Assembly (NCBI GenBank): GCA_033485155.1
Contig: JAWQJJ010000002.1
Location: 124,001-188,000 of the forward strand
From: Methanomassiliicoccus sp.
Lineage (GTDB): Archaea > Thermoplasmatota > Thermoplasmata > Methanomassiliicoccales > Methanomassiliicoccaceae
Direction: 5' to 3'
DNA: 64,000 nt
The position numbers were made by a program, and so were the translations under genes. Positions within the stretch are counted from its first letter, which is position 1; each line of letters begins with the position of its first letter. Shown here one piece after another: positions 1 to 64,000 of the stretch. The notes below the pieces were generated by a model. It made no database searches. It was not told where the DNA came from and saw only the letters and a list, made by a program, of their open reading frames with translations.

Positions 1-155
1 GAGACCGGAACGAAGCTCTTACAACGGGCGCAGCTGTCGCAGCTATCGCCCGTACAACGCTCCGTCATCGTGGTACAGGCGTCGATCTCCTTACCGTCGC
101 CATCGGCCTTGATGCAGAAGTCACAACAGTCATTGAAGATCAGTTCTACGCTCAG
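1..155 (-). CDS. small cysteine-rich protein, partial at window edge
   Basis: This minus-strand frame runs off the left edge. About 50 residues are visible and eight or nine are cysteines: a CCDFC cluster near the start, then single cysteines spaced a few residues apart and ending in CDSCARC. That density is hard to explain as an antisense shadow and suggests a metal-binding (zinc or iron-sulfur) or disulfide-rich protein. No ATG, GTG or TTG is in frame. The best start is a CTG at 155 that overlaps the TGA of the upstream small gene, with a GGGAGGTG sequence just before it, so translation may be coupled. The family is not recognised, and the start codon is the weakest part of the call. Confidence 0.4.
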   Translation of the reverse strand, partial: MSVELIFNDCCDFCIKADGDGKEIDACTTMTERCTGDSCDSCARCKSFVPV

Positions 156-346
156 AGGCCCACCTCCCGGCGTAGCGGATAGAGGGGGTTTCGGCAGGGT
201 CCGTTGTGAGGTATGCCGCAGAGTGGGCAATCCGGAACAGAAGTTATGGCAAGCCCGCTAGAAGCAAGGAGTGATTTCATCCTCTCAACTTGCTCCCTGA
301 GTCCTTCGCCAGTATCCGAAATTTGAGAAAAGGAGTTATACCTCAC
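152..346 (-). CDS. small zinc-ribbon-like protein
   Basis: This 64-residue frame from a GTG at 346 (or 42 residues from an ATG at 280) has a short amphipathic helix-like stretch containing REQVERMKSLLAS, then a CPLCG knuckle followed by HN and GPC. Two or three metal ligands in about 12 residues suggest half of a zinc ribbon. Its stop overlaps the proposed start of the cysteine-rich frame to its left, so the two may form a small operon. It lies head-to-head with the hydantoinase-type gene at 407. The function is unknown. No clear ribosome-binding site decides between the two starts. Confidence 0.4.
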   Translation of the reverse strand: MRYNSFSQISDTGEGLREQVERMKSLLASSGLAITSVPDCPLCGIPHNGPCRNPLYPLRREVGL

Positions 347-406
347 CAGGCGCTTGCCGCCAGTCGGCGAGATCTCGCTAGGCAACCTCGGAAGTGACGA
401 TTCGGA

Positions 407-2374
407 ATGACCATCGACGTTAGCAACGGCATCATTTATGGGTTGGGGATCGACACCGGCGGCACCTATACCGACGCAGCGATACTGGACCTCCGCACTA
501 AAAAGGTCCTGTTCAAGGCCAAGGCCCGCACAACTCATCACCAGCTGAGCATCGGGCTGGGAGAAGCCATCGACAATGTCTTGGATGCCTTCGGGTCGCG
601 GTCGTTCGACCCCAGCCTGGTGGGGGTGTCCACGACCCTTGCCACCAATTCCATCCTTGAAGGCAAAGGGGGCCAGGTAGGCCTCATCGGTCTGGGCTGG
701 AAGCCACAGGACGGGTGGGACCTGGGCGCCAGTATCCAGAGGTTCGTCGGAGGAGGCCATGACGTCAGAGGCCGGTCCGTCGGTCTCTTGGATGTCGAAG
801 GCATCGAAGCGGCGGCCCGGGATATGAAGGGACGGGTTGATAGTGTGGTCGTGTCCGGCCTGTTCAGCGTTCACAACCCCTATCATGAGATCGAGGCAGG
901 GAAGCTCGTAGGCCAGCGACATGGCATTCCCACCGTCCTAGCTCATCAGCTCACCGGGGAACTGGGGATTCATGAGCGCACAGTGACAGCAGTGCTCAAC
1001 GCTCGCCTGATCCCCGTCCTCCAGGACTTCCTCTCCCGCGTGGAAGGCATCCTTGCCGACCGCCAGATAGCCGCCCCGGTGATGGTATTCAAGGGGGACG
1101 GAACGTTGATGAACATGCGCACGGCGATGGAACGACCGGTGGACACCATCCTGTCCGGCCCGGCGGCCAGCGCCATGGGCGGAGGGGTGCTCGCGGGTAT
1201 CGACGACTGCGTGGTGGTGGATATGGGAGGCACTTCGACCGATATCGCGGTATTGGAGAACGGCGTGCCGAAGGTCACCTCGGAAGGCTCTATGGTCGGT
1301 CAGTGGAGGACCAGGGTAGAGGCTGTAGACATGTGGACAACCGCCTTGGGCGGCGACTCTGAGGTCCGGGCAGGGAGGACCACCAAACTGATCATCGGAC
1401 CTGAACGGGTGGTCCCGCTATGTTTCGCCTCCCAGGAGCATCCTGGGCTGATAGCCAAGATGTCCGCGTTGAGTGAAGCGCGGTTCCTAATTGCACCGCC
1501 CCAGCAACACCGTCTGTCGCCCTCGGAGGATCGCATCGTCGCCTTTCTGCGGAAGAACGGTCCCACGACTCCTGGAGAGCTCAAGAGAGAGATGGAAGAC
1601 ATCATCCTGCTGGACTCGCACCTCCGGGACCTTCGGGCCAGAGGCATAGTACAGGGCATCGGCCTAACCCCGACCGACGTCCTCCATGCCTGCGGTGTTT
1701 TCATCAGGGGCGATCGGGAAGCATCCCGGGTCGGCGTCCGCCTCTACGCCAGCGTGCTAGGGATAGAAGATGACGAGCTTATCCAGGAGGTCATGCGTTC
1801 GGTCACCGCTCGCATCGCCGATGAGGTGATGCACAAGCTATTGTCCGATGAATTGGGGGCACTGCCCGACTCGCCATCGTTCAAGGGTGTCATGGACCTT
1901 ATTACTGGTCGAAGGTGCTGCCCGACGATAAGCCTCAAAGCCCAGGTGAATCGCCCCATCGTCGGGCTGGGCGCTCCGGCTAGGGTCTTCATCTCACCCC
2001 TAGCCGAGATCCTGGGAGCCAGGGTCATCATCCCCGAGGACCACGACGTAGGGAACGCCGTGGGCGCGGTCTGCGGGCAGGTGTCCGAGTTCGTGGACGT
2101 GTTCGTCTACCCCCGGGAGAAGGGTTATGCGGTGTTCTCCTCGCTCAATGCCCCATTCCCCTGTGGGGGTGAGGACGAAGCGGTGAGGAAGGCCAAGGAG
2201 CTTGCGACCAGGTATGCGTTGGAGCGGGCGCGGGCCGCGGGTGGGACGGACCTTGTTGTCGATCTCAGGGTGGAGGAGGAGCGAGGTCTCTCCAACAGCA
2301 CCCTCCAGTCTGACGAGCTGGTCCAGATGAGGGTCCGGGCCCGGGCGGTCGGTCGGCCATCAGTCGAGCTCTAG
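407..2374 (+). CDS. hydantoinase/oxoprolinase family protein (HyuA-type ASKHA fold)
   Basis: This 655-residue protein belongs to the HyuA/oxoprolinase family of ATP-using enzymes with an actin-like fold. The first phosphate loop GIDTGGTYTD is at residues 14-23 and the second, VVDMGGTSTD, is near 270. Between them lies a long alpha/beta region, and near 310 there is a glycine-rich GGDSEVR segment. Residues about 365-430 resemble a small helical insert. The gene faces the UroD-mtrA-mtrH operon tail to tail and the two stop codons share one CTAG (2371-2374). Its placement beside a corrinoid methyltransferase cluster suggests it may serve that cluster, for example in ATP-dependent corrinoid reactivation or substrate activation. 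That role is inference. True hydantoinase activity cannot be read from the sequence. Confidence 0.85.
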   Translation: MTIDVSNGIIYGLGIDTGGTYTDAAILDLRTKKVLFKAKARTTHHQLSIGLGEAIDNVLDAFGSRSFDPSLVGVSTTLATNSILEGKGGQVGLIGLGWKPQDGWDLGASIQRFVGGGHDVRGRSVGLLDVEGIEAAARDMKGRVDSVVVSGLFSVHNPYHEIEAGKLVGQRHGIPTVLAHQLTGELGIHERTVTAVLNARLIPVLQDFLSRVEGILADRQIAAPVMVFKGDGTLMNMRTAMERPVDTILSGPAASAMGGGVLAGIDDCVVVDMGGTSTDIAVLENGVPKVTSEGSMVGQWRTRVEAVDMWTTALGGDSEVRAGRTTKLIIGPERVVPLCFASQEHPGLIAKMSALSEARFLIAPPQQHRLSPSEDRIVAFLRKNGPTTPGELKREMEDIILLDSHLRDLRARGIVQGIGLTPTDVLHACGVFIRGDREASRVGVRLYASVLGIEDDELIQEVMRSVTARIADEVMHKLLSDELGALPDSPSFKGVMDLITGRRCCPTISLKAQVNRPIVGLGAPARVFISPLAEILGARVIIPEDHDVGNAVGAVCGQVSEFVDVFVYPREKGYAVFSSLNAPFPCGGEDEAVRKAKELATRYALERARAAGGTDLVVDLRVEEERGLSNSTLQSDELVQMRVRARAVGRPSVEL

Positions 2375-3261
2375 AGGTCGGTGGCAGCCTGTCTCATCAT
2401 CTCGTCGGCGAAGGACGCGGCGTAGAACACGCGGCGGGCGTGCTCCAGGGGCCCGTAGACCACGAAATCCCCTCCCGCCATAATGGGCATGACCGCCGAG
2501 GCCTCGTCCACGTACTGGTACAGCTTGCGGTCCTCCCTCGCTATGGACGTCAGAGGACGATACGACTCCACCGCGTTATGAAGGGCGCATCCGGCGGGCA
2601 GCCCCCACTTCGCCTTAGCCACCATTATCGCCCTCAGAGCGGAGCCTGCCCCCTGCTCGGCAGCCATCACTGCGGTGTCGACAAGCGGCCTCGTTATCCC
2701 GGCCTGGCGGGCGAGATCGATGAGCCCCGATGGAAGGATACCGCCCCCGTCCTCGAGCAGATAGATCTTACCCTTCAGGTCGGTGTCCCGGGGATTGAAG
2801 GCCATGAGGACCGCGGCGGTGACGCGTGCGTCCCTCACCGCCTCAAGCTCCTCCGAAGTGGTCCCGGCCGATAGAGAATTGTAGATGACTCGTTCGGAGA
2901 TGCCCATCTCCCTCGCCGCCCGGGCGCCGGACAGCCGGACCTCGGCGCTTGGAGAGTCGATGAACAAGGGCATCGATGTCAGGTCGACCGCCTTTCTAAG
3001 GTGGGCCTCCATGGCCTCCGCGGTCTCGGCAAAGAGCATGACTCCACCAGGGGTCGATGTCTCCTCAGCCGCCGCCGCAAGGGATGTGAGCAAGCGCTCG
3101 AACGATCCCTCCTTGCATCGGCCGGTGACGCGATCCTCGATAATGCTATGACGAGGGTAGCCCAATGAGCCGATCATCACCGTGCGATGCTTCCCCGGTT
3201 GTCCTCCGAACCGGACTCCAGAGATCTCGAACTCCTCCTGCTGGCTGTGGAACCGTATCAC
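2371..3261 (-). CDS. mtrH-like: MtrH-like tetrahydropterin methyltransferase
   Basis: This 296-residue protein matches subunit H of tetrahydromethanopterin S-methyltransferase along its length. It opens with FHSQQEEFEISGVRFGGQPG, continues with an MIGSLGY strand, and has an LFIDSP segment typical of the TIM-barrel pterin-binding fold. In the family, MtrH moves a methyl group between a corrinoid protein and tetrahydromethanopterin. The start is a GTG at 3261, directly after the stop of the mtrA-like gene and preceded by a GGGGGTG Shine-Dalgarno sequence inside it, so the two are surely co-translated. No mtrB-G genes are nearby, so this is not the sodium-pumping complex. A dedicated soluble methyltransfer system is more likely. 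The pterin used (H4MPT or H4folate) is unknown. Confidence 0.87.
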   Translation of the reverse strand: MIRFHSQQEEFEISGVRFGGQPGKHRTVMIGSLGYPRHSIIEDRVTGRCKEGSFERLLTSLAAAAEETSTPGGVMLFAETAEAMEAHLRKAVDLTSMPLFIDSPSAEVRLSGARAAREMGISERVIYNSLSAGTTSEELEAVRDARVTAAVLMAFNPRDTDLKGKIYLLEDGGGILPSGLIDLARQAGITRPLVDTAVMAAEQGAGSALRAIMVAKAKWGLPAGCALHNAVESYRPLTSIAREDRKLYQYVDEASAVMPIMAGGDFVVYGPLEHARRVFYAASFADEMMRQAATDL

Positions 3262-3262
3262 C

Positions 3263-4075
3263 TTATTGCACCCCCTTCAGGTATCTCTGCAACCGCCCCG
3301 CGAGCTCTACTGAGGGCACCATCCTTACTACCCCGTCGACCGGATCGAGGATCACCCGGAACTCGGAGGACACGATGGCAATGTCGGTCCAGGTGCTCAG
3401 CCGCTCGCTCGGCATCCTGAGCATCTGCCCCACGAAGTCGTCGGCCAGGCGGTTCAACTGGCGGGCGATGCTCTCTCCCTCGGCCCGCAGCGCACTGCCG
3501 GTGGATGTGAGCGCCGGGGCTGTCAACGGCCCCGGATCTCGGTCCCGGCATTCCTTTATCGCTCTCGCCAGTTCTTCGACGCTCGGCGGGTCGAGCACGT
3601 ACTCGGGATCGTAGGCCACGATCTCCGTCACCTCCTTCACGTGCACCAGATCGACGACCTCCACCTGCTGGCGGAAGCGCTCGACCGCCTCCCGGGACAG
3701 GTTGCAGAGGAAGGGGATGGCCGAACGGGAGCCGATGATTCTCATCTGGTCGTCCACACCGTTTCGGTGCAGGGAAAGGATGGCATTGGCCGGAAAGTGG
3801 CCGAACTCCTCCCGGCCGCAGACGATGAGGAACCGGATGGTATGATTGCTCACGATGTTCGTCACTACCTTCTCCAATCCCATGTTCTCCGTCTTCATCG
3901 TCCCCTTGATGGCATATCCCTCCTCAAGGTCCACCCTTCCCCGCCCGATGATCAGAACCGCCACCGGACTGCTCGGGTCACTCACCACATAATCTCCGGG
4001 GACCAGAGGCCAGGCGCGCCCATCTTCCTCGGGCCGGGCAAGTTCGACTTTTCCCACAATGTCCATGGGGTTCAC
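3263..4075 (-). CDS. mtrA-like: MtrA-like soluble corrinoid protein
   Basis: This 270-residue protein resembles the corrinoid-binding domain of MtrA: WPLVPGDYVVSDPSSPVAV at 22-40, KTENMGLEKVV at 61-71, and EEFGHFPAN at 89-97. His93 aligns with the cobalt-coordinating histidine of MtrA. The canonical C-terminal membrane anchor is absent. Instead there is a soluble tail of about 130 residues ending in an EFRVILDP segment, possibly a DUF4346-type domain. The GTG start at 4075 overlaps the TGA of the upstream methyltransferase gene (GTGA), and an ATG three codons later is an alternative. It probably carries the methyl group between the UroD-type enzyme and the MtrH-like enzyme encoded on either side. 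Confidence 0.85.
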   Translation of the reverse strand: MNPMDIVGKVELARPEEDGRAWPLVPGDYVVSDPSSPVAVLIIGRGRVDLEEGYAIKGTMKTENMGLEKVVTNIVSNHTIRFLIVCGREEFGHFPANAILSLHRNGVDDQMRIIGSRSAIPFLCNLSREAVERFRQQVEVVDLVHVKEVTEIVAYDPEYVLDPPSVEELARAIKECRDRDPGPLTAPALTSTGSALRAEGESIARQLNRLADDFVGQMLRMPSERLSTWTDIAIVSSEFRVILDPVDGVVRMVPSVELAGRLQRYLKGVQ

Positions 4076-5112
4076 TCCCTCACCCGCCGGCCGTAGCGTT
4101 CCACGCTGTCCCTGAGCCGCTTGATATTTTCCACAGGGGTTTTATACCCCATCTCGCAACCCGGTCCGACGATGATCCCCGGGCCGGGACCCCATTGATC
4201 CAGCGTGCCTTTCACCGTTTTCTCCACCTGATCGGGTGTCCCCGACTGAAGCAGCTCAGCGTGGTCGATGCCGGCGATCATGCACGCCTTCCCCCTGACC
4301 GCATCGAAAACCTCCGCGGGGTCCACGTACTTGAGGTGGAGGTGGATGGCCGTCGGACCATACTCCATCTGCGTGGACCAGAACGGACGGGCCGCGCAAT
4401 TGTGGCATATCGTCCTCAGCCCGTTCTCGCGGTATGAGCGTACCGTCTCGTGCATGTACTTCCCGTCGAACTGGGCGTACTGCTCCAGACTTACCATCTC
4501 CCCGCCAGCGGTGCCGTTCTCGATGAAGACCTCCTCCACTCCAATCTCCCTCAGGGCTTCTCCGTACGCCCGGGAGGATTCGGTCAGCACCCCCAGCGCT
4601 TTGGCGGTGACATCGGGGTCGGTGAAGTAGGTCATCATCACGTTCTCCAGACCGAACAGCTCGGAGGCGATGACCGCCGGCGAGTTGATGCAGCCGACCA
4701 CCGCCACCTCTTTGCCTACTTCGTCCATCATGATCGATGCCGCCCGTAGGGGAACCGACCAGAACCTGTCCTTCCGCGGATCGACCGGTGTGAGCTTATC
4801 CACTTCGCTCAACTCCACATACCTGTCCACCCGGGGATAGAAATCCCTCTCAGGCCACTTCCATACCATGCCATGGGCCTGGGCCTCGATCAGGATGTCC
4901 CCCCATCCCGCCATCACATTGTCGAAACCGTACATCCGGTAGGAGGCCAGGGCAAGCTTGGAGAAGATATCTGGGTCATGAAACCCATCGTACCATCGCA
5001 GTCCGGTGTCCTGCAGCAGCCACTTTGCCGCTCCGAGGTGCTGGTAGAATAGCGGCACCCTGTCCGTCTCCTCTCCTTCCAGCGCGGCCTGGAACCGATC
5101 GCGGGGGATCAT
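4072..5112 (-). CDS. UroD/MtaA/CmuA-family methyltransferase
   Basis: This 346-residue protein has the uroporphyrinogen-decarboxylase fold used by methylcobamide methyltransferases such as MtaA, MtbA and CmuA. The zinc-site signature is present as His237-x-Cys239 (in TICHNCAA) with a distant Cys319 in GPGCEM, matching the HxC...C pattern of the methyltransferase branch and not the decarboxylase branch. It is the first gene of a three-gene operon with an MtrA-like corrinoid protein and an MtrH-like enzyme. It may therefore demethylate a small thiol, ether or amine substrate onto the corrinoid, or transfer from the corrinoid to coenzyme M. The substrate cannot be inferred from sequence alone. 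The ATG start is clear, and the cupin gene is transcribed divergently. Confidence 0.87.
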   Translation of the reverse strand: MIPRDRFQAALEGEETDRVPLFYQHLGAAKWLLQDTGLRWYDGFHDPDIFSKLALASYRMYGFDNVMAGWGDILIEAQAHGMVWKWPERDFYPRVDRYVELSEVDKLTPVDPRKDRFWSVPLRAASIMMDEVGKEVAVVGCINSPAVIASELFGLENVMMTYFTDPDVTAKALGVLTESSRAYGEALREIGVEEVFIENGTAGGEMVSLEQYAQFDGKYMHETVRSYRENGLRTICHNCAARPFWSTQMEYGPTAIHLHLKYVDPAEVFDAVRGKACMIAGIDHAELLQSGTPDQVEKTVKGTLDQWGPGPGIIVGPGCEMGYKTPVENIKRLRDSVERYGRRVRE

Positions 5113-5206
5113 GCACCTGAATCTCCGTCGAGAAGTAATAACACTAAGGTCGCCCGCGCCCCGAGCAGGCGCAAGTTTGAGGTCATGCTGTTACACTCTT
5201 TTATTC

Positions 5207-5617
5207 ATGACCAACAGCAAAGGGAAGAAGAAAGGGTTCAATTCAAACATAGAGAGGGACACCTTGGACAATACCAATTTCCGCAAGGTCATGTACACAG
5301 CCAAGTACAGCCAGCTGGTCCTAATGTGCTTGAAGCCGGGTGAGGAGATTGGCATGGAGGCCCACGATGATGGGGATCAGTTCTTCCGTTTCGAGGAGGG
5401 TGAGGGTATGGTCTCGATCGACGGCCATGAGTACAAGGTCAAGGATGGGAGCGCAGTGGTCATACCTGCAGGAGCGATGCACAACGTGACCAACACCGGC
5501 AAGGATCTGCTAAAGATGTACACAATCTATTCTCCCCCAGAGCACCAGGATGGAACGTTGCACAAGACCAAGGCTGAGGTCAAGGAAGAGCACTTTGACG
5601 GCAAGACCACGGAGTGA
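5207..5617 (+). CDS. cupin-domain protein
   Basis: This 136-residue single-domain cupin has a charged leader, then the first motif EIGMEAHDDGDQFFRFEEGEG and the second motif VVIPAGAMHNVTN. The metal ligands of a standard cupin (two His, Glu, His) are only partly kept: AHDDGDQ has one histidine, and the second motif supplies MHN. The start is the ATG at 5207. A longer in-frame extension upstream overlaps the divergent methyltransferase and was rejected. No strong Shine-Dalgarno sequence precedes the ATG, so it may be leaderless. The role is unknown. Such small cupins are often isomerases or ligand-binding proteins. Confidence 0.85.
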   Translation: MTNSKGKKKGFNSNIERDTLDNTNFRKVMYTAKYSQLVLMCLKPGEEIGMEAHDDGDQFFRFEEGEGMVSIDGHEYKVKDGSAVVIPAGAMHNVTNTGKDLLKMYTIYSPPEHQDGTLHKTKAEVKEEHFDGKTTE

Positions 5618-5688
5618 ACAGCAAACCTCTTTCTTACTTTCTCATCAGATTAATCTGGAGGTATGCGTTCTCAGGAAAGGAGATTGAG

Positions 5689-6207
5689 ATGGCGGGAAGT
5701 CGAACAATGGGGGCGGATGACGACGGCATATATGTACGGTTCAGTGAGGAGCTGGGCTTGTACATCGAAATGGTCATCAAGGGAGGAGAGGTGGAAGCGG
5801 TGAGTCTGACGGTGGAAGCCCCGAGTGAGCCTTACCGAACTGACCATCCATTCTTGGAAAGGGTTATTGGGCACATCGCCACCGGAAGGGACGACCTGAG
5901 GGACATCCCGGTGCACCTGGTGACCTCTTCCTTTGATCACCAGGTACTGGAGGCTTTGCGGGAGATCCCCTCCGGCCAGGTGATGAGTTATGGGGAGGTG
6001 GCCAGAAAGCTTGGCCGCCCTCGTGCGGCGAGAGCGGTGGGGAACGCCTGCGCCCGGAATCCGGTGCCAATAATAATCCCCTGTCACCGCGTGGTCCCTG
6101 CCTCTGGGCGTCTCGGTAATTATTCGGGTGGCGGCGGCCCACGGACCAAAGAGGCGATCCTGGAAAGAGAAGGCGCGCTCGGCGGGCCGAAGGAAAAAAA
6201 GCTCTAA
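5689..6207 (+). CDS. ogt: methylated-DNA--protein-cysteine methyltransferase
   Basis: This protein removes alkyl groups from O6-alkylguanine onto its own cysteine, repairing DNA in a suicide reaction. The signature IIIPCHRVVPASGRLGNYSGG carries the acceptor cysteine, and the helix-turn-helix segment SGQVMSYGEVARKLGRPRAARAVG is intact. The start chosen is the ATG at 5689, preceded by AAAGGAGAT. This gives 172 residues, the usual size for the family, and drops an upstream extension that reads as a non-homologous hydrophobic stretch. It sits 71 bases after the cupin gene and could share a transcript. Confidence 0.93.
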   Translation: MAGSRTMGADDDGIYVRFSEELGLYIEMVIKGGEVEAVSLTVEAPSEPYRTDHPFLERVIGHIATGRDDLRDIPVHLVTSSFDHQVLEALREIPSGQVMSYGEVARKLGRPRAARAVGNACARNPVPIIIPCHRVVPASGRLGNYSGGGGPRTKEAILEREGALGGPKEKKL

Positions 6208-6261
6208 GGATCAGTTCTCTCAAGGGAATAAAATAAAGGTGGATGAGAAAAGGTTTAAGGT

Positions 6262-7713
6262 TCAGTTCAATTCCGCTTTTTCTTTGGTGCGGGCACTCAT
6301 TCTCTCCTTGTAGTTCTCCCGCTGAGAGTATAGCCACAGAGGTATGAAGAGGACTAGGACCCCGAACCCTACCATCGTCGGTACGATGCCATAGGCCAGG
6401 TTGTTGATGTACACGGCGCCGATCAGGAGGAAAGGCATCTGCAGGATGGCCAGGACCAATGCTATCCACTTCCATCCGCGTGGTGCCTTATATGGCCTCT
6501 CCAGATCCTTGAGGGCGGGATCCCGGCTCGCCTTGACATAGGCGAAGAGGGCGATGGCGAACACGAACACATAACCGATTGCGGACATGGCCAGAATAGC
6601 CACCGGGTTCCCCTGGAGGATGAACAGCAAAGCCAGGTTGAACAAGGCGATGACGAGAATCCCGCGCATAGGTTCGCCCTTGCGGTTGGTCTTGGCGAAC
6701 CAGCGCGGGAGGTTGCCTTCCAGGGCCATAGCATGCATGGCCCTGGCCCCGGCGGAGTAGCCGATCTGGATGAGAAGGATGCAAGCAAATACCATCAGCA
6801 AGATGACGATCGACCCGGCGAGGGAACCGAAGCACATGACCGCAACGCCGTACAGAGGGGAGATCGGTTCAGCGAGGACGCCTTCCACTCCCAGGGCTCC
6901 GATGACCGAGGTCTGGATCAGGACGTACATAATAAGGCACACGATGCCCGCGGCAAAGAGGGCTTTTGGTACGTCCACGGAGGGCTTTTGGTACTCTGGG
7001 CCATATACCGCGACCATCTCCCAGCAGCAGGCTGACCACTGGGCGATGACCACCAGCCCCAGGACCATCATCATATGGTCGCCGTCCCAGGTCCAATCAG
7101 CGGGGACCATGGCGGAGGTAAGGTTCTCCAGGTGGAAGTTGCCAGTGGCGAAAGGAGCTAGAGCGATAAGAGCGATGGGCACAATGGTCAGCATGCCTAC
7201 GATCAGCCCGAGCAACGCTCCTGACTTCAGCCCGGTGGAGGCGATGATGGCCAAACCTCCTAGGATGATGAGCCCTAGGATGATATTGAGCTGCAGTTGA
7301 TCCATTGCAGCGAGGTCCGGGAACACCGCCCCCAGGTAGTTGCTGATGATGATTATGAAGACTGCCAGCCCAGGCGCCCAGACCAACCAATAGGCCCATC
7401 CGCAGAATCCGCCGATGAACCGTCCCCGATCGAATCTCTTATTCTCGCCATCCTTCGACTTGAAGATCTCCTGGCAGAAGCCAGGTATACCTGAGGCGTT
7501 AGGGAAGGTGGTAGCTAGCTCAGCGAAGGCCATGTTCTGTATGAATCCCTGGATGACCGACAGTCCCCATAGCAGTACCGAGGCGGCCCACAGGAGCTCG
7601 ACCGTAATGCCGATGCTGGGGATGATGGCCAAAGGGATGCCTATGCCGATCAGGAAACCGTGCTTCCAACTTATGCATCGCTTGAGGCCGCATTGCTCGT
7701 TCGTATCTGTCAT
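6262..7713 (-). CDS. APC-superfamily permease
   Basis: This 483-residue polytopic protein has about twelve predicted membrane spans and the overall layout of the amino acid-polyamine-organocation superfamily. It includes a glycine-rich first span (FLIGIGIPLAIIPSIG) and a short charged loop with SKDGENKRFDRG between spans two and three. The C-terminus is a lysine- and glutamate-rich cytoplasmic tail. The substrate cannot be assigned. The gene is expressed from an upstream region that holds two near-identical 19-bp palindromes around a TATA box, so it is probably tightly regulated. Its location between a methyltransferase cluster and mtaCB makes an amine, amino acid or corrinoid-related substrate possible, but that is inference. 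Confidence 0.88.
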   Translation of the reverse strand: MTDTNEQCGLKRCISWKHGFLIGIGIPLAIIPSIGITVELLWAASVLLWGLSVIQGFIQNMAFAELATTFPNASGIPGFCQEIFKSKDGENKRFDRGRFIGGFCGWAYWLVWAPGLAVFIIIISNYLGAVFPDLAAMDQLQLNIILGLIILGGLAIIASTGLKSGALLGLIVGMLTIVPIALIALAPFATGNFHLENLTSAMVPADWTWDGDHMMMVLGLVVIAQWSACCWEMVAVYGPEYQKPSVDVPKALFAAGIVCLIMYVLIQTSVIGALGVEGVLAEPISPLYGVAVMCFGSLAGSIVILLMVFACILLIQIGYSAGARAMHAMALEGNLPRWFAKTNRKGEPMRGILVIALFNLALLFILQGNPVAILAMSAIGYVFVFAIALFAYVKASRDPALKDLERPYKAPRGWKWIALVLAILQMPFLLIGAVYINNLAYGIVPTMVGFGVLVLFIPLWLYSQRENYKERMSARTKEKAELN

Positions 7714-7827
7714 ATCTAGACTCCCAATGATCGAGGTTTGATGTTCGATTGTTAATGATCGATCATAAGCCGACCCAGCTTTCGCTAGGACAGCTGATCA
7801 TTCATAAGCCAGCAGGTCGCTGGAAGA

Positions 7828-7846
7828 GTTGGATGTTACATCCAAC
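7828..7846. promoter_or_regulatory. operator palindrome, copy 1
   Basis: This is a perfect inverted repeat, GTTGGATGTTACATCCAAC. It lies where transcription of the permease gene should start, about 25 bases downstream (minus direction) of a TATA box at 7868-7877. Its sequence nearly repeats at 7899-7917. A dimeric repressor binding here would block initiation. Confidence 0.7.
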
Positions 7847-7867
7847 GAAGCCTCGATTCAAGGGTAC

Positions 7868-7877
7868 GATATATAAT
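7868..7877 (-). promoter_or_regulatory. TATA box for the permease gene
   Basis: On the minus strand this reads CATTATATAT. It lies between the two palindromes and about 155 bases before the permease start codon, so the transcript would carry a leader of roughly 130 bases. Confidence 0.55.
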
Positions 7878-7898
7878 GTTTTACGCCCTGTAAACATA

Positions 7899-7917
7899 GT
7901 TGGATTATACATCCAAC
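7899..7917. promoter_or_regulatory. operator palindrome, copy 2
   Basis: GTTGGATTATACATCCAAC is a second inverted repeat with the same seven-base arms (GTTGGAT/ATCCAAC) and the same five-base spacing as the copy at 7828-7846. The copies are 71 bases apart, about seven helical turns, which would suit cooperative binding or looping. Confidence 0.7.
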
Positions 7918-7945
7918 TTGCTACGAGGTTAGGTCCCTTCTCAGT

Positions 7946-8275
7946 TCACTCCTCGAAGTGGATGCAGATGCTTCCCTCCTTGATCGCGTGGCGCTTGGAG
8001 ATCATGCCCACCTCCATCCAGACGACGTTGAATACCGCTGCCGGTATGAGGCAAGTCGGGGTGAGATGACATTCTGTGGAGAGGCGCATGATCTTCGAAC
8101 CCTCCAACTGAATATAATCGTCCGGACCGACCTGGCCAAGGTGTCGGCCATAGTCGCGAACATCCTTGCAGGTCGACCGGATCCTGACCTTAATCGTCCC
8201 ATCCGGTTGTTTATCTGCATCTATCAGTGTCTTATGGTCACAGATGCTCATGTCAACTCGGACCTTGGAAGTCAT
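7946..8275 (-). CDS. small DUF6951-like conserved protein
   Basis: This 109-residue protein has the look of the DUF6951 family seen in methanogens: an N-terminal strand with a cysteine (SICDHKTLIDAD), a central IRSTCKDVRDYGRHL, and a C-terminal LTPTCLIPAAVFNVVWMEVGM in which cysteine and proline are family-typical. Four cysteines suggest metal or cofactor binding. A GAGAGGT Shine-Dalgarno sequence precedes the ATG, and an AT-rich box lies near 8307. It is transcribed toward the permease and the double operator. The family name is from memory and the biochemical role is unknown. Confidence 0.7.
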   Translation of the reverse strand: MTSKVRVDMSICDHKTLIDADKQPDGTIKVRIRSTCKDVRDYGRHLGQVGPDDYIQLEGSKIMRLSTECHLTPTCLIPAAVFNVVWMEVGMISKRHAIKEGSICIHFEE

Positions 8276-8572
8276 ATTATCGACCTCTCATGGGCCTCTG
8301 GACATTTATGATTTGCACGTCCAGAACGGCCAGGAGAGCCTCTTAAGTGTATAGGTCGGCTCACAACGTGATGTGGCGACTCAAGATCCACGCCGCACGT
8401 ACCTTGAGGATCACCGGATCATCGCCATGGTGTAGATAGAAATAATCGAGATGTGGCATCACGGCAAGGTTCACGTATTATTAACGTTCTATATGGATAG
8501 ATAAACGTCCTTCTCGAGGACAACATTATCATTCTAGTTTTTAAGAACGGACACTTACAATCGAGCATTAGC

Positions 8573-8579
8573 TTTATAT
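8573..8579 (+). promoter_or_regulatory. upstream TATA box in the mtaC leader region
   Basis: TTTATAT lies about 270 bases before mtaC and about 30 bases before the start of the proposed structured RNA. The rest of 8276-8571 shows no supported gene, only a weak 5-bp inverted repeat at 8507-8521 (GTCCT/AGGAC). Confidence 0.4.
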
Positions 8580-8604
8580 CGTCTTGGGGCAAATCGAATA
8601 ACTA

Positions 8605-8690
8605 AGTGCGAGCATAGTGTCGATCTACCCATCCTAAAGGCACCTTGTTGGGGTTGTGCCTGAGGGAAGCCAGATGCTAACGGTAGGTCT
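8605..8690 (+). ncRNA. candidate structured RNA upstream of mtaC
   Basis: An eight-base-pair closing stem can form between GATCTACC (8622-8629) and GGTAGGTC (8682-8689), with one wobble. It encloses a six-base-pair hairpin, AGGCAC (8638-8643) with GTGCCT (8656-8661). AGCAT at 8611-8615, outside the closing stem, can pair with ATGCT at 8674-8678 inside it, forming a possible pseudoknot. A TATA box lies at the right distance upstream and a T-rich tract follows. This could be an independent small RNA or a leader element of mtaCB. It matches no RNA family I recognise. Confidence 0.35.
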
Positions 8691-8751
8691 TAATTTAATC
8701 TAGCTTTAATTATAGATTTCTTCTCTATTTTACTAAAAAAGTAAACAATTG

Positions 8752-8759
8752 TTTATATA
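8752..8759 (+). promoter_or_regulatory. TATA box of mtaCB
   Basis: TTTATATA, preceded by a purine-rich stretch fitting a BRE element (AAAAAAGTAAAC), lies 82 bases before the mtaC start codon. Transcription should begin near 8783, giving a leader of about 60 bases. Confidence 0.7.
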
Positions 8760-8761
8760 CT

Positions 8762-8779
8762 ATTCCCGTTATTGGGAAT
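8762..8779. promoter_or_regulatory. palindromic operator-like site at the mtaCB start site
   Basis: ATTCCC and GGGAAT form a perfect inverted repeat separated by GTTATT. It sits immediately downstream of the TATA box and just before the expected start of transcription, a typical place for an archaeal repressor site. Confidence 0.5.
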
Positions 8780-8840
8780 CTCGACAGTCCGAGTTCCGCG
8801 GTGGGGTTCGGGCGGTTAAACTAGAGGAGAGAATGAGAAA

Positions 8841-9626
8841 ATGCTAGACTTCGACAATGTGAAAGCCGACATGATCTTGACTCGGTATGACATCAAGATG
8901 GAGTCGCAGGAGAAGCCAGAGGCAATTGCTGCGAGGATGCTTCCCAAGGACCCGCTCCTGAAGAAGGTCGCAGAGGATGTATTGAACCTGAAGGGCAAGC
9001 TCATCGAGGACGATGTTAAGGCTGCTCTGAAGGAGAACTCCCCTGAGGACGTCATCGAGGGTGGCCTGCTGAAGGGCATGGATGTTGTGTCTGAGCTTTA
9101 CGGACGCGGTATCTACTACCTGCCGCACGTCATGGTCGCCTCTGACGCCATGGACAAGGGAATGAAGATCGCTGAGGCTGCCCTCCAGCACGGAAAGAAG
9201 GTTAAGGGCACCATCGTTATGCACGCCGCTGAGGGTGACCCCCACGACATTGGCAAGAACATCGCCGCTGTGCTGCTGAAGTCCAACGGCTTCGGTGTCG
9301 TCGACCTGGGCAGGGATGTCTTGGTCTCCGATGTTGTCGCTGCTGTCGAGAAGAACAAGCCCCAGATGGTCACCGGCACCGCCCTTATGACCACCACCAT
9401 GTCCGCTTTCCCCAAGATCGCGGAGAGGCTGGAAGAGATGGGCATAAACATCCCGTTCGTCTGCGCCGGCGGTGCAGTCAACAGGCAGTATGTGGAGTCT
9501 TACCCGATGGGTGTCTACGCCGAGAAGGCCGCCCAGGGACCCGCCCTTGCTACCAAGACCGTTGAGGGCTGGGACTGGAGGAAGTTGAGAGACAAGTGGG
9601 ACGACCTGATGGCGGGGAAGGCTTAA
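8841..9626 (+). CDS. mtaC: methanol-specific corrinoid protein
   Basis: This 261-residue corrinoid protein accepts the methyl group of methanol from MtaB and hands it to an MtaA-type enzyme for coenzyme M methylation. It has an N-terminal helical cap domain (about 25-120) and a Rossmann-like B12 domain with the DPHDIG motif at 133-138, where His135 is the lower cobalt ligand. GTALMTTTMS and the CAGGAV loop complete the cofactor site. The ATG at 8841 follows GAGGAG. An upstream ATG at 8833 opens only a four-codon frame. Codon use is strongly biased toward a narrow set, as expected for a highly expressed catabolic gene. It forms an operon with mtaB. Confidence 0.95.
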   Translation: MLDFDNVKADMILTRYDIKMESQEKPEAIAARMLPKDPLLKKVAEDVLNLKGKLIEDDVKAALKENSPEDVIEGGLLKGMDVVSELYGRGIYYLPHVMVASDAMDKGMKIAEAALQHGKKVKGTIVMHAAEGDPHDIGKNIAAVLLKSNGFGVVDLGRDVLVSDVVAAVEKNKPQMVTGTALMTTTMSAFPKIAERLEEMGINIPFVCAGGAVNRQYVESYPMGVYAEKAAQGPALATKTVEGWDWRKLRDKWDDLMAGKA

Positions 9627-9640
9627 TCGAGGTGAAAAAA

Positions 9641-11044
9641 ATGTCGCTGAAGAACTTTACTAAGATGGAATATGGCTCCGCAGATGAGATCGTTTTCGGA
9701 GATGCGAAGTACCCCCTGTCCTACGGCCTTGGCCTCAAGGTCGGCGCTGGGTTCGTTTCCCCCGAGATCAACTTTGCCCCCAGGCCTGGGTCCGAGAAGA
9801 ACCCGGAGTCCCTGACCAAGGAGTACGTCGAGTACATCACCAAGGACATCATGAACCGCGCGGTCACCCTCGGGTTCCCCTCCCTCCAGCTGGAGAACGA
9901 GTGGATCCACCAGATGGGTAACAACCCCGAGAAGTTCGCGAAGCCCGTCGTGGCTGGCCAGAAGGCCGTAATGCAGAAGTTCCACGACGAGTACGGCGTT
10001 GCTTGCGCTATCAGGCACACCGTGGCTGACCCCAGGCTCGCCGAAATGGGTCTGAGGCCCGGCATGGACAAGACCCACATGTACCCTGAGAAGACCCTGG
10101 ACTCCCTCGAGGTCGCTGCGGCGAACGGCGCCGATGTGCTGTCCATCGAGAGCATGGGCGGCAAGGAAGTCGCTGACTACGCTATCGTCAGGCAGGATAT
10201 CCGCGGCTGGCTGTTCGGTATCGGCTACCTCGGCTCCATCGACATGGAGTGGCTGTGGCCCCAGATCGTTGACGTTGCCAAGAAGCACAAGATCGTGCCT
10301 GGCGGCGACACCAACTGCGCCGGTGCCAACACCTCGATGTTCATGGCCGGCGGCTACCTGGACAAGGATATCCCCCGTGTTTTCGCTGCCGTCACCCGTG
10401 CCATCGCCTCCGCCAGGACGCTCGTGGCCATCGAGTGCGGTGCCACCGGACCGGACAAGGACTGCGGCTACGAGGGCCCCGTCCTGAAGGCCATCTCTGG
10501 CCGCCCGTCGGCCCAGGAAGGCAAGGGCGCTCAGGATGCGCACGCTGACCTGATGGGTAACCTCATCGCTCAGGTGTGCGACCTGTGGTCCAACGAGTCC
10601 GTCGAGTACCACCCTGAGTTCGGTGGCTCGTCCGTCCAGTGCTGGCTCGGTGTCATCGGGTACGAGGCTGCCCTGATGAACGCTGCCAAGCAGATGAAGC
10701 AGGACAAGGTCCTCAGGGACGTCTACGTCGCTTCCGACAGGTTCCGGAGCCCCGAAGGGTTCTGCATGGCCTACGACAACGCCTACAAGATCGGCCAGGC
10801 CATCGTGAGCGAGGGCAACAACTACTACCTCAGGGCCAAGGCTGCCGGTCTCAAGGCCTGCGAGCTCATCCAGGAGTCCAACCAGAAGGGCAAGCTGAAG
10901 CTGTCCAAGCAGGAGAAGGACACCCTGAACAAGATGCTCACCGACCTGAACTCCCTCCCGTCCGAGGAAGGCAAGTTCGTCGACTGGGCGCTGAAGGAGT
11001 ACAAGAACGTACCTGCCTTCAACCCCAAGAACTACGAGCTCTAA
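9641..11044 (+). CDS. mtaB: methanol:corrinoid methyltransferase
   Basis: MtaB splits methanol at a zinc site and methylates the cob(I)amide of MtaC, the first step of methanol-dependent methanogenesis. The 467-residue protein has the expected length. The zinc ligands can be placed at Glu170 (in DVLSIES), Cys226 (GGDTNCAG) and Cys275 (PDKDCG). Their spacings of 56 and 49 residues equal those remembered for the Methanosarcina barkeri enzyme (Glu164, Cys220, Cys269). The start is the ATG at 9641 after a GAGGTG Shine-Dalgarno sequence, 14 bases past the mtaC stop. An in-frame upstream extension overlaps mtaC and was rejected. Codon bias is as strong as in mtaC. No mtaA follows. Confidence 0.96.
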   Translation: MSLKNFTKMEYGSADEIVFGDAKYPLSYGLGLKVGAGFVSPEINFAPRPGSEKNPESLTKEYVEYITKDIMNRAVTLGFPSLQLENEWIHQMGNNPEKFAKPVVAGQKAVMQKFHDEYGVACAIRHTVADPRLAEMGLRPGMDKTHMYPEKTLDSLEVAAANGADVLSIESMGGKEVADYAIVRQDIRGWLFGIGYLGSIDMEWLWPQIVDVAKKHKIVPGGDTNCAGANTSMFMAGGYLDKDIPRVFAAVTRAIASARTLVAIECGATGPDKDCGYEGPVLKAISGRPSAQEGKGAQDAHADLMGNLIAQVCDLWSNESVEYHPEFGGSSVQCWLGVIGYEAALMNAAKQMKQDKVLRDVYVASDRFRSPEGFCMAYDNAYKIGQAIVSEGNNYYLRAKAAGLKACELIQESNQKGKLKLSKQEKDTLNKMLTDLNSLPSEEGKFVDWALKEYKNVPAFNPKNYEL

Positions 11045-11132
11045 GCGAGAGATCGTATGGTGGAAACCCTTTCAAACCCCTTCCCTCACCTTTTTACGTT
11101 AATCATCGCGCCATTGCTCAAGGGCGGTGAGC

Positions 11133-11477
11133 ATGAAGTTTATGTCTCCAACGCTCCCAATGCATTCCCGAGGGACGAGAATGCAAGGAGCACCGAGCAA
11201 CCGGAGACGCCGCAGGTATGGGCCGATGGGACCATGGTGGCCGCCGTGGTACGATCCCCGCTATGGCCCCCCAGATGTCATGTATCCCGGTACTAACCCC
11301 TGGAACCCCTTCGCCCCAGCCATGCCCCATCGCCTGGAGGACGAGATCAACTGGCTGGAGGAGAGGCTGGAGGACCTGGAGGACGAGAAAGTGGAGATCG
11401 AACGGGCCATCGAGGACATCAAGAAGGAGATCGATAGGAAGAGGCGGGACGTCCGGGAGCAGGCCGACGTGCGGTGA
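11133..11477 (+). CDS. DUF5320-like small protein with C-terminal coiled coil
   Basis: This 114-residue protein has an N-terminal half rich in arginine, glycine, proline, tryptophan and tyrosine (RRRRRYGPMGPWWPPWYDP). The C-terminal half is a strongly charged coiled coil in which LEERLEDLEDEKVEIERAIE shows a heptad pattern. This two-part layout is typical of DUF5320 proteins, which are often found with NifX-like and Mrp proteins; both occur a few kilobases downstream. The ATG at 11133 follows GGCGGTGA. A GTG two codons earlier is possible. The function is unknown. Confidence 0.75.
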   Translation: MKFMSPTLPMHSRGTRMQGAPSNRRRRRYGPMGPWWPPWYDPRYGPPDVMYPGTNPWNPFAPAMPHRLEDEINWLEERLEDLEDEKVEIERAIEDIKKEIDRKRRDVREQADVR

Positions 11478-11563
11478 TCGCCAGAAAGGTCGCTCTCGGC
11501 GGACCGATTTAGCCCGTGTAAAAGTGCGCCGTTATAGTAATAAAATAGGGAAAGGGTTTGGGC

Positions 11564-13078
11564 TCAACCGGCCGCCTTCTCCGCCTTGGAGTTCTCCGCG
11601 CTCCGCGTTTCCAGCAGGGAAACTCCCATGGTGACGGCGAAGCCCAGGGGTATCGACACGATGCCAGGGTTGTTCAGCGAGAAGATGGCGTCATGGCCCA
11701 TCATCGTCGGGGAGATAACGATCAGCAGGATCGACGATATCAGCCCGGCTAGAATGCCGTAGACGATGCCTTTCTCACTGGTCCGCTTCCAGAACAGCGT
11801 GCACAGCAGCGCCGGCAGGTTGGCGGAGGCCGCGATGGCGAACGCGAGGCCGACGAGGAAAGCCACGTTCTGTCCCTTCGACAGGATGCCCAGCACTATG
11901 GCGATTAGACCGACCCCGATGGCGGTGCCCTTCGATATCAGGAGAGCGCGCTTCTCGTCGGACTTCCTGCCCAGCACTTCGGCGTAGATGTCGTGGGCGA
12001 TGGCCCCGGCTGAGGCCATGATCAGGCCAGACACCGTCCCCAGGATGGTGGCGAAGGCGATCGAGGAGATGATGGCATAGAACACATCTCCGCCGATGTA
12101 GTCCGCTAGCAGGGGGGCGGTGAGGTTGGCGTCGGTGGGGTTGATCACTCCGGGCACTCCTTGGTTGAAGAAGTAGATCGCTCCCAGTCCCAGGAACAGG
12201 ATGAGCATGTAGAATATGCCCATGACCACGATGGCGACGACCGTGGACTTCCTAGCATCGGCTGGCTTGGGCACGGTGAAGTACCGGATCAGTATGTGCG
12301 GTAGCGCTGCCGTGCCCAGGATGAGGGCCAGGGCCAGGGAGACGAAGTCCAGGGGGTTGGTGTACTTCATGCCCGGGGACATGAAGGTGTCCCCTGACAC
12401 CACCTTCCCGCTGGGCAGGTGCAGTGTGCTGCCGATGATGTTCCCGATGAACTCGAACGGCCCCATGCCCGCGGCGATCAGAACGCCGACCGTCAGGGCG
12501 ATGACCGCTATGAGGAGCATGAACCCCTTGATGAACTGGACCCAGGTGGTGGAGACCATGCCGGCGGTGGCCACGATGACCACGACCAGCAGGCCGATGA
12601 CCACGACTCCGACCTCATAGTCCAGACCGAGCAGCGGACCGACGATGGAGCCCGCACCGACCATCTGTGGAATCAGGTAGAAGACGCTGACCACCAGGGT
12701 GGAGATGGCAGCTGCCAGCCTGATCTTGCGGCTCTTGAACTTGGAGGTCAGGGCGTCGGCGAAGGTGTACTTGCCTATGGCCCGCAGCGGTTCGGCCACC
12801 AGGAACAGGGCGACGATCCAACCGGCCAGGAAGCCGATGGCGTAGATGAAGCCGTCATACCCGGCGAACGCCACCAGGCCGGTGATGCCTAGGAAGGACG
12901 CTGCGCTGAGGTAGTCTCCGGCGATGGCGAACCCGTTGACGAACCATCTGACGCCTCCTCCCGCGACGTAGTAGTGGCCGGCGGTACGGACCCTGCGGCT
13001 GGCGTAGATCGAGATGGCCAGCGTCAGGACGGTGATGGCGATGAAGATCGCCAGACTGAGAGGTTGTATCTCGGCCAT
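11564..13078 (-). CDS. actP: sodium:solute symporter, ActP-type acetate permease
   Basis: This 504-residue protein has about thirteen spans and the solute:sodium symporter core: SRRVRTAGHYYVAGGGVRWFVNGFAIAGDYLSAASFLG near the N-terminus and GTVSGLIMASAGAIAHD later, both close to ActP/YjcG. ActP imports acetate or other short monocarboxylates with a cation. Acetate is a likely carbon source for a methylotrophic methanogen that lacks a full methyl branch, which would give this importer a clear role. The gene starts one base after the stop of the UspA-DUF485 fusion gene, and the two form an operon, as bacterial yjcH-actP do. Confidence 0.9.
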   Translation of the reverse strand: MAEIQPLSLAIFIAITVLTLAISIYASRRVRTAGHYYVAGGGVRWFVNGFAIAGDYLSAASFLGITGLVAFAGYDGFIYAIGFLAGWIVALFLVAEPLRAIGKYTFADALTSKFKSRKIRLAAAISTLVVSVFYLIPQMVGAGSIVGPLLGLDYEVGVVVIGLLVVVIVATAGMVSTTWVQFIKGFMLLIAVIALTVGVLIAAGMGPFEFIGNIIGSTLHLPSGKVVSGDTFMSPGMKYTNPLDFVSLALALILGTAALPHILIRYFTVPKPADARKSTVVAIVVMGIFYMLILFLGLGAIYFFNQGVPGVINPTDANLTAPLLADYIGGDVFYAIISSIAFATILGTVSGLIMASAGAIAHDIYAEVLGRKSDEKRALLISKGTAIGVGLIAIVLGILSKGQNVAFLVGLAFAIAASANLPALLCTLFWKRTSEKGIVYGILAGLISSILLIVISPTMMGHDAIFSLNNPGIVSIPLGFAVTMGVSLLETRSAENSKAEKAAG

Positions 13079-13079
13079 C

Positions 13080-13796
13080 TCAGGTCGCCTCCTTGGACCG
13101 TCCCGCGTACCAGTTGAAGCCTATCGCCAGGCCGATGGTGATGAGGATTAGCAGGATGCCGGCGACGGTGCCCACGTTCATGCCCCACAGCGCCGACCCG
13201 AACAGCTGTTTGTCGTACGAGCCGGTGAGGATGAATATGGCGTAGCCGATGGCATAGGCGACGAAGAGATACACTCCGACCCGGAACACCTTGGTCCGCG
13301 TGATCGATCGCACCGCTTTGGCCGGAGTCTCCTCGATGACCTCCTTGACGAGGGATAGGGCCCTTTTTATCTCTTCGGGAGTCGGCTTGATGACCACCAC
13401 CGAGGTCGGCGCCTGGCTGACCACGGCCTTGGCCACGCTTCCCAGGTAAAGCCGGTTCAGGCCGCGCAGGGACGAGGTGCCGAGGACGATGAGCTCGGAG
13501 CCCTCCTCCTCAGCAGTCCTGATGATCTCCCCGACCACCGGGCCTATCTTCCGGACCACCTTGGTCGTCACCTTCTCCATTGCTGCCAGTTCCTGTGCGT
13601 AGCTGATGCCATCCTGGACCTCGGGGCGCATTAAGGCCGAGGCTTCGGCCGTGCGCTCGATCTCCACCAGGGGGGCCTGTTCCTCAACCTTGAGGATGAT
13701 CAGCGTGGCATCACGGGCCTTGGCCATCTCCACCGCCTTCATCGTGGCAACCAGAGCAGGGGTGGAACCGTCGGTGGGGAGCAAGATGTTCCTCAT
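13080..13796 (-). CDS. UspA-DUF485 fusion protein
   Basis: This 238-residue protein starts at the ATG at 13796 (MRNILLPTDGS), the natural start of a universal stress domain. Residues 1-140 are UspA-like, with the nucleotide-binding segment GTSSLRGLNRLYLGSVAKAVV near 110-130. After a charged linker, residues about 170-238 hold two membrane spans (VGVYLFVAYAIGYAIFILTG and VAGILLILITIGLAIGF), fitting DUF485, the small YjcH protein that normally accompanies ActP. Fusing a soluble nucleotide-binding sensor to the permease partner suggests that it regulates acetate uptake according to energy state. That function is inferred from the fusion and from the adjacent actP. Confidence 0.8.
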   Translation of the reverse strand: MRNILLPTDGSTPALVATMKAVEMAKARDATLIILKVEEQAPLVEIERTAEASALMRPEVQDGISYAQELAAMEKVTTKVVRKIGPVVGEIIRTAEEEGSELIVLGTSSLRGLNRLYLGSVAKAVVSQAPTSVVVIKPTPEEIKRALSLVKEVIEETPAKAVRSITRTKVFRVGVYLFVAYAIGYAIFILTGSYDKQLFGSALWGMNVGTVAGILLILITIGLAIGFNWYAGRSKEAT

Positions 13797-13937
13797 TTCC
13801 CGATCACCTCTTCGATTGTCATGCACGCACCTTTGGGAACCCGTCCCGGAAAAGTCGCGGGGCATCTCTGCCTCCCCCGAGCACCGTTCCCTGAATTGGC
13901 GGTTCGTCGCCGCATGTTTTGTCGCATTGAAGGGATT

Positions 13938-13965
13938 GTATATAAAAAAGTAACAATGCCGTTAC
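13938..13965 (-). promoter_or_regulatory. promoter and palindrome before usp-actP
   Basis: On the minus strand a TATA box (CTTTTTTATATAC, 13938-13949) lies about 145 bases before the fusion gene. Immediately upstream of it is an inverted repeat, GTAAC-AATGCC-GTTAC at 13950-13965, suited to binding an activator or repressor. Confidence 0.45.
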
Positions 13966-14043
13966 GATATTTGTCGATAATTTGCGATTCATTTACGATT
14001 CTCGAAAAACGTATGGCAAATACGGATTTCTAAAAAAAGATAG

Positions 14044-14071
14044 ATTTGTTATACAAATGTCGGGTCCCGAC
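14044..14071. promoter_or_regulatory. two abutting palindromes between usp-actP and the OsmC-like gene
   Basis: ATTTGT-TAT-ACAAAT (14044-14058) is followed without a gap by GTCGGGTCCCGAC (14059-14071). Both are perfect inverted repeats. They lie in a 567-base intergenic region (13797-14363) in which no other gene is supported, and they could serve either divergent gene. Confidence 0.4.
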
Positions 14072-14363
14072 ATCGTCTATCGTCGGTGGCATCCGGCACC
14101 AGGCGTCGAGCGCAATCATTGTCTGGCACCGGCCAGGGGGCGAGAGAGGTTCGCCGAACGCCGTTGGTCTGTATGACCTGCGTGGTCGACATGCCTAGAA
14201 AAGCGTAGGTTCGCCTTAGATTATCATCAGAATCAAAACGGCCCCTTGGGCAGGGAGGTCTGCCTTCGGACGACCCTTTTCATATTCGAGACATGATATT
14301 ATCTGGGACGATAACATTGAAATAGATTGGCTTCACAAATGCCAGGTGGCAGAAGGGTGTTTC

Positions 14364-14933
14364 ATGGTTTCTACTCAGCAGGAGATGAGGCAGAGTATCA
14401 ACGGGGTCGATATCAAGAAGTTGGAGGAGACTATCCAGGCTATCAACGGGGATCCGGATATGGCCTCGTTCACCTTCCACGCGGTGAACGAATGGGTGGA
14501 CGGCGCCCGCAACAAGACCATCGTGCAGAGGTACGAGGGCGGGAACAGGTCGGTCGTGCACCCGCAGCCGTTCGTTATCCACTCCGATGAGCCGGAGTTC
14601 CTTTTGGGAGAGGATAGCGCCCCGAGCTCGATCGTATCTCTCCTGCATTCTTTGGCATCCTGCCTTTCCGTGACCATCGTCTACAACGCTGCCGCCCGAG
14701 GGATTGCCATCGACAAGCTAAGCATCTCCATGGAAGGAGACATCGACGTCCACGGCTTCCTCGGCCTGTCCAAGGAGGTACGCCCCGGCCTGCAGGACAT
14801 GCGGGTCCTCGTAGACCTGCGCTCCGATGCTCCCCGCGATGAGGTGGAGGATCTCGTGCGCTATTCGCAGAAACGGTCGCCCATCCTCGATTCGCTGCGC
14901 AACCGCATCCCGGTCGAGGTGGAGCTGGTCTGA
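14364..14933 (+). CDS. OsmC-family protein lacking the second cysteine
   Basis: This 189-residue protein has the OsmC/Ohr fold: an N-terminal helical extension, a FTFHAVNEWVDG strand pair, then LLHSLASCLSVTIVYNAAARGI, which contains the conserved helix cysteine. In OsmC a second cysteine near the C-terminus forms the peroxide-reducing pair. Here the matching stretch reads SQKRSPILDSL, with serine or arginine where CPVS is expected. It may therefore act in sulfur trafficking or ligand binding and not as a peroxidase. The ATG at 14364 follows GAAGGG. A GTG six codons upstream is possible. It converges with the NifX-like gene with no gap. Confidence 0.82.
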   Translation: MVSTQQEMRQSINGVDIKKLEETIQAINGDPDMASFTFHAVNEWVDGARNKTIVQRYEGGNRSVVHPQPFVIHSDEPEFLLGEDSAPSSIVSLLHSLASCLSVTIVYNAAARGIAIDKLSISMEGDIDVHGFLGLSKEVRPGLQDMRVLVDLRSDAPRDEVEDLVRYSQKRSPILDSLRNRIPVEVELV

Positions 14934-15302
14934 TCACTCCGGCGGAGCAGTCTTCGCCGGGGTCTTGGCGGTGCGGCAAGCATCGCCGTACTTCTTCATG
15001 TAGCGGTTGATCGACGCCTCCACCGTGCCATCCTCGTCCTGGATGATGCGGATGTTGCGCGAGCTGAGCTTCTTGGTCCCGTGCACGCCGATGTAGCCGG
15101 TAAGGACGACCTCCGCTTCCAGTGACACTACCTGCTCCGCGGCGATCATGCCAGCGCCCTCGGTCCCCTCTCCCGCTTGATTGGGGACCGCTTCCCAGGA
15201 CTTGGTGTCCGTGTCGTATATGATGAAGAAGGGGGCATGCCCGAACTCTTCGGCGATCAGCGAGTGGATGTCCGGCTCCTCGGAGGTGATGCACAGCTTC
15301 AT
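14934..15302 (-). CDS. NifX/NifB-C-like cofactor-binding protein
   Basis: This 122-residue protein of the dinitrogenase iron-molybdenum cofactor family begins MKLCITSEEPDIHS and contains EEFGHAPFFIIYD, a GAG turn and VVLTGYIGVHGTKKL, the usual ribonuclease-H-like layout. Such proteins bind iron-sulfur clusters or cofactors during assembly. No nif genes are near, so a nitrogenase role is unlikely. An Mrp/NBP35 ATPase two genes on supports iron-sulfur work. A Lys/Ala/Pro tail ends the protein. The ATG at 15302 follows GAGGGAG. A longer upstream frame was rejected. Confidence 0.85.
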   Translation of the reverse strand: MKLCITSEEPDIHSLIAEEFGHAPFFIIYDTDTKSWEAVPNQAGEGTEGAGMIAAEQVVSLEAEVVLTGYIGVHGTKKLSSRNIRIIQDEDGTVEASINRYMKKYGDACRTAKTPAKTAPPE

Positions 15303-15551
15303 TTTACTCCCTCGTTCCCCTATTCGCTGCCCGGCTTGATAAACCCATTGCGGCGGATCGGTGTGCGGAACCTGTCGTCGAGCGAAATACCGAAAGCTTT
15401 CGGGCTCCTGCTTCGCTTTCCGGGTGCACCAGCGCTCGATCCTCACTTGTCACCGTCCCACCGGCGATGAGTGCCTGAGACTCGCCGCCTGAGTATCATA
15501 ATGAATAATTTCGATATAATCATTATAATAAGCTAATTTTATTTTTCATTC

Positions 15552-16544
15552 ATGGCCAAGGTGCCGGCGTTCCTGTCTCGGTTCAAGCTGAACTACAATC
15601 TCCTGTCATTGGTTCTAGCGGCGGTGATCATGCTTGAGGGCATCATCATCGCGGTCACGGCCAAGCAGGTCGACATGATCGAGAGCATGGGGGCCGGACT
15701 TAGCCAGGGCACCGTGGCTCTCATCGGCCTGCAACTTTTCGCCATAGGTTTGCTGGCCTTCCTGTGCATGGTCGCCAACGGCGAGTACCTCAACAAGATC
15801 GACGTCGTAAGCAGGCTCCGGGGCAAGCTGTTCCGGGACCGCGCTTTCCTATTCCCAGTGTTCGCCCTAGTCCCCCTGGTCATCGGTGGGCTGGTGGCCG
15901 TCGAGGGCCTGGTGGCAGCGTACTACGCATCGCCCATGGTCGTCCGCGGGACGGGTGATGTGAGGACCATGTGGCCCGCTGTCTTCGGAGCCCAGCTGTT
16001 CCTGGTCGGCATTGGTCTGATCGTCGCCCGGCTGTTCGAGGGCCGGCTGGACCTGCCGGTGCTGGTTCGCGCTTCAGTGCTCGCTCTGTTCGCTTCCTTC
16101 GGCGTGTTCATGTACGGCCTAGCCGCCAAGGCCAGCGTCACCGGCATTGGCGCAATACAGGGGAGCACCGTCGAGTTCCTCGGCATCCAGATGGCCGCTG
16201 TTGCTATTGCTGCTCTCGCTCTCATGAGGCTCGGAGACCGCGCTGTACTCGGCCGCAGGTTCTTCGGCTGGAAGATCGGCACCCTGGGCATAATCGCTCT
16301 GTCGATGGTCCTGTGCCTTGAGGGCATGGTCCTGGCCAGCGTTGCCGCGCCCTTCTCCCTCGACTCCGTCGGCGGGATGCAGGAGCGGACCATGCTGCTG
16401 ACCGGGATCGGCCTAGCCATCCTGGCAATGGTCGTCCCCGCGTCCTACTTCCTGCTGGAGAAGAAGGACCTGAACCTCCGCAAGCTGGGCTACGCCGCCA
16501 CCCTTTTCCTATGCTTCCTCCTGCCTTTCTCCGTCCTCATGTAG
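15552..16544 (+). CDS. polytopic membrane protein with four internal repeats
   Basis: This 330-residue protein of unknown family has eight or nine membrane spans and almost no large soluble part. The sequence appears to be four copies of a roughly 70-residue unit: a hydrophobic span ending in LEGIIIA, VEGLVAA, MYGLAAK or LEGMVLA; a polar loop; then a second span beginning GLQLFAIG, GAQLFLVG, GIQMAAVA or GIGLAILA. The region before it (15480-15551) is very AT-rich, with a box such as GATATAATCATTATAATAA close to the ATG. The transcript is probably leaderless. Its neighbours give no clear functional hint. Confidence 0.82.
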   Translation: MAKVPAFLSRFKLNYNLLSLVLAAVIMLEGIIIAVTAKQVDMIESMGAGLSQGTVALIGLQLFAIGLLAFLCMVANGEYLNKIDVVSRLRGKLFRDRAFLFPVFALVPLVIGGLVAVEGLVAAYYASPMVVRGTGDVRTMWPAVFGAQLFLVGIGLIVARLFEGRLDLPVLVRASVLALFASFGVFMYGLAAKASVTGIGAIQGSTVEFLGIQMAAVAIAALALMRLGDRAVLGRRFFGWKIGTLGIIALSMVLCLEGMVLASVAAPFSLDSVGGMQERTMLLTGIGLAILAMVVPASYFLLEKKDLNLRKLGYAATLFLCFLLPFSVLM

Positions 16545-16652
16545 GACCCAGGATGGAGGGCGGGATATTATTCCGCTCATCGACCGTCTCATGGCCCCCT
16601 GGTCCAGAAATCGACTGAATAGTATTATCTATTGAGATAGGAGAAGAAAATT

Positions 16653-16676
16653 GGGAGCGAGGGAAAACCCGCTCCC
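16653..16676 (+). other. stem-loop after the four-repeat membrane gene
   Basis: GGGAGCG (16653-16659) pairs perfectly with CGCTCCC (16670-16676) around a ten-base loop. It precedes the stronger terminator-like hairpin. Confidence 0.4.
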
Positions 16677-16692
16677 GTGGCCCGGGCTCTGG

Positions 16693-16729
16693 CTTTCGGG
16701 GACAAGCCCCTCCCCCCGAAAGTCTTTTT
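16693..16729 (+). terminator. intrinsic terminator-like hairpin
   Basis: CTTTCGGGG (16693-16701) and CCCCGAAAG (16714-16722) make a nine-base-pair stem followed by TCTTTTT. On the plus strand it lies about 150 bases after the membrane protein gene. The minus strand has no T-tract after the hairpin, so it does not fit the converging Mrp gene. Confidence 0.55.
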
Positions 16730-16761
16730 CTTGTCGAGAGCGGAAGGGACGGCGCCTCGTT

Positions 16762-17628
16762 CTACTTCTTCAGGTCCCGCTTCTCCGGACGGGGCACGTC
16801 CTTGCGCTCGGAGAACTCCACGACCTTGTTGATGATGCCATCGAGTGCCTTGGCCGCCGGGGAATCAGGGTCGGCGGCGATGATGGGCACGCCCTCGTCC
16901 CCGGTGTTCACCACATCGGGATCGATGGGTATCCGTCCCAGGAATGGAACTCCTAACTCATGGGCTGCCTTTTCTCCCCCACCCAGCTTGAACAGGTCGA
17001 TCTCCTTGCCGCAGTGCGGGCAGATGAGTCCGGCCATGTTCTCGACGATGCCCACCACCGGCAGGTGCAGGCCCTCGGAGAACACCACCGTCTTCCGGGA
17101 GTCGAGGAGGGCCACGTCCTGAGGAGTGGTCACGATTATCGAGCCATCGGCGTTCGGTATCAGCTGGGCGATGGTCAGCGGCTCGTCCCCGGTGCCTGGC
17201 GGAAGGTCCACCACGAGGAAATCCAGGTCGCCCCAGTACACGTCCTCGATGAACTTGCGGATCGCGCCCATCTTCATCGGTCCCCGCCAAATGATCGGCT
17301 GGTCGCGATTGGGAGACAGAAAACCCATGGACATGACCTTGAGATGGGGCGGGACGAACGCTGGATAGATGCCGTTGTCATCGGCACTGAGCTGGACATC
17401 CTCGACCTTGAGCATCTTGGGGATGTTCGGCCCGTGGATGTCGGCGTCCAGGATGCCGACCTCCAAGCCCCGCATGGCGAGGCCGACGGCGAGGTTGACG
17501 GTCACGGTGGACTTGCCCACCCCTCCCTTCCCGGACATGACCACGATGGTGTGCTTGATCTTCGAGAGCTTGCGGATGAGCTTAACATCCTCCGGCTTGG
17601 CGGTGATGACGTTGATGTCGTTCTCCAT
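16762..17628 (-). CDS. Mrp/NBP35-family iron-sulfur carrier ATPase
   Basis: This 288-residue P-loop protein has the deviant Walker A motif GKGGVGKST at residues 33-41, [10 protein letters not shown] as switch I, and [12 protein letters not shown] as Walker B. A CPHC motif near residue 200 would hold a bridging iron-sulfur cluster in the dimer. These proteins assemble and deliver iron-sulfur clusters to apoproteins, which a methanogen needs in bulk. The N-terminus lacks the four-cysteine ferredoxin-like extension of Nbp35 proper. The ATG at 17628 was chosen over an upstream in-frame ATG because it gives the family-typical start. Confidence 0.93.
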
Positions 17629-17814
17629 GCTATGACCTCGAACGACCGTTAGTATTATTGATGGCATAAATAAAGGAATGGCCGGACCAACATCGGCTCG
17701 GTCAGAATGTCGGGGACGAAGCTGTCGGTCCGGGGATTATTATCATCATTCTCATTATCTATTGTAGCCGTTCACGCCGTCGGTCTTAATGAGGCCGCGA
17801 TCCCTCTTCCAATC

Positions 17815-18033
17815 ATGATCGTCCGGATCAAGGCCAATCTGTCCGATCGGAGCGCCCAGGAGCTGTACAAGAAGTTCCACGAGGAGGGTTACGCCCCCTG
17901 GGGCAACGAGGATATTCTTATGGGCTTCGTGAGGGGAGCGGAGCGAACGGGGAAGAAGTACGTCATCACCGTGGACGTCACCAACCCTCAAGCCATTGAC
18001 TACATCCTGTCCCTTCCTCGCGACGACAACTGA
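17815..18033 (+). CDS. small conserved protein, paralogue of the gene at 22602
   Basis: This 72-residue protein starts at MIVRIKANLSD. A longer upstream frame has no support. It aligns end to end with the 77-residue protein at 22602-22835: a VRI strand, tyrosine-phenylalanine in a helix, a DI-MG motif, an acidic turn, TVDVTNPQAIDYI against TVEITNPLAIRYI, and a final SL. The composition suggests a small alpha/beta fold. It is followed by the SRPBCC gene in the same direction. No family name is recognised. The existence of a divergent paralogue with the same pattern supports coding. Confidence 0.7.
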   Translation: MIVRIKANLSDRSAQELYKKFHEEGYAPWGNEDILMGFVRGAERTGKKYVITVDVTNPQAIDYILSLPRDDN

Positions 18034-18130
18034 GTCAGGAGGCTTAGGGCCCACCTCGGACGACCGTCCAGGCCTTTTCCTCCGCTCGATAGGCAAACCG
18101 ACAAATACCGTCCGCTCGGAGGATAGCCTT

Positions 18131-18676
18131 ATGACGGTCTCAGAGAGCTTAGCGAAGAAGGAGCTTCTAGTCAGCAGGGTCCTCCATGCGCCCAGGGAGG
18201 ACGTATGGAAGGCCTACACCCAGCCGGACCAGGTCAAGCAATGGTGGGGCCCCCGGGGCTTCACCGCCCCAGTCATCGAGTCCGAGCTCCGGCCAGGCGG
18301 GAGGTACCTGTACTGCATGCGCGCTCCTAACGGCAAGGAGTTCTGGTCGGCGGGGGTGTTCCGAGAGTTCTCCCCGCCCGAGCGCATCGTGGCCACCGAC
18401 TCCTTTGCCGACCGGGAGGGTAACATCGTTCCCGCCTCTTATTACGGTCTAAGCGACAAATGGCCGCTGGAGGACACCATGGTCATCACCTTCGAGGAGG
18501 AGGGCGACGGCACCAGGGTGACGGTGCGGGAGCCCGGCGTCCCGCCCGGGGAGGATATGGACAACGCCATCGCCGGATGGAACGAGTCCTTCGACAAGCT
18601 CGCCGAGCTGGTCGAAGCAATCGGCGGCGGTTGCCGGGAAAGAGTCCACGGCGGCGAACGGCGCGAAGAAGATTAA
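18131..18676 (+). CDS. SRPBCC/AHSA1-family protein
   Basis: This 181-residue single-domain START/Bet v1-like protein of the Aha1-like branch is marked by VSRVLHAPREDVWKAYTQPDQVKQWWGP and the later FREFSPPERIVATDSF and MVITFEEEGDGTRVTV strands. Such proteins form a hydrophobic ligand pocket, and in prokaryotes their ligands are mostly unknown. The ATG at 18131 begins just after the GATAGCCTT stretch and is the only start giving the normal N-terminus. The C-terminal ten residues are charged and probably disordered. It ends 15 bases before wecB. Confidence 0.88.
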   Translation: MTVSESLAKKELLVSRVLHAPREDVWKAYTQPDQVKQWWGPRGFTAPVIESELRPGGRYLYCMRAPNGKEFWSAGVFREFSPPERIVATDSFADREGNIVPASYYGLSDKWPLEDTMVITFEEEGDGTRVTVREPGVPPGEDMDNAIAGWNESFDKLAELVEAIGGGCRERVHGGERREED

Positions 18677-18691
18677 TATCCTCGCCGGCTC

Positions 18692-19792
18692 ATGAATGCC
18701 ACCATGAAGGTGGCCATTGTCCTCGGTACCCGGCCGGAGATCATCAAGATGTCCCCGCTGGTCCGGGAGTGCGTGAGAAGGGGAACGCCGTACTACATCC
18801 TGCACACTGGACAGCATTATTCCCACGAGATGGACAAGGTATTCTTCGAGGACCTGTCGCTGCCCGAAGCCCACCATCACCTGGATGTCGGCTCCGGTAC
18901 GCACGGGGCCCAGACGGCAAAGATCCTTGCCGGGACCGAGGGCGTGCTGATGAAGGACCGTCCGGACATCGTGATGGTCCAGGGCGACACCAACACGGTC
19001 ATGGCCGCCGCGCTGGCGGCCTCGAAGCTGGGCGTGCGGATCGGCCACGTGGAGGCCGGGTTGCGCTCTCATGACCACTCCATGCCCGAGGAGACCAACC
19101 GCATCGTGGCCGACCACATCTCCGATCAGCTGTACGCGCCCACCGAAGAGGCCAAGAGGAACTTGGCAAAGGAAGGCATTGACCGCGGGGTGTACGTGAC
19201 CGGCAACACCGTGGTCGACGCGGTGTTGGAGAACCGCAAGATCGCCGAGGAGCGCTCCCAGGCGCTGGAAAACCTCGGCCTGAAGCCGCGCGACTACGTT
19301 CTGGCGACCGCCCACCGTCAGGAGAACGTCGACTCCAAGGAGCGGCTGGCGAGCATCCTCCGAGCGCTGGACTCGGTCGGCCAGGAGACCGGCCTGCCGG
19401 TTATCTTTCCAGCTCATCCAAGGACGCAGGCCAGGCTCAAGGAGTTCGGGCTGCGGCCGACCAACGCCTCGATCGTGCAGCCGTTCGGCTTCATGGACTT
19501 CCTGAGGATGGAGGCCGGGGCCAAGCTCATACTGACCGATTCGGGTGGCGTCCAGGAGGAGGCGTGTGTTCTGGGCGTGCCCTGCGTCACCATGCGGGAG
19601 AACACCGAACGGCCGGAGACGGTGTCGGTGGGCGCCAACATGCTCGCCGGCACCGACCCGGAGCGGGTGCTCGTGGCATCCTGGTCCATGCTCAACCGCC
19701 GGGGCGGGTGGAAGAATCCCTTCGGGGACGGGAAGGCCGCGGCGCACATCCTCGATCACGCCGAGGCGGGAGAGGATCGCTTCAGCAAGTAA
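18692..19792 (+). CDS. wecB: UDP-N-acetylglucosamine 2-epimerase (non-hydrolysing)
   Basis: The enzyme interconverts UDP-GlcNAc and UDP-ManNAc, supplying ManNAc or its uronate for surface glycans or N-glycans. The 366-residue length and the motifs fit the family: GTRPEIIKMSPL, GDTNTVMAA, HVEAGLRS, PEETNR, AHRQENVD and TDSGGVQEEA, the last being the nucleotide-binding segment. The start may be the ATG at 18692 or at 18704 (MKVAIVLG). A GATTAATATCC stretch just upstream could be a TATA box giving a leaderless message. A glycosyltransferase gene follows in the same direction. Confidence 0.95.
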   Translation: MNATMKVAIVLGTRPEIIKMSPLVRECVRRGTPYYILHTGQHYSHEMDKVFFEDLSLPEAHHHLDVGSGTHGAQTAKILAGTEGVLMKDRPDIVMVQGDTNTVMAAALAASKLGVRIGHVEAGLRSHDHSMPEETNRIVADHISDQLYAPTEEAKRNLAKEGIDRGVYVTGNTVVDAVLENRKIAEERSQALENLGLKPRDYVLATAHRQENVDSKERLASILRALDSVGQETGLPVIFPAHPRTQARLKEFGLRPTNASIVQPFGFMDFLRMEAGAKLILTDSGGVQEEACVLGVPCVTMRENTERPETVSVGANMLAGTDPERVLVASWSMLNRRGGWKNPFGDGKAAAHILDHAEAGEDRFSK

Positions 19793-19911
19793 GGATATGC
19801 CCTATCGGCGAATCCGTTAACGACCCGGACCTAGCCGATAGGATTCATTTATTCATAGAATTTTAAATATTACCTGCTCTATCGTATCGGGGAGGGAGGG
19901 GGAGTAGGAGA

Positions 19912-20904
19912 ATGGCTGTATCGATTACAGTAGACAAGGAAGCAAGCAAGGCTTATAAGCCTGACATTGCAGATACTGGTGACGGAGGAACAGATATATC
20001 TCCGGTGGTCGGGGCCAGACCGCGCGTCGTGGCCGTAGTCCCTGCGTTCAATGAGGAGATAGCGATCGGGAGTGTCGTCCTGGGTGCGCTCACCTTCGTG
20101 GATGAGGTCATCGTGGTCGACGATTGCTCCCGTGATCGAACCGCCGAGCTGGCGGAGAAGGCCGGAGCGGTAGTCATCAAGATGCCTCAGAACGGTGGCA
20201 AGGCGAAGGCGCTGCTTACCGGGCTGAAGGCCGCGGAGCGCCGAGGCTGCTACGCCGCGGTCATGCTGGATGGGGACGGCCAGCACCGCTGCGAGGACAT
20301 CGCCAACGTGGTCCAGCCGGTCCTCAACGGTGAGGCGGACATGGTTATCGGCTCGCGGTTCCTAGGCGAGCAGAAAGGCATCCCCCGCTACCGGGTGTTC
20401 GGCCAGAAGGTCATTAATTCGCTGTCGAACTTCAGCTCCAAGGTCGACATCTCCGACTCCCAGTCGGGGATGCGGGCCCTGAATCGCAAGGCGCTGATGA
20501 ACCTCTCCTTCTCGTCCGATGGCTATAATGTGGAGTCGGACATGATCACCCACTTCACCGACGTGGGCCTGAAGATCGCCGAGGTGCCGATCTCCGTGCG
20601 GTATGACGTGCCCAACGGCCACAAGGAGGGCGCGACGTCCATGGGCATGAAGCTGCTCGGCAACGTCGTTTCCATGATCGGCTACAAGAGGCCGCTGCTG
20701 CTGTTCGGCCTGCCAGGGGTCATTGCCGGTTTGGCGGGCATAGTCATCGCCCTGATGACCTTCTTCAACATCTACATGTTCGGATCGTTCCTGGCCCAGG
20801 CACTGGTGGGCGTGGCGCTCATCCTCATCGGCTCGTTCTTCGTCATCTCCGGACTAACATTGAACTCGCTGACCCTGATGATGAAGGCTACCGTCCGCAA
20901 GTGA
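19912..20904 (+). CDS. GT2 glycosyltransferase, dolichyl-phosphate sugar synthase type (AglJ-like)
   Basis: This 330-residue protein has a GT-A catalytic domain (about 38-255) with VVPAFNEEIAIGSVV, the DGDGQH metal motif at 120-125 and a GSRFLG segment. Two membrane spans follow near the C-terminus (about 262-320). The layout matches DPM1/AglJ-type enzymes, which load a nucleotide sugar onto dolichyl phosphate on the cytoplasmic face of the membrane, the first step of archaeal N-glycan building. A TATA box (TTTAAATA, 19862-19869) and an AGGAG site precede the gene. Which sugar is used is unknown. The nearby wecB suggests an N-acetylhexosamine. Confidence 0.88.
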   Translation: MAVSITVDKEASKAYKPDIADTGDGGTDISPVVGARPRVVAVVPAFNEEIAIGSVVLGALTFVDEVIVVDDCSRDRTAELAEKAGAVVIKMPQNGGKAKALLTGLKAAERRGCYAAVMLDGDGQHRCEDIANVVQPVLNGEADMVIGSRFLGEQKGIPRYRVFGQKVINSLSNFSSKVDISDSQSGMRALNRKALMNLSFSSDGYNVESDMITHFTDVGLKIAEVPISVRYDVPNGHKEGATSMGMKLLGNVVSMIGYKRPLLLFGLPGVIAGLAGIVIALMTFFNIYMFGSFLAQALVGVALILIGSFFVISGLTLNSLTLMMKATVRK

Positions 20905-20908
20905 ATCC

Positions 20909-20916
20909 TTTTTTTT
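20909..20916 (+). terminator. oligo-T tract between convergent genes
   Basis: Eight T residues follow the GT2 stop codon, a typical archaeal terminator for the plus-strand message. Confidence 0.5.
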
Positions 20917-20917
20917 A

Positions 20918-21931
20918 TCAGGCAACGTTGAGGTTGAGGTTCAGGGTGTAGCTGTCGTCGGCCTGGACGAGGTCGATGAACCTCACCGCCGTTTCGGTAG
21001 TGGCTACATCCACGAACGTGGAACCGGAGTACGGCTGCTCGTCCTTGAGGAGCACGAACCATATCTTGTACTGGCCAGTGATGGGGACGGAGATGTTGTA
21101 GCTCGTCTCCCATTGCTTAGTCCAGTTGCCCTCGATATTGGCATCGACGTGATCGAGCGTCTTGTAGAACGATCCGACGTAGTATAGATGATTGACGAAT
21201 GTGGAATTGTCGGCGTAGGTGATGTTGGAGAGCCACACCTCCACCGTGTAGTTCACCGTGCGGTGCTCGTGGTTGGCGATGCCGATGATGACCGGCGCTG
21301 ATTGGTTGGTGGTTATGTTCTGAGGATACCCGCTCGCCTTGCCGCCCGGTCCGAGGATATAGAACTCGGTGAAGCTCTCCCCCTGCTTGGGGAAGGCGAC
21401 CACATAGATCAGGGCGATGACCGAGGACAGGATGGCGATCACGAGGACCACGGTGAGGACCTTGTCGACCTTTCCCTCGGAATTGAATCTGCCCATCGCC
21501 GAGGTGTAAGTAGTCCGTGGATCGAACGGGAGGTACGGATCCTTGGAGGCCGTCCGCCTCCACATGCCCGCCACGCAGAACGTGATGTTGAAGATGATGA
21601 GTGAGGCCAGGATCGGCTCCAGCCGGATGCCGAAGGGCGTGTAGTTGAGACCGAACCCGATGAGCGGGACGATGGCGATGCTGACCCCGAAGGACAGGGC
21701 GATGCGTTCGATAAGGTCCAGGGATCCCTTCTCCGGGAACAGTGTGGAGATCAAGCCGTATCCGGGGAAGAATAGGATGAACGGCAATCCGATGATGATG
21801 CGGCCAGGATTGTCCGGCACCAGGAAGATGAAAGCCGCTAACAGCAGGGAGAGGAGGATGATCGCGCTAAGGTCCCAAGAACGAACGGTATCACTTCTAG
21901 TATCGGCGGGCAAGCGATAGAGGCGAGCCAT
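20918..21931 (-). CDS. DUF1616 membrane protein
   Basis: This 337-residue protein has four N-terminal membrane spans (about 20-140) with the DUF1616 hallmark PFILFFPGYGLISTLFPEKG. A fifth span follows near residue 165, then an extracellular C-terminal domain of about 150 residues with many NxS/T sequons (NITT, NYTV, NITY, NSTF, NWTK, NISV). The outer domain has an Ig-like strand pattern. DUF1616 proteins occur with archaeal glycan and S-layer genes. The function is unknown, but heavy potential N-glycosylation fits a cell-surface role next to glycosylation genes. Confidence 0.88.
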   Translation of the reverse strand: MARLYRLPADTRSDTVRSWDLSAIILLSLLLAAFIFLVPDNPGRIIIGLPFILFFPGYGLISTLFPEKGSLDLIERIALSFGVSIAIVPLIGFGLNYTPFGIRLEPILASLIIFNITFCVAGMWRRTASKDPYLPFDPRTTYTSAMGRFNSEGKVDKVLTVVLVIAILSSVIALIYVVAFPKQGESFTEFYILGPGGKASGYPQNITTNQSAPVIIGIANHEHRTVNYTVEVWLSNITYADNSTFVNHLYYVGSFYKTLDHVDANIEGNWTKQWETSYNISVPITGQYKIWFVLLKDEQPYSGSTFVDVATTETAVRFIDLVQADDSYTLNLNLNVA

Positions 21932-22110
21932 CTGAGACTATATATTGCTTTTTCCCTGGTGGTCATTCTCCAACAACGTCTGGACGTCACTCTCGGGATG
22001 CGTTCTGACCTGCGCTGGCAGGACCGCCGGCCATCATCGTCCAGATCTGCTAACAAGTGGCGATCGGTGAGCAAACCCGCCGCCGGTCATTTTCTTTCGC
22101 TGGAAAAAGA

Positions 22111-22118
22111 TATATAAA
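22111..22118 (+). promoter_or_regulatory. TATA box for the small membrane gene at 22178
   Basis: TATATAAA, preceded by a purine-rich BRE-like GGAAAAAGA. It places the transcription start near 22138, exactly at the base of the leader hairpin. Confidence 0.6.
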
Positions 22119-22135
22119 CGTCGTGGGGAAGGATA

Positions 22136-22168
22136 CCAGGCTACCGGTCGCCCGGTACCGGGGCCTGG
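22136..22168 (+). promoter_or_regulatory. 5'-terminal leader hairpin
   Basis: TACCGG/CCGGTA with a TCGC loop sits inside an outer CCAGGC/GCCTGG pairing, with a five-base bulge (CCGGG) on the 3' side. The stem would begin at the expected first base of the transcript and end ten bases before the start codon, so it could protect the mRNA or control translation. Confidence 0.4.
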
Positions 22169-22177
22169 GGATATGAA

Positions 22178-22579
22178 ATGACGGAAACGGGAAAATTGAC
22201 CGATCTGAACAAGGAGATGCTGGCCAGGAAAAACTACCCCCGCAACGCGTTCCTGTTGTCGGTCATCGGGGGCACGCTGATCCTCATCCAGGGCTTTATG
22301 GTCATTTTCTTCCGATCGGTGATCTATGCTCTGATCGACAGCTTGGATATCGGACTGGAGACGGTGCTGATCGGCATAATGCTGTTCCTGGCAGGCCTAA
22401 TCATCGATTCATCGGCTGCCAGCTTGGTCTATCGGCCGGACCGCCGTCGGAGCGCAGGGGGCATGATCATCCTTTTCTCGCTCATCTCCCTGTTCTTCGG
22501 CGGAGGATACATCATCGGCTCCATCCTGGGCATGGTGGGCGGCATCTTGGCCATCACATGGCGCGGCAGCAACGGCTAG
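22178..22579 (+). CDS. small four-span membrane protein
   Basis: This 133-residue protein has a charged cytoplasmic N-terminus (about 23 residues) and four predicted spans, near 25-48, 55-80, 92-110 and 112-128. The second pair is rich in glycine (FFGGGYIIGSILGMVGGILAI). This resembles DUF6114-type or generic archaeal small membrane proteins, but no family is claimed. The function is unknown. A clear TATA box and a leader hairpin precede it. The small paralogue gene at 22602 converges on it. Confidence 0.78.
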   Translation: MTETGKLTDLNKEMLARKNYPRNAFLLSVIGGTLILIQGFMVIFFRSVIYALIDSLDIGLETVLIGIMLFLAGLIIDSSAASLVYRPDRRRSAGGMIILFSLISLFFGGGYIIGSILGMVGGILAITWRGSNG

Positions 22580-22601
22580 ATGCGCCCCTGCAGAGAAATG
22601 T

Positions 22602-22835
22602 TCAGGACGTGGTGGGGCGAAGGGAACGGATGTACCTGATGGCCAACGGGTTGGTGATCTCGACCGTCAGGATGTAGTTGGTACCGTCCTCCTCGGCATT
22701 CCTGAGGACCCCCATCGGAATGTCATCAAGCTCGAAATCACAATGACCATAGGTCACGAACTGATGATACATGCCCCTAGCATCCTCGTCGCCTTGGGGC
22801 GAGGTTATGCGCACCAACAGAGACTGCTGCTGCAT
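22602..22835 (-). CDS. small conserved protein, paralogue of the gene at 17815
   Basis: This 77-residue protein matches the protein at 17815-18033 over its whole length (VRI, YHQF, DDIPMG, AEEDGTNYILTVEITNPLAIRYIRSL). On the minus strand an AT-rich TATA-like box (TTTAAATATAT, about 22856-22866) lies roughly 25 bases before the ATG, so the message is probably leaderless. The fold is probably a small alpha/beta domain. The function is unknown. Confidence 0.7.
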   Translation of the reverse strand: MQQQSLLVRITSPQGDEDARGMYHQFVTYGHCDFELDDIPMGVLRNAEEDGTNYILTVEITNPLAIRYIRSLRPTTS

Positions 22836-22886
22836 CGAATTGAATTTACTGAGCTTAATATATTTAAATCTATGCTATACTCCGAG

Positions 22887-22914
22887 GGAACGCCCCCCGT
22901 TCCGTTGCTTTTTT
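22887..22914 (+). terminator. terminator-like hairpin in intergenic DNA
   Basis: GGAACG (22887-22892) pairs with CGTTCC (22898-22903) around five C residues and is followed by GTTGC and six Ts. No plus-strand gene ends just before it. It could end read-through from the gene at 22178 or a short unannotated RNA. The rest of 22836-23148 is AT-rich promoter DNA for the gene at 23149, with TATTTATA and ATATTTATATTG stretches. Confidence 0.35.
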
Positions 22915-23148
22915 ATTTGATAATCTCGAACGATAACACTCGATATTGCCGCCCCCGGGCGAAGTTCCGCGCTGAGGAGCATTCCGGTCCAGCGGCGATC
23001 ACATGTTCCATCCAGCATGTCGTGGGGCATGCGTCTTTTTCTATTATTTAGAAAGATATTATTTATAAAACAATATATTTATATTGATGGAGGGACATTC
23101 TCATTATCAATTCTCAGTATCAGAAATCAATAATTAGGGGGGCAATTG

Positions 23149-23571
23149 ATGAGAAAAAGGGCATTGCTGAGCGGGGCGGTCATGCTGGTCCTTCTGGGAG
23201 GCCTGCTGGTGGTCTACCTGGCCAACTTCCCCGGGACCGAGCCCGAGGAGCAGACCTACGGGCCGATCCCTCCTCAGACCACCAACGATACGAGCACCGA
23301 GACCGCGGACGTGGGACCGACCGCGTCCGCCTCGAACAGCTCGACCACCACCGACGGCCCGAGCGACCATGAGGATGCCACCGACAACCCTGGCTGCGAT
23401 ACGGCGCCGTCCAATGGATGCGAGACCCTGTTCCTCGATGATGCCGGCGCACACACCGGGTACGGCCTCGGCGATTATGCAGTAAGCTTCGAGGACTACC
23501 CTGGCGGGCATCACGGCCACTTCTCCTACCACCGTGGAGGATATGGGGGGGTGCTAGAGATGAAGGTCTGA
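23149..23571 (+). CDS. secreted or membrane-anchored small protein
   Basis: This 140-residue protein has an N-terminal signal anchor (RKR followed by a hydrophobic run at about 5-25). A low-complexity Ser/Thr/Asp/Pro region (about 35-85) carries several NxT/S sequons, and a final part has two cysteines (GCDTAPSNGCETL) and a His/Gly-rich stretch (GGHHGHFSYHRGGYGG). The histidine cluster may bind metal. It is probably an extracellular, glycosylated protein. The ATG follows a run of six Gs. No homologous family is recognised. Confidence 0.7.
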   Translation: MRKRALLSGAVMLVLLGGLLVVYLANFPGTEPEEQTYGPIPPQTTNDTSTETADVGPTASASNSSTTTDGPSDHEDATDNPGCDTAPSNGCETLFLDDAGAHTGYGLGDYAVSFEDYPGGHHGHFSYHRGGYGGVLEMKV

Positions 23572-23784
23572 ACACGTAGGCTTATTTCGACCGGACAGGT
23601 CGCGGCCATTGGGCTGGCGGCATGCCTTCAAACCCCTTTCCGACCTATACTTTTACACGCCTATTGGTCGCACCGCTTTGTAATGCTCAACGTGAAAGGA
23701 CGCCGCCTCGACCGCATAGGTTATTACCGATGTCCTCAGTGGTAATGGCCATCTTTGGGAGGGATATCCAGGATAGCGACCGGG

Positions 23785-24189
23785 ATGCTAGGATCGCTCG
23801 GGCCGATCGACTATATCGTCGTCCTCTTCCCGAGCGCCACCCATACGGGTAGCATCGCGAAGGAGCTATCCGACCTCGAGGGGTCGGAGGTCATCAAGGT
23901 CATCGACCTCGTTTTCGTGACCAAGGACCGCGAGGGCATGCTGACGACCAAGAGCTCCGAGGACCTGGCAGACGACGAAGGAAAGGGTTTCGAGCGTTTC
24001 TCCCACGGCCTCCAGGGATGGCTTTCGCTGGACGAGGTGGCCGCCATCGGCGAGATGCTCCCGGTGGACAGCTCGGCGGCGGTCATGCTGGTGGAGAACA
24101 CCTGGATCGACAGGCTGCGGAAGGCCGCTGCCGACGACCGGGCCAGGGTGATCACCGAGGGGCGCATGCCCCACCGGTCGGTGCTGTGA
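23785..24189 (+). CDS. DUF6325-like protein
   Basis: This protein of about 134 residues opens LGPIDYIVVLFP, followed by a GSIAKELSDLEGSEVIKVIDLVFVTKD block, which is the pattern of DUF6325 family proteins. The C-terminal half (DEVAAIGEMLPVDSSAAVMLVENTWIDRL) also fits. It is probably a cytoplasmic alpha/beta protein of unknown role. The start is placed at the ATG at 23785. A TTG ten codons upstream is in frame but would add residues not typical of the family. Confidence 0.78.
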   Translation: MLGSLGPIDYIVVLFPSATHTGSIAKELSDLEGSEVIKVIDLVFVTKDREGMLTTKSSEDLADDEGKGFERFSHGLQGWLSLDEVAAIGEMLPVDSSAAVMLVENTWIDRLRKAAADDRARVITEGRMPHRSVL

Positions 24190-24205
24190 TCGCGGTCCGG
24201 GCACC

Positions 24206-26239
24206 TCAACGGTCGGCTCCGCTCTTCAACCTGGCCTCGGTGACATTCCTGGTTGTGCCCCTGAAGCCGAGGAGCCTGCCCTCTTCATCGAAGAACGGCG
24301 CTCCATTAATCTCTACGCACATCGGCTCGCCAACGGCATTGATGGTGGACGCTCTCAGGTTCCTGGCCTCGGTCGAATCGGCGGTCGGTCTGAGGAATTG
24401 CTCCAACATCTCCACCCCCATCTTAGGCGGCATCCCATCAAAAGGGGTCCTGCCCAGCATGACTTCCGGTTTGATCCCCCAAAACCTCTCCACCTGCGGG
24501 CTGCAATAGGTGTACCGGCCCTCGGCATCGGTCTCCCACATGAAGTCCGCGCTCATCTCTATCAGCGCCTGGAACCTTTTCCGCGACTCTTCGAGCTCCT
24601 TCTCCACCCTTCTCTGGTCGGTGATGTCGTGGACCGTGCCGGCCAGCCGCAGAGGCGCCTCCTGTCCGCCCAGGCTGATCTCTCCCTGCTCGCGGACGTG
24701 TCGCACCTCTCCGTCCTTCCGGATGACGCGGTACTCGATGTTGTAGCTCCCTTCGGTCACGGCCATTTTGAGCCGGGAGGCGACACGGCCACGGTCCTCG
24801 GAGTGGATGAACGATAGGGCGAAGTCGGAGGGTACAGGCGATCTGGTGGGATGCTGACCGATGATCCGGTAGGCTTCGTCCGATAGGTACAGCCGGTCGT
24901 TGTCCACCTCCCACTCCCAGCTTCCCATATGGGCGATCCTCTGGGCCCTTGCCAAGTGTTCCTCTCTGTCCTTCACTGCGAGTTCCGCCCGTCTCCGCTT
25001 GATGGACACCGACACCTGTTCGGTCACCATGCGCATGAGAGTGACCTCGTCCTCTTCGAACCGGGGGCGGTCCCTGGTCCCGAAAGCGAGGGTCCCCATG
25101 GTGCAGCCTCCTACCCGGATGGGGTGGCAGGCGAAGGCCTGGATTCCCAGCGACCGCAGCATGCTGGCGGGGGTGGCGTCACTGTTCTGCATGTCTTCCG
25201 AGACGATCGCCGTGCCCTCGAGGGCCACACGGCCGCTTATCGATGTGCCGGGCTCCAGCCACTCCACCTCCCTGGCCGCATGCCTGCTTATTCCATAATA
25301 CGCGTTGAGGTGCAGCTTGCTCCCGAACTCATCGAAGAAATAGTTGAAGAACACATCACAATCGAGGTGCCTGATCACCCTGCCAGCTATCGATTGGATC
25401 ACCGCCATGGGGTCCCGGCTCGATAGGAGAATGGCGTTCGTTTCGCTCAGCAGTTCGAAGCGTTTGTTGCTCCTTTTCAACGCCTCCTCCGCCTCCTTGC
25501 TCTCAGTAATATCCTTGGCCGTCCCGAACCACTCGGTGACATTGCCGTCGGCATCAAAGATGGGCACGGCACGCGCCAGGAACCATCGGTACCTCCTGCT
25601 GGCCGATATAAACCTCAGATCGATGACCAGCACGCTCCTCGTCCGGACCGCCTTTTCCATCTCCTCCAGGAATCGCTGGTGGTCCTCCGACGGTATATGC
25701 TCCTCGATCCAGGTGGAGAACCTTCGGTCGGTCCCGGGCTGGAGGTCTCGATAGTGCAGCTGATATATCTCGCTGAGGTCAGGGGACAGGCGGTAGATGT
25801 AGTCGGAACTGGCGGTGACCATGGCCCGGAAGCGTTCCTCGCTCCTCCTCAGCGACTCACTCGCTTTCCTCTTCTCGGTGATGTCCATGAACACCGCGAG
25901 CGCACCCTTGAAGTTTTCATCTTCATCCATGATCGGCCGGGCGGAGCACAGGGTCCAGATGGTCGAACCGTCCCTGTGCCTCAGGGGATACTCGCATGAC
26001 TGCGGTCTCCCCCGCCAGACCTCGCTCAGCTTTCTCTCGGCCTCCTCGTCCCGATCGGGCGAGGCGAAGTCAGTGGGCGGGTGGCCGAGCATCTCCTCCG
26101 GAGCGTAACCGAGGATGGCTGCTCCCCGCCCATTGATGTAGCTCGTCAGGATGGTAGAGTCAAGGACCCATATTCCCTCATTGGCCAGTTCTATGATTTG
26201 TTCGAGCCGATCCGTGCTGATCTTCCTTCTGGCCTCCAT
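24206..26239 (-). CDS. PAS/GAF sensor protein without a kinase domain
   Basis: This 677-residue cytoplasmic protein is made of a PAS domain (about 12-128), a second PAS (131-250), a GAF domain (262-420), and two further PAS domains (428-552 and 556-672). Each PAS ends with the usual DIT motif and a short coiled linker. No histidine-kinase, cyclase or DNA-binding output domain is present, and there are no membrane spans. PAS1 is strikingly similar to PAS1 of the histidine kinase at 30331 (AAILGYAPEEMLGHPPTDF in both). It may sense redox or a small ligand and act by pairing with that kinase, which is inference. Confidence 0.9.
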   Translation of the reverse strand: MEARRKISTDRLEQIIELANEGIWVLDSTILTSYINGRGAAILGYAPEEMLGHPPTDFASPDRDEEAERKLSEVWRGRPQSCEYPLRHRDGSTIWTLCSARPIMDEDENFKGALAVFMDITEKRKASESLRRSEERFRAMVTASSDYIYRLSPDLSEIYQLHYRDLQPGTDRRFSTWIEEHIPSEDHQRFLEEMEKAVRTRSVLVIDLRFISASRRYRWFLARAVPIFDADGNVTEWFGTAKDITESKEAEEALKRSNKRFELLSETNAILLSSRDPMAVIQSIAGRVIRHLDCDVFFNYFFDEFGSKLHLNAYYGISRHAAREVEWLEPGTSISGRVALEGTAIVSEDMQNSDATPASMLRSLGIQAFACHPIRVGGCTMGTLAFGTRDRPRFEEDEVTLMRMVTEQVSVSIKRRRAELAVKDREEHLARAQRIAHMGSWEWEVDNDRLYLSDEAYRIIGQHPTRSPVPSDFALSFIHSEDRGRVASRLKMAVTEGSYNIEYRVIRKDGEVRHVREQGEISLGGQEAPLRLAGTVHDITDQRRVEKELEESRKRFQALIEMSADFMWETDAEGRYTYCSPQVERFWGIKPEVMLGRTPFDGMPPKMGVEMLEQFLRPTADSTEARNLRASTINAVGEPMCVEINGAPFFDEEGRLLGFRGTTRNVTEARLKSGADR

Positions 26240-26340
26240 ATCCCACCACTCCGATGGCGCATATTCGAGGGCGGAGTTTATCAGCCTTTACAACGGAAGT
26301 AAAAAGAGTGGCCGCGGCCAGGCTCAGGACGCTCCCGGCG

Positions 26341-27210
26341 TCACCGATCGAGCTCCTCCCACATGCGATATGGCGGTGGAGGAATAGCGGCCATCTCATT
26401 AGATACTATGACAACGGGTTCTTTTCCCCTGGTCCTCGCCCTCATGACATTCTTGGCCCAGTCGTAGGAGTCATCGAACACGCTCAGATCGCAGGGGATG
26501 GTGTGCACCTCCAGGCCAAAGGTCCGGGCGAACATGTCGATCATGTCATGATACTCCTTCCCGCCCTCTATCTGGTTGTCCAGTTTGATGAGGGAGGGGT
26601 TGCCCATGGCCTCAAAGGCAATGGTCATGCGCTCGATCTCGTCCATCAGCCCCACCAGATCGTCGCTCTCCATCTTGGGCGTATAACCGTCGACGTACCC
26701 GGGAGTGATGAAGAACGCCCCCTTGAACTCCATCATCGTCCTGAGGTACCTCTCGCTGCTGCCCATGATGGCCGAGATGCAGTCATCGACAACCACGTTG
26801 TTGTGGTCCACCAGGTAAAGGATCGGCACCTCCGTTTCCTCCTCCAGAGCGGCGATATCCAGGGTCTGGCAGCGGCACTGGCCGTATAGGAGGAGGATGC
26901 AGTCGACCGACTCGGACATAAGCATGATCTCCGCGGTCATGGTGTTCCTCATCCTCTCCTGGCTGTTGTGCATGTCCGACGGGTTCACCCAGATCAGGAG
27001 CTCGTCGTCATCGTACCAGCGAGAGCCGAGACGGTCGACCATGATCGGCTCCAGACTTTCGCACGCCCGCGCCCGACGCAGCTTGATCAGGAGCTTCCTC
27101 CCCTCATCGTTGTCGACCACCACCACGGTGTGGACGTCAGGGTCCCTGGCCACGAGATAGGTAAGCTCATTAGAGAGTACAGTGCAGCCGATAACTCCCA
27201 TGGTGGGCAT
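26341..27210 (-). CDS. DUF1638 family protein
   Basis: This 289-residue cytoplasmic protein of the DUF1638 family, common in methanogens, is recognised by the N-terminal MGVIGCTVLSNELTYL, the central YGQCRCQTLDIAALEEE and the strand PILYLVDHNN. Two cysteines in QCRC and another at GCT may bind metal. In other archaea such genes lie near methyltransferase and corrinoid genes, but the function is unknown. A GGAGGGTGGT Shine-Dalgarno sequence precedes the ATG, and a TATA-like AATTATAG lies near 27243. The kinase-less PAS protein is downstream. Confidence 0.85.
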   Translation of the reverse strand: MPTMGVIGCTVLSNELTYLVARDPDVHTVVVVDNDEGRKLLIKLRRARACESLEPIMVDRLGSRWYDDDELLIWVNPSDMHNSQERMRNTMTAEIMLMSESVDCILLLYGQCRCQTLDIAALEEETEVPILYLVDHNNVVVDDCISAIMGSSERYLRTMMEFKGAFFITPGYVDGYTPKMESDDLVGLMDEIERMTIAFEAMGNPSLIKLDNQIEGGKEYHDMIDMFARTFGLEVHTIPCDLSVFDDSYDWAKNVMRARTRGKEPVVIVSNEMAAIPPPPYRMWEELDR

Positions 27211-27571
27211 ACCACCCTCCGATTTTGTTCTGAATCCCCATCTATAATTAGATTTCCAACACCCCTCACGGAGGTTGGCCAGGGTTGATAAGGCGATATG
27301 GGCTAAACATCCCCGACTCCGTCGCGGGCGCCGACCGCCTAAGCAGGCTAGAGTAACTTATCGATCAAAGTGGTTGTCGATAATGGGCCCGAGAGGTCCA
27401 AGGCTCCGGGGTCGAACATCAGGAAAGCTCAATTTACGGCTCTTCTAGCATCCTTTGCACGCAAGATAACAGATATTTACATATTCTTACCTGCTTCCAT
27501 ATTGACCAGGTCGAACCGCGGTCAGCGGTCACCGACGTCGAGAGTGTTTGCGCGAGGGAGGAATGGACCGG
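27211..27571. other. intergenic region without a supported gene
   Basis: This stretch holds the promoter of the DUF1638 gene on the minus strand (box near 27243) and, on the plus strand, an AT-rich segment at 27465-27490 that may be the promoter of the membrane pair. No coding frame with convincing composition was found. Confidence 0.5.
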
Positions 27572-28180
27572 ATGTCAGGAAGAATGAGGATCGATCCAAT
27601 AAATGGAGTCTCAATGATCGCTGCGATCGTCCTGGCGCTGGGGGCGGTGCTGTGCATCGTCAAACGCGATATATACTGGACCGTGGTGGCAGTGTGGTCC
27701 TTCACCCTCATCACCGTTCCGTTCATCCGCTACCGGGATCGTGAGCGGTCCTCCATCGGTTTCCTTATCCTCCTCGTCCTGCCTCCCTTTCTCCTGAGCT
27801 TCATGGATGGGTCAGAGGCTTCGGGGATCCTACCTCTGAACTCGATCTGGTACCTCATGCTCTCAACCACCGCCCTCTTCGCCCTCACCATCGTCACCGT
27901 CGCCTTCATCAACTCAGTCAGTGGGATGGAACTTAACCTGAAGTTCGCGATGCAGGTCGCGTTCATGCTGTACACGTCCTTGGTGGCGATGCAGGCGGTG
28001 GTGTTCTACTACTCCGACCTGTGGCTCGGCACCACAATCATCGGCAGCAATAACGACCTCATGGTGTATGTCGCCCTAGCCACCATCGTCGGCTTGTTCC
28101 TCACCATAGCGTTCTACGCTCTGGCCCGCACCAACCTCACCAAGAGCGGGGCCAGGCTCGAAGAGGGGGCGGGCGATTGA
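27572..28180 (+). CDS. six-span membrane protein
   Basis: This protein of about 202 residues has roughly six membrane spans, a short acidic tail and no large soluble domain. It includes a loop with RYRDRERSS and the hydrophobic stretch GFLILLVLPPFLLSF. The start is placed at the ATG at 27572, nine to eleven bases from a GGGAGG site. An ATG at 27563 would sit too close to it. The last bases overlap the TTG start of the next gene, so the two are co-expressed. The family is not recognised. The pairing with a DUF2238-like protein suggests a two-component membrane module. Confidence 0.75.
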   Translation: MSGRMRIDPINGVSMIAAIVLALGAVLCIVKRDIYWTVVAVWSFTLITVPFIRYRDRERSSIGFLILLVLPPFLLSFMDGSEASGILPLNSIWYLMLSTTALFALTIVTVAFINSVSGMELNLKFAMQVAFMLYTSLVAMQAVVFYYSDLWLGTTIIGSNNDLMVYVALATIVGLFLTIAFYALARTNLTKSGARLEEGAGD

Positions 28181-28815
28181 AGCAGGTCGTGTGGATCACT
28201 GCCATCTTCGAGTTCTTCCTGGCCGTGATGCTCGTCATAAGCATCGGAGAGGGGGTGAGCTACTGGGCGTTCACCGCCTTTTTCTCCATCCTGCTGATGG
28301 CAGTCCCCATCCTGCTCTCGTCGAAGAACATCATCCAGCTGCCGTGGCCCATAGTGATGAGCATCGGGCTTGCCTTCGCCCTGCACAATCTGGGTTTGGT
28401 GACCAACTGGTACGACACGACCTTCTGGTGGGACAAGATCACTCACCTGGTGTCCGGCGTGGTGATAGCGTCGCTGGTGGCCATCGAGATGCTGCTGCTG
28501 GACCAGCGCACCGAATCCATCTACATCCCGCCGATCTGGTACATCTTCCTCGTCCCCATCGCCATCCTGACGCTGGAGGCGCTGTGGGAGATCGTGGAGT
28601 TCAGCGCCGATTCCCTGACCCAGGTGGGCATGCAGCACAGCCTCGGGGACACGGCCAACGACATCGTCACCAACCTGCTCTCCGGCCTCATCGGCGGGTT
28701 GGGCGTGTTCTACTACCTTCGTCGACACTCCGCCGACGAATTCCTTTCTAACCTTCGAGCGGACAAGCTGGTTAAGTGGTTCGTGGTCCGGTTCGGCGAA
28801 CCTGGGAAGCTATGA
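28177..28815 (+). CDS. DUF2238/YjdF-like membrane protein
   Basis: This 212-residue protein has about six spans. The pattern WYDTTFWWDKITHLVSGVV, followed later by LEALWEIVEFSAD and GDTANDIVTNLLSGLIGG, resembles DUF2238/YjdF, in which a His in the first motif and acidic residues in the later two line one face. The start is a TTG at 28177 inside a TTGA overlap with the preceding stop codon, a sign of translational coupling. The function is unknown. A 290-base stretch after it (28816-29105) contains only weak frames. Confidence 0.78.
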   Translation: MKQVVWITAIFEFFLAVMLVISIGEGVSYWAFTAFFSILLMAVPILLSSKNIIQLPWPIVMSIGLAFALHNLGLVTNWYDTTFWWDKITHLVSGVVIASLVAIEMLLLDQRTESIYIPPIWYIFLVPIAILTLEALWEIVEFSADSLTQVGMQHSLGDTANDIVTNLLSGLIGGLGVFYYLRRHSADEFLSNLRADKLVKWFVVRFGEPGKL

Positions 28816-29105
28816 TCTCGAGCACCGTTCGCATGACGGCAGAGCGGTTCGGGCGGAGCATCAATGATCGGCGGACTTAGGAACGAGCCGACCCGTTCAA
28901 ACAACCTATCGTACGATGCGGGTTCCCATGACGCCAGGAGGCTGTGGGCGTAGGGACCTGTGAGCAATAGAACGCCGCGATATGGTGGCCCAATGGCAGA
29001 AGAACTACTGCGCCGGAGGCTGAGGGTCCAGGCAGCAATAATCGAGCTTCCTGGACGCTCCGGCAAAGACCGTCCTCGCGGTCGAGAGCTGCCGACTTGC
29101 TACGA

Positions 29106-29339
29106 TCAATCGAAGTAGGCGGCGGCGTAGGAGCTTACCAGCGCTCCGTTCCTCACTCGAACGTCATCCCGGCATTCCTTGTCTATCCATGACCGTGCGG
29201 GAAGGATGTCGCCATGGCCCACCTTCTTAATGCAATCGCACTTCATCATCAGGATGCCGTTGGGCCAGGTCCTTCTTGTCACCCTCCTCTCGCAACGGGT
29301 GCAGATCAGGCCGGACTCGGTCCATACATGCTCGCTCAT
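29106..29339 (-). CDS. small zinc-finger-like protein
   Basis: This 77-residue frame has a CTRC knuckle near residue 13 and CDC near residue 33, a likely four-ligand zinc ribbon, followed by a basic then acidic region. A minus-strand TATA box (CATTAATATA, 29361-29370) lies 27 bases before the ATG at 29339, the spacing expected for a leaderless archaeal message. This supports the short start over an upstream extension. The function is unknown, with transcription-related or nucleic-acid binding possible. Confidence is moderate because the protein is short. Confidence 0.55.
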   Translation of the reverse strand: MSEHVWTESGLICTRCERRVTRRTWPNGILMMKCDCIKKVGHGDILPARSWIDKECRDDVRVRNGALVSSYAAAYFD

Positions 29340-29360
29340 GGTGCCAGGCAAGGTCATTGC

Positions 29361-29370
29361 TATATTAATG
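29361..29370 (-). promoter_or_regulatory. TATA box for the zinc-finger-like gene
   Basis: CATTAATATA on the minus strand, about 27 bases from the ATG at 29339. The remaining bases to 29647 show no supported gene. Confidence 0.5.
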
Positions 29371-29647
29371 CGATGCAATCAGAACATCGAAAATCAAGAA
29401 CTTTCTTCACGAGGGTCCGCCGTACGATCGCGATCCTGGCGCATGCATGGCGGTCTTGCGTTTCCCATCACGCCCGAGCCGGCGGAGCATCGCCGTCCGC
29501 TTAAATGGCCAACGAGGGCGGCCCCTATGCTGAATTTGGCCATCCTGCCCTATAGGCAGGCCGATTTCACATGCACGATATAAAGGAAGGTGCATTTTGC
29601 TTGGGAAGACTAGTTAATCAGGCCCTTGTGTCCCAACGTCGATCAAT

Positions 29648-29959
29648 ATGACTGTCGCAAGGATCGTTTGGTGGAAGCTCAAGCCCGGGACGAGAGATGA
29701 AGCGGCCAGCAGGATCGATGGGCACCTGGACCAGATCAAAAACCAGGACGGTTACCGCGGATTCATGTCGTTCCTGTCCGCAAGCAATCCCGACCGGATG
29801 ACGGTGGTCTCCGTCTGGGAGGACGAGCAGGCCATGGTCCGGGCCGAGAAGGATATCTATCCTCAGGTCGTCGATTCCCTGTCGGACCTATTGGCCGAGG
29901 AGCCCCAGGTGGCGCGCCAGAGCATTCATACAGCCGATATCCCCAAGATCCTGGCGTGA
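29648..29959 (+). CDS. small ABM-like (dimeric alpha-beta barrel) protein
   Basis: This 103-residue protein has the antibiotic-biosynthesis-monooxygenase type of ferredoxin-like fold: a VARIVWWKLKPGTRDEA strand-helix start, GYRGFMSFLSASNPDRMTVVSVWEDEQAM as the central strands, then a helix. Such proteins are oxygenases, stress proteins or small-molecule binders. In an anaerobe an oxygenase role is unlikely, and it may be a heme- or ligand-binding homologue. The start at MTVAR is natural. No Shine-Dalgarno sequence is clear, so it may be leaderless. Confidence 0.78.
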   Translation: MTVARIVWWKLKPGTRDEAASRIDGHLDQIKNQDGYRGFMSFLSASNPDRMTVVSVWEDEQAMVRAEKDIYPQVVDSLSDLLAEEPQVARQSIHTADIPKILA

Positions 29960-30330
29960 GCCCGCGAACCTGGATCAATGGAGTACCGAGCTTGGCAGGC
30001 TACGAGGGGATCGAGGAGACCATGGATTGGTCACAGATCGGCTCAGGGCGGTCTTCGAGGATGCCGGGGCCTCGAAGCGACCACAGTGGAAAGAGCTGAG
30101 CTGAATCCTCCACAGCCATCATCCTCACTGTGTAGTAGCATCGATTGGCGCATCCTCGAACCGCCCTCGCCCCGGCCAGCACGGGCTCCATCGCCGACGT
30201 GTAACATTAGACGGGACCTGGCCATATATTCGTTCTAACCCTTACGATCGACGTACAAATATTAGTTCTTAGAATGCTTATTTAATAGTCCGATATCATC
30301 GGTGGTGGCCGATGGAGTCGATGTGGGGAA
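29960..30330. other. intergenic region before the histidine kinase
   Basis: No supported gene. The GC-rich left part carries only low-quality frames. The right part has an AT-rich box (CTTATTTAATAG, about 30272-30283) that is probably the kinase promoter, with a GTGGGGA Shine-Dalgarno sequence just before the ATG at 30331. Confidence 0.5.
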
Positions 30331-32928
30331 ATGTCGTCGAGTAAGTTCGAGCATATCGTGGAATTAGCCAACGAGGGCATCTGGACGTTGGATGCAGCCG
30401 GCCGGATCGACTACATTAACGAGCGGGGAGCGGCCATCCTCGGTTACGCTCCGGAGGAGATGCTCGGCCACCCGCCCACGGACTTCCTCTTTCCTGCGGA
30501 TAGGCAAGGGTTCAACGGCATACCGGGGATCAATGGCCAGGCCGAGACGCAGCGCTATGAGGTCCGCGCTCGTCGCAAGGACGGCAAGGCGGTGTGGCTA
30601 TCCGCATCCACGTCGTCCATCTATGACGATGACGGCCGTTACCAGGGCGCGATGGCGGTGTTCTCCGACGTGACCGCGCACAGGATGGCCGAGGAGGCAA
30701 TGGCCTTCCAGGCCCACCTACTGGCAAACGCCCATGACGCCATAATCGCCCTGGATCGGGATTTTCGGGTGATCTATTGGAACGAGATGGCCGAGTGGAT
30801 GCTGGGGTGGACGGCGCTCGAGGCCATCGGCCGGCACCCGGCCGGGCTGTTGAGGGTCCAGGTGCCGGGTAGTTCCAACGAGGTCGTGTTCAACGAGGCT
30901 ATCCGGAAGGGCTATTACAGCGGTGAAGGGGCCCTTTGTCACCGGTGCAGGGGAGAGTACCCCGTAGACCTCCGTACCAAGGTGTTGAAGGACGAGCGAG
31001 GGGAGGTCATGGAGGTGGTAATCTCCATCCAGGATATCAGCGACCGGAAGGCGGCCGAGAGGGCATTGAAAAAGAGCGAGGAGCGCCATCGCCACCTGGT
31101 TCAGTATGCTCCATCCGCCATCTTCGAATTCGACTTCCGCACCATGCGCTTCAGGAACGTCAACGAGGCGGTGACCAGGATCAGTGGCTACTCCGAGGAG
31201 GAACTGCTCTCGATGAACGCGTTCGACTTCATCGACGATGAGAGCATGGGACGCTTCATGGAAGGGATCGCCAAGCGGCTCGCCGGGGTCGAGATGAGCG
31301 AGGAGGTCGAGTACAGCATCCATACCAAGGACGGCCGGAAGTTGTGGATCGACTTCCATCTTAAACCCATCTACAAGGACGACCGGCTCGTGGGTGCGTT
31401 CGTGGTCGGTCATGACGTCACCGAGCAGCGGGCGGTCAGGGAGAGGCTGCGGGAGAGCGAGGAGCGCTTGCGGACCGTTGTCGAGAGCTCCCGCGATGGC
31501 ATCTACATGTTCGACGTTCATACTGCCCGATTAGTCTTCATGAGTCCGGCCATGGCGGAGGTCACTGGCTACTCCGAAGAAGAGCTGAAGGAGATGCCCG
31601 GCGAGGAGTTGAACGAGAAGACCCATCCTGAGGACAGGGAAAGGATGGCGGTTAGCAATCAAGCGGTCTTGGCAGGGAAGGACATCGGCGAGATGGCGGA
31701 GTACCGCTGGAGGGTGAAGGGTGGAGAATACCGGTGGCTGAGCGACCGCCGCAGGCTGATCTGCGATGAGAAAGGCCGCCCGACCGCGGTGGCCGGGATC
31801 ATCAGAGACATCACCGACCGCAAGCGAGAGGAGCAGGCATTGCAGGAGAGCGAAGAGCACTTGCGGCTGCACTTCGACAACTCACCGCTGGCGGTCATCG
31901 AGTGGGATGCCGACTTTGTGGTCACCCGGTGGGCCGGTGAGGCGGAGAGAATGTTCGGCTGGACCGCTGAGGAAGCGGTCGGAAGGATGATCACGGACCT
32001 TGATCTCACCTATCCCGAGGACCTTCCCATCGTCGAGGAAACTATGGCCCAGCTCGCCCGCCGGACGAGCGACAAGATCGTCACCTCAAATCGCAACCTC
32101 ACCAAGGGCGGCAGGGTGATCGAGTGCACCTGGTATCACTCGATGCTCGTGGTCGGGGATGGAAAAACTATCTCCGTGCTCTCCCTGGTGCTCGACAACA
32201 CCGCCCGGGTCGAGGCGGAGAGGGAACTCATGCGGAGCGCCAACGAGCTCCGCCGATCCAACGCCGAGCTGCAGCAATTCGCCTATATCGCGTCGCACGA
32301 CCTCCAGGAGCCGCTGCGGATGGTGTCCATCTACCTATCGCTGCTGAAGAAGAGGCATGGGAGCGGGCTTGAGCCTGAGGCGAAGGAGTACGTCAGCATC
32401 GCCATGGACGGCGCGGATCGGATGAGGCAGCTGGTGAACGACCTGCTGGAGTATTCTCGGGTGGAGACGAGGGAACGCAAGTTCCGTCCAGTGGACATGA
32501 ACCGGGTCGCCGCTGGGGTGAAGAGCGAGCTGAGGATCGCCATCGCCGAGGCCAGCGCGGAGGTGAGGATCGACCCGCTGCCGACGGTGCTCGCCGACGA
32601 AGTCCAGATGAGGCAGTTGATGACAAATCTGCTCAACAACGCCATTAAGTTCCGCGGCGACCGGAAAACGGAGGTCGAGGTGACCGCGGTCGGCCGGGAG
32701 GGGGAATGGCTTTTCAGCGTCCGGGACAACGGCATAGGCGTCGACCCCAAGTATGCTGAGAAGCTGTTCAGGATGTTCCAGCGGCTGCACACCAGGGACG
32801 AGTACCCCGGGACCGGTATAGGGCTGGCGATCGCCAAGAAGATCGTCGAACGCCACGGTGGCCGCATCTGGGTAGAATCGGATGGAAAGAGCGGCTCGAC
32901 CTTTGTCTTCACCCTGCCGCGGGCCTGA
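30331..32928 (+). CDS. multi-PAS sensor histidine kinase
   Basis: This 865-residue soluble kinase contains five PAS domains (about 5-120, 126-245, 250-372, 376-502, 506-632), then a dimerisation and phosphotransfer domain. The phospho-acceptor is His656 in ASHDLQEPLRMV. The HATPase domain has the N box LMTNLLNNAIKF, the G1 box VRDNGIGVDP and the G2 box GTGIGLAIAKKI. No membrane span and no receiver domain are present, and no response regulator is adjacent, so the partner lies elsewhere. The first PAS is nearly the same as that of the kinase-less sensor at 24206. It probably senses an intracellular cue such as redox state. Confidence 0.95.
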   Translation: MSSSKFEHIVELANEGIWTLDAAGRIDYINERGAAILGYAPEEMLGHPPTDFLFPADRQGFNGIPGINGQAETQRYEVRARRKDGKAVWLSASTSSIYDDDGRYQGAMAVFSDVTAHRMAEEAMAFQAHLLANAHDAIIALDRDFRVIYWNEMAEWMLGWTALEAIGRHPAGLLRVQVPGSSNEVVFNEAIRKGYYSGEGALCHRCRGEYPVDLRTKVLKDERGEVMEVVISIQDISDRKAAERALKKSEERHRHLVQYAPSAIFEFDFRTMRFRNVNEAVTRISGYSEEELLSMNAFDFIDDESMGRFMEGIAKRLAGVEMSEEVEYSIHTKDGRKLWIDFHLKPIYKDDRLVGAFVVGHDVTEQRAVRERLRESEERLRTVVESSRDGIYMFDVHTARLVFMSPAMAEVTGYSEEELKEMPGEELNEKTHPEDRERMAVSNQAVLAGKDIGEMAEYRWRVKGGEYRWLSDRRRLICDEKGRPTAVAGIIRDITDRKREEQALQESEEHLRLHFDNSPLAVIEWDADFVVTRWAGEAERMFGWTAEEAVGRMITDLDLTYPEDLPIVEETMAQLARRTSDKIVTSNRNLTKGGRVIECTWYHSMLVVGDGKTISVLSLVLDNTARVEAERELMRSANELRRSNAELQQFAYIASHDLQEPLRMVSIYLSLLKKRHGSGLEPEAKEYVSIAMDGADRMRQLVNDLLEYSRVETRERKFRPVDMNRVAAGVKSELRIAIAEASAEVRIDPLPTVLADEVQMRQLMTNLLNNAIKFRGDRKTEVEVTAVGREGEWLFSVRDNGIGVDPKYAEKLFRMFQRLHTRDEYPGTGIGLAIAKKIVERHGGRIWVESDGKSGSTFVFTLPRA

Positions 32929-32975
32929 TAGGCCTGCGAGCATGGCTGCAGCTCGGCCGTTCGTGGATGCCAACC

Positions 32976-33959
32976 TCACGGTTGCCTGGTGCGCGATCTA
33001 AGCAGCTCGACCGCGCGATGCGGCATGTTGACCATGAGGTAAGGGATCATCGAGCGCTTGTCCGGCATCTCCCTGACGATCGAAAGCAAGATCTTGGAGT
33101 TCGACACGCTCGGTTTGCTTACTGCCGCCACGCTCGCCGTTATCGCCGCGTCGTAGAGTATGGATTGCGGCAGCGAATGATTGAACCCCTCGCGCGCGAA
33201 CCGCTGCAGCGCCAACCGCTCCCGGAACTGACGATATGCTAGATTCTCACCGTGCGTTTGTGCGCTCCAGCTCTTGCCGCCGGATACAATGTACCGGTAG
33301 GTAGCCATGGCCTCCGAGAAGCAGTATACCTTGCCCATCAGCACCAGGAGGAGGGGCAGTATGACGTCGCCGTTGACCTTGCAGGAGTAGAACTCGTCCC
33401 TGAGCTGGGGACTCATGGTCAAGAACACGTTGCGGATGACGTACGAGGCCGATTGACCAGGAATGAGGTTCTTCGGATACTCCTCGATGGTGTACTCGTG
33501 CTCCTCGACGGCGGTGTACCGGGGGATCTCGATCCTCTCTCCATGTCCATCGATGGCCGAGACTCGGTGCAGCGTACCGGCGAAATCCGGATTGGCCTCC
33601 AGGAATCTGACCTGACGGCTTAGCTTCTGGGAATCGGTCCAATAATCATCGCCTTCGCAGTAGGCGAGATACTTCCCACGTGCACGATCAAAATTGAACC
33701 TGTCGACGTCCCTGCCCCGCGAGTACTGGTTCTCCGATTGGTATATCGGCTTGACGATCCCCTGATGCCTCGCCTCGTACTCACGGATGATGTCAGCGGT
33801 TCCGTCCGTGGACGCGTCATCGTGGACCAGCACCTCGTAGGGGAAGTCCACCTCTTGCATGAGTATGCCGTCCAGGCACTGGCGGATGTATCTCTCGTGA
33901 TTGTACGCGATAACGCACACGCTCACCATCGGCGCATCCGGGTCTGCCATATCGTTCAT
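32976..33959 (-). CDS. GT2 family glycosyltransferase
   Basis: This 327-residue GT-A enzyme has an N-terminal VSVCVIAYNHERYIRQCLDGIL, DDASTDGT as the nucleotide-binding loop, and CEGDDYW as the metal motif (an EDD variant of DxD). It transfers a sugar from a nucleotide donor during surface glycan assembly. It is the last gene of a minus-strand operon with the flippase and the dTDP-sugar genes. No membrane spans are seen. An AGAAGGG Shine-Dalgarno sequence precedes the ATG. Donor and acceptor are unknown. Confidence 0.9.
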   Translation of the reverse strand: MNDMADPDAPMVSVCVIAYNHERYIRQCLDGILMQEVDFPYEVLVHDDASTDGTADIIREYEARHQGIVKPIYQSENQYSRGRDVDRFNFDRARGKYLAYCEGDDYWTDSQKLSRQVRFLEANPDFAGTLHRVSAIDGHGERIEIPRYTAVEEHEYTIEEYPKNLIPGQSASYVIRNVFLTMSPQLRDEFYSCKVNGDVILPLLLVLMGKVYCFSEAMATYRYIVSGGKSWSAQTHGENLAYRQFRERLALQRFAREGFNHSLPQSILYDAAITASVAAVSKPSVSNSKILLSIVREMPDKRSMIPYLMVNMPHRAVELLRSRTRQP

Positions 33960-34044
33960 TATAGCCCTTCTCCCGTGATATGAAATGAGTTGTGGCGAAC
34001 CGTCAGGGCATGCTCATCGATGGAGCGCCAAGCACAAAACCACC

Positions 34045-35502
34045 TCAGCATGGCTCTTTGAGCTTCGAGAAGTACTCACTCACCACCCCCACGGCATACA
34101 TCAGGGAATCCAATTTCAGTGCCCAGGCGAGCCCCAGGTACGTTACCAGACCGATCGCGATCTGCGAGATGAGCGTCACCCAGGTGGAAAGGCCCAGGAA
34201 CAGAACGCTGTACACGAGCCCACCCATGACCAGAGAGAGGACGAGGGACGGAACGATGTCCCGCCATTGCTCGGTGAAGCTGTAGTCGAGCAGCTTCCTG
34301 TTCGGATAGGCGTTGATGAAGGTGGCGATCACCCCGCTCAACACCATCCCCAGGGCTATGGCGTAGATGCCGAAAAGGATGGACACCGCGAGGATGCCCA
34401 GGTCGACCGTCCTCTTGACGACATCCAGCTTGAGGAAGATATCACTCCGGCCGATGGCGTTGATGGCTTGAAGGTTGGCTGTGTGGATGGGCCAAAGGGC
34501 GTATACCGCGCAGAATATCTGCAGGAAGAGGACGCTGGGAAGCCATTTGTCCGTCAGGATAAGAACGACCAGGGGTTTGGCTACGGCAGCCAGACCGACC
34601 ATCGCCGGAAATACGATGAACGAGCTGGTGACCATGGCCCTGCGCATCATCTGTTTCAACTGGGGCCGATCGTCCTGTTTCTTGCAGTAGGCGGGGAGCA
34701 TGACCGCCTGGATCGAGGTGTCGACGTTCTCTATCAGCGTTTTCGGGATCACCTGGCCCTGAACGAAGTACCCCAGTACGTTCGGTGGATAGATCTTCCC
34801 GATGACCAGGGGATAGACGTTGTTGCATGTCACGTCCATCAGACTCGATGCCAGAAGCTTCCACCCGTAGGAGAACAGCCCCTTGACCCGGGGGAGGGAA
34901 AAGAGCAGGTGTGGTCTCCACCTTACGGTGAACCACATGATGACGCACAGCGCCACCATCGAGGTCAGCTGCTGCCCCACCAGTGCCCACACCTGAAACC
35001 CCCCGTAGGCCATGGCGATCCCGATCGCTCCCGACAGGAGGACCGCGCCGAGGCTGCTGATGAACAGCCTCCGGAACTGGAAGTTCCTGGCCACGACCGC
35101 CTTCTGGATTGAGTTTACGGCGGCGAAGAAGAGGGTGAGGCCCAGGACCCGGAGGACCGGAGCGATGATCGGCTGGTGGTAGAACGACGCGATGAAGGGG
35201 GCAGCCACGAATAGGATGCAGTAGAACACGAGGGCGATCCCCAGCGACAAGAACAGCACCGAGGAGAGGTCCTCGTCGGTGACCTCCTTCTTTTGGACGA
35301 GGGCTGTCCCCAGGCCGCTCTGTACGAATGCCTGGGATATGGAGATGAAGACTATGATGAGGGCGATGATACCAAAATCCTCGGGAAGTAGCAGGCGCGC
35401 AAGGATGATCTGCACGACGAACTGGATCCCGGTCACCCCTCCCCCTTCTAGGAACTTCCAGAAGAGCGACGAGAGCACGTTGGACTTGAGGTCGTCGGGC
35501 AT
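34045..35502 (-). CDS. polysaccharide flippase (Wzx/MATE-like)
   Basis: This 485-residue protein has about fourteen spans, an oligosaccharide translocase of the Wzx/RfbX class. It has a characteristic FVVQIILARLLLPEDFGIIAL near the N-terminus and a GLGTALVQKKEVTDEDLSSVLF loop. It would turn lipid-linked glycan repeat units across the membrane. The location between sugar-synthesis genes and a glycosyltransferase gene fits. A second, different flippase lies at 61734-63053, so two export routes may exist. Confidence 0.92.
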   Translation of the reverse strand: MPDDLKSNVLSSLFWKFLEGGGVTGIQFVVQIILARLLLPEDFGIIALIIVFISISQAFVQSGLGTALVQKKEVTDEDLSSVLFLSLGIALVFYCILFVAAPFIASFYHQPIIAPVLRVLGLTLFFAAVNSIQKAVVARNFQFRRLFISSLGAVLLSGAIGIAMAYGGFQVWALVGQQLTSMVALCVIMWFTVRWRPHLLFSLPRVKGLFSYGWKLLASSLMDVTCNNVYPLVIGKIYPPNVLGYFVQGQVIPKTLIENVDTSIQAVMLPAYCKKQDDRPQLKQMMRRAMVTSSFIVFPAMVGLAAVAKPLVVLILTDKWLPSVLFLQIFCAVYALWPIHTANLQAINAIGRSDIFLKLDVVKRTVDLGILAVSILFGIYAIALGMVLSGVIATFINAYPNRKLLDYSFTEQWRDIVPSLVLSLVMGGLVYSVLFLGLSTWVTLISQIAIGLVTYLGLAWALKLDSLMYAVGVVSEYFSKLKEPC

Positions 35503-35665
35503 AGAACGGTGAGACGTCGGAGTTACTTCGTATTTAGACTACGGGTCTGCTGTCAGGGCGCTTATTGGACGTCCCGTGGTGTCTGTCCGGCCGACAGGCG
35601 CATCCATCGCCAACCATAGACGAGTTGCAGGCTAGGTCGGTCATCCAGCCTTTGCCGCGTTCGCA

Positions 35666-36781
35666 TCATCGGCCGACGCCCCGGTACGGAGGGAAATATT
35701 GATCCAGGTCGCTCGAAACCCCGGTGGCCGTGCAGACATCCTCGTACATAGCGAGGTCATGGACCTTCCTGAAAGTCCTGAACGGCGCCGTGGTCCGTGA
35801 GAATGACAGCTTGAAATCGAGGACCCCGTCCCGGTGGCCATGGCCTCCGCCGAAGCAGAACACCCTCCACCCGGATAGCTTGGACCTGCTGATCGCCTCG
35901 GCCAATATCAGATAGAAGGCGTTTAGGTTCCGTCCCTCGACGTTCGTTCCGCCGAGGAAGGCATGTGCACTGTTACCGTATGCAAGGAGCCAGAGCGCGG
36001 AGACGACCTGGCCCTCGTGCTCCGCCAACAGCAGCGTGGATTCCTCCATTGCTGCCAGGCGACGGTAGAATTCCTCAGGGAAATAGTAGTCCGTTTCAGC
36101 CTGGCTCCGCTTCATCGTCTCATCATAAATCTTAGTGAACTCCCTGATGTCCGCCCCGTCCTTGGGCGAGGCGCGGATTGTTACTCCGGATCTCGTCGCC
36201 TTGTTAATAGACTGACGGCAATTCTTTTTGAAGTCCCGGTGTATCGTCTCCATGTCCTGAACGAGGTCGATGTACACCATGGGGCCATGATCGATCATGG
36301 TTCCATCGCCGCCCGAATCGCAACGTTGGAGGAATGGATTGGGTCTGTAGAATTCGGTCACGATGCCTTGGTCGGTGCAGAAGTCGTCGAATGCATTGCG
36401 AAACCCCTCGCATATCGGGCGGTCCAACCGCCGAGGGGAGATCCACACCGGCCCCGAGTAACCATAAGGTGAGGAGATGTCGTCTCCCCTCCACCTCGGA
36501 TCGAGACCGGAGAGGGATTTGAGCATGAACGGGCATATTGCCGTTCCTTCCCCGGAGTCATAGACGAACAGCCGTCCCCGGCCTCCGAACGCGCTTTTCT
36601 CCTGGTCCAGGCACTCCAAGCTTCTAAGGTAATCGGGGTGGAAGGCGATGTCCAGTTGCTCGGCCCGCTCGATAATCTCTAACCACTCTTCCCTGTCCTC
36701 AGTGCTGATCAGGTAATAATCGGAACCTCTCATCGACCTACCATCGGCTCCGATGTCCGCTTCATGAATGTGGCCGTTCAC
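35666..36781 (-). CDS. FemAB/GNAT-like acyltransferase
   Basis: This 371-residue protein has tandem GNAT-like folds (FemAB-related). The core is KKNCRQSINKATRSGVTIRA followed by FTKIYDETMKRSQAETDYYFPEEFYRR and LLLAEHEGQVVSALWLL, typical of the acetyltransferase-6/FemAB group. In a dTDP-sugar operon after an aminotransferase, the natural role is acylation of an amino sugar, perhaps with an aminoacyl or acetyl group. The GTG at 36781 gives seven bases to the preceding stop codon. An ATG at 36733 (MRGSDYYLIS) is an alternative. Confidence 0.85.
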   Translation of the reverse strand: MNGHIHEADIGADGRSMRGSDYYLISTEDREEWLEIIERAEQLDIAFHPDYLRSLECLDQEKSAFGGRGRLFVYDSGEGTAICPFMLKSLSGLDPRWRGDDISSPYGYSGPVWISPRRLDRPICEGFRNAFDDFCTDQGIVTEFYRPNPFLQRCDSGGDGTMIDHGPMVYIDLVQDMETIHRDFKKNCRQSINKATRSGVTIRASPKDGADIREFTKIYDETMKRSQAETDYYFPEEFYRRLAAMEESTLLLAEHEGQVVSALWLLAYGNSAHAFLGGTNVEGRNLNAFYLILAEAISRSKLSGWRVFCFGGGHGHRDGVLDFKLSFSRTTAPFRTFRKVHDLAMYEDVCTATGVSSDLDQYFPPYRGVGR

Positions 36782-36787
36782 ATTTTT

Positions 36788-37852
36788 TTACTGGACCATC
36801 ATCGATATGACCTTTTCCTGGCTTTCAGGGGCGAGGGTTGGATATATGGGCAAACAGAGAACCCTGCAGGCCCTGTCCCTGGAGACGGGGGCCTCTCCAC
36901 CAGGGGGCATGTATCCCACGGTGTCCAGGGAAGGATAGAAGTACCGCCGGGGGAAGATGCCCGCCTCATTCAGGCGGCGCTGCGTTACCTCGAGATCGTG
37001 CTCCGAGGGTAGGAGCACCGGATAGTAAGCGTAGTTACGCGTGGCGGCCTCGTTCCAACGGGGCACCTCGAAGCGCCCAGACAGCGCGTCCTCGTAGCGT
37101 TCGTGTACTTCCCTGCGCTTCTCAAGGAGGGCATCCATCTCGTCCAGCATAGTCAGCCCCATGGCGGCGTGCAGCTCGCTCATCTTGGCGTTGATGCCGA
37201 CATCGACGATTCGATCCCCATCAAAGCCGAAGTTGATCAGCCTGCATGCCATCTCGTAATCTTCCTCTCTCTTGAACACGACCGCTCCCCCTTCAATGGT
37301 ATGGAACACCTTCGTCGCATGGAAGCTGAGGACGGAGGCGTCCCCACATCGAAGGACGCTTCTATCCTTCAATCGAACGCCAAAGGCGTGGGCGGCGTCG
37401 TAGATCACGCTCAGATCATGATCGTCGGCCATCTGTTCGAAGGCTTCTACATCACAAGGGTTCCCGTATACATGGACCGGCACCAGGGCCGTAACCTTGG
37501 GCTCCACCGCCTTGCGGGCCTTATCGGGGCTGAGGTTCAGCGTTCCCGCGTCAATGTCGGCGTAGATGGGCGAGATGCCCTCCCACCTCAGCGAGCTGCT
37601 GGTGGCCACATAAGTGAACGGAGTGGTTATGGCCTTCCCAGTAACGCCCAGAGCCTGGTACGCTATCTGCAGGGCCAGGGTGCCATTGGCCACGAGGAGC
37701 AGGTAGCGGACGCCCAGGTATTCCTCCAGGCGGGCCTTCAGCTCCTGCACCAAAGGGCCATTGTTGGTGAGCTGGTTGCTCTGATAGCACCGCTCGACGT
37801 ATCCGAGATATTTGTCCTTGTCCGGCAGGTAGGGCCGGGTGACGGGGATCAT
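36788..37852 (-). CDS. DegT/DnrJ/EryC1-type sugar aminotransferase
   Basis: This 354-residue PLP-dependent enzyme converts a keto-sugar nucleotide into an amino sugar. Lys181 in [14 protein letters not shown] binds the cofactor. [27 protein letters not shown] and the DAAHAFGV segment are typical. It overlaps the rfbA gene by four bases (ATGA). With RfbA and RfbB upstream, the likely product is a dTDP-amino-dideoxyhexose. No 3,4-ketoisomerase gene is present in the operon, so the amino group is likely at C4, or an isomerase is encoded elsewhere. Confidence 0.93.
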
Positions 37853-38733
37853 ATATGCTTCCTCGTCTCCGATTCCAGCAGCTCACAGAGATACCGCCCA
37901 TAGTCGTTCTTGACCCCCGGCTGGGCCAACTCCTTAACCCGCTCCGAGGTCATCCAACCGTTGCGCCACGCAATCTCCTCCAGGCAGGCGATCTTGTAGC
38001 CCTGCCGCCTCTCGATGGTCTCCACGAACTGGGCGGCGTCCAGCAGGCTGTCGTGGGTTCCCGTGTCCAACCATGCGAAGCCCCGCCCAAGGAGCTCGAC
38101 GTTGAGATCGCCCCTGTCCAGGTAGGCCTGGTTGACGCTCGTGATCTCCAGCTCCCCCCGGTTCGAGGGTTTCACTCTTTTTGCGATATCTATGACATCG
38201 TTGTCGTAGAAGTACAGTCCGGTTACGGCGTAGTTCGACCTGGGTCGCGATGGTTTTTCCTCTATCGAGACTGCCTTCAGGTTCTGATCGAACTCGATGA
38301 CCCCAAAGCTCTCCGGGTTCTTGACGAAATAGCCGAACACCGTGGCCCCGGACTCCCGGTCGAATGCCTTCCTGAGCCTTGGCGTCAGGTCCGGACCGTA
38401 GAAGATGTTGTCCCCCAGGATGAGGCACACGCGGTCATCGCCGATGAACTTCTCGCCGATGATGAAGGCCTGGGCCAGGCCGTCAGGGCTGGGTTGGACG
38501 TCATAAGTCAATTCGATGCCGAATCGCTGGCCGTTTCCCAGCAGCCGATCATAGTTATCCTTGTCCTCGGGAGTGGTGATGATCAATATGTCCCTGATGC
38601 CGGCCAGCATCAGCACCGACAGCGGGTAATAGATCATCGGTTTATCATATATCGGCAGCAAGTGCTTGGACAACCCCCTGGTGACGGGGTAGAGCCGCGT
38701 CCCGCTGCCCCCGGCGAGAATGATGCCCTTCAT
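37849..38733 (-). CDS. rfbA: glucose-1-phosphate thymidylyltransferase
   Basis: This enzyme couples dTTP to glucose-1-phosphate to give dTDP-glucose. The 294-residue protein begins [20 protein letters not shown] at the ATG at 38733, followed by [15 protein letters not shown] and ILGDNIFYG. All three are signature segments, and the length is normal. An upstream in-frame extension overlaps rfbB and was rejected. The start overlaps the rfbB stop by four bases. Confidence 0.95.
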
Positions 38734-39797
38734 GCCAACACGCCCAGCCTCTGCCTCTGGTAGGAACCGTCCTGAACCCGCCGGCACCAGGTCCGGTTTG
38801 CCAGGTACCATTCGACGGTCTTGCGCATACCCGTCTCGAACGTTTCGCTCGGAATCCAGCCAAGCTCAGCCCGCACCTTCGAGGGGTCGATGGCATAGCG
38901 GCGGTCGTGACCGGGGCGGTCCTGCACGAAGGTGATGAGGTCGCTGAATCGTTCGATGTTGCCCGGCTTCTTGGGGACGAGTTCGTCGAGCAGCTCGCAG
39001 ATGAACTGCACTACCTCGATGTTCCTTCTCTCGCTTCGTCCGCCGATGTTATAGGTCTCGCCCGTTTCTCCCCCGGCGGCCACCAGGCAGAGGGCACGGA
39101 CATGATCCTCCACGTAGAGCCAGTCCCGGATCTGGTCACCCTGGCCGTAGATCGGCAGAGGCTGGCCATCCAGCGCGTTGAGGATCATCAGCGGAACGAA
39201 CTTCTCCGGGAACTGGTACGGGCCGTAATTGTTGGTGCAGTTGGTCACTATGGTGGGCAGCCCGTAGGTCCGGAACCACGCCCGTACCAGGTGATCGGAG
39301 CTTGCCTTGCTCGCAGAATAGGGAGAGCTCGGAGCGTAGGGGCTGGCCTCAGTGAAACTTCCTCCGGCGTCCCCGAGGTCTCCGTAGACCTCGTCGGTCG
39401 ATACGTGATGGAAGAGGAATTGACGCTGCTCGCTCCTGGGCAGATCTTCCCAGTATCTACGCGCCGCTTCCAATAAGGTATAGGTGCCCAGGATATTGGT
39501 CCTGATGAACGCCCCGGGGCCGTCGATGGAGCGGTCGACGTGCGTTTCGGCGGCCAGATGTATAATGGTATCCGGCCGATATCGTTCGAAGATGTCGCTT
39601 ATCTCGATGGCCTCGCATATGTCCGCCTGCTTGAAGCGGTAGCGAGGGCTGTCCTCCACCTCGCTGAGCGAGTCCAGGTTTCCTGCGTAGGTCAGCTTGT
39701 CAAGGTTCAATACAGTATGTTCCGGCTGTCGTACCAAGTGGCGGACGACTGCCGAGCCGATGAACCCCGCCCCGCCAGTAACGACCACCCGCCTCAT
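38730..39797 (-). CDS. rfbB: dTDP-glucose 4,6-dehydratase
   Basis: This short-chain dehydrogenase converts dTDP-glucose to dTDP-4-keto-6-deoxyglucose. The NAD motif [10 protein letters not shown] opens the protein. [24 protein letters not shown] and the catalytic YSASK follow, then [15 protein letters not shown]. The ATG at 39797 (MRRVVVTGG) gives 355 residues, the usual length. An ATG at 39839 preceded by AAGGGA would add 14 residues. It is the first gene of the dTDP-sugar operon, with the promoter somewhere in the AT-rich DNA near 39880-39905. Confidence 0.95.
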
Positions 39798-40041
39798 CCT
39801 GCGGCTCTCTTTGACGATGATTCCCCCTCTGACGATCATATCCCTTGATGGTTTAATCGGCCTTATGCTGGCCATGTCCAAAAACGGGAGCTTTCTCTAT
39901 TTATAAATTGATGGTTGGCGGTCGTGACGGCCCTCGGGGGGCCCACATTCATCTCAACCTCGAGTCCGCATCAAACCCCCTGGCTCAATGTCTGCGCCGT
40001 GGGAACAGGCTAAATACGGCTGGCTATAATCTTAACACAAT

Positions 40042-40278
40042 ATGCTGTCGAGCATGTCCATGGCCGTCTCGATCGACGGGTTCAATGTGCCATCGGCTCT
40101 CGTCCCCGGGATTGGAGGTGCTTTGATCGTGGCCACGCTGATCATATTGCTCTTCTCCCGGGAGCTGATTCTCCAATCCCATCAGTGCTCCCCGCGGTTG
40201 ATGAGATGGGTGAACCTGGCGCTCGTACCTCTGCTGCTGGCCTTCGTGGTCAACATAATCCTTCTGATGCTCAGTTAG
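40042..40278 (+). CDS. 78-residue double-span membrane peptide
   Basis: This small protein has a short outward N-terminus and two hydrophobic spans (about 22-42 and 55-76) joined by a polar loop with RELILQSHQCSPRLMRWVN. It is clearly paralogous to the 80-residue peptide at 54830: GIGGALIVATLIILLFSREL against GVGGALIAIALIMLLSSKEL, and NLALVPLLLAFVVN against NLAIVPLLAVFVLN. A TATA-like TAAATACG about 27 bases before the ATG implies a leaderless message. The function is unknown. Both copies lie within surface-glycan loci. Confidence 0.72.
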   Translation: MLSSMSMAVSIDGFNVPSALVPGIGGALIVATLIILLFSRELILQSHQCSPRLMRWVNLALVPLLLAFVVNIILLMLS

Positions 40279-40424
40279 TCCTCTGATTTTAAGCGCGTCC
40301 TTTCCTGATTTGGACGGCTCGCTAGAGATCATCATCTCGAAGAGACTCGAGGCCACCTCGGCCAGGAAGCATCAGACCGGGCTTGTTCTCAAGGCACGCA
40401 CAAATAGAAGCAGGTTCAATCTTA

Positions 40425-41573
40425 ATGAGAGGGGGTTATCGTCCATTGAACATACTGGTCTGCGCTTCTGAGTTCTTCCCTCACGGATCCGGCATCGCCA
40501 ACGTGGCTCACAGCGTCACGGAGCAGTGGAAGAAGCAGGGAGCACGGTGCACCGTATGTTCGCCCTCCGGGCCGGACATACCCATCGAGTCCCTGCGCAA
40601 CTGCGGGTACGCCGGCATCATGCCGTTCTGGGAGAAGGTGCGCTCCCGTTTCGATCGTCAGGGAGGCGACTATGACCTCGTGTGGCTCCATAATCCAATG
40701 TTCGTCCGGGCCAGCCCGTTCCGCGATTCGTTGGCAACGATCCACACGACCTCGTACGGGCATGTGGAGAGGAAAGGCCACCCCTTGCTGCTCCATTCAT
40801 ACTACGTTTCGAAGATGCAGATCGAGCGCTACTGTTGGAACAAGCTGGACCGCGCTCCCGGAACCATGTTCTCGACCATCAGCTGCTCGGTGGCCGGCGA
40901 GCTGACCCATCTGGGGATTGAGAAGCACCCCATCATACCGAACGGAGTAGATACCGAACGATTCTCGCCCCGCCACCGTTCCGATGCTCTCCGGGCCCGG
41001 CTGAACATTCCCCCAGACGCTCCGATATTTCTCTCGGTAGGGAGGCTGACCCCCCAGAAGATGCCCCTCAGCCTGCTGCACGTGTTCAATGAGGTGCAGA
41101 AAGAACTGGAGGAGGCACGGCTCCTAATCGTGGGGACGGGAGAGCTTCTGGACCAGGCGATCGAGTTCGTCCGCCATAATGATATGGAGAACGTCATCTT
41201 CCTGGGGCGGGTGCCTGATGGCGAGCTGCCCTCCATCTATGCCAGCTCCGACTACTATGTCATGGCCTCCATCTACGAGGGCCAGCCGCTGACGGTGCTG
41301 GAGGCCATGGCTTCGGGGCTGCCGTGCATCGTTTCCGACATCCCCAGCATCGACGTGGTCAGGAAGGCGGAGGGGGGTCTGATGGTCGACTTCCAGGACG
41401 CTCGGGGCTGTGCCGACGCCATCGTCGGATATCTGAGGCACCAGGATGGCGAACATGGCGGCAACGGCCGTTCGTATGTCGAGGCCAACCTCGACTGGGA
41501 TATCATCGCCCGGAGGTACCTGGAGTTGGCGAAGGACGACCACGGGAACGTCGGGGCCGCAGGTGATCAATGA
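40425..41573 (+). CDS. GT4-type glycosyltransferase
   Basis: This 382-residue GT-B fold enzyme has an N-terminal LNILVCASEFFPHGSGIANV, a middle IIPNGVDTERFSP, the SVGRLTPQKMPLSLL start of the donor domain, and the retaining-enzyme EX7E-like stretch EGQPLTVLEAMASGLP. It adds a sugar to a lipid-linked glycan with retention of configuration. The ATG at 40425 is preferred over an upstream TTG. The stop overlaps the ATG of the next glycosyltransferase gene (ATGA), so the pair is co-translated. Confidence 0.92.
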   Translation: MRGGYRPLNILVCASEFFPHGSGIANVAHSVTEQWKKQGARCTVCSPSGPDIPIESLRNCGYAGIMPFWEKVRSRFDRQGGDYDLVWLHNPMFVRASPFRDSLATIHTTSYGHVERKGHPLLLHSYYVSKMQIERYCWNKLDRAPGTMFSTISCSVAGELTHLGIEKHPIIPNGVDTERFSPRHRSDALRARLNIPPDAPIFLSVGRLTPQKMPLSLLHVFNEVQKELEEARLLIVGTGELLDQAIEFVRHNDMENVIFLGRVPDGELPSIYASSDYYVMASIYEGQPLTVLEAMASGLPCIVSDIPSIDVVRKAEGGLMVDFQDARGCADAIVGYLRHQDGEHGGNGRSYVEANLDWDIIARRYLELAKDDHGNVGAAGDQ

Positions 41574-42652
41574 AGATCGTCATCCTGACCTTCAACGCCT
41601 CGGGGGGCCTCAATCACTACATCTCGCAGCTGGCTAACAGTCTAGCGAAGAGCGAGGAGGTAACCGTGATCGGACCTCTGGGGTTCGACCGTGCCGTCTA
41701 CTCGGATCGAGTGAAGACCATCGGGATGCACCTAGGGAACGTGATCCCGGACATCTTCACCGACATCATCATCTTCACCAGGATGCTCGATTTCGTTAGG
41801 TGCGTGCGGGAGGAGCAGCCAGACATCATCCATTGCAATAACTTCAACCTATGGAGCGGTTTCCTGCTCCCCTTGTTCGAGGACGTCCCCATCGTCCTCA
41901 CAGTCCATGACGTCAGTCCCCATCCGGGGACCCGGGGGTTCGACAAGCGATGGGGGTTGAAGCAGCATATCGCTCTAGCTGACCGAGTCATCGTCCACGG
42001 CAACAACGCCAAGGAGCGTCTCGGCCTCGGCGATAAGTGCGTCTCCCTCCCCCATGGTGACTACTCCTTCTTCCTCGATTTCGCCACCCCCGTGGCGGAA
42101 GAGGAAGCGATCCTGTTCTTCGGCCGTATCGAGGAGTACAAAGGCCTGGAGTTCCTGCTCGAGGCTATGGTGGAGGTAGGTAAACGATATCCTGACGTCA
42201 AGCTCATCATCGCCGGCAGCGGGGACCTGAGCAAATATGACGATCTTCTGCGCCGGCAGACCAACCTGGAGGTTCACAACCGCTACATCGCCGACCAAGA
42301 GGTGCCGTCGTTCTTCCAGCGAGCGAAGCTGGTGGTGCTCCCGTACCTGGAGGTCACCCAGTCGGGGGTGATCCCCATCGCCTACTCCTTCCGGAAGCCG
42401 GTGGTGGCGACGGACGTGGGGTCCATACCAGAGGTCGTGGACGACGGCGCCACGGGGGTGATCGTTCCGCCGGCCGACGCCAGGGGCTTGGCGTCTGCGA
42501 TCACCGCCCTCCTGGACGATGAGGAGCGGAGGAAGCGAATGGGCGAGAACGCCTACCGGATGATGAGATCGGAGCTTTCCTGGACGGAGATCGCCAGGAG
42601 GACCACGGACATCTACCGCGACCTTTCAGTAAGAAGCGGAGATAACCGCTGA
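41570..42652 (+). CDS. GT4-type glycosyltransferase
   Basis: This 360-residue GT-B enzyme begins MKIVILTFNASGGLNHYISQ. The donor half contains ILFFGRIEEYKGLEFLLEAM, the IIAGSGDLS turn and YLEVTQSGVIPIAYSFRKPVVATDVGSIPE. In the usual EX7E motif the first glutamate is in LEVTQSG and the second region carries serine-phenylalanine, so the catalytic motif is somewhat diverged. It is co-translated with the preceding glycosyltransferase gene, and both probably act on the same glycan. Confidence 0.92.
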   Translation: MKIVILTFNASGGLNHYISQLANSLAKSEEVTVIGPLGFDRAVYSDRVKTIGMHLGNVIPDIFTDIIIFTRMLDFVRCVREEQPDIIHCNNFNLWSGFLLPLFEDVPIVLTVHDVSPHPGTRGFDKRWGLKQHIALADRVIVHGNNAKERLGLGDKCVSLPHGDYSFFLDFATPVAEEEAILFFGRIEEYKGLEFLLEAMVEVGKRYPDVKLIIAGSGDLSKYDDLLRRQTNLEVHNRYIADQEVPSFFQRAKLVVLPYLEVTQSGVIPIAYSFRKPVVATDVGSIPEVVDDGATGVIVPPADARGLASAITALLDDEERRKRMGENAYRMMRSELSWTEIARRTTDIYRDLSVRSGDNR

Positions 42653-42707
42653 GCGCCTCCTCGGTGTTAAAAGGTTTTTTCAATCCCACCCTGCCATCGA
42701 ATATGCC

Positions 42708-44879
42708 ATGTCGAACGGAGCGAAAGGGTCGGGGAGCGACACGACAGTGCACCGGGCCGTCCCCGTCCGGACCCTGATTCTGGTTGTCCTCTCCCTCGAG
42801 CTATCGCTCTTCGGCATCATCGTCATCGGTTCCATGGGATTGTGGGTCCAGCCGGCGCAGCAGGTATTGGGGTTGGTATGCTTCCTGGTCGTCCCCGGCC
42901 TCCTGCTGTTATGCGTCCTGAGGTCCGAGGAACATGGAGTCATCAAGACCGCCCTGCTCGCCCTCGGCCTCAGCATCGCCATCCTGATGGCCGAAGGGCT
43001 GGTACTGAACACGATCCTGCCGATCTTAGGCATTGAGCGACCGTTGACCCTTGTGCCCATCTCCATCGGGCAGGTAGCGATCGTACTCCTTCTGTGCCTT
43101 GTACTGTATACGCGGCCAGGGCACGCGCCCATACGGTTCTCCTTCGCCCGGCTGAGCACGAGAGAGGCACTGATCTCTTTGACCGTGATCATCGCCCTGC
43201 CGGCGGTAGCCATCCTGGCGGTCACCTTGTTCAATGATTACGGCGACAACCTGGTGCAGATGCTCCTGTTGCTCGCGGTGGCGGTTCTCATCCTGCTCAG
43301 CAGCGCTCGCCGGTGGATACCTGAACGTGCCTACCCGTTCCTCATCTTCGCCCTCTCCCTGGCGCTTCTGCTGCATACTTCGCTGGTGACATCGTACCTG
43401 TGGGGATGGGACGTCCATAAGGAGTACTTCTTCTCACGGAGTGTCATCGACAACGGCTTTTGGGATATGTCATTCTATTCCAACGTCAATGCCATGCTGA
43501 GCATAACGATGGTGGCACCGCTGCTGTCCATCGTAAGCGCCATCGATCTGCTGACGATCTTCAAGCTCGTCTTCCCGCTGGTGTTTGCGCTCGTCCCGGT
43601 CGTCATGTTCTTCGTCTTTCGGACCCGGTGGGATGCAAGGATTTCGTTGCTAGCTGCCCTGCTCCTGATCTCCTACTTCTCCTTCTACCTGGACATGCCC
43701 TGGCTGGGTCGCCAGCAGATCGCCGAGCTCTTCCTGGCCCTCATGCTCCTGGTCTCCTTCGATGCCGACTTCAGGTCGACGACAAAGGTCTTCCTGTTCA
43801 CGGTATTCGCCGCCGGGCTGGTCGTATCTCACTATGGCACGACGTACGTGGTGCTGCTGTGCCTGGTACTATCATTCATCCTTCTGAACCTCAGCAGGGT
43901 CGGGCGCTATATCTTGGGGGCTAGGGATGGAAGAGGATTCCTTCGCTATATGTGGACGCAACCCTCCAATATCTTCCTCCTGCGATCCGGTACGGTCCTC
44001 CTGTTCTTCCTGCTCGCGTGGTTCTGGTACTTCTACGCGTCAAGCTCGTCGGCCTTCGATACGATCGTACATCTAGGCAACCAGATCATCACCGCAATCT
44101 ACGACGACACTCTAGGGCCGGGCGCGGTGCAGGGGGCGGACTATCTCTTGGGTGCGACGTCGACCAAGCTGCATGACGTGGGCAAGATCGTCCAGCTGAT
44201 GACCCAGGCCCTCATCGGGCTGGGACTCGTGATGTTCGTATGGAAGGACCGGAAACGACCCACCGACCACTATTTCCTGTCGATAGCGTTCTTCGTCGTC
44301 CTGGTCGCCGCCCTCACCGTCCCGTACTTCTCGAACGCGCTGAACACCTCTCGTTTGTACCAGATCTGTTTGCTGATCCTATCTCCCTTCGCGATCCTTG
44401 CAGCCGTCGTCGGCAGCGAATGGTTGTTCGGCTTGGGACGAGGCCGTTCAAGGGTCGATGGGCATAAGGTGGTCGCGCTCTTCATCGCGCTGTTCCTGGT
44501 CTTCAGCTCAGGCTTTATCTACGAGCTGGCGAACGATGAAACGACTAACATGGCGCTAGACAAGAACATGGACTTCCCCCGATACACCGACCCGGAGGTC
44601 ATGGGGGCGCTGTGGCTTCATTCCTTCGCCGACCCCGACCAGTATCGGTATGGTGACGAGTTCGGGGTCGAGCTGCTGTGGGGCTACGGGCCGACCACCG
44701 CCTCGGGGCTCCCTTACAGCTACGCGTCCCTAGCCGATGGCTCTTACATCGTGATGGGGCCCTACAACCTTAGGCATGATGCGGTGTTCGACGGGAACGA
44801 GTACTTCCCGGTATGGCCATACACCAACCCGTCGAATCATATCTACAGTAGCCTGCACTCGAGTATCTATCTAAAATAG
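42708..44879 (+). CDS. large polytopic protein, DUF2206-like
   Basis: This 723-residue protein has about fifteen membrane spans. A loop with YLWGWDVHKEYFFSRSV, containing acidic and histidine residues after a span, recalls the catalytic loop of GT-C enzymes. DMPWLGRQQIAELFLALML and VVSHYGTTYVVL further fit the archaeal DUF2206 family. A C-terminal extracellular part (about 610-723) has HSFADPDQYRYGDEFGVELLWGYGP. It is probably a lipid-linked sugar transferase or polymerase of the surface glycan. Mechanism and substrate are unproven. The gene at 59646 encodes a protein of similar design. Confidence 0.8.
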   Translation: MSNGAKGSGSDTTVHRAVPVRTLILVVLSLELSLFGIIVIGSMGLWVQPAQQVLGLVCFLVVPGLLLLCVLRSEEHGVIKTALLALGLSIAILMAEGLVLNTILPILGIERPLTLVPISIGQVAIVLLLCLVLYTRPGHAPIRFSFARLSTREALISLTVIIALPAVAILAVTLFNDYGDNLVQMLLLLAVAVLILLSSARRWIPERAYPFLIFALSLALLLHTSLVTSYLWGWDVHKEYFFSRSVIDNGFWDMSFYSNVNAMLSITMVAPLLSIVSAIDLLTIFKLVFPLVFALVPVVMFFVFRTRWDARISLLAALLLISYFSFYLDMPWLGRQQIAELFLALMLLVSFDADFRSTTKVFLFTVFAAGLVVSHYGTTYVVLLCLVLSFILLNLSRVGRYILGARDGRGFLRYMWTQPSNIFLLRSGTVLLFFLLAWFWYFYASSSSAFDTIVHLGNQIITAIYDDTLGPGAVQGADYLLGATSTKLHDVGKIVQLMTQALIGLGLVMFVWKDRKRPTDHYFLSIAFFVVLVAALTVPYFSNALNTSRLYQICLLILSPFAILAAVVGSEWLFGLGRGRSRVDGHKVVALFIALFLVFSSGFIYELANDETTNMALDKNMDFPRYTDPEVMGALWLHSFADPDQYRYGDEFGVELLWGYGPTTASGLPYSYASLADGSYIVMGPYNLRHDAVFDGNEYFPVWPYTNPSNHIYSSLHSSIYLK

Positions 44880-45029
44880 GGTCGGAGCATGGCCGTTCTT
44901 ATCTATCTCGTTCGACGGTCGAGCGAAGCGGGAGCTAGTCGTCACCGTTCAAGCACCGACCCGTCAACTTGGAACGGTGCCTCTTTGACAATGGGGCGGA
45001 GAGGGGGGTAATAAGTCAAATTCGGCCCA

Positions 45030-45043
45030 AATATTTTTATTAG
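45030..45043 (+). promoter_or_regulatory. TATA-like promoter in the 44880-45279 region
   Basis: AATATTTTTATTAG lies about 24 bases before the ATG of the small frame at 45058. The surrounding 400 bases are AT-rich to the right and GC-rich to the left, and are otherwise empty. Confidence 0.4.
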
Positions 45044-45057
45044 TATGTATTATTTTT

Positions 45058-45186
45058 ATGCGTCGAGGACCTGAAAATAGCGTACAATATGTCAATCTAA
45101 ATATTCAGAATGTAACATTTATCAACGTACAAACCCTTGCTTCTACTGGAGGTGGAAATGGGGCATCTCGTGTGCTTTTATTATGA
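45058..45186 (+). CDS. possible 42-residue leaderless peptide
   Basis: The frame begins MRRGPENSVQYV and contains an alternating hydrophobic/polar strand pattern (LNIQNVTFINVQT), then a glycine-rich turn and a short hydrophobic end. It starts at the spacing expected for a leaderless archaeal message. Composition is less GC-rich than neighbouring genes. It could be a real small protein or a chance frame in AT-rich promoter DNA. Confidence 0.35.
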   Translation: MRRGPENSVQYVNLNIQNVTFINVQTLASTGGGNGASRVLLL

Positions 45187-45279
45187 GAATCCAGTATGAT
45201 ATTTTTTGTTGATTTTATTAATTAAGAATATCTGCTCGGAAACCGATAGGAAGAGAACCGAACCCGTTATGAGGGAAAC

Positions 45280-47310
45280 ATGAAAATAAGATCTAAAGGA
45301 ATTATAGATAAATCTAAAAATAATAAGCGGAGGAAGAAGCTCGTTGCGTTAGCGATCGTAGCTGCCCTCCTAGGGGCATCGGCTCTGCTCGTTCTTTGCG
45401 CGGGAGATCAGAAAGTCGATACCTCAGGCTATGTGGATGCACGCTCCTATTATCGCAACAAGGGGACCTCCAGCATCAGTTGCGCTCTGACCTCTTCGAG
45501 CGTTGATATCGGTAAGAACGTCCACGCGTCCTGTGTTCTGCAGGGCACCAGCTCCGGCGGCACTAGCAAGATTAGCTGGGCCACGGTCGGTTTGTCGATC
45601 ACTTTGCCTGATGGCTCGACCGCCTATCCCAAACAAGGTTCCAGAACGACGACCATGTCAGGCGGTACCTTCTCGGTCGACTACACGCCCCAGAAGGTTG
45701 GGACTTATACTCTGAAGATGACCTACTCAGGGAACGTGGCTTACTCCGGCTGCACCAAGACCGTCACCTTCAGCGCCGCTTCTCCAGGCAGCGCCGTGCA
45801 GACCTCGCAGATCTCACTGTCAGGCTCTGACGCCGTAACGGTGGGCGCGGCTAAGACCATCGCCGGCTCGCTGAAGAGCGCGAGCGGAGTGGGGATCGCC
45901 AACGCTGCCGTGAGCATTGCGGTCACTCTGCCGGGAGGCAGCGCCGGGACGTCATCCAGCGTCACCACCGGAGCCGACGGGAGCTTCTCCTACGCTCTGA
46001 CGCCATCCACCGCCGGCACATACACTGTGAAAGCCAGCTTCGCCGGGAACGCCAACTTCGCCGCTTCCAGCCAGACCCTGAGCTTCACCGCCCAGACGTC
46101 AACGACGCCTACCACGCCGACAACTCCTACCACGCCAACGAGCTACAACTACATGGTCACCGTCAGCTCGGTCAAGGACCCCTCCGGTAACGTTGTGTAC
46201 TCAGGGACCGGATCCCAGTGCATCCAGTATGCGCTTTCCCATACTCCCGCAGGTGGGACCGTCTACATCGGACCGGGGACCTACAGCATCGGAGGCACCT
46301 TCAATGTCAACCGCAACCTCGTCGGCAACGGCAACGACACCAAGCTGGTGGCTGACGGAAGCAACGAGCGGTCGTTGATGACCATCCAGAACACCGATGG
46401 GTCCACCTTGTCCGGCGTCACCGTCAGCAACATGCAGCTGGACGGTCAGGGCGCGAAGTTCCCCAACGCCCAATACGGCGGCATCATGACCGTGCGGGTC
46501 TCCAACTGCGTGATGTCGAACCTCTACATTCACGACTTCCCGTACAGCCAGGGCATAGAGTTCCAGGCGTCCTCCCATAACGTCATCCGCAACTGCGTGA
46601 TCGCCAACATCGGCTACGGCAACCAGTACGGCAGCGGCATTTGCTCGGGCAGCATGATCAAGGGAATACCGTCGGAGTTCAACCTCGTTGAGGGATGCAC
46701 CATTACTGGTTGTTCTTTCACCGGCATCGACTGGGAGCCGGGGAACGACAACACGGTTCGGAACACCACCATCAGCGGGCTGACCTCGTGGTCCGGCAAC
46801 ACTGTCGGGATATCCATATGGAGCCTCGACGGGTGGCCGGCGTCGACCAACAACAAGTTCTACAACGTCAAGGTCGACCACTCCGGCGTCGGGGTGGACT
46901 CGGCGTCGGTGTCCGGCGCTCTCTTCCAGGGCTGCACCTTCACCGGCTCCAAGACCGCGGCCATCTACGGAAAGTCCTGCTCCAACTGGCAAATCGTCGA
47001 TTGCACCATCCTGACCAACGGCGGTCACGGCGTGCACTTCGACTACGGGAATGCCAACACCGTCACCGGCTGCCACATCGAGGACACCAGCCGGGGAATG
47101 GCCAAGAACGGCGTGCTAATGACCAGCGACTCGGCCAATCCGAGCAAGGGGAACGTCGTCAGCGGGAACCAGATATACTACATGAGCCGGGCCATCTCCT
47201 TCGGTTCGTACACCACCTCGTCGACGGTGAGCAACAACACCGAGGTCGGCTGCCGCTACACCGATACGATCCCGGCGTCCAACACTGTCAGCGGGACCGT
47301 AAGGCAGTGA
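45280..47310 (+). CDS. secreted surface protein with Ig-like repeats and a right-handed beta-helix
   Basis: This 676-residue protein has a basic N-terminus and a signal anchor (about 21-41). Two Ig/Big-like modules follow (about 60-165 and 175-270), each ending in a GTYTLKMTYSGN or GTYTVKASFAGN strand. Then come a Thr/Pro linker (TTPTTPTTPTTPT) and a C-terminal parallel beta-helix (about 290-676) of the pectate-lyase/NosD type, with repeated asparagine ladders such as SHNVIRNCVIANIGYG. Catalytic activity cannot be assigned. It may bind or cut polysaccharide at the cell surface. The beta-helix is almost duplicated in the next gene. A GAGGG site precedes the ATG. Confidence 0.88.
   Translation: MKIRSKGIIDKSKNNKRRKKLVALAIVAALLGASALLVLCAGDQKVDTSGYVDARSYYRNKGTSSISCALTSSSVDIGKNVHASCVLQGTSSGGTSKISWATVGLSITLPDGSTAYPKQGSRTTTMSGGTFSVDYTPQKVGTYTLKMTYSGNVAYSGCTKTVTFSAASPGSAVQTSQISLSGSDAVTVGAAKTIAGSLKSASGVGIANAAVSIAVTLPGGSAGTSSSVTTGADGSFSYALTPSTAGTYTVKASFAGNANFAASSQTLSFTAQTSTTPTTPTTPTTPTSYNYMVTVSSVKDPSGNVVYSGTGSQCIQYALSHTPAGGTVYIGPGTYSIGGTFNVNRNLVGNGNDTKLVADGSNERSLMTIQNTDGSTLSGVTVSNMQLDGQGAKFPNAQYGGIMTVRVSNCVMSNLYIHDFPYSQGIEFQASSHNVIRNCVIANIGYGNQYGSGICSGSMIKGIPSEFNLVEGCTITGCSFTGIDWEPGNDNTVRNTTISGLTSWSGNTVGISIWSLDGWPASTNNKFYNVKVDHSGVGVDSASVSGALFQGCTFTGSKTAAIYGKSCSNWQIVDCTILTNGGHGVHFDYGNANTVTGCHIEDTSRGMAKNGVLMTSDSANPSKGNVVSGNQIYYMSRAISFGSYTTSSTVSNNTEVGCRYTDTIPASNTVSGTVRQ
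46147..47265 (+). repeat. duplicated beta-helix coding block, copy A
   Basis: This block is closely repeated at 47680-48795. Long stretches are identical at DNA level, including about 40 bases around 46700-46740 against 48228-48268. The near-identity at synonymous positions marks a recent duplication or gene conversion. Confidence 0.75.
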
Positions 47311-47426
47311 TACGATGCATCAAAGGAATAAGCGGACTGGGGTTCGAGGATGCCCCCTCATCCCGGGGCAAGGTGGTAATGAGCTGAGATGCCGCTTGAC
47401 CAACGGACCAACATCGAGGTTGGAAC

Positions 47427-47457
47427 GAGGCTTGGTGCCTCCTCTTTTTTTCTTTTT
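47427..47457 (+). terminator. hairpin and T-tract terminator
   Basis: GAGGC-TTGGT-GCCTC (47427-47441) is followed by CTC and a long T-rich run. A second small hairpin, CCAAC/GTTGG, lies at 47408-47423. It fits termination of the large surface-protein gene. Confidence 0.6.
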
Positions 47458-47569
47458 CATTCCTCACCCTTTACCCGTCTGACCATCGTCGTGGGGGTGG
47501 CCACTACGAACTCGTTTAACGTCACTCTTTAAAATACGTCGGCCTGGAATCTATCGACCGAGGTGCGCG

Positions 47570-48853
47570 ATGAAGACCGCATCCCGGATCCTGGTGGCCC
47601 TGCTGGTGGTCGGATTGGCCTGTGGCCTTATACTATGGGCTTTCTCCATCCAGGTGCCACAGCCTTCAGGTCATGACTACTCGGTCACGGTCAGCGGAGT
47701 AGAGGACCCCTCCGGTAACGTCGTGTACTCTGGAACCGGCTATCAATGCATACAATACGCTCTGGCCTGCACCCCGGTGGGAGGGACGGTCCATCTGGAG
47801 GCCGGGACCTACACGATCCCGGATGGCTTCAACGTAAACCGCAGCCTCGTCGGCAGCGGCAACGACACCAAGCTGGTGGCTGACGGAAGCAACGAGCGGT
47901 CGCTCATGACCATAAGCAACGCGGACGGCTCAAGTTTATCCGGCGTCACCGTCAGCAACATGCAGCTGGACGGTCAGGGCGCGAAGTTCCCCAACGCCCA
48001 ATTCGGCGGCATCATGACGGTTGGAGTATCCAATTGCACGCTGGAGAACCTGTACGTTCACGACTTCCCCTACAGCCAGGGCATAGAGTTCCAAGCATCA
48101 TCGTATAATAGTATACGCAACTGCGTGATCGCCAACATCGGCTACGGCAACCAGTACGGCAGCGGGATATGCTCTGGAAACATGACCAGGGGCGTGTCAT
48201 CGGCGTTCAATGTGGTGGAGCACTGTACCATTACTGGTTGTTCTTTCACCGGCATCGACTGGGAGCCGGGAAATGATAACGTCGTGCGAGATACGACCAT
48301 CAGCGGGTTGACCTCGTGGTCCGGGAACACCGTCGGGATATCCATATGGAACATCGACGGGTGGCCGGCGTCGAGCAATAATCGATATTACAACGTCAGC
48401 ATCGACCACGCCGGGGTGGGAGTGGATTCCGAGGCCGTTACGGGCACGGTCTTCGAGGGCTGCACCTTCACCGGCTCTTCCTCTGCCGCAATCTACGCTG
48501 CCGGATGTTCAGGCTGGAAGGTTAACAGCTGCACGATCAAGACCAACGGCGGCCACGGTGTGTTCTTCGATAATGGCAATGCCAACACCGTCACCGGCTG
48601 CCACATCGAGGACGCCAAACGAGGATACAACTATGGTGTGCAAATGACCAGCGATGCAGCCAACCTCAGCCAGGGAAACGTCGTCAGCGGGAACCAGATA
48701 TCCTATATGGACCGCGCTATCTACTTCGGCTCGTACACCACCTCGTCGATGGTGAGCAACAACACCGAGGTCGGCTGTCGATACGCGGATTCCATTCCTG
48801 GAACTCCTAACACCGTCATCGGGAACGTCAGGGAAAGCACGGCCGATTGGTAG
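47570..48853 (+). CDS. secreted right-handed beta-helix protein
   Basis: This 427-residue protein has an N-terminal signal or anchor helix (about 5-27), then a beta-helix matching residues 290-676 of the preceding protein. It lacks the Ig-like modules and Thr/Pro linker. Motifs such as GNVVYSGTGYQCIQYAL, SNERSLMTI and NMQLDGQGAKFPNAQ are shared almost exactly. A TATA-like TTTAAAATAC (about 47526) and a GAGGTG site precede the ATG, so it has its own promoter. It is probably an extracellular polysaccharide-binding or -cleaving protein, and activity is unproven. Confidence 0.87.
   Translation: MKTASRILVALLVVGLACGLILWAFSIQVPQPSGHDYSVTVSGVEDPSGNVVYSGTGYQCIQYALACTPVGGTVHLEAGTYTIPDGFNVNRSLVGSGNDTKLVADGSNERSLMTISNADGSSLSGVTVSNMQLDGQGAKFPNAQFGGIMTVGVSNCTLENLYVHDFPYSQGIEFQASSYNSIRNCVIANIGYGNQYGSGICSGNMTRGVSSAFNVVEHCTITGCSFTGIDWEPGNDNVVRDTTISGLTSWSGNTVGISIWNIDGWPASSNNRYYNVSIDHAGVGVDSEAVTGTVFEGCTFTGSSSAAIYAAGCSGWKVNSCTIKTNGGHGVFFDNGNANTVTGCHIEDAKRGYNYGVQMTSDAANLSQGNVVSGNQISYMDRAIYFGSYTTSSMVSNNTEVGCRYADSIPGTPNTVIGNVRESTADW
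47680..48795 (+). repeat. duplicated beta-helix coding block, copy B
   Basis: Partner of the block at 46147-47265. Differences are clustered, with identical runs separated by diverged patches, which is more like gene conversion than uniform drift. Confidence 0.75.
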
Positions 48854-48956
48854 TGATGCAAGCCATCGAACACCTGAATTGGGTGAGACGGGTGCACATA
48901 TGCAGATAATTAGATAATGTTCCGGCAGACAACCCATACTGGGTAATGATCGGTTC

Positions 48957-50063
48957 ATGAACATCCTGAGGGTCGTCAACAGCCTGTACCCGTCGGCGGT
49001 AGGGGGGACGGAGATCCATGCTCACGAGCTCTCGAGAGCACAGGCCAGCCTAGGCAACAAGGTCACCGTCCTGACGTCCAGAATGGGCGGCTGGCCGGCG
49101 ACGGAGGACCGGGACGGGTATCACATCATCCGCACCAGGCCGCTGTTCAACCCCCTTGGCAATGCCATCCAGCCGACGGTCTTCCTCAAGCTCGTGGACC
49201 TTAGGAGTGAGATGGACATCATTCATGCCCATTCGCATCTATCATTCTCATCGGGACTGTGTGCCGCTTTCCGGCACGTCCGTTCAACTCCCCTGGTCAT
49301 CACCGATCACGGTCTCATCTCCCAGACCGCCTCCGCCAAGTTCCAGGATCTGTACCTGCCGACCGTGGCCAGGTGGATCTACCGTTCCGCCGATGGGATC
49401 ATCTGCTACACCGAGGTCGAGAAGGCCGGTCTGGTGGAACTTGGCATTCCTGAGGAAAAGATCGCGGTCATCCACAACGGCATCGATACTGGCCTGTTCC
49501 GTCCCGCTTCACCTCGCGAGGAGAGCGAACAGCTGCTGTGGATCGGACGGTATACGCCCGGGAAGGGGGTGCGATACCTGATCGATGCCTTCGCCCAGTT
49601 GAAAAAAGACAATCCCCGCCTCTCGCTGCTGATGGTCGGGAAGGGTCCGGAAAAGGCGGCTATCGCCGAGCGGGTGAGGGAGTTAGGCTTGAACGGATCG
49701 GTCATCATGAATGACTTCGTGCCCAACGACGAGCTGCCCGATATCTACCGGCGCTCGCGCGCGTTCGTTCTACCGAGCATCGAGGAGGGAGTGCCAAGAG
49801 CTTTGCTGGAAGCGATGGCCTGCGGCGTGCCGGCGGTGTGCACCTCGCTGCCGCAGCTGGTCGACATCGTGTCCGGGGCGGGTCTGCTGGTCCCCGTGCG
49901 GGACTCGAGAGCGATCGCCGAGCAACTGTCCCGCATACTCTCCGACGACGCATTATCCGCTCGCCTGGGTGAGGTCGGGACGGAGCGCGTGCGATCTCAA
50001 TACTCGTGGGATGACACGGTCCGGAGGACTCTCTCCTATTTCGAGGGGATCATCACGAACTGA
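48957..50063 (+). CDS. GT4-type glycosyltransferase
   Basis: This 368-residue GT-B enzyme begins MNILRVVNSLYPSAVGGTEI, with the acceptor domain including DIIHAHSHLSFSSGLC. The donor domain has LLWIGRYTPGKGVRYLIDAF, LLMVGKGPEKAA and the retaining EX7E motif EEGVPRALLEAMACGVP. It would add a sugar to a growing surface glycan. An AT-rich box (ATTAGATAAT) lies about 50 bases upstream, within the 103-base gap after the beta-helix gene. Confidence 0.93.
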   Translation: MNILRVVNSLYPSAVGGTEIHAHELSRAQASLGNKVTVLTSRMGGWPATEDRDGYHIIRTRPLFNPLGNAIQPTVFLKLVDLRSEMDIIHAHSHLSFSSGLCAAFRHVRSTPLVITDHGLISQTASAKFQDLYLPTVARWIYRSADGIICYTEVEKAGLVELGIPEEKIAVIHNGIDTGLFRPASPREESEQLLWIGRYTPGKGVRYLIDAFAQLKKDNPRLSLLMVGKGPEKAAIAERVRELGLNGSVIMNDFVPNDELPDIYRRSRAFVLPSIEEGVPRALLEAMACGVPAVCTSLPQLVDIVSGAGLLVPVRDSRAIAEQLSRILSDDALSARLGEVGTERVRSQYSWDDTVRRTLSYFEGIITN

Positions 50064-50155
50064 GGTCGCTCATTCCGCGAAGCTGGTGGCACATGAGCTT
50101 ATATCGCAGGCGATGCCACCTGTGAACGCTGCTCTGGCAGTAGGAAGGAGCGACA

Positions 50156-51118
50156 ATGTCCAAGATCGTCGTGACCGGGGGAGCGGGGTTCATCGGCTCC
50201 CACCTCGCCGAGGAATTGGCGAAGGAGCACAAGGTGGTGGTCGTGGACAACCTCGACGATTACTACTCGCCCGAGATCAAGAGAGCGAACCTTGAGCTAC
50301 TACGAAGAAGCAAGAACATCACCTTCGTCCATGGCGACATCACCGACCCCCACCTCGTCCAGGAGATCATCGATACCGACGTCGACTACGTGTTCCACGA
50401 GGCCGCCCAGGCCGGGGTCCGCGTTTCCGTCAACGATCCGTTCAAGCCCAACCGCATCAACGTTCTAGGCACTTTGAACGTGCTCAGCGCTGCTCTGCAG
50501 GCGGGCGTGGAAAGGGTCATCAACGCCTCCTCCTCGTCCGTATATGGCAAGGTCCAGTACCTGCCGTTCGACGAGAAGCATCCTACGCAGCCCGTATCGC
50601 CGTACGGCGTCTCCAAGCTGGCGGCGGAGCACTACTGCCGCGTCTTCTACGAGGTGTACGGCCTTCCCACCGTCTCGCTGAGGTACTTCACCGTCTACGG
50701 CCCGAGGATGAGGCCGGACCTGGCTATATCGATCTTCACCGGCCGCTTGCTCAGGAACGAGCCGATCACCATCTTCGGGGACGGGTCGAAGACGAGGGAC
50801 TTCACCTACATCGACGATATCGTCGATGCCAACATCCGATTGCTGCGCACCGGGGAAGCGGACGGCGGGGTCTTGAACATCGGCGGGGGGAGCGCCGTCA
50901 GCATCGCTGATCTGGCAAAAAAGCTCAAGGCGTTGACCGGAAGCCGGTCCGAGATTTTGTACGCGGAGAAGCAGATGGGGGATGCTGAGCATACCCTGGC
51001 CGATACTGCACTGGCCCGGCGGACGATAGGCTTCGAGCCGATGACCTCTATCGACGAGGGTTTGAGGAAGTTCGTCCAGTGGTACGCTTCCGTGGTCCGC
51101 GTTCCCGAGGCGAAGTGA
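50156..51118 (+). CDS. NAD-dependent sugar-nucleotide epimerase (GalE-like)
   Basis: This 320-residue short-chain dehydrogenase begins with the NAD motif [11 protein letters not shown]. It has SSSVYGKVQYLPF, the catalytic YGVSK pair and RYFTVYGPRMRPDLAI, the pattern of UDP-glucose or UDP-glucuronate 4-epimerases. With Ugd and GalU genes next door on the other strand, UDP-glucuronate to UDP-galacturonate conversion is likely. An AAGGAG site precedes the ATG. The exact sugar is not determinable. Confidence 0.92.
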   Translation: MSKIVVTGGAGFIGSHLAEELAKEHKVVVVDNLDDYYSPEIKRANLELLRRSKNITFVHGDITDPHLVQEIIDTDVDYVFHEAAQAGVRVSVNDPFKPNRINVLGTLNVLSAALQAGVERVINASSSSVYGKVQYLPFDEKHPTQPVSPYGVSKLAAEHYCRVFYEVYGLPTVSLRYFTVYGPRMRPDLAISIFTGRLLRNEPITIFGDGSKTRDFTYIDDIVDANIRLLRTGEADGGVLNIGGGSAVSIADLAKKLKALTGSRSEILYAEKQMGDAEHTLADTALARRTIGFEPMTSIDEGLRKFVQWYASVVRVPEAK

Positions 51119-51178
51119 GCGAAGGAGGCCTTCGGGATTGTTAACTTATGGAGTACTGCTTCTGAATACTGGCCGAGG

Positions 51179-52213
51179 TCACTTCGAACTCCTCTTTCGA
51201 GGCTTGACCTCCTTCGCTTCCAGGGCGATCATGGAGCTTTCCGACTTGGGCTCGAGTTGATGCTCCTCTCGTTGATCGAGGACGTCCACAAGCGTGTCCC
51301 GACCCTCGGTCCGACGTGCGCGGTCTTCCATCTTGCGCTCCTGACGGCCTGTCGCGATCAGCAGGTCATGCATCAGGCCGTTCATCTCCCCCGCGAACCG
51401 CGGGTCCTGAGCGGTCAGGATGAGGTTGGCCTGCATCCAGCTGACCTTGTCCCCGACGTCGTAGCGGGTTCCTTCTATCTCGTAGCCGTGAACGTTCTCC
51501 TTCTGAGCGAGAAGGCGCAAGGCGTCGGTAAGCTGGATCTCACCGTTCACGCCCGGGGCCGTCTGCTCGATGCAGTCGAACACTCCTGGCGTCAGCAGGT
51601 ATGTTCCGGCCACGGCGAGGTTCGACGGGGCGTCCTCCGGCCGGGGCTTTTCCACCATGTCTCCGATCCTGAACACCCGGGGACCGATGCTCTCGCCCTT
51701 GACGATGCCGAATCGGCCGACCTTGTCCCAGGGTACCTGCTCGAGAGCGATGACCGAGCCCCCTGATTCCTCGTGCACTTTGGCGAGCTGGCTAACAACC
51801 GGCACCTGGCAGCAGTGGATGACGTCGCCGAGCATGACCGCGAACGGCTCCTCTCCGACGTGCTTCTTGGCATGGTAGATGGCATCGCCGAGGCCCCGGG
51901 CGCTGTGCTGCCTCACGTAATGGAGGGTGACCTTGCTCATCAAATGCTCCAATCCTTCCAGCTCGCCGTTGCGGCCCTGCTGGTTCAGGGCGGTCTCCAG
52001 CTCCCAGAAGTGATCGAAGTGGTCCTCTATGGCCCTCTTGCTTTTTCCGGTGATGACCACGATGTCATCGATGCCCGCGGCGACCGCCTCCTCGATCACG
52101 TACTGGATGATCGGCTTGTCCACGATGGGCAGCATCTCCTTCGGCTGTCCTTTGGTCAAGGGAAGGAATCGGGTCCCCAGTCCAGCTGCGGGGATGACCG
52201 CTTTGAGCTTCAC
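51179..52213 (-). CDS. galU: UTP--glucose-1-phosphate uridylyltransferase
   Basis: This enzyme makes UDP-glucose. It has the signature IPAAGLGTRFLPLTKGQPKEMLPIVDKP, the VVITGKSKRAIEDHFD segment and VMLGDVIHC. The start is a GTG at 52213 overlapping the ugd stop (GTGA). A GTG two codons earlier is also possible. After the catalytic domain (about 290 residues) there is an extra tail of some 50 residues rich in Lys, Arg and Glu, not typical of the family. Together with ugd it supplies UDP-glucuronate. Confidence 0.94.
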   Translation of the reverse strand: MKLKAVIPAAGLGTRFLPLTKGQPKEMLPIVDKPIIQYVIEEAVAAGIDDIVVITGKSKRAIEDHFDHFWELETALNQQGRNGELEGLEHLMSKVTLHYVRQHSARGLGDAIYHAKKHVGEEPFAVMLGDVIHCCQVPVVSQLAKVHEESGGSVIALEQVPWDKVGRFGIVKGESIGPRVFRIGDMVEKPRPEDAPSNLAVAGTYLLTPGVFDCIEQTAPGVNGEIQLTDALRLLAQKENVHGYEIEGTRYDVGDKVSWMQANLILTAQDPRFAGEMNGLMHDLLIATGRQERKMEDRARRTEGRDTLVDVLDQREEHQLEPKSESSMIALEAKEVKPRKRSSK

Positions 52214-53529
52214 CAGCACACCCCCTCGTAATTGCTAGTATGCACTATCCCGCGACCGTCAATGACCAGCTTGTCGCCGTACAGCGACGGGTCGGCGTAG
52301 CCGGGCCACTCCGTCAGGATGAGGACGGCGTCGCTTCGCGTGATGCAGTCCTCCGGCGTGGAGCAGTACTTGATACCGGGGAACTCCGTGCGGAACTCCT
52401 GCTCCGCCCGGTAGTCGTGGGCGAGCACTCTGGCGCCGTGGGACAGGAGCTCTTTGGCAACTCGCTTAGAGACAGCCTCCCGGACATCATCGGTGAATGG
52501 CTTGAACGCTAAACCTAGGATGGCAATGTTGCGACCCTTGATATCCATGCGCTTTTCGAGCAATCCGACCATCCTCGCACCCTGCGCCTCGTTGACGCTC
52601 AGGATGCCGTCGAGGAGGACCGGCTCGACTCCGCTCTCTCGACCAAGTGCTGCCAAGCCTCGAACATCCTTGGGGAAGCAGCTCCCGCCGAAGCCGCATC
52701 CCGCTCGCAGGAAATCGGAACCGATGCGCTTGTCCGATCCGACGCCTCTGGCAACATCGCGGACGTCGACGCCGAGCGTCTTGCAAATGTTGCCGATCTC
52801 GTTCATCAGCGAGATCCGCGCCGCTAGGAACGCGTTAGACGCCAGCTTGGTCATCTCCGCCGCGGTGGGCGTGACCTCGATGATGGGCGCGTCCATGCTC
52901 GAGTAAAGAGATCTCAACAGCTCCAGCGATCGTTGATCCCTAGAACCGATGACGATGCGGTCGGGGTGGTTGAAATCGCGGACCGCATCGCCCTCCCTAA
53001 GGAATTCTGGATTTACCGCAACGCCGAAGTCTCGGCCATACTCCTTGCCCGACGACCGTTCGAGCTCCGGGACGATCATTCCCTCGGTGGTGCCCGGGGT
53101 CACGGTGCTCTTCACCACGATGATGTGATGCTCGTCCTTTTGACGGATCTCCTCGCCTATCTCTCGTGCGGCGGATAAGACGTATTGCAAGTTCAGGGAC
53201 CCGTCCTCCCGGGACGGAGTTCCGACGCAGATGAATGTCACATCCGAGGACGCCACCTCGTCCATGTCCGGGCTGGCGTGGAACCGTCCCGCTTCGGTGT
53301 TGCGCGCTAGCAGCACATCAAGATCCTTCTCGAAGATGGGGCACTCCATGGCGTTCAGCATGTCGACCTTCTTGGTGACGACGTCGATGCAGGTGACCTC
53401 ACTGCCCATGTCCGCAAGGCACAGGCCGGTGACCAGGCCGACGTAGCCCGCTCCTACGATCGTCACTTTCGTGTTGGCGTCCCGGCCTGTTGATAGGCGA
53501 TCAAAGGTTGTCTGCTGCCCTCCTGACAT
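52210..53529 (-). CDS. ugd: UDP-glucose 6-dehydrogenase
   Basis: This 439-residue enzyme oxidises UDP-glucose to UDP-glucuronate with two NAD molecules. The NAD motif VTIVGAGYVGLVTG lies after a 20-residue leader. The catalytic cysteine is in GCGFGGSCFPKD, and the central helix contains TAAEMTKLASNAFLAARIS. The C-terminal UDP-binding domain has LGLAFKPFTDDVREA. GDP-mannose dehydrogenase is a close relative, but the galU partner makes UDP-glucose the best call. It is the first gene of a two-gene operon. Confidence 0.94.
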   Translation of the reverse strand: MSGGQQTTFDRLSTGRDANTKVTIVGAGYVGLVTGLCLADMGSEVTCIDVVTKKVDMLNAMECPIFEKDLDVLLARNTEAGRFHASPDMDEVASSDVTFICVGTPSREDGSLNLQYVLSAAREIGEEIRQKDEHHIIVVKSTVTPGTTEGMIVPELERSSGKEYGRDFGVAVNPEFLREGDAVRDFNHPDRIVIGSRDQRSLELLRSLYSSMDAPIIEVTPTAAEMTKLASNAFLAARISLMNEIGNICKTLGVDVRDVARGVGSDKRIGSDFLRAGCGFGGSCFPKDVRGLAALGRESGVEPVLLDGILSVNEAQGARMVGLLEKRMDIKGRNIAILGLAFKPFTDDVREAVSKRVAKELLSHGARVLAHDYRAEQEFRTEFPGIKYCSTPEDCITRSDAVLILTEWPGYADPSLYGDKLVIDGRGIVHTSNYEGVCW

Positions 53530-53920
53530 GGTGATTTTTCAATTGCTATCCGGGGCTGATAAAGCTTGGTCACCGCCAGCCTGGCCAGGCCAGTTGATAT
53601 GGTTTCATGAAGTGACGAAGCACGAACTCGGAGCACATGCTTTTCTGTAGCAGAAGATGACGGTAAAAAGAGGGTTTTCGAGGTCAAGGGGCTATGACCT
53701 CGATATAGGGGGATGCTCACGCCCCACACAGGGAATCTTTGCAGAGCGTTATGGGTTGAATATCATTCAAGATATTAATTATTTCCATCTACTGCTCAAA
53801 TATATTGCGTGGCCGATACCTCGGCTCCCGATATTAGGGCATGCCAATCCCTCGTCTTCGTCTCGTGATGAGCAAGCGAGCTAGCAATTACTAAGTAGCG
53901 TGACCTAATTCCCTCGCCGG
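53530..53920. other. intergenic region between ugd and the CPBP gene
   Basis: This 391-base region between divergent genes has an AT-rich centre (about 53755-53810) likely to hold both promoters. No convincing coding frame or stable hairpin was seen. Confidence 0.45.
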
Positions 53921-54757
53921 ATGGAGTATCGCTTCTCCCAGAAGAACCCCGCTTTGCTGATGTACATATCAGTAGCGGTGCCGATGTCCATGGTGCTCAT
54001 CGGGGAAGCGTTCCTGTTCACCGGCGATATGAACACGTCGATCATCGTGCACCTCCTGAACATCCTGATGTGCGTGATGATGCCGTTCGTGCTTCGAACG
54101 AACCCCATCATCTGGCAGTCGTTCTCTCTGGTCTCGATGCTTCGCGTCGTGAACCTCGGCATGCCCCGGTTCGCCACGTTGACCATCTACTGGCTTCCGC
54201 TGGTCTACGCACCGGTCATCTTCGTCGCGGTCATGCTCGTGCGCGACGAGTCGCTAGGCTGGAAGGATTACCTACTGAAGGCCAAAAAGCTATTTGAGAT
54301 CCGGTCGAGACTCTCTGGATGGAAAGCGTGGTATCTGCCGGCCGGCATTGTCCTTTCCCTGATCCTGGCGAACATCGAGTTCAAGGTCCTCTCGCTGAGC
54401 ATAGCGGATATGAGGATGGTCCCCGACCTGGGCGTGAACAATCTTGTAGCTCTGTTCATCTCCATGGTCTTCTTCGTCGGCCTGGGTGAGGAACTGGTGT
54501 TCCGTTACATCCTTCAGACGCGACTAGAAGGCGTCCTCGGAGTTCCGGGAGCGATCATCTGCGCCTCGGTGGCGTTCGCGGCCATGCACTCCGGTTACGA
54601 ATCTGTTGTATACCTCGTATACGTGTTCATGGTGGCGTTCCTCCTCGGATCGCTGTACTACAAGACTCGAAGTCTGGCCCTTGTTACCCTGATCCACGGG
54701 ACGCTGAACTTCTTCTTGTTCTCCTTCCTGCCGTTCGGCTATCTTGTGTTGTTCTAG
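53921..54757 (+). CDS. CPBP-family intramembrane protease-like protein
   Basis: This 278-residue protein has about eight spans. The EExxxR motif is present as Glu190-Glu191 and Arg195 (GEELVFRYILQTRLEG), and a second conserved region reads SVAFAAMHSGYESV, the histidine needed for the metal-independent glutamate protease fold. LVTLIHGTLNF supplies the last histidine motif. CPBP proteins include CAAX proteases and bacteriocin-linked proteases. An 80-residue membrane peptide is encoded 72 bases downstream, so it may be a substrate or partner, which is inference. Confidence 0.88.
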   Translation: MEYRFSQKNPALLMYISVAVPMSMVLIGEAFLFTGDMNTSIIVHLLNILMCVMMPFVLRTNPIIWQSFSLVSMLRVVNLGMPRFATLTIYWLPLVYAPVIFVAVMLVRDESLGWKDYLLKAKKLFEIRSRLSGWKAWYLPAGIVLSLILANIEFKVLSLSIADMRMVPDLGVNNLVALFISMVFFVGLGEELVFRYILQTRLEGVLGVPGAIICASVAFAAMHSGYESVVYLVYVFMVAFLLGSLYYKTRSLALVTLIHGTLNFFLFSFLPFGYLVLF

Positions 54758-54829
54758 ATATTGAAAGCGGGCCTAATCAATTTTATATATCTCTTGTTCC
54801 ATTAATGTTTGCCTGTTAGGGGAAGTACT

Positions 54830-55072
54830 ATGCTGTCGACTACCGTCCTATCATCTGCCGCGACCTCGAGCGCGATTACCATGTCAACCGCGCTGGGCAT
54901 CGGTGTCGGGGGCGCTCTTATCGCAATCGCGCTGATCATGCTGCTGTCGTCGAAGGAGCTATTGTCTTCGACCACGCTGAACTCGCCGAAGGTCAAGAAG
55001 GCCCTCAACCTTGCCATCGTACCGTTGCTGGCAGTGTTCGTCCTTAACGTCACCTTCATGGTTCTGGCGTAA
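54830..55072 (+). CDS. 80-residue double-span membrane peptide
   Basis: This is a paralogue of the peptide at 40042, with a Ser/Thr-rich N-terminus and two spans (about 20-41 and 60-79) linked by SKELLSSTTLNSPKVKKALN. The second span begins NLAIVPLLAVFVLN. The ATG at 54830 follows AGGGGAA, and a TATA box (TTTTATATAT, about 54781-54790) lies upstream. An upstream TTG start was rejected. It sits next to a CPBP protease gene. The function is unknown. Small size and hydrophobicity fit a signalling, toxin-like or envelope-structural peptide. Confidence 0.72.
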   Translation: MLSTTVLSSAATSSAITMSTALGIGVGGALIAIALIMLLSSKELLSSTTLNSPKVKKALNLAIVPLLAVFVLNVTFMVLA

Positions 55073-55656
55073 GCAAACCCCTTAGCTAACTTCCTTCCTG
55101 TTTTCTCTCATCCGTTCTGAAATCCATCTTCGTTCATTGCACCATGAGATCATTTAGAGGAAGGGAAAGGCAGCTCAGGTCCAATCCCTGCTTATCGTTC
55201 ATCCCTCTGTAGGCGATCATGCTTCGATCAGCCTAGATTAGGTCAAGGCGCTATCGATCCGAAAACGGCCGAGATGAGCATGGTGCCCGAACAAAGAAGC
55301 GCAGGTAGGCTTGGGGCACTAACGCAGGGTTCGCTCCTGGGTTCACATAGTTCTAGCTTCGAAAAAGGGTGCTCTGTGCCCATGGTCCAAGAGCCTTGCT
55401 TTTATCGCCCCATATAATCATCCTCGATTTCCTATCCTCCGGTCGCCTCGACATCTTTGGAACGAGCGATCGAAGAGTTCACCAGGATAATTATCAATAT
55501 TAATACTGAATCATAAATAAAATACTAGTCCATTTCAATTTTTTTTGCTATTACTGGAAAACGAAATAACGAACAATAGTATATATCTCGAAATATCAAA
55601 TCAGTCACAATTCATTTAGCATCTGAATCAGAAAAAAGGCAAGGAAGATTGGAGAA
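55073..55656. other. long intergenic region
   Basis: This is a 584-base stretch, GC-mixed on the left and AT-rich (55480-55620) on the right. A GGTTCGCTCC stretch near 55330 briefly recalls a tRNA T-arm, but no acceptor or anticodon arm can be folded around it. The AT-rich part probably holds the promoter for the DUF354 gene. Confidence 0.45.
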
Positions 55657-55824
55657 ATGGCTGAGTGGAATGCCTTCCTGAGGACCAGGGTGCTCACGGC
55701 GGCTGTTGACCATCTGAACACGCCATTTTGTCATCTAGCGACTAGGTGTGTCGGAGGACCGTTCGACCGCTGCCATTCTCATTTCTCCGCTATCTTGAAT
55801 CGTTCAGGAACGAGAGGGACATGA
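55657..55824 (+). CDS. possible 55-residue leader peptide or small protein
   Basis: This frame begins MAEWNAFLRTRVL and contains four histidines and three cysteines within its last 35 residues (FCHLATRC, RCHSH). A GGAG site precedes the ATG at only two bases, and its TGA overlaps the ATG of the DUF354 gene. It may be translated for coupling, or it may simply be upstream non-coding sequence. The function is unknown. Confidence 0.3.
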   Translation: MAEWNAFLRTRVLTAAVDHLNTPFCHLATRCVGGPFDRCHSHFSAILNRSGTRGT

Positions 55825-57005
55825 CCACATATGAGCAGACCACGTTCGATGCTTCGCGCACACTGGGCGAAGCTGCCGGAGCGATGCCTGGACCGCACAC
55901 GTCCAGAAGGATAGGCATCATCGTCAACACTCCGGCCCAAGTTCATTTCTACCGCCACATCTACGAGAACCTTCTTGAGCATGGCCACCACGCATTCATC
56001 ATTGCTCGGGAGCAGGGAGAGACGATGGCCCTTCTGCGAGAGTATCAACTCCCTTACGAAGTTTACACCGGCCCCCTGACCTCCAAGATGGGCAAGGTAA
56101 TGTCCTTGCCCCGGAACGTGCTGGACGCAGCGAGCATACTGAAGAAGCATCGGGTCGACCTCATCACTGGGTTCGGGGTCTACGACGCCTATACCTCGGC
56201 CCTCCTGGGCGTCCCCAATGTGATCTTTTCTGACAACGAACCATCGATGGGGATCGGGTCCTATGCCCTCCAGTTCAGGCTGTACTTCCCCTTCGTCGAT
56301 TCTATCCTCACTCCCTCCTACTACAAGAAGGACCTGGGAGAGAAGCACATCCGAATCCAGGGCATCAAGGAGATGGCCTATCTGCATCCCAGCCGGTACA
56401 CCCCGGACCCGTCGGTGTACGAGAGCATGGGGCTGAGCAAGGGGGAGCGCTATTCATTGCTGCGGTTCAATTGTCTGGACGCCATCCATGACATCGGGGT
56501 CGGAGGCTTCAATGACGATGACAAGAGGCGGCTGGTCAAAGAGTTGGAGAACTACGGGCAGGTGTTCATCTCCTCGGAAAAGTGCGTTCCTCGGGGGCTG
56601 GAGGATCATGTCATCAAGATACCCAAGAACCGCATTCACGACGCCCTCTTCTATGCCACCCTATTGGTGACGGACACCGGGACCATGGCCACCGAGGCCG
56701 CGCTGCTCGGCACTCCGACAGTTCGATGCGCTTCCTATGTAGGGGTCAGCGACCTGGGCAACTTCATCGAACTGGAGAAGAAGTACCATCTGCTCTTCAA
56801 CTACCGTGATTCGGCCGAAGCTATCGCTCGAGCTGCCGAGCTCATCAAGGATGACACGATAAAGGCTGAATGGGCGCGGAGAAGGCAATCCCTCTATGCC
56901 GACAACGTAGACGTCTGCGCTCTGATGACCTGGTACATCGAGAACTATCCTGAGAGCTACGATGAGCTGAGAAATAATCCCAACCTGCAGGAACGATACC
57001 GGTGA
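55821..57005 (+). CDS. DUF354 family GT-B-like protein
   Basis: This 394-residue protein of the archaeal/bacterial DUF354 family has a glycosyltransferase-like GT-B fold. It begins MTTYEQ, followed near residue 30 by RRIGIIVNTPAQVHFYRHIYENLLEHGH. The second domain has FISSEKCVPRGLEDHVIKIP and the nucleotide-sugar-like loop LLVTDTGTMATEAALLGTPTVR, which recalls WecB-like and MurG-like enzymes. It probably takes part in surface glycan synthesis. The ATG at 55821 follows GAGAGGG. Confidence 0.88.
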   Translation: MTTYEQTTFDASRTLGEAAGAMPGPHTSRRIGIIVNTPAQVHFYRHIYENLLEHGHHAFIIAREQGETMALLREYQLPYEVYTGPLTSKMGKVMSLPRNVLDAASILKKHRVDLITGFGVYDAYTSALLGVPNVIFSDNEPSMGIGSYALQFRLYFPFVDSILTPSYYKKDLGEKHIRIQGIKEMAYLHPSRYTPDPSVYESMGLSKGERYSLLRFNCLDAIHDIGVGGFNDDDKRRLVKELENYGQVFISSEKCVPRGLEDHVIKIPKNRIHDALFYATLLVTDTGTMATEAALLGTPTVRCASYVGVSDLGNFIELEKKYHLLFNYRDSAEAIARAAELIKDDTIKAEWARRRQSLYADNVDVCALMTWYIENYPESYDELRNNPNLQERYR

Positions 57006-57068
57006 TCGGGGACCTGTGGGCAATGGCCCCTCGAGGGCCGTAATGATGACCTCTTGGGAGCGGACAGG

Positions 57069-58268
57069 ATGAATCGACCTGCATCTCCTTTGATCCTTGC
57101 GCCCCACTGCATGACCTTCATCGAGGACTCGCTGCGGGCCTGTTCCCCCTTCCTTAGGAACGCATCGGTCATCATTCATCACAATCCCCTGGCCGAGCTG
57201 TCCAGTGTGATGCCGGCGGTCGGATATGTCGGAAGAATGAGGAGGTTCAGGAAGAAGGCGATCTCTCCGGAGCGAGAGCTTCCTTCTAACGTACACCTTC
57301 ATGTCGCCTCCTCCTTTTATTTCGTCCCCGATGGGTCCAACCGGCGACTGGCCCAAAAGGTCGCCAGGGTCGCGGAGCGGACGATCCGAAAGGAGAAGAT
57401 CGAGTTCGATCTCATCCACGCTCATTTCACCTGGCCGGACGGAGGGGCCGGTGCTCTGTTGAAGAAAAAATTCGGAGTGCCGCTAATCGTCACCGCCCAT
57501 GGCTACGATGCGTACTCCCTTCCGTTCAAGGACGCCAAATGGAAGGCGACGATATCCCGGGAGCTCAACGAGGCCGATTGCATCGTTACCGTCAGTCAAA
57601 GAAATGCCAGGTGCCTGAGAGAGCTGGACGTGAGCACGCCTATCGAGATCATTCCCAACGGCTTCGACGACCGCCTCTTCCACCCCATGAGCGACATGGA
57701 TGCGATCCGATCGAGGCTTGGTCTGCCGGCCGGGCGTCTCATCCTTGCCGTGGGGAACCTGGAACGGGTGAAGGGGCACGAGGTTCTCATCGAGGCCTTC
57801 AGCTCTCTGGCCAAGCGCGATGACGTCACCCTGATCATCGTCGGCTCCGGCCCCCAGAGAGCACACCTGGAGAAAAAGGTCAAGGAGCTCAGCCTGAGCG
57901 GAAGAATTATTTTTTCTGGCAGCAGGCCGCACTCCGAGATCCCTCTGTGGATCAACGCCTGCGATGTTGTCGCTCTCTCTAGCAAGAACGAAGGAAACCC
58001 CACGGTCATGTTCGAGACCCTGGGCTGCGGCAAACCGTTCGTGGGGACCCGTGTGGGAGGAGTGCCCGACGTCATTACCGACGATGTTGGCATCTTGTGC
58101 GATCCGGGCGATCCTCGAGATCTCGCCGAAAAACTGTCGATGGCCTTGGATAGGCAATGGGATAAGGAGAAGATTGTAGCCCATGCCCGCCGATTCACCT
58201 GGGAGCAGAACGCAAAGCAGCTCCTCAGGATTTATGAGCGAGTAATAGTCAATGGCACGACCAATTAG
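57069..58268 (+). CDS. GT4-type glycosyltransferase
   Basis: This 399-residue GT-B enzyme has, in the acceptor half, FDLIHAHFTWPDGGAGALL and VTAHGYDAYSLP. The donor half has LAVGNLERVKGHEVLIEAF, LIIVGSGPQRAHLE and the EX7E-type segment NEGNPTVMFETLGCGKP. The ATG at 57069 was chosen because GGGAGCGG precedes it. An upstream TTG frame would add only five residues. It follows the DUF354 gene by 63 bases and is probably in the same operon. Confidence 0.92.
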   Translation: MNRPASPLILAPHCMTFIEDSLRACSPFLRNASVIIHHNPLAELSSVMPAVGYVGRMRRFRKKAISPERELPSNVHLHVASSFYFVPDGSNRRLAQKVARVAERTIRKEKIEFDLIHAHFTWPDGGAGALLKKKFGVPLIVTAHGYDAYSLPFKDAKWKATISRELNEADCIVTVSQRNARCLRELDVSTPIEIIPNGFDDRLFHPMSDMDAIRSRLGLPAGRLILAVGNLERVKGHEVLIEAFSSLAKRDDVTLIIVGSGPQRAHLEKKVKELSLSGRIIFSGSRPHSEIPLWINACDVVALSSKNEGNPTVMFETLGCGKPFVGTRVGGVPDVITDDVGILCDPGDPRDLAEKLSMALDRQWDKEKIVAHARRFTWEQNAKQLLRIYERVIVNGTTN

Positions 58269-58321
58269 GGAAGAATGCAATAGTCGAAGGGCAGGGCCAT
58301 TGAGCGTAACGGTGCAATCTT

Positions 58322-59551
58322 CTAGCCCCGGCCCCTTTCGCTAAGAAGCTCGTCATACACCTTCAGCTCTGTCGCTACCCTGTTCTCCCAGGAGCGGTTC
58401 TTGGCGATGAAGTCGTGAGCCCGGGCGCCGATGGCAGCGGCGGCAGTACGGTTCTTGTAAAGATGATCTAACTGCTTGGCCAGCTCCTGCGTGTCTCCCG
58501 ACCTAACCAATATGCCGGTGTCCATGTTCTGGATGAGCAAGCTTGTTTGCCCCGAATCGAAGGCGATCACCGGTTTGCCGCAGGCCATGGTCTCCTGGGT
58601 GGAGAGGTTCAGGTTGCTGTACGTGCTCGTCGCCAATCCCACGTCGCAGATGGAATAATATCGGGGCATATCCGAATTGCTGATGGGTCCGAGGAATTTT
58701 ACTCGATTTGAGATGCCCAGGTCGCTGACCAATCTTTCCAAGGATGCTCTTTCATTCCCACCGCCGGCGATGACGAGGACGGCGGACGATCGCGTATTGA
58801 TATTCAGGAATTCCTTGAAGGCGGTGATGGCATGCTCCACTCCCTTGATGGGGATCAGCGTATGCGCGGATTGCACAACGAAGTCGGCATCTTTCAGACC
58901 TAGGTGCTGAACGAGCTTCTCATCCCTAGGCATGGGGAAGAATCTCTCACTGTCAATGGAATGATAAACGACCGATGCTCTTCGAGGAAAGACCTGAGTG
59001 AACTTTCGTGGGGCGGGGGAGCCGTCCTCCACCACGAAGAGGTGATCGGGGGGCATGACCCTCGAGAATAGCCTAGTGGCGAGCGTTTCAAACCTGCCCT
59101 CAGCTTCCGAGTAAGCATCCTGGGCCCCATGGGCCATCCAGACGATCGGCTTTCCCGTAAGCTTGCTGGCGATGGCCACGCTCATCCCGAGGTAGACGCC
59201 ATGAACGTGGATGATGTCGATCCCATGCTCTCTGTTGAGCTTAATTATCTCGGGTACAGTGCAAAGGCCGTAGGAGAACACCCAAAGGTACTGGAGCGGC
59301 AGCCATCTGAACCATCTTCCCCGCTTCAATCTGCCAAGGAGCTTGAACCGTGGATATTTCACTCGGATTACCGGGAACGGCAGGGCGGCATCGCATTCTT
59401 CGGTCCCTTCCATTTTCGGGGCGATGACGAACTGGTTCCTGCAATGAGCATTGATCTTCTTGGCCAGCTCCACGGTGTGAGTGACAGACCCGCCGGTCCT
59501 TGGAAGGAACTCATAAACGACCCGGCAAACGGACGGCTTCTCGGCGGTCAT
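58322..59551 (-). CDS. GT4-type glycosyltransferase
   Basis: This 409-residue GT-B enzyme has YEFLPRTGGSVTHTVELAKK at the N-terminus and GIDIIHVHGVYLGMSVAIAS in the acceptor domain. The donor domain has a SAHTLIPIKGVEHAITAF start, LVIAGGGNERASL and the diverged catalytic stretch YSNLNLSTQETMACGKP. It converges with the preceding glycosyltransferase gene. It lies downstream of a large membrane protein and the second flippase on the same strand and probably shares their glycan pathway. Confidence 0.92.
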   Translation of the reverse strand: MTAEKPSVCRVVYEFLPRTGGSVTHTVELAKKINAHCRNQFVIAPKMEGTEECDAALPFPVIRVKYPRFKLLGRLKRGRWFRWLPLQYLWVFSYGLCTVPEIIKLNREHGIDIIHVHGVYLGMSVAIASKLTGKPIVWMAHGAQDAYSEAEGRFETLATRLFSRVMPPDHLFVVEDGSPAPRKFTQVFPRRASVVYHSIDSERFFPMPRDEKLVQHLGLKDADFVVQSAHTLIPIKGVEHAITAFKEFLNINTRSSAVLVIAGGGNERASLERLVSDLGISNRVKFLGPISNSDMPRYYSICDVGLATSTYSNLNLSTQETMACGKPVIAFDSGQTSLLIQNMDTGILVRSGDTQELAKQLDHLYKNRTAAAAIGARAHDFIAKNRSWENRVATELKVYDELLSERGRG

Positions 59552-59645
59552 GTCACCCGCTTCACGACCATGTGGGTGATGAACGAGTCCACGCGCGAAG
59601 CATCATGATCGCCACCACGGACCATTCCGATCCCACGTGCCAATT

Positions 59646-61505
59646 TCAACCGCTTATCCTGTATGCCGAGTAGCCCCCATCCACGTATATCCTGGATGCC
59701 GAAGAGTCAACCAAGGCGAATCGGTCGAAGTCGGCATCGCTGAACCTGCCCACTCCGTTCCAGACCCCGGTGTAGGCGGTCCGGTCGATCTCGCCGATAA
59801 GGACATAGGAGTCGGCGAAGGTGGAGTTCTGACCCAAGATCTCCGTTTCGTTATAGCCGAAGTGGTCCGGTACGATCGCCTTGCTTTCGGCGCCGATGGC
59901 GATGCTGCCGTTGATCGTTCCCAGCAAAGCATCGGCCAGCCTGTGAGGCGGAGTGAGGATGTAAGCGCAAGCGGCTTGCCCCTCCTTTTCCTGCAGGACC
60001 CATTCCACTCCCTGCAGATCCATATCCGTCACCTGGGTGTTAGGCTGGGCGATGAGGGGGGACGGATACAGAGAAATGACGCTGGATATCGACGCCAGCA
60101 TCAGCATGGCGATGATGATCCCGGAGAAGAGGAGGCGGTTCAGCTTGATGTGGTTAGTTATCCACGCCCGGCGCTGACCCTCCTTTTGCCAGCTGCTCCA
60201 GAGGGTCGTGACCCTTCTCAGCACGATCGATAGGGCCGGCGCGGCCAGCAGGGGGGTGAAGATCACACTGTAGAAGAAGAACCGCCCGCCGGCCAGGGCC
60301 GACAGACCGGGGAAGCCCACCAGGAACGCGAAATAGATGAAGCCGGTGAGGATGAACACGACCGCTAGCGACAGGTAGCTGATGTGCTCGCTCTTCAGAC
60401 CTGACGAACGAATGCTCTTCCATATCGCGAGCATGCCGAGGAACGATATCAGGATGAGAAGGATGTCGGCGCCGTAGATCTTCAGTAACAGCACGACGAC
60501 GTCGAACCCGGCCATGTTCAGCTTGTTAAGGCTTACGCCGATGACGGCGACCTGGTCGGTCCCGAACCCGGTGGTGATGTGCTGCCACATCAGGTGCATG
60601 TTCAGCTTGAAGTTCTGGAACGAGAGCACCCAGGGCAGGAAGCTGACCAGTCCGATGAAGACGAAGGCGATCGAAGCATTCAACACCGGTCTCGATGCCG
60701 GCGCCGACCGCCTCTTCATGGCGAACGAGACGACCTTCTTCAACACCTCCAGGCAGGCGATGCAGATGATGACGATGAGCGCGGAGAGCGGATGGAACAG
60801 AGGATAGATGATGAGGAAGAAGATGAACAGGCCCTTCAGGATGAAGGAGCTGCTTCTCAAGTAGAGATAAAAGAGCAGGGGCAGGAAGAGGATCGACCAG
60901 CCGTTGGGCATCAGGTACACGTTGTATTGGGCGCCAAGCATGATGGCGCTGGCGATGAGGGCGGCGATGATCCGGTTGTCCTTGTTGGGAAAGATGGCCC
61001 TCGCCAGGATGTAGGTGAAAGCGACGAACAGCAGGGAGATCATGGCCGTGCTGAGGTTGGCCACGGTAATGTCCAGACCGGTGATGGACATGATCGCGAA
61101 CAGCAGGATGTGCACGACCGGGTAGTAATCATCGGACGGGAGATGGCCGGTGAAGACGATGTCCTTGACGAACCCGATGTGGGTGAGCTGATCTCCCTGC
61201 CAGTCAGCGTAACCTCTTATGTACGGTATGAGCAGCAGGGTCGCCCTCGCCAGGATGATTACGAGCAGCCCGAGCATCCAGAGTCTGGAGGTCTTGTACT
61301 GGAAGGTGACGATCTGGTGGATGACGATCGATACGCCCCCCGCCAGCGCCGCGAAGAACAGGATCCACACCACGAGGGGGGTCGAGCTGTAGATCGATAT
61401 CTCATAGCCTGTCGCCGGCGTTTGGTAGGCGATGACCATCGCTGCCGTTAGGAGAAGGAAACAGATGATCAATAATGCCCTTGTTAACCGCGGACTTTTG
61501 ACCAT
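59646..61505 (-). CDS. large polytopic membrane protein, GT-C-like
   Basis: This 619-residue protein has about thirteen spans and a C-terminal extracellular domain (about 500-619). An acidic loop after an early span (YADWQGDQLTHIGFVKDIVFTGHLP) contains Asp residues placed like those of GT-C glycosyltransferases. It resembles the protein at 42708 in design (polytopic core, soluble tail) but not closely in sequence. It is probably a lipid-linked sugar transferase or polymerase in the surface glycan pathway. The family assignment is uncertain. Confidence 0.78.
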   Translation of the reverse strand: MVKSPRLTRALLIICFLLLTAAMVIAYQTPATGYEISIYSSTPLVVWILFFAALAGGVSIVIHQIVTFQYKTSRLWMLGLLVIILARATLLLIPYIRGYADWQGDQLTHIGFVKDIVFTGHLPSDDYYPVVHILLFAIMSITGLDITVANLSTAMISLLFVAFTYILARAIFPNKDNRIIAALIASAIMLGAQYNVYLMPNGWSILFLPLLFYLYLRSSSFILKGLFIFFLIIYPLFHPLSALIVIICIACLEVLKKVVSFAMKRRSAPASRPVLNASIAFVFIGLVSFLPWVLSFQNFKLNMHLMWQHITTGFGTDQVAVIGVSLNKLNMAGFDVVVLLLKIYGADILLILISFLGMLAIWKSIRSSGLKSEHISYLSLAVVFILTGFIYFAFLVGFPGLSALAGGRFFFYSVIFTPLLAAPALSIVLRRVTTLWSSWQKEGQRRAWITNHIKLNRLLFSGIIIAMLMLASISSVISLYPSPLIAQPNTQVTDMDLQGVEWVLQEKEGQAACAYILTPPHRLADALLGTINGSIAIGAESKAIVPDHFGYNETEILGQNSTFADSYVLIGEIDRTAYTGVWNGVGRFSDADFDRFALVDSSASRIYVDGGYSAYRISG

Positions 61506-61733
61506 GGAGGGGTTCGGCCAGTGAATATCCGATTAGCTAATAATGGTTTGTAGTTAATTATTTGGTTTTTATTTTTCCAGCAGTAAAAACGAACCCTCGA
61601 TCCGAATGAAAAGAATGCATGCAAGTTGTCATTCTATCGAAGAGGGCGGAGCTTGACGATCTCTTAGGCCACTGTACACCTTATTGCTTCTGGGAGATGC
61701 TAAGGCCATCGTGAACTCCTGGGCGATTGAGGT

Positions 61734-63053
61734 TCAACTGCCATTGAGGGTGGAAGGAGGAGTTGCGCTCTTCGCCGAAGGTTTTCTGAACAGCGCCAGA
61801 GCGACGATGACCGCTTCGAAGATGTTCGTCGCTATCCAAGCATACCCGATGCCATCAAGTCCGTATCCATTCAAGAGGAAGTAGCTCAGGACTATTACCG
61901 CAAGGCAGTTGATCAGGCCTAGTGCGATGAGCACCAGCATTCTCTTCTGGATCTTTGCCATCGTGTAGTAGGTGTAGTAGGGGATGTTCAAGATGCAGGC
62001 TACCAGCAACAGCTCGAGGAGCTCGAGCCCCTCCGTGGCGTACCCCTTTCCCAGCAGGCCCAGGAGATAACCGCCCCCGAGGTACACGCCGAGGGTGACG
62101 GGGATCAGTAGGCCGATGGAGGCGACGAGCGACCTGGCGGCGGTCCGTTTCAGATCCTCCCCGTGGCTTCCCTCGACGAACAGGGAGGTGTTGAAGGCGT
62201 TGGGGATGATGGAGGCGATGGCGGCGAAGGATGAGGCGATGTAATAGTTAGCTGAAGCTCCTGCTCCCAGCTCGTTGAGGACTAATATCGGAAGTATCAG
62301 CCCGGGTAGAGTGCTCAAGGTGCCCGAGATGTAGTTGCCGGTGGAGAATCGGAACGAGCTCTTGAGGAAGGAACGATCGACTCCCTTGAGTTCGATCTTC
62401 ATGGCGAAAAGGAGGTATAGGGCGATGGCGACCGAGATGGCGAAGGAGACCACCCAGGAGAGCAGGATGCCAACGACACCGAAAGTGATGAAAGGAACTA
62501 GGAGTAGTAACCTCGAGCCCATGATGATGTTCTGAGTAAGGGTGAACTTTGCCTTTCTCAGGGCGATGAACGCGTTGCTGACGATTCCGGCCCCTCCCTG
62601 AAAAAGGACCAACAGAAGGAAGAGAACCACGCTCACCATGCTTATGCCGCTGAGGGTAGGGGACCAAATGCTGGTCGTTCCGATGAGGACCGCACCCATC
62701 AACAACGCAGTCGCGGTGGTAACGATCAGGGAGGTGCTGAAGATCTTCGATTGGTCTCCGCAGGGGAAGAACCGCACTAGAGATTGATCCAAACCCATAC
62801 GGGAGATGGTTACTACAAGTCCAGAGAGGGAGATGAGGACTGTGGCCAGGCCTACGATGTCCTCTGGATAGTACTGTGCGGCGACGATCCAGAAGATTAA
62901 CCCTATTCCGTTGGAAACCAGGGTTGATAGAATGATGTAAATGGAGTTCGAGTAGAACGGGTTTTTCATCATCTTCTTAAGTTCTTTCCAGGAGCACAGG
63001 TGGACCAACTTAGCGAAGGATAGCTGTCGTCGGCCTCCATTATCGGAAAACAT
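61734..63053 (-). CDS. second polysaccharide flippase
   Basis: This 439-residue protein has about twelve spans. A cytoplasmic N-terminus is followed by SIYIILSTLVSNGIGLIFWIVAAQYYPEDIVGLATVL, the typical first pair of Wzx-type translocase helices. RMGLDQSLVRFFP and SFRFSTGNYISGTLSTLPGL are also family-like. The start is placed at the ATG at 63053. It probably exports the glycan made by the nearby transferases. The 228 bases between it and the membrane gene at 59646-61505 are AT-rich without a supported gene. Confidence 0.88.
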   Translation of the reverse strand: MFSDNGGRRQLSFAKLVHLCSWKELKKMMKNPFYSNSIYIILSTLVSNGIGLIFWIVAAQYYPEDIVGLATVLISLSGLVVTISRMGLDQSLVRFFPCGDQSKIFSTSLIVTTATALLMGAVLIGTTSIWSPTLSGISMVSVVLFLLLVLFQGGAGIVSNAFIALRKAKFTLTQNIIMGSRLLLLVPFITFGVVGILLSWVVSFAISVAIALYLLFAMKIELKGVDRSFLKSSFRFSTGNYISGTLSTLPGLILPILVLNELGAGASANYYIASSFAAIASIIPNAFNTSLFVEGSHGEDLKRTAARSLVASIGLLIPVTLGVYLGGGYLLGLLGKGYATEGLELLELLLVACILNIPYYTYYTMAKIQKRMLVLIALGLINCLAVIVLSYFLLNGYGLDGIGYAWIATNIFEAVIVALALFRKPSAKSATPPSTLNGS

Positions 63054-63491
63054 GCAATCTCCAGGATGCCAGTACAATATGTCTTTTGCATAATATGTTT
63101 GATGCTCTAAAAGACACTCTTCAACACTCTATTAATTGTTTAGGGATGTATTCAAATCGTCCTGCTTCATCCAAGGCTTGATTGTTGTTGAACACATTAT
63201 CGAACGCCTCAGGATGAATGGAGATTAGATAAGGAAGAGATTGCGATTATGGTCGAAAAAATGAATTGTTATTGATGGCTCGCCGATAACCCTGAGATCT
63301 CGACATCGATTGGAAATGGGTGGGGGTATTTTATCGAATTCAATTAGATCAATGTGAATAGTTACTTAATTCTCGATAGTAATAGAGATGAGAAAATAAG
63401 GATCAACAGCCATTTATTCTCCCTTTAGAGACTATATCAATCACATTCATATTTCTTGTTTTTATTCTTCTAGGCGTGGGGAGTTAGGGAC
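63054..63491. other. AT-rich intergenic region
   Basis: About 440 bases, clearly richer in A and T than the rest of the window, with no supported gene or strong hairpin. It holds the promoters of the divergent flippase and GT2 genes. Confidence 0.5.
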
Positions 63492-64000
63492 TTGGGAAGC
63501 GTAACAATACTTTCAACAATTCGAAATATCGAAAAAACGGCAACTCCATTTATTCGTTCAATAATAAACCAAACGTATTCAGATTATGAAATACTATTGA
63601 TAGATGCCTGTTCAACAGATAATACTCTGTCTCTATTAGATGAAGAATTGTCAAATTGCTCAATACCGTACAAAATTATTGAATTGGAATCAAACCAACC
63701 ACAGGCCTTAAATTATCCGATTTCAAACTCATTAATCGAAAGTGATTATGTTGCCTTAATAGATGGGGATTGCATTGCTAATCCTGATTGGTTATCCTCG
63801 CTTGTAAAAACAATAAAGAAAACCGGTAGTGACGCTGTGGGGGGACCAGGTTTCACTCCAACAAACGCATCCTTTCTGCAAAAAATCATTGGAGTGGATC
63901 TTGATGCAAGATTTAAATTGACGTCCGAAGGCGTTGTTAATCGCCATCCAAACATGAACCTACTTGTAAAGCGGGAAGTTTTAGAAAAAATCCCTTTTGA
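63492..64000 (+). CDS. GT2 family glycosyltransferase, partial
   Basis: This GT-A enzyme is cut by the right edge, with about 169 residues visible. It opens with SVTILSTIRNIEKTATPFIR, DACSTDNTLSLL as the nucleotide loop, and LIDGDCIANPDWL as the metal motif, then GGPGFTPTNASF. The start is a TTG at 63492, eight bases after GGGGAG. No ATG or GTG is in frame, and a TAG lies just upstream. Its codons are strongly AT-ended, unlike nearly every other gene here, which points to lateral acquisition. Confidence 0.85.
   Translation, partial: MGSVTILSTIRNIEKTATPFIRSIINQTYSDYEILLIDACSTDNTLSLLDEELSNCSIPYKIIELESNQPQALNYPISNSLIESDYVALIDGDCIANPDWLSSLVKTIKKTGSDAVGGPGFTPTNASFLQKIIGVDLDARFKLTSEGVVNRHPNMNLLVKREVLEKIPF

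Follow-up and report, generated by a model that had tools for sequence, protein, structure and literature searches.

Soluble MtrA-MtrH pair and UroD-family protein in Methanomassiliicoccales: a possible methyl exchange between tetrahydrofolate and coenzyme M

We analyzed a 64,000-nucleotide stretch of a Methanomassiliicoccus genome (hereafter, the window), which belongs to the Methanomassiliicoccales, an MtrAH-bearing lineage in which the membrane Mtr pump is missing (Speth and Orphan, 2018; PMC6147122). The open reading frame list and Pfam searches confirmed four genes at the locus. Three lie on the reverse strand: a UroD-family methyltransferase that is the first gene of the unit (4072–5112; 346 aa; Pfam URO-D, 3.8e-50), a soluble MtrA-like corrinoid protein (3263–4075; 270 aa; Pfam MtrA, 1.1e-47), and an MtrH-like methylcorrinoid:pterin methyltransferase (2371–3261; 296 aa; Pfam MtrH, 2.8e-74). 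The fourth is a convergent HyuA-type ASKHA ATPase on the forward strand (407–2374; 655 aa; Hydantoinase_A, 4.6e-34; Hydant_A_N, 8.5e-27). The UroD stop and the MtrA start overlap by four bases (GTGA; 4072–4075, reverse strand), MtrA and MtrH are spaced by one base, and the stop codons of HyuA and MtrH share a CTAG (2371–2374, not assigned to a strand), as originally predicted. The predicted tight packing therefore describes this genome, but the UroD-MtrA overlap is found only here, the two genes being about 3 kb apart in the nearest relative. In that relative, TrkA/TrkH-like genes, taken as ion transport by inspection, lie between UroD and MtrA. The statement that no other Mtr subunits are present holds for the cluster, where neither the open reading frame list nor Pfam revealed MtrB-G; MtrH, the only subunit searched across the genome, is single-copy, and the genome-wide absence of MtrB-G is taken from the literature (PMC6147122 among other sources). 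Outside the unit, a neighboring methylotrophy operon on the forward strand encodes the methanol corrinoid protein MtaC (8841–9626) and the methanol:corrinoid methyltransferase MtaB (9596–11044; NF040651, 737 bits against a cut-off of 720). Between species, dN/dS was 0.07–0.19 for all four genes (approximate values, since dS was at least 1), indicating that they are all under purifying selection and that the cluster is not due to chance.

MtrA carries the features of a soluble corrinoid carrier. All 23 relatives compared share its predicted lower cobalt ligand, His93 (codon 3797–3799, reverse strand), which falls on the His84 region when aligned with the MtrA structure 5laa; His84 is the reported cobalt ligand (PMC4915002). 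Glu63 is also invariant, such that the Glu/His linkage of Mtr-complex MtrA is present, and the structural model matched cobalamin-bound MtrA (5laa) with a TM score of 0.86, normalized by target. Hydropathy over 19 residues peaked at 1.28, compared to 1.9–2.8 in the C-terminal anchors of complex-bound MtrA, and by this measure neither a transmembrane helix nor a C-terminal anchor was found; the prediction of a soluble MtrA with a ligand histidine was thus borne out. No B12-binding Pfam domain occurs in the cluster, so the corrinoid protein is of the MtrA type rather than the MtaC/MtoC type. MtrA also has a C-terminal extension (residues 162–270; 3266–3592, reverse strand) that is kept across the order and is missing from the MtrA of about 190 aa in other members of the phylum. 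Apart from MtrA itself, Pfam gave the extension no hit at E<5, and Foldseek found nothing that matched it. This order-wide extension lacking a known domain is a new observation. The MtrA score of 161.8 falls below the mtrA NCBIfam equivalog cut-off of 249.15.

The UroD-family protein has a putative zinc site of the HxC...C type, in line with the original prediction, made up of His237 (codon 4402–4404), Cys239 (4396–4398), and Cys319 (4156–4158), all on the reverse strand. His237 is invariant in 12 orthologues and Cys319 corresponds, in the alignment, to the PGC motif of MtaA (4ay7), whereas Cys239 is replaced by Asp in mcr-linked paralogues; some members of the clade likewise carry HND in place of HNC. 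Like the coenzyme M (CoM) methyltransferases MtaA, MtbA, and MtsA, the protein combines a UroD TIM barrel with the HxC...C motif, with MtaA (4ay7; TM 0.87) as the best PDB match of its AF2 model (pLDDT 87). Unlike them, it shares only about 25% identity with MtaA, sits on a branch of its own, and scores below all CoM-methyltransferase (MtaA/MtbA/CmuA) cut-offs (144.4 bits against 244, and 120.9 against 235.4), which rules it out as a plain MtaA. A His-Cys-Cys site has been reported in UroD-family S-methyltransferases (PMC10418091). Accordingly placed in moderate terms, its substrate would be a thiol; that this thiol is CoM is an assignment of moderate to weak strength.

MtrH retains the pterin-binding quartet (D102, N128, D195, and N229, corresponding to D103, N129, D196, and N230 of Methanosarcina mazei), a D/N/D/N set common to MtrH and to the H4folate enzyme MtgA. 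In the tree, the MtrH clade separates from complex-bound MtrH with a split support of 1.0, and the protein scores 245.1 against an mtrH NCBIfam equivalog cut-off of 271.4; the originally suggested check, whether the pair branches apart from complex-bound Mtr, came out positive for MtrH, the split being weak for MtrA (support 0.35). Two changes at the predicted pterin site are new. Thr238 (codon 2548–2550, reverse strand) occupies the position of Arg239 in the M. mazei basic tail patch, and this position is basic in 0 of 32 clade members versus 16 of 16 complex-bound MtrH proteins. Position 75, which is Gln in complex-bound MtrH and Asp in MtgA, is Met in 35 of 36 clade members (codon 3037–3039, reverse strand). 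In M. mazei MtrH, the patch R239/K242/K243 is the proposed site for the H4MPT tail. Mch was found in none of 130 genomes of the order in searches that included positive controls; we infer from this, strongly, that the pterin is probably H4folate. H4MPT is disfavored by the same absence of Mch together with loss of the tail patch. Since Met75 occurs in neither complex-bound MtrH nor MtgA, the residue pattern could also point to a pterin other than H4folate.

The genome carries the folate methyl branch, namely FolD, MetF, an AcsE-like methyltransferase, the corrinoid iron-sulfur protein (CFeSP), and acetyl-CoA synthase (ACS). Genes for FolD, MetF, the AcsE-like protein, RACo, CdhD/E-like proteins, and CdhC lie within about 30 kb, with a presumed DHPS elsewhere. 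The original prediction held that a methyl-to-pterin pathway would be unexpected in a lineage lacking the methyl branch; this is right for the H4MPT branch, but the folate branch is present, so that a pterin-linked pathway is to be expected, on H4folate. Across the order, MtrA occurs in 37 of 130 genomes, and 30 of these 37 also have MetF (Fisher p 4e-12, a test that takes related genomes as independent), a co-occurrence that had not been described. Among genomes at least 95% complete, MetF was present in 16 of 17 with MtrA compared to 8 of 37 without, and CdhC in 15 of 17 compared to 14 of 37. The linkage is one-sided, MetF and CdhC being found in genomes devoid of MtrA as well.

At almost every intact locus MtrA and MtrH adjoin. 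Our locus scan used a closer subset of MtrA, because the alignment of all MtrA proteins was too diverse. A UroD-clade gene lay near MtrA at 15 of 32 loci (0.23 expected; about 65-fold) and a HyuA gene likewise at 15 of 32 (0.57 expected; about 26-fold). The idea of a methyl-transfer unit of corrinoid and pterin proteins whose genes stay together across genomes is supported. The UroD clade is missing in 11 of the 37 MtrA-containing genomes. In two families, MtrAH adjoins mcrBDGA, YcaO/TfuA, RamA (709 bits; cut-off 500), and an MtaA-type enzyme that scores above the CoM-methyltransferase cut-off. This recurrence of partner genes (UroD family, RamA), often next to mcr, is new. HyuA, in turn, belongs to a family found in multiple copies in 117 of 130 genomes, and also lies beside mtaC in other clusters. 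It has seven cysteines and no Fe-S motif, and matched Hydantoinase_A and other ASKHA models, with no match to RACo_C_ter. On these grounds we dismissed a role for HyuA as the unit's own corrinoid activase of the RACo/RamA kind, and with it the suggestion of a corrinoid-reducing ATPase; HyuA is a recurrent neighbor, not a dedicated part. Could MtrAH be a relic, or a partner of other corrinoid proteins, with UroD and HyuA as unrelated neighbors? The loose UroD-MtrA linkage across the order, the multiplicity of HyuA, and MtrH-like proteins without the pterin residues in two genomes (L051 and L052) speak for this, but we consider it very improbable given the purifying selection on all four genes, the MtrA-MtrH adjacency, both enrichments near MtrA, and a genome (G005) without UroD-MtrAH at the locus, in which the HyuA orthologue is broken by a ~46-nt deletion and a frameshift.

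Judged from these sequences, we give about an even chance to a soluble system, independent of sodium, in which the MtrA corrinoid carries methyl groups between methyl-H4folate and a thiol, CoM being the likeliest. MtrH would move the methyl group between N5-methyl-H4folate and the Co(I)/CH3-Co(III) states of the His93-on cobalamin of MtrA, and the His-Cys-Cys UroD protein would move it between this corrinoid and the thiol; in other families of Methanomassiliicoccales, an MtaA-type enzyme would assist it or take its place. The unit would join the methanogenic CoM pool (Mcr, and methanol via MtaBC) to the folate Wood-Ljungdahl pathway (MetF, the AcsE-like protein, and CFeSP/ACS). Although the chemistry is reversible, net flow may lead toward methyl-H4folate and, for biosynthesis, acetyl-CoA, with the methyl groups supplied by methyl-CoM or by methylotrophy, a direction we propose weakly. 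Oxidized corrinoid could be reactivated by the RamA-type activase of the mcr locus, and HyuA may serve as an accessory ATPase in a non-redox role. Somewhat more tentatively, Mtr-less methanogens may have rebuilt Mtr as a soluble, Na+-independent methyl-H4folate:CoM methyltransferase from MtrA bearing a new C-terminal domain, a folate-retooled MtrH, and a UroD thiol methyltransferase, allowing methyl exchange between a folate Wood-Ljungdahl pathway of bacterial type and the methanogenesis of archaea. Counting against such a bridge, the genome already holds a CoM methyltransferase (L057) in addition to the AcsE-like enzyme, so that neither end is strictly missing.

The gene order, MT1-corrinoid-MT2 as in Mto and Cdm systems, is what would be seen if UroD instead demethylated an external compound (by its putative zinc ligands, a methylated thiol, thioether, or selenide) and charged MtrA for transfer by MtrH to H4folate, in the manner of Mto and Mtg, leaving CoM uninvolved. 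The clade of this UroD protein stands apart from the CoM methyltransferases and turns up in nine genomes without MtrA, a permease-like gene (amino acid/TMAO; 6262–7713) and the methanol mtaCB genes are nearby, and methyl-sulfide genes are expressed by permafrost-mire Methanomassiliicoccales according to the literature. We nevertheless regard substrate entry as doubtful, as other families have MtrAH beside mcr, RamA, and MtaA, often without a UroD-clade gene, and the unit has no conserved transporter of its own. Less likely still is a role in energy metabolism, with methyl-H4folate feeding CoM (aceticlastic methanogenesis) or CoM feeding H4folate for oxidation of the methyl group to formate (methanol disproportionation). 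Speth and Orphan proposed this for the same gene pair, ACS and MetF occur in the same genomes, and an acetate-symporter-like SSF gene lies at 11564–13078; yet without sodium-coupled subunits the CoM step would release its energy unused, and the authors themselves rate their proposal highly uncertain (PMC6147122). If the exchange between methyl-H4folate and CoM is correct, the energy-converting Mtr step would be replaceable by a simple cytosolic one.

The Mtr complex (MtrA-H) is the methyl-H4MPT:CoM methyltransferase. The unit resembles it in having a corrinoid MtrA with a His ligand and the pterin methyltransferase MtrH, and differs in that the cluster has no membrane anchor or Na+-pumping subunits, the tail patch is lost, MtrA has an extra C-terminal domain, and a UroD enzyme stands in place of MtrCDE. 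Mto acts on aryl methyl ethers and Mtg on glycine betaine. With MtoABCD of Methermicoccus shengliensis (PMC8630106) and MtgABC the unit shares a three-component layout and an MT2 of the MtrH family acting on a tetrahydropterin; their carrier is an MtaC-type B12 protein, in contrast to the MtrA-type carrier here. As a system it is not wholly new, contrary to the original prediction: the core MtrA-MtrH pair of the order was published in 2018, as soluble mtrAH with an MtrA C-terminal extension in the 'Lake Pavin' clade with proposed methyl-THF:CoM transfer (Speth and Orphan, 2018; PMC6147122), and again, in environmental clades, by a 2024 survey; a 2022 survey found it unclear what MtrAH does in other types of metabolism (PMC9635834). 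Our unit matches the Lake Pavin account in its soluble pair, unusual MtrA extension, divergent MtrH, and proposed H4folate. That account, however, names no CoM-accepting or substrate-specific enzyme, whereas in the window the MtrA gene overlaps one for a His-Cys-Cys UroD protein, and beyond that account we map the RamA/MtaA/mcr neighborhood and show loss of the H4MPT-tail patch. The results thereby bear on how CoM chemistry connects to the folate acetyl-CoA pathway in Methanomassiliicoccales and on what soluble MtrAH does outside Mtr, naming likely partner enzymes and adding residue-level evidence for a changed MtrH pterin.

All four open reading frames of the original prediction (HyuA, 407-2374, forward strand; MtrH, 2371-3261, MtrA, 3263-4075, and UroD, 4072-5112, reverse strand) were recovered in the window at the coordinates claimed, and profile matches assigned them to the same families. 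UroD overlaps MtrA by 4 bases, a single base separates MtrA from MtrH, and the stop codons of the convergent HyuA and MtrH genes share a CTAG, as had been described. Comparison with the nearest relatives revealed purifying selection on all four genes (dN/dS 0.07-0.19), with ratios that are approximate because dS was at or above 1. The genome (2.8 Mb in 15 contigs; the window lies in contig 2) encodes Mcr, and named Methanomassiliicoccales MAGs, for example 'Methanomassiliicoccus sp. MXMAG1', are among its relatives. The unit is about 4 kb away from a methanol mtaCB operon (8841-11044). One permease (6262-7713) scores below the cut-off of the TMAO permease models that it resembles, and the scanned part of 18692-59551 largely encodes surface-glycan synthesis (glycosyltransferases, UDP-sugar dehydrogenase, nucleotidyltransferase, DegT aminotransferase).

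The best-supported reading is that UroD, MtrA and MtrH form a soluble methyl exchange system. The MtrA core matched cobalamin-bound MtrA (5laa) by phmmer and by Foldseek (target-normalised TM 0.86), and we found no membrane anchor in the protein. His93 and Glu63, equivalents of the His84 and Glu54 involved in cobalt linkage (PMC4915002), were invariant in the relatives compared. Residues 162-270 form an extension that is present order-wide and missing from the MtrA found elsewhere in the phylum (about 190 residues); its model has a long helix, a segment of three strands and a short helix (block pLDDT about 57-94), and Pfam and Foldseek searches returned no Pfam or PDB counterpart. Of the order's 130 genomes, 37 carry MtrA of this type; their genera also encode Mcr, and MtrA sits side by side with MtrH at almost every intact locus.

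Next, we examined the pterin site of MtrH. The protein retains the Asp, Asn, Asp, Asn quartet that, according to the M. mazei Mtr structure paper (PMC12774963), is common to MtrH and the folate enzyme MtgA. Position 75 is Met in 35 of 36 clade sequences, Gln in 14 of 16 complex-bound MtrH and Asp in MtgA. M. mazei Arg239 belongs to a patch that has been proposed to bind the charged tail of H4MPT; the equivalent residue was basic in 0/32 clade MtrH vs. 16/16 complex-bound MtrH, and this loss is the clearest residue-level sign that MtrH uses another pterin. Two MtrH-like proteins of 266-267 aa, encoded convergently with MtrA at other loci (L051: 6645-7445; L052: 2744-3547), no longer carry the pterin-binding Asn or the residues next to it.

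Mch, a core enzyme of the H4MPT methyl branch, was detected in none of the 130 genomes and in all three control genomes. MetF was present in 30 of the 37 genomes with MtrA (p = 4e-12) and, among genomes at least 95% complete, in 16/17 with MtrA vs. 8/37 without it (CdhC: 15/17 vs. 14/37), in co-occurrence tests that ignore the shared ancestry of genomes. The window genome also carries, within about 30 kb, FolD, MetF, an AcsE-like enzyme exceeding its NCBIfam cut-off (285 vs. 259), a bacterial-type RACo, CdhD/E-like proteins and CdhC. Together, these observations indicate that the methyl branch is folate-based. The surprise expressed earlier at a pterin-linked pathway thus holds for H4MPT and not for folate. 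A second Pterin_bind protein elsewhere in the genome is presumably DHPS.

The UroD protein carries H237, C239 and C319, and a His-Cys-Cys set is the reported mark of S-methyltransferases of this family, one or both Cys being replaced by carboxylates or non-ligands in O-methyltransferases (PMC10418091). Its predicted structure (pLDDT 87) is closest to MtaA (TM 0.87); its sequence fell under every CoM-methyltransferase cut-off and forms a separate clade. Methyl groups would pass, in either direction, between methyl-H4folate and MtrA through MtrH, and between MtrA and a thiol, most simply CoM, through UroD. UroD may serve either CoM or a methylated sulfur compound: the enzyme is not MtaA, and its clade is missing from 11 of the 37 genomes with MtrA and present in 9 without it. 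Since the system co-occurs with MetF and ACS, a biosynthetic flow of methanol-derived methyl groups to acetyl-CoA fits; reverse flow is also compatible. Some clade members near mcr show an HND variant, including a second copy in the window genome (contig 2, 380605-381624), where HND replaces HNC beside an MtaA-type gene and RamA. A second methyltransferase cluster on that contig (38000-57000) encodes an HNC-type UroD, a corrinoid protein, a CobW-like GTPase and three HyuA copies.

HyuA, an ASKHA protein, contains seven cysteines, and we found no Fe-S motif in it. Related copies occur in 117/130 genomes (four in the window genome), and 15 of 32 MtrA loci have a HyuA gene nearby vs. 0.57 expected; elsewhere HyuA genes also adjoin mtaC. 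At the same locus of one relative, UroD, MtrA and MtrH are missing, and a frameshift and the loss of about 46 nt disrupt the HyuA orthologue (L180: 6121-8048), a single case suggestive, not proof, of HyuA sharing the fate of the other three.

Soluble mtrAH with the same unusual MtrA extension, for which methyl-THF:CoM transfer was suggested, was described by Speth and Orphan (2018) in the Lake Pavin clade (PMC6147122), and most environmental clades carried mtrA and mtrH in a 2024 genome survey. Contrary to a 2020 account of mtrH alone in MXMAG1, that genome also has mtrA directly upstream of mtrH (L069: 10001-11657). The literature searched, with subscription journals mostly outside it, yielded nothing linking the MtrAH pair to a UroD gene, to RamA/MtaA/mcr or to loss of the MtrH tail patch. 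In two families, the pair stands beside mcrBDGA with YcaO, TfuA and a DUF169-like gene, together with a metallo-beta-lactamase-fold gene, a RamA-type activase, an MtaA-type CoM methyltransferase, HyuA and often the UroD gene (RamA and MtaA were confirmed by HMM, and several other names come from sequence inspection). The mcr locus of the window genome keeps MtaA, the UroD paralogue, RamA and YcaO and lacks MtrAH, as if the pair had been relocated to its present place. Further soluble MtrA-MtrH pairs, lacking both extension and membrane anchor, were observed in Methanotrichaceae and Methanosarcinales MAGs (L098: 9956-11537; L137: 8863-10412); in L098, a gene identified by inspection as a CooS-like CO dehydrogenase sits about 2.5 kb upstream.

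Follow-up and report, generated by a model that had tools for sequence, protein, structure and literature searches.

Methylotrophic methanogens of the order Methanomassiliicoccales need corrinoid proteins for growth, and archaeal regulation of corrinoid supply is, to our knowledge, poorly known. In bacteria, cobalamin riboswitches govern regulons that comprise cbi/cob synthesis, cobalt uptake by CbiM, import by BtuFCD, and CobN. The gene set described here is the same, but archaeal promoters carry a 19-bp DNA palindrome as the predicted control element. A search for a cobalamin riboswitch found none: across 124 kb of regulon loci and at positions 5000-12000 of the window, the whole 64-kb stretch of DNA that was analysed (G000:C2:124001-188000), no match to an Rfam family attained the gathering score.

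DtxR/IdeR-type sites are 19-bp palindromes with seven-base arms and a five-base centre and lie near start sites. The palindrome layout and the proximity to the start site are shared by the operators described here, but the arms have another sequence and the DtxR gene of this genome, upstream of a FeoB-type gene, has no such site. Archaeal Lrp-type promoters carry several regularly spaced operators. An A/T-rich centre and multiple sites at near-integral helical spacing are found here as well, but no Lrp protein is linked to the sites and the long pairs are symmetric about a TATA box. The TrmBL1/TGM operators of Thermococcales (TATCAC-N5-GTGATA) have six-base arms and a five-base spacer, and their position decides the effect, which is a likeness to the operators here; they differ in serving sugar metabolism, in sequence and in phylum. 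We found no description of the motif or of the regulon in the openly licensed PMC literature; subscription literature was mostly outside the scope of this search, and absence is not proof.

The operator pair at the permease promoter

Two palindromes, operator 1 (GTTGGATGTTACATCCAAC, 7828-7846) and operator 2 (GTTGGATTATACATCCAAC, 7899-7917), match GTTGGAT-N5-ATCCAAC exactly in both arms and start 71 bp apart, just as an earlier sequence-only reading of this DNA had stated. They sit between the gene for an APC-superfamily permease (6262-7713, minus strand; PF13520, 138 bits), the target gene of the pair, and a DUF6951 gene (7946-8275, minus strand; PF22263, 62.9 bits), which is directly upstream in the same direction and not behind the operators. 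The minus-strand TATA box that the same reading had placed between the palindromes is TTATATAT at 7869-7876; operator 1 lies over the expected permease start site and operator 2 upstream of the box, again as described. What had been missed, besides the order-wide cobalt/corrinoid regulon, is the symmetry: operator 2 mirrors operator 1, the midpoint (7872.5) of their centres at 7837 and 7908 is exactly the centre of the TATA box, and TATATA at 7870-7875 is itself palindromic and readable on both strands.

The 64 kb of the window contain no further match at up to two mismatches. A set of 100 dinucleotide shuffles contained on average 0.20 such matches, at most one and never two, which bears out the claim that the pair is unlikely by chance. 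The distance of 71 bp is about 6.8 helical turns and is short for a classic DNA loop.

Among NCBIfam models, the permease matches the TMAO permease best (174 bits, cut-off 690); the ethanolamine permease model gives 76 bits where 382 are needed. Homologs were found with the permease as query in 59 of 147 genomes of the order, and 30 homolog loci were examined for an upstream site with up to two mismatches. Such a site was present at all five orthologs of 68-100% identity, but at none of the 25 homologs of 55% identity or less (Fisher p = 7e-6, phylogeny not corrected). Across two families of the order, the operators thus go together with this group of permease orthologs. Three orthologs of the same genus have two sites each, 71, 70 and 71 bp apart (congeners include L233 and L235), and upstream of the pair in L235 the end of a DUF6951-like gene can be read. 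That two operators control the permease, the part of the earlier interpretation that stood, is well supported by this conservation and may be regarded as probable. Judged by these orthologs, the permease is a real member of the regulon, with its own link to corrinoids indirect. An operator pair at 70 bp was also found at genes for an acetate-transporter-type protein (AceTr) in G019 and G021, of which the one in G021 scores above the cut-off. Because a threonine-dehydrogenase-like alcohol dehydrogenase (ADH, below its cut-off) has the same pair design, uptake of a cobamide side-chain precursor by the permease is a possibility, which we hold lightly.

It should be mentioned that the DUF6951 gene directly upstream of the operator pair adjoins the methanol methyltransferase genes mtaCB, and that MtrH-, MtrA- and URO-D-type genes stand in a row at 2371-5112 (minus strand), as methyltransferase parts near the mtaCB region.

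Genes at the operator in the genome and in the order

A scan of the whole genome for GTTGGAT-N5-ATCCAAC, which the sequence-only reading had proposed as the way to define a regulon, indeed brought one to light: 12 sites with at most one mismatch, against none for the reversed control, mostly at cobalt/corrinoid genes. With up to two mismatches the numbers are 20 and 2. Most sites stand at genes that serve to take up cobalt, to build the corrin ring or to transport B12. Transport is represented by BtuF-FecCD-ABC (B12-type binding protein, FecCD permease and ATPase), a second BtuF and the cobalt transporter CbiM, synthesis by CobA, CobT, CobN and the sirohydrochlorin chelatase CfbA/CbiX with CfbE; CbiT is behind two sites with two mismatches. 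Further sites are found at the radical-SAM enzyme CbpB with its divergent amidohydrolase and at the zinc alcohol/threonine-dehydrogenase-like ADH mentioned above, whose cut-off is that of NCBIfam. CobN, CobA, CobT, CbiM, CfbA, CfbE and CbpB score above curated NCBIfam cut-offs. For one site, whose neighbours are a helicase gene and a ferredoxin-type gene, no clear link to corrinoids is seen. Of the eight sites with two mismatches, four (L013 and one each on C2, C5 and C10) either had no corrinoid neighbour that we identified or were outside the examined set. One palindrome is common to the promoters of functionally linked cobalt/corrinoid genes.

At CbiM and BtuF, the operator has a second palindrome of the type AGTAAT-N7-ATTACT close to it on the upstream side (L023:9977-9995 and L016:8560-8578), as if a second regulator acted at these two genes.

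Allowing one mismatch, the motif occurs in 130 of the 147 Methanomassiliicoccales genomes with 628 sites in total (sum of the per-genome counts); the reversed control gave one match each in 5 genomes. Of 389 genomes drawn from the phylum, the ones that do not belong to the order had 0-3 matches each, which is background only. G016, a 99% complete genome of the same family, has a single match, of a sequence also seen as background outside the order. The neighbours of 151 sites were surveyed in 18 sampled genomes. A gene from a reference list of 29 mostly cobalt/corrinoid families starts between 60 bp before and 420 bp after the site end at 109 of them, a fraction that describes the sites and does not test their role, since the list is partly circular, many of its members having been chosen as site neighbours. 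The commonest neighbours are BtuF, CobT, ADH, an NAD-binding sirohydrochlorin-type enzyme, a dockerin-type binding protein, CbpB, a NifH/NifD-like fusion and CobN. CobT adjoins a site in 10 of the 18 genomes, and the site is in this sense conserved at orthologous genes. Among the other 42 sites, CobQ, CobB and a CobS/ChlI-like subunit were found later. Sites at genes without a clear corrinoid role adjoin PQQ/PKD surface proteins, a helicase, prephenate dehydratase, the CCA-adding enzyme and McrB; those at the surface proteins, McrB, the CCA-adding enzyme and prephenate dehydratase may be due to chance or may mark further members. MtaC-like genes have sites in G001 and G047, and part of these matches may fall within coding sequence.

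The NifH-NifD-type fusions behind the operator have about 700 residues (L163:5504-7600, L160:17016-19169, L167:5160-7286, L155:7615-9924 and L152:9633-11741). G086 has three copies; the nearest family is CfbC, below its cut-off. In three genomes of the genus the motif also adjoins a conserved protein without a Pfam match (L026:6640-7227 and L108:4124-4684, both minus strand, and L197).

At the CbpB locus of five genomes, a peptide of 31-32 residues (about VDGNGLSHYIIYD..GE-PF) is encoded near the operator (L020:8107-8202, plus strand; L119:4933-5028; L179:2066-2161; L113 and L209, minus strand). It resembles the CbpA precursor TIGR04164, with 30.5 bits against a cut-off of 35. In a cobalt/corrinoid regulon, such a modified peptide could serve to scavenge metal or corrinoid.

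Promoter geometry and the search for the regulator

Within 200 bp of the sites, 64 neighbouring matches with up to three mismatches were counted, against 2.15 in shuffles. The distances of these pairs cluster at 29-35 bp and at 66-73 bp, and none falls between 49 and 65 bp. For the long class we analysed 18 pairs of 64-75 bp, 16 from the 18-genome set and two from the permease promoters of G020 and G018, both of the same genus as the window. In 17 of them, the best TATA-like 8-mer, ties included, is no more than 2.5 bp away from the midpoint; the midpoint TATA score is 13.4, compared with 2.24 (sd 1.12, maximum 6.75) for 2000 shuffles. The exception is L167 in G086, without a TATA at the midpoint; in L190 the midpoint TATA is one of six ties. 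The long pairs belong to permease, ADH, CbpB/amidohydrolase, AceTr and BtuF, that is to several gene families, and the geometry is therefore not that of a single inherited promoter, with the reservation that orthologs are not independent. Pairing at about 71 bp recurs as a design.

For 85 sites whose assigned genes all have the same strand, the position of the best TATA-like 8-mer has its maximum 26-40 bp upstream of the centre of the site. The usual archaeal TATA-to-start spacing would put such sites on the transcription start. This geometry, in which single sites are usually about 35 bp downstream of a TATA-like box and over the expected start, suggests repression. The same site beside cobalt/B12 genes across the order points to a shared putative repressor. 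It is very likely, in our opinion, that the palindromes are operators of one dimeric factor that governs an order-wide cobalt/corrinoid regulon and that, with the permease TATA box bracketed, represses when cobalt or corrinoid is plentiful.

Binding, repression and the signal are what we infer from this arrangement. At the permease promoter, one dimer would sit on the expected start site and a second at the mirror position upstream. With cobalt or corrinoid plentiful, a dimer on each palindrome would deny TBP/TFB and RNA polymerase access to the box; in times of shortage, repression of the permease would be lifted together with that of the genes that take up cobalt, make corrin and import corrinoid. 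For the second operator there are three possible roles: raising occupancy, stopping the box from firing the other way, or allowing contact, and thus cooperation, between the dimers.

The second of these roles can be extended to a divergent promoter, in which transcription starts in both directions from a palindromic TATA box and is silenced in each direction by one of the operators. This would explain operator 2 and is compatible with an order-wide repressor. The symmetric TATATA of the window and the CbpA/amidohydrolase locus, with divergent genes on both sides, are in its favour, but a transcript running to the right in the window would lie antisense to DUF6951, with no gene of its own to be seen there, so that we regard it as possible but on the whole doubtful.

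A regulator gene with the site at its own promoter, for which the sequence-only reading had advised to look, was not found among the Fur, DtxR, NikR and AsnC-type candidates examined. The A/T-rich operator centre and the spacings of 29-35 bp (three turns) and about 71 bp (about seven turns), with nothing in the gap between the two classes, would suit a Lrp/AsnC-type regulator that acts in arrays, several dimers bending or wrapping the DNA, with the looping that the sequence-only reading had considered. AsnC_trans_reg was found in all 16 chosen genomes, but paralogs are abundant and genomes without sites have them as well. The siroheme-decarboxylase-type AsnC family PF17805 occurs in none of the 147 genomes, and a 322-aa tandem AsnC-type (tandem-HTH) protein beside a site in G135 was rejected for its presence in only 33. 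Small ORFs near sites were scanned as well, 61 in all: 58 out of 64 selected from five genomes, and three others. They matched 55 families, and the 25 of these that were listed include one AsnC-type HTH match, probably the G015 protein added to the scan. Such a regulator would give the shared repressor a family and does not conflict with it; as matters stand, this assignment is unlikely.

Still less probable is an ordinary iron or nickel regulon under a metal regulator of known family. A Fur-family gene adjoins CbiM and a site in several relatives, and Fur had been proposed on account of this neighbourhood, but only 63 of the 147 genomes have it, and none was found in G014, G019, G021, G055, G073 and G086, which have 8-15 sites; this occurrence speaks against Fur. 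DtxR, whose consensus the 7-5-7 arm geometry resembles, is present in 127 of the 147 genomes, but none of 30 DtxR loci examined from these had a site with up to two mismatches. In this genome, its gene is just upstream of the FeoB-type GTPase (read from sequence) with a TTTAGG/CCTAAA-like sequence, and its neighbour, its different promoter motif and the lack of sites speak against DtxR as well. NikR_C proteins are the most widespread (143 of 147 genomes), but G013, G014 and some others have the weak class only, and the matches are weak in G014 and G117, with 10 and 6 sites. The motif is present in hundreds of copies across the order, but the idea that these are incidental or mobile repeats unrelated to promoters can be dismissed, since only about 19 bp are common, the copies are concentrated at cobalt/corrinoid genes, and they follow permease orthology and keep a fixed relation to the TATA box.

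Cobalt and corrinoid supply in Methanomassiliicoccales

An order-wide regulon under a single dimeric repressor, the reading we prefer, invites a wider proposal, which is quite conceivable but which we would not yet call probable: a putative archaeal cobalt/corrinoid repressor may replace the B12 riboswitch throughout the order, may clamp the TATA box from both sides at some promoters, possibly shutting both directions, and may also control the conserved small modified peptide of CbpA/CbpB type as a possible cobalt or corrinoid scavenger. What is gained is an operator stated explicitly, together with its member genes, a distinctive promoter design and a route to the regulator. The regulon ties the permease, the threonine-dehydrogenase-like ADH, the CbpA peptide and the NifH/NifD-like fusions to cobalt or corrinoid supply.
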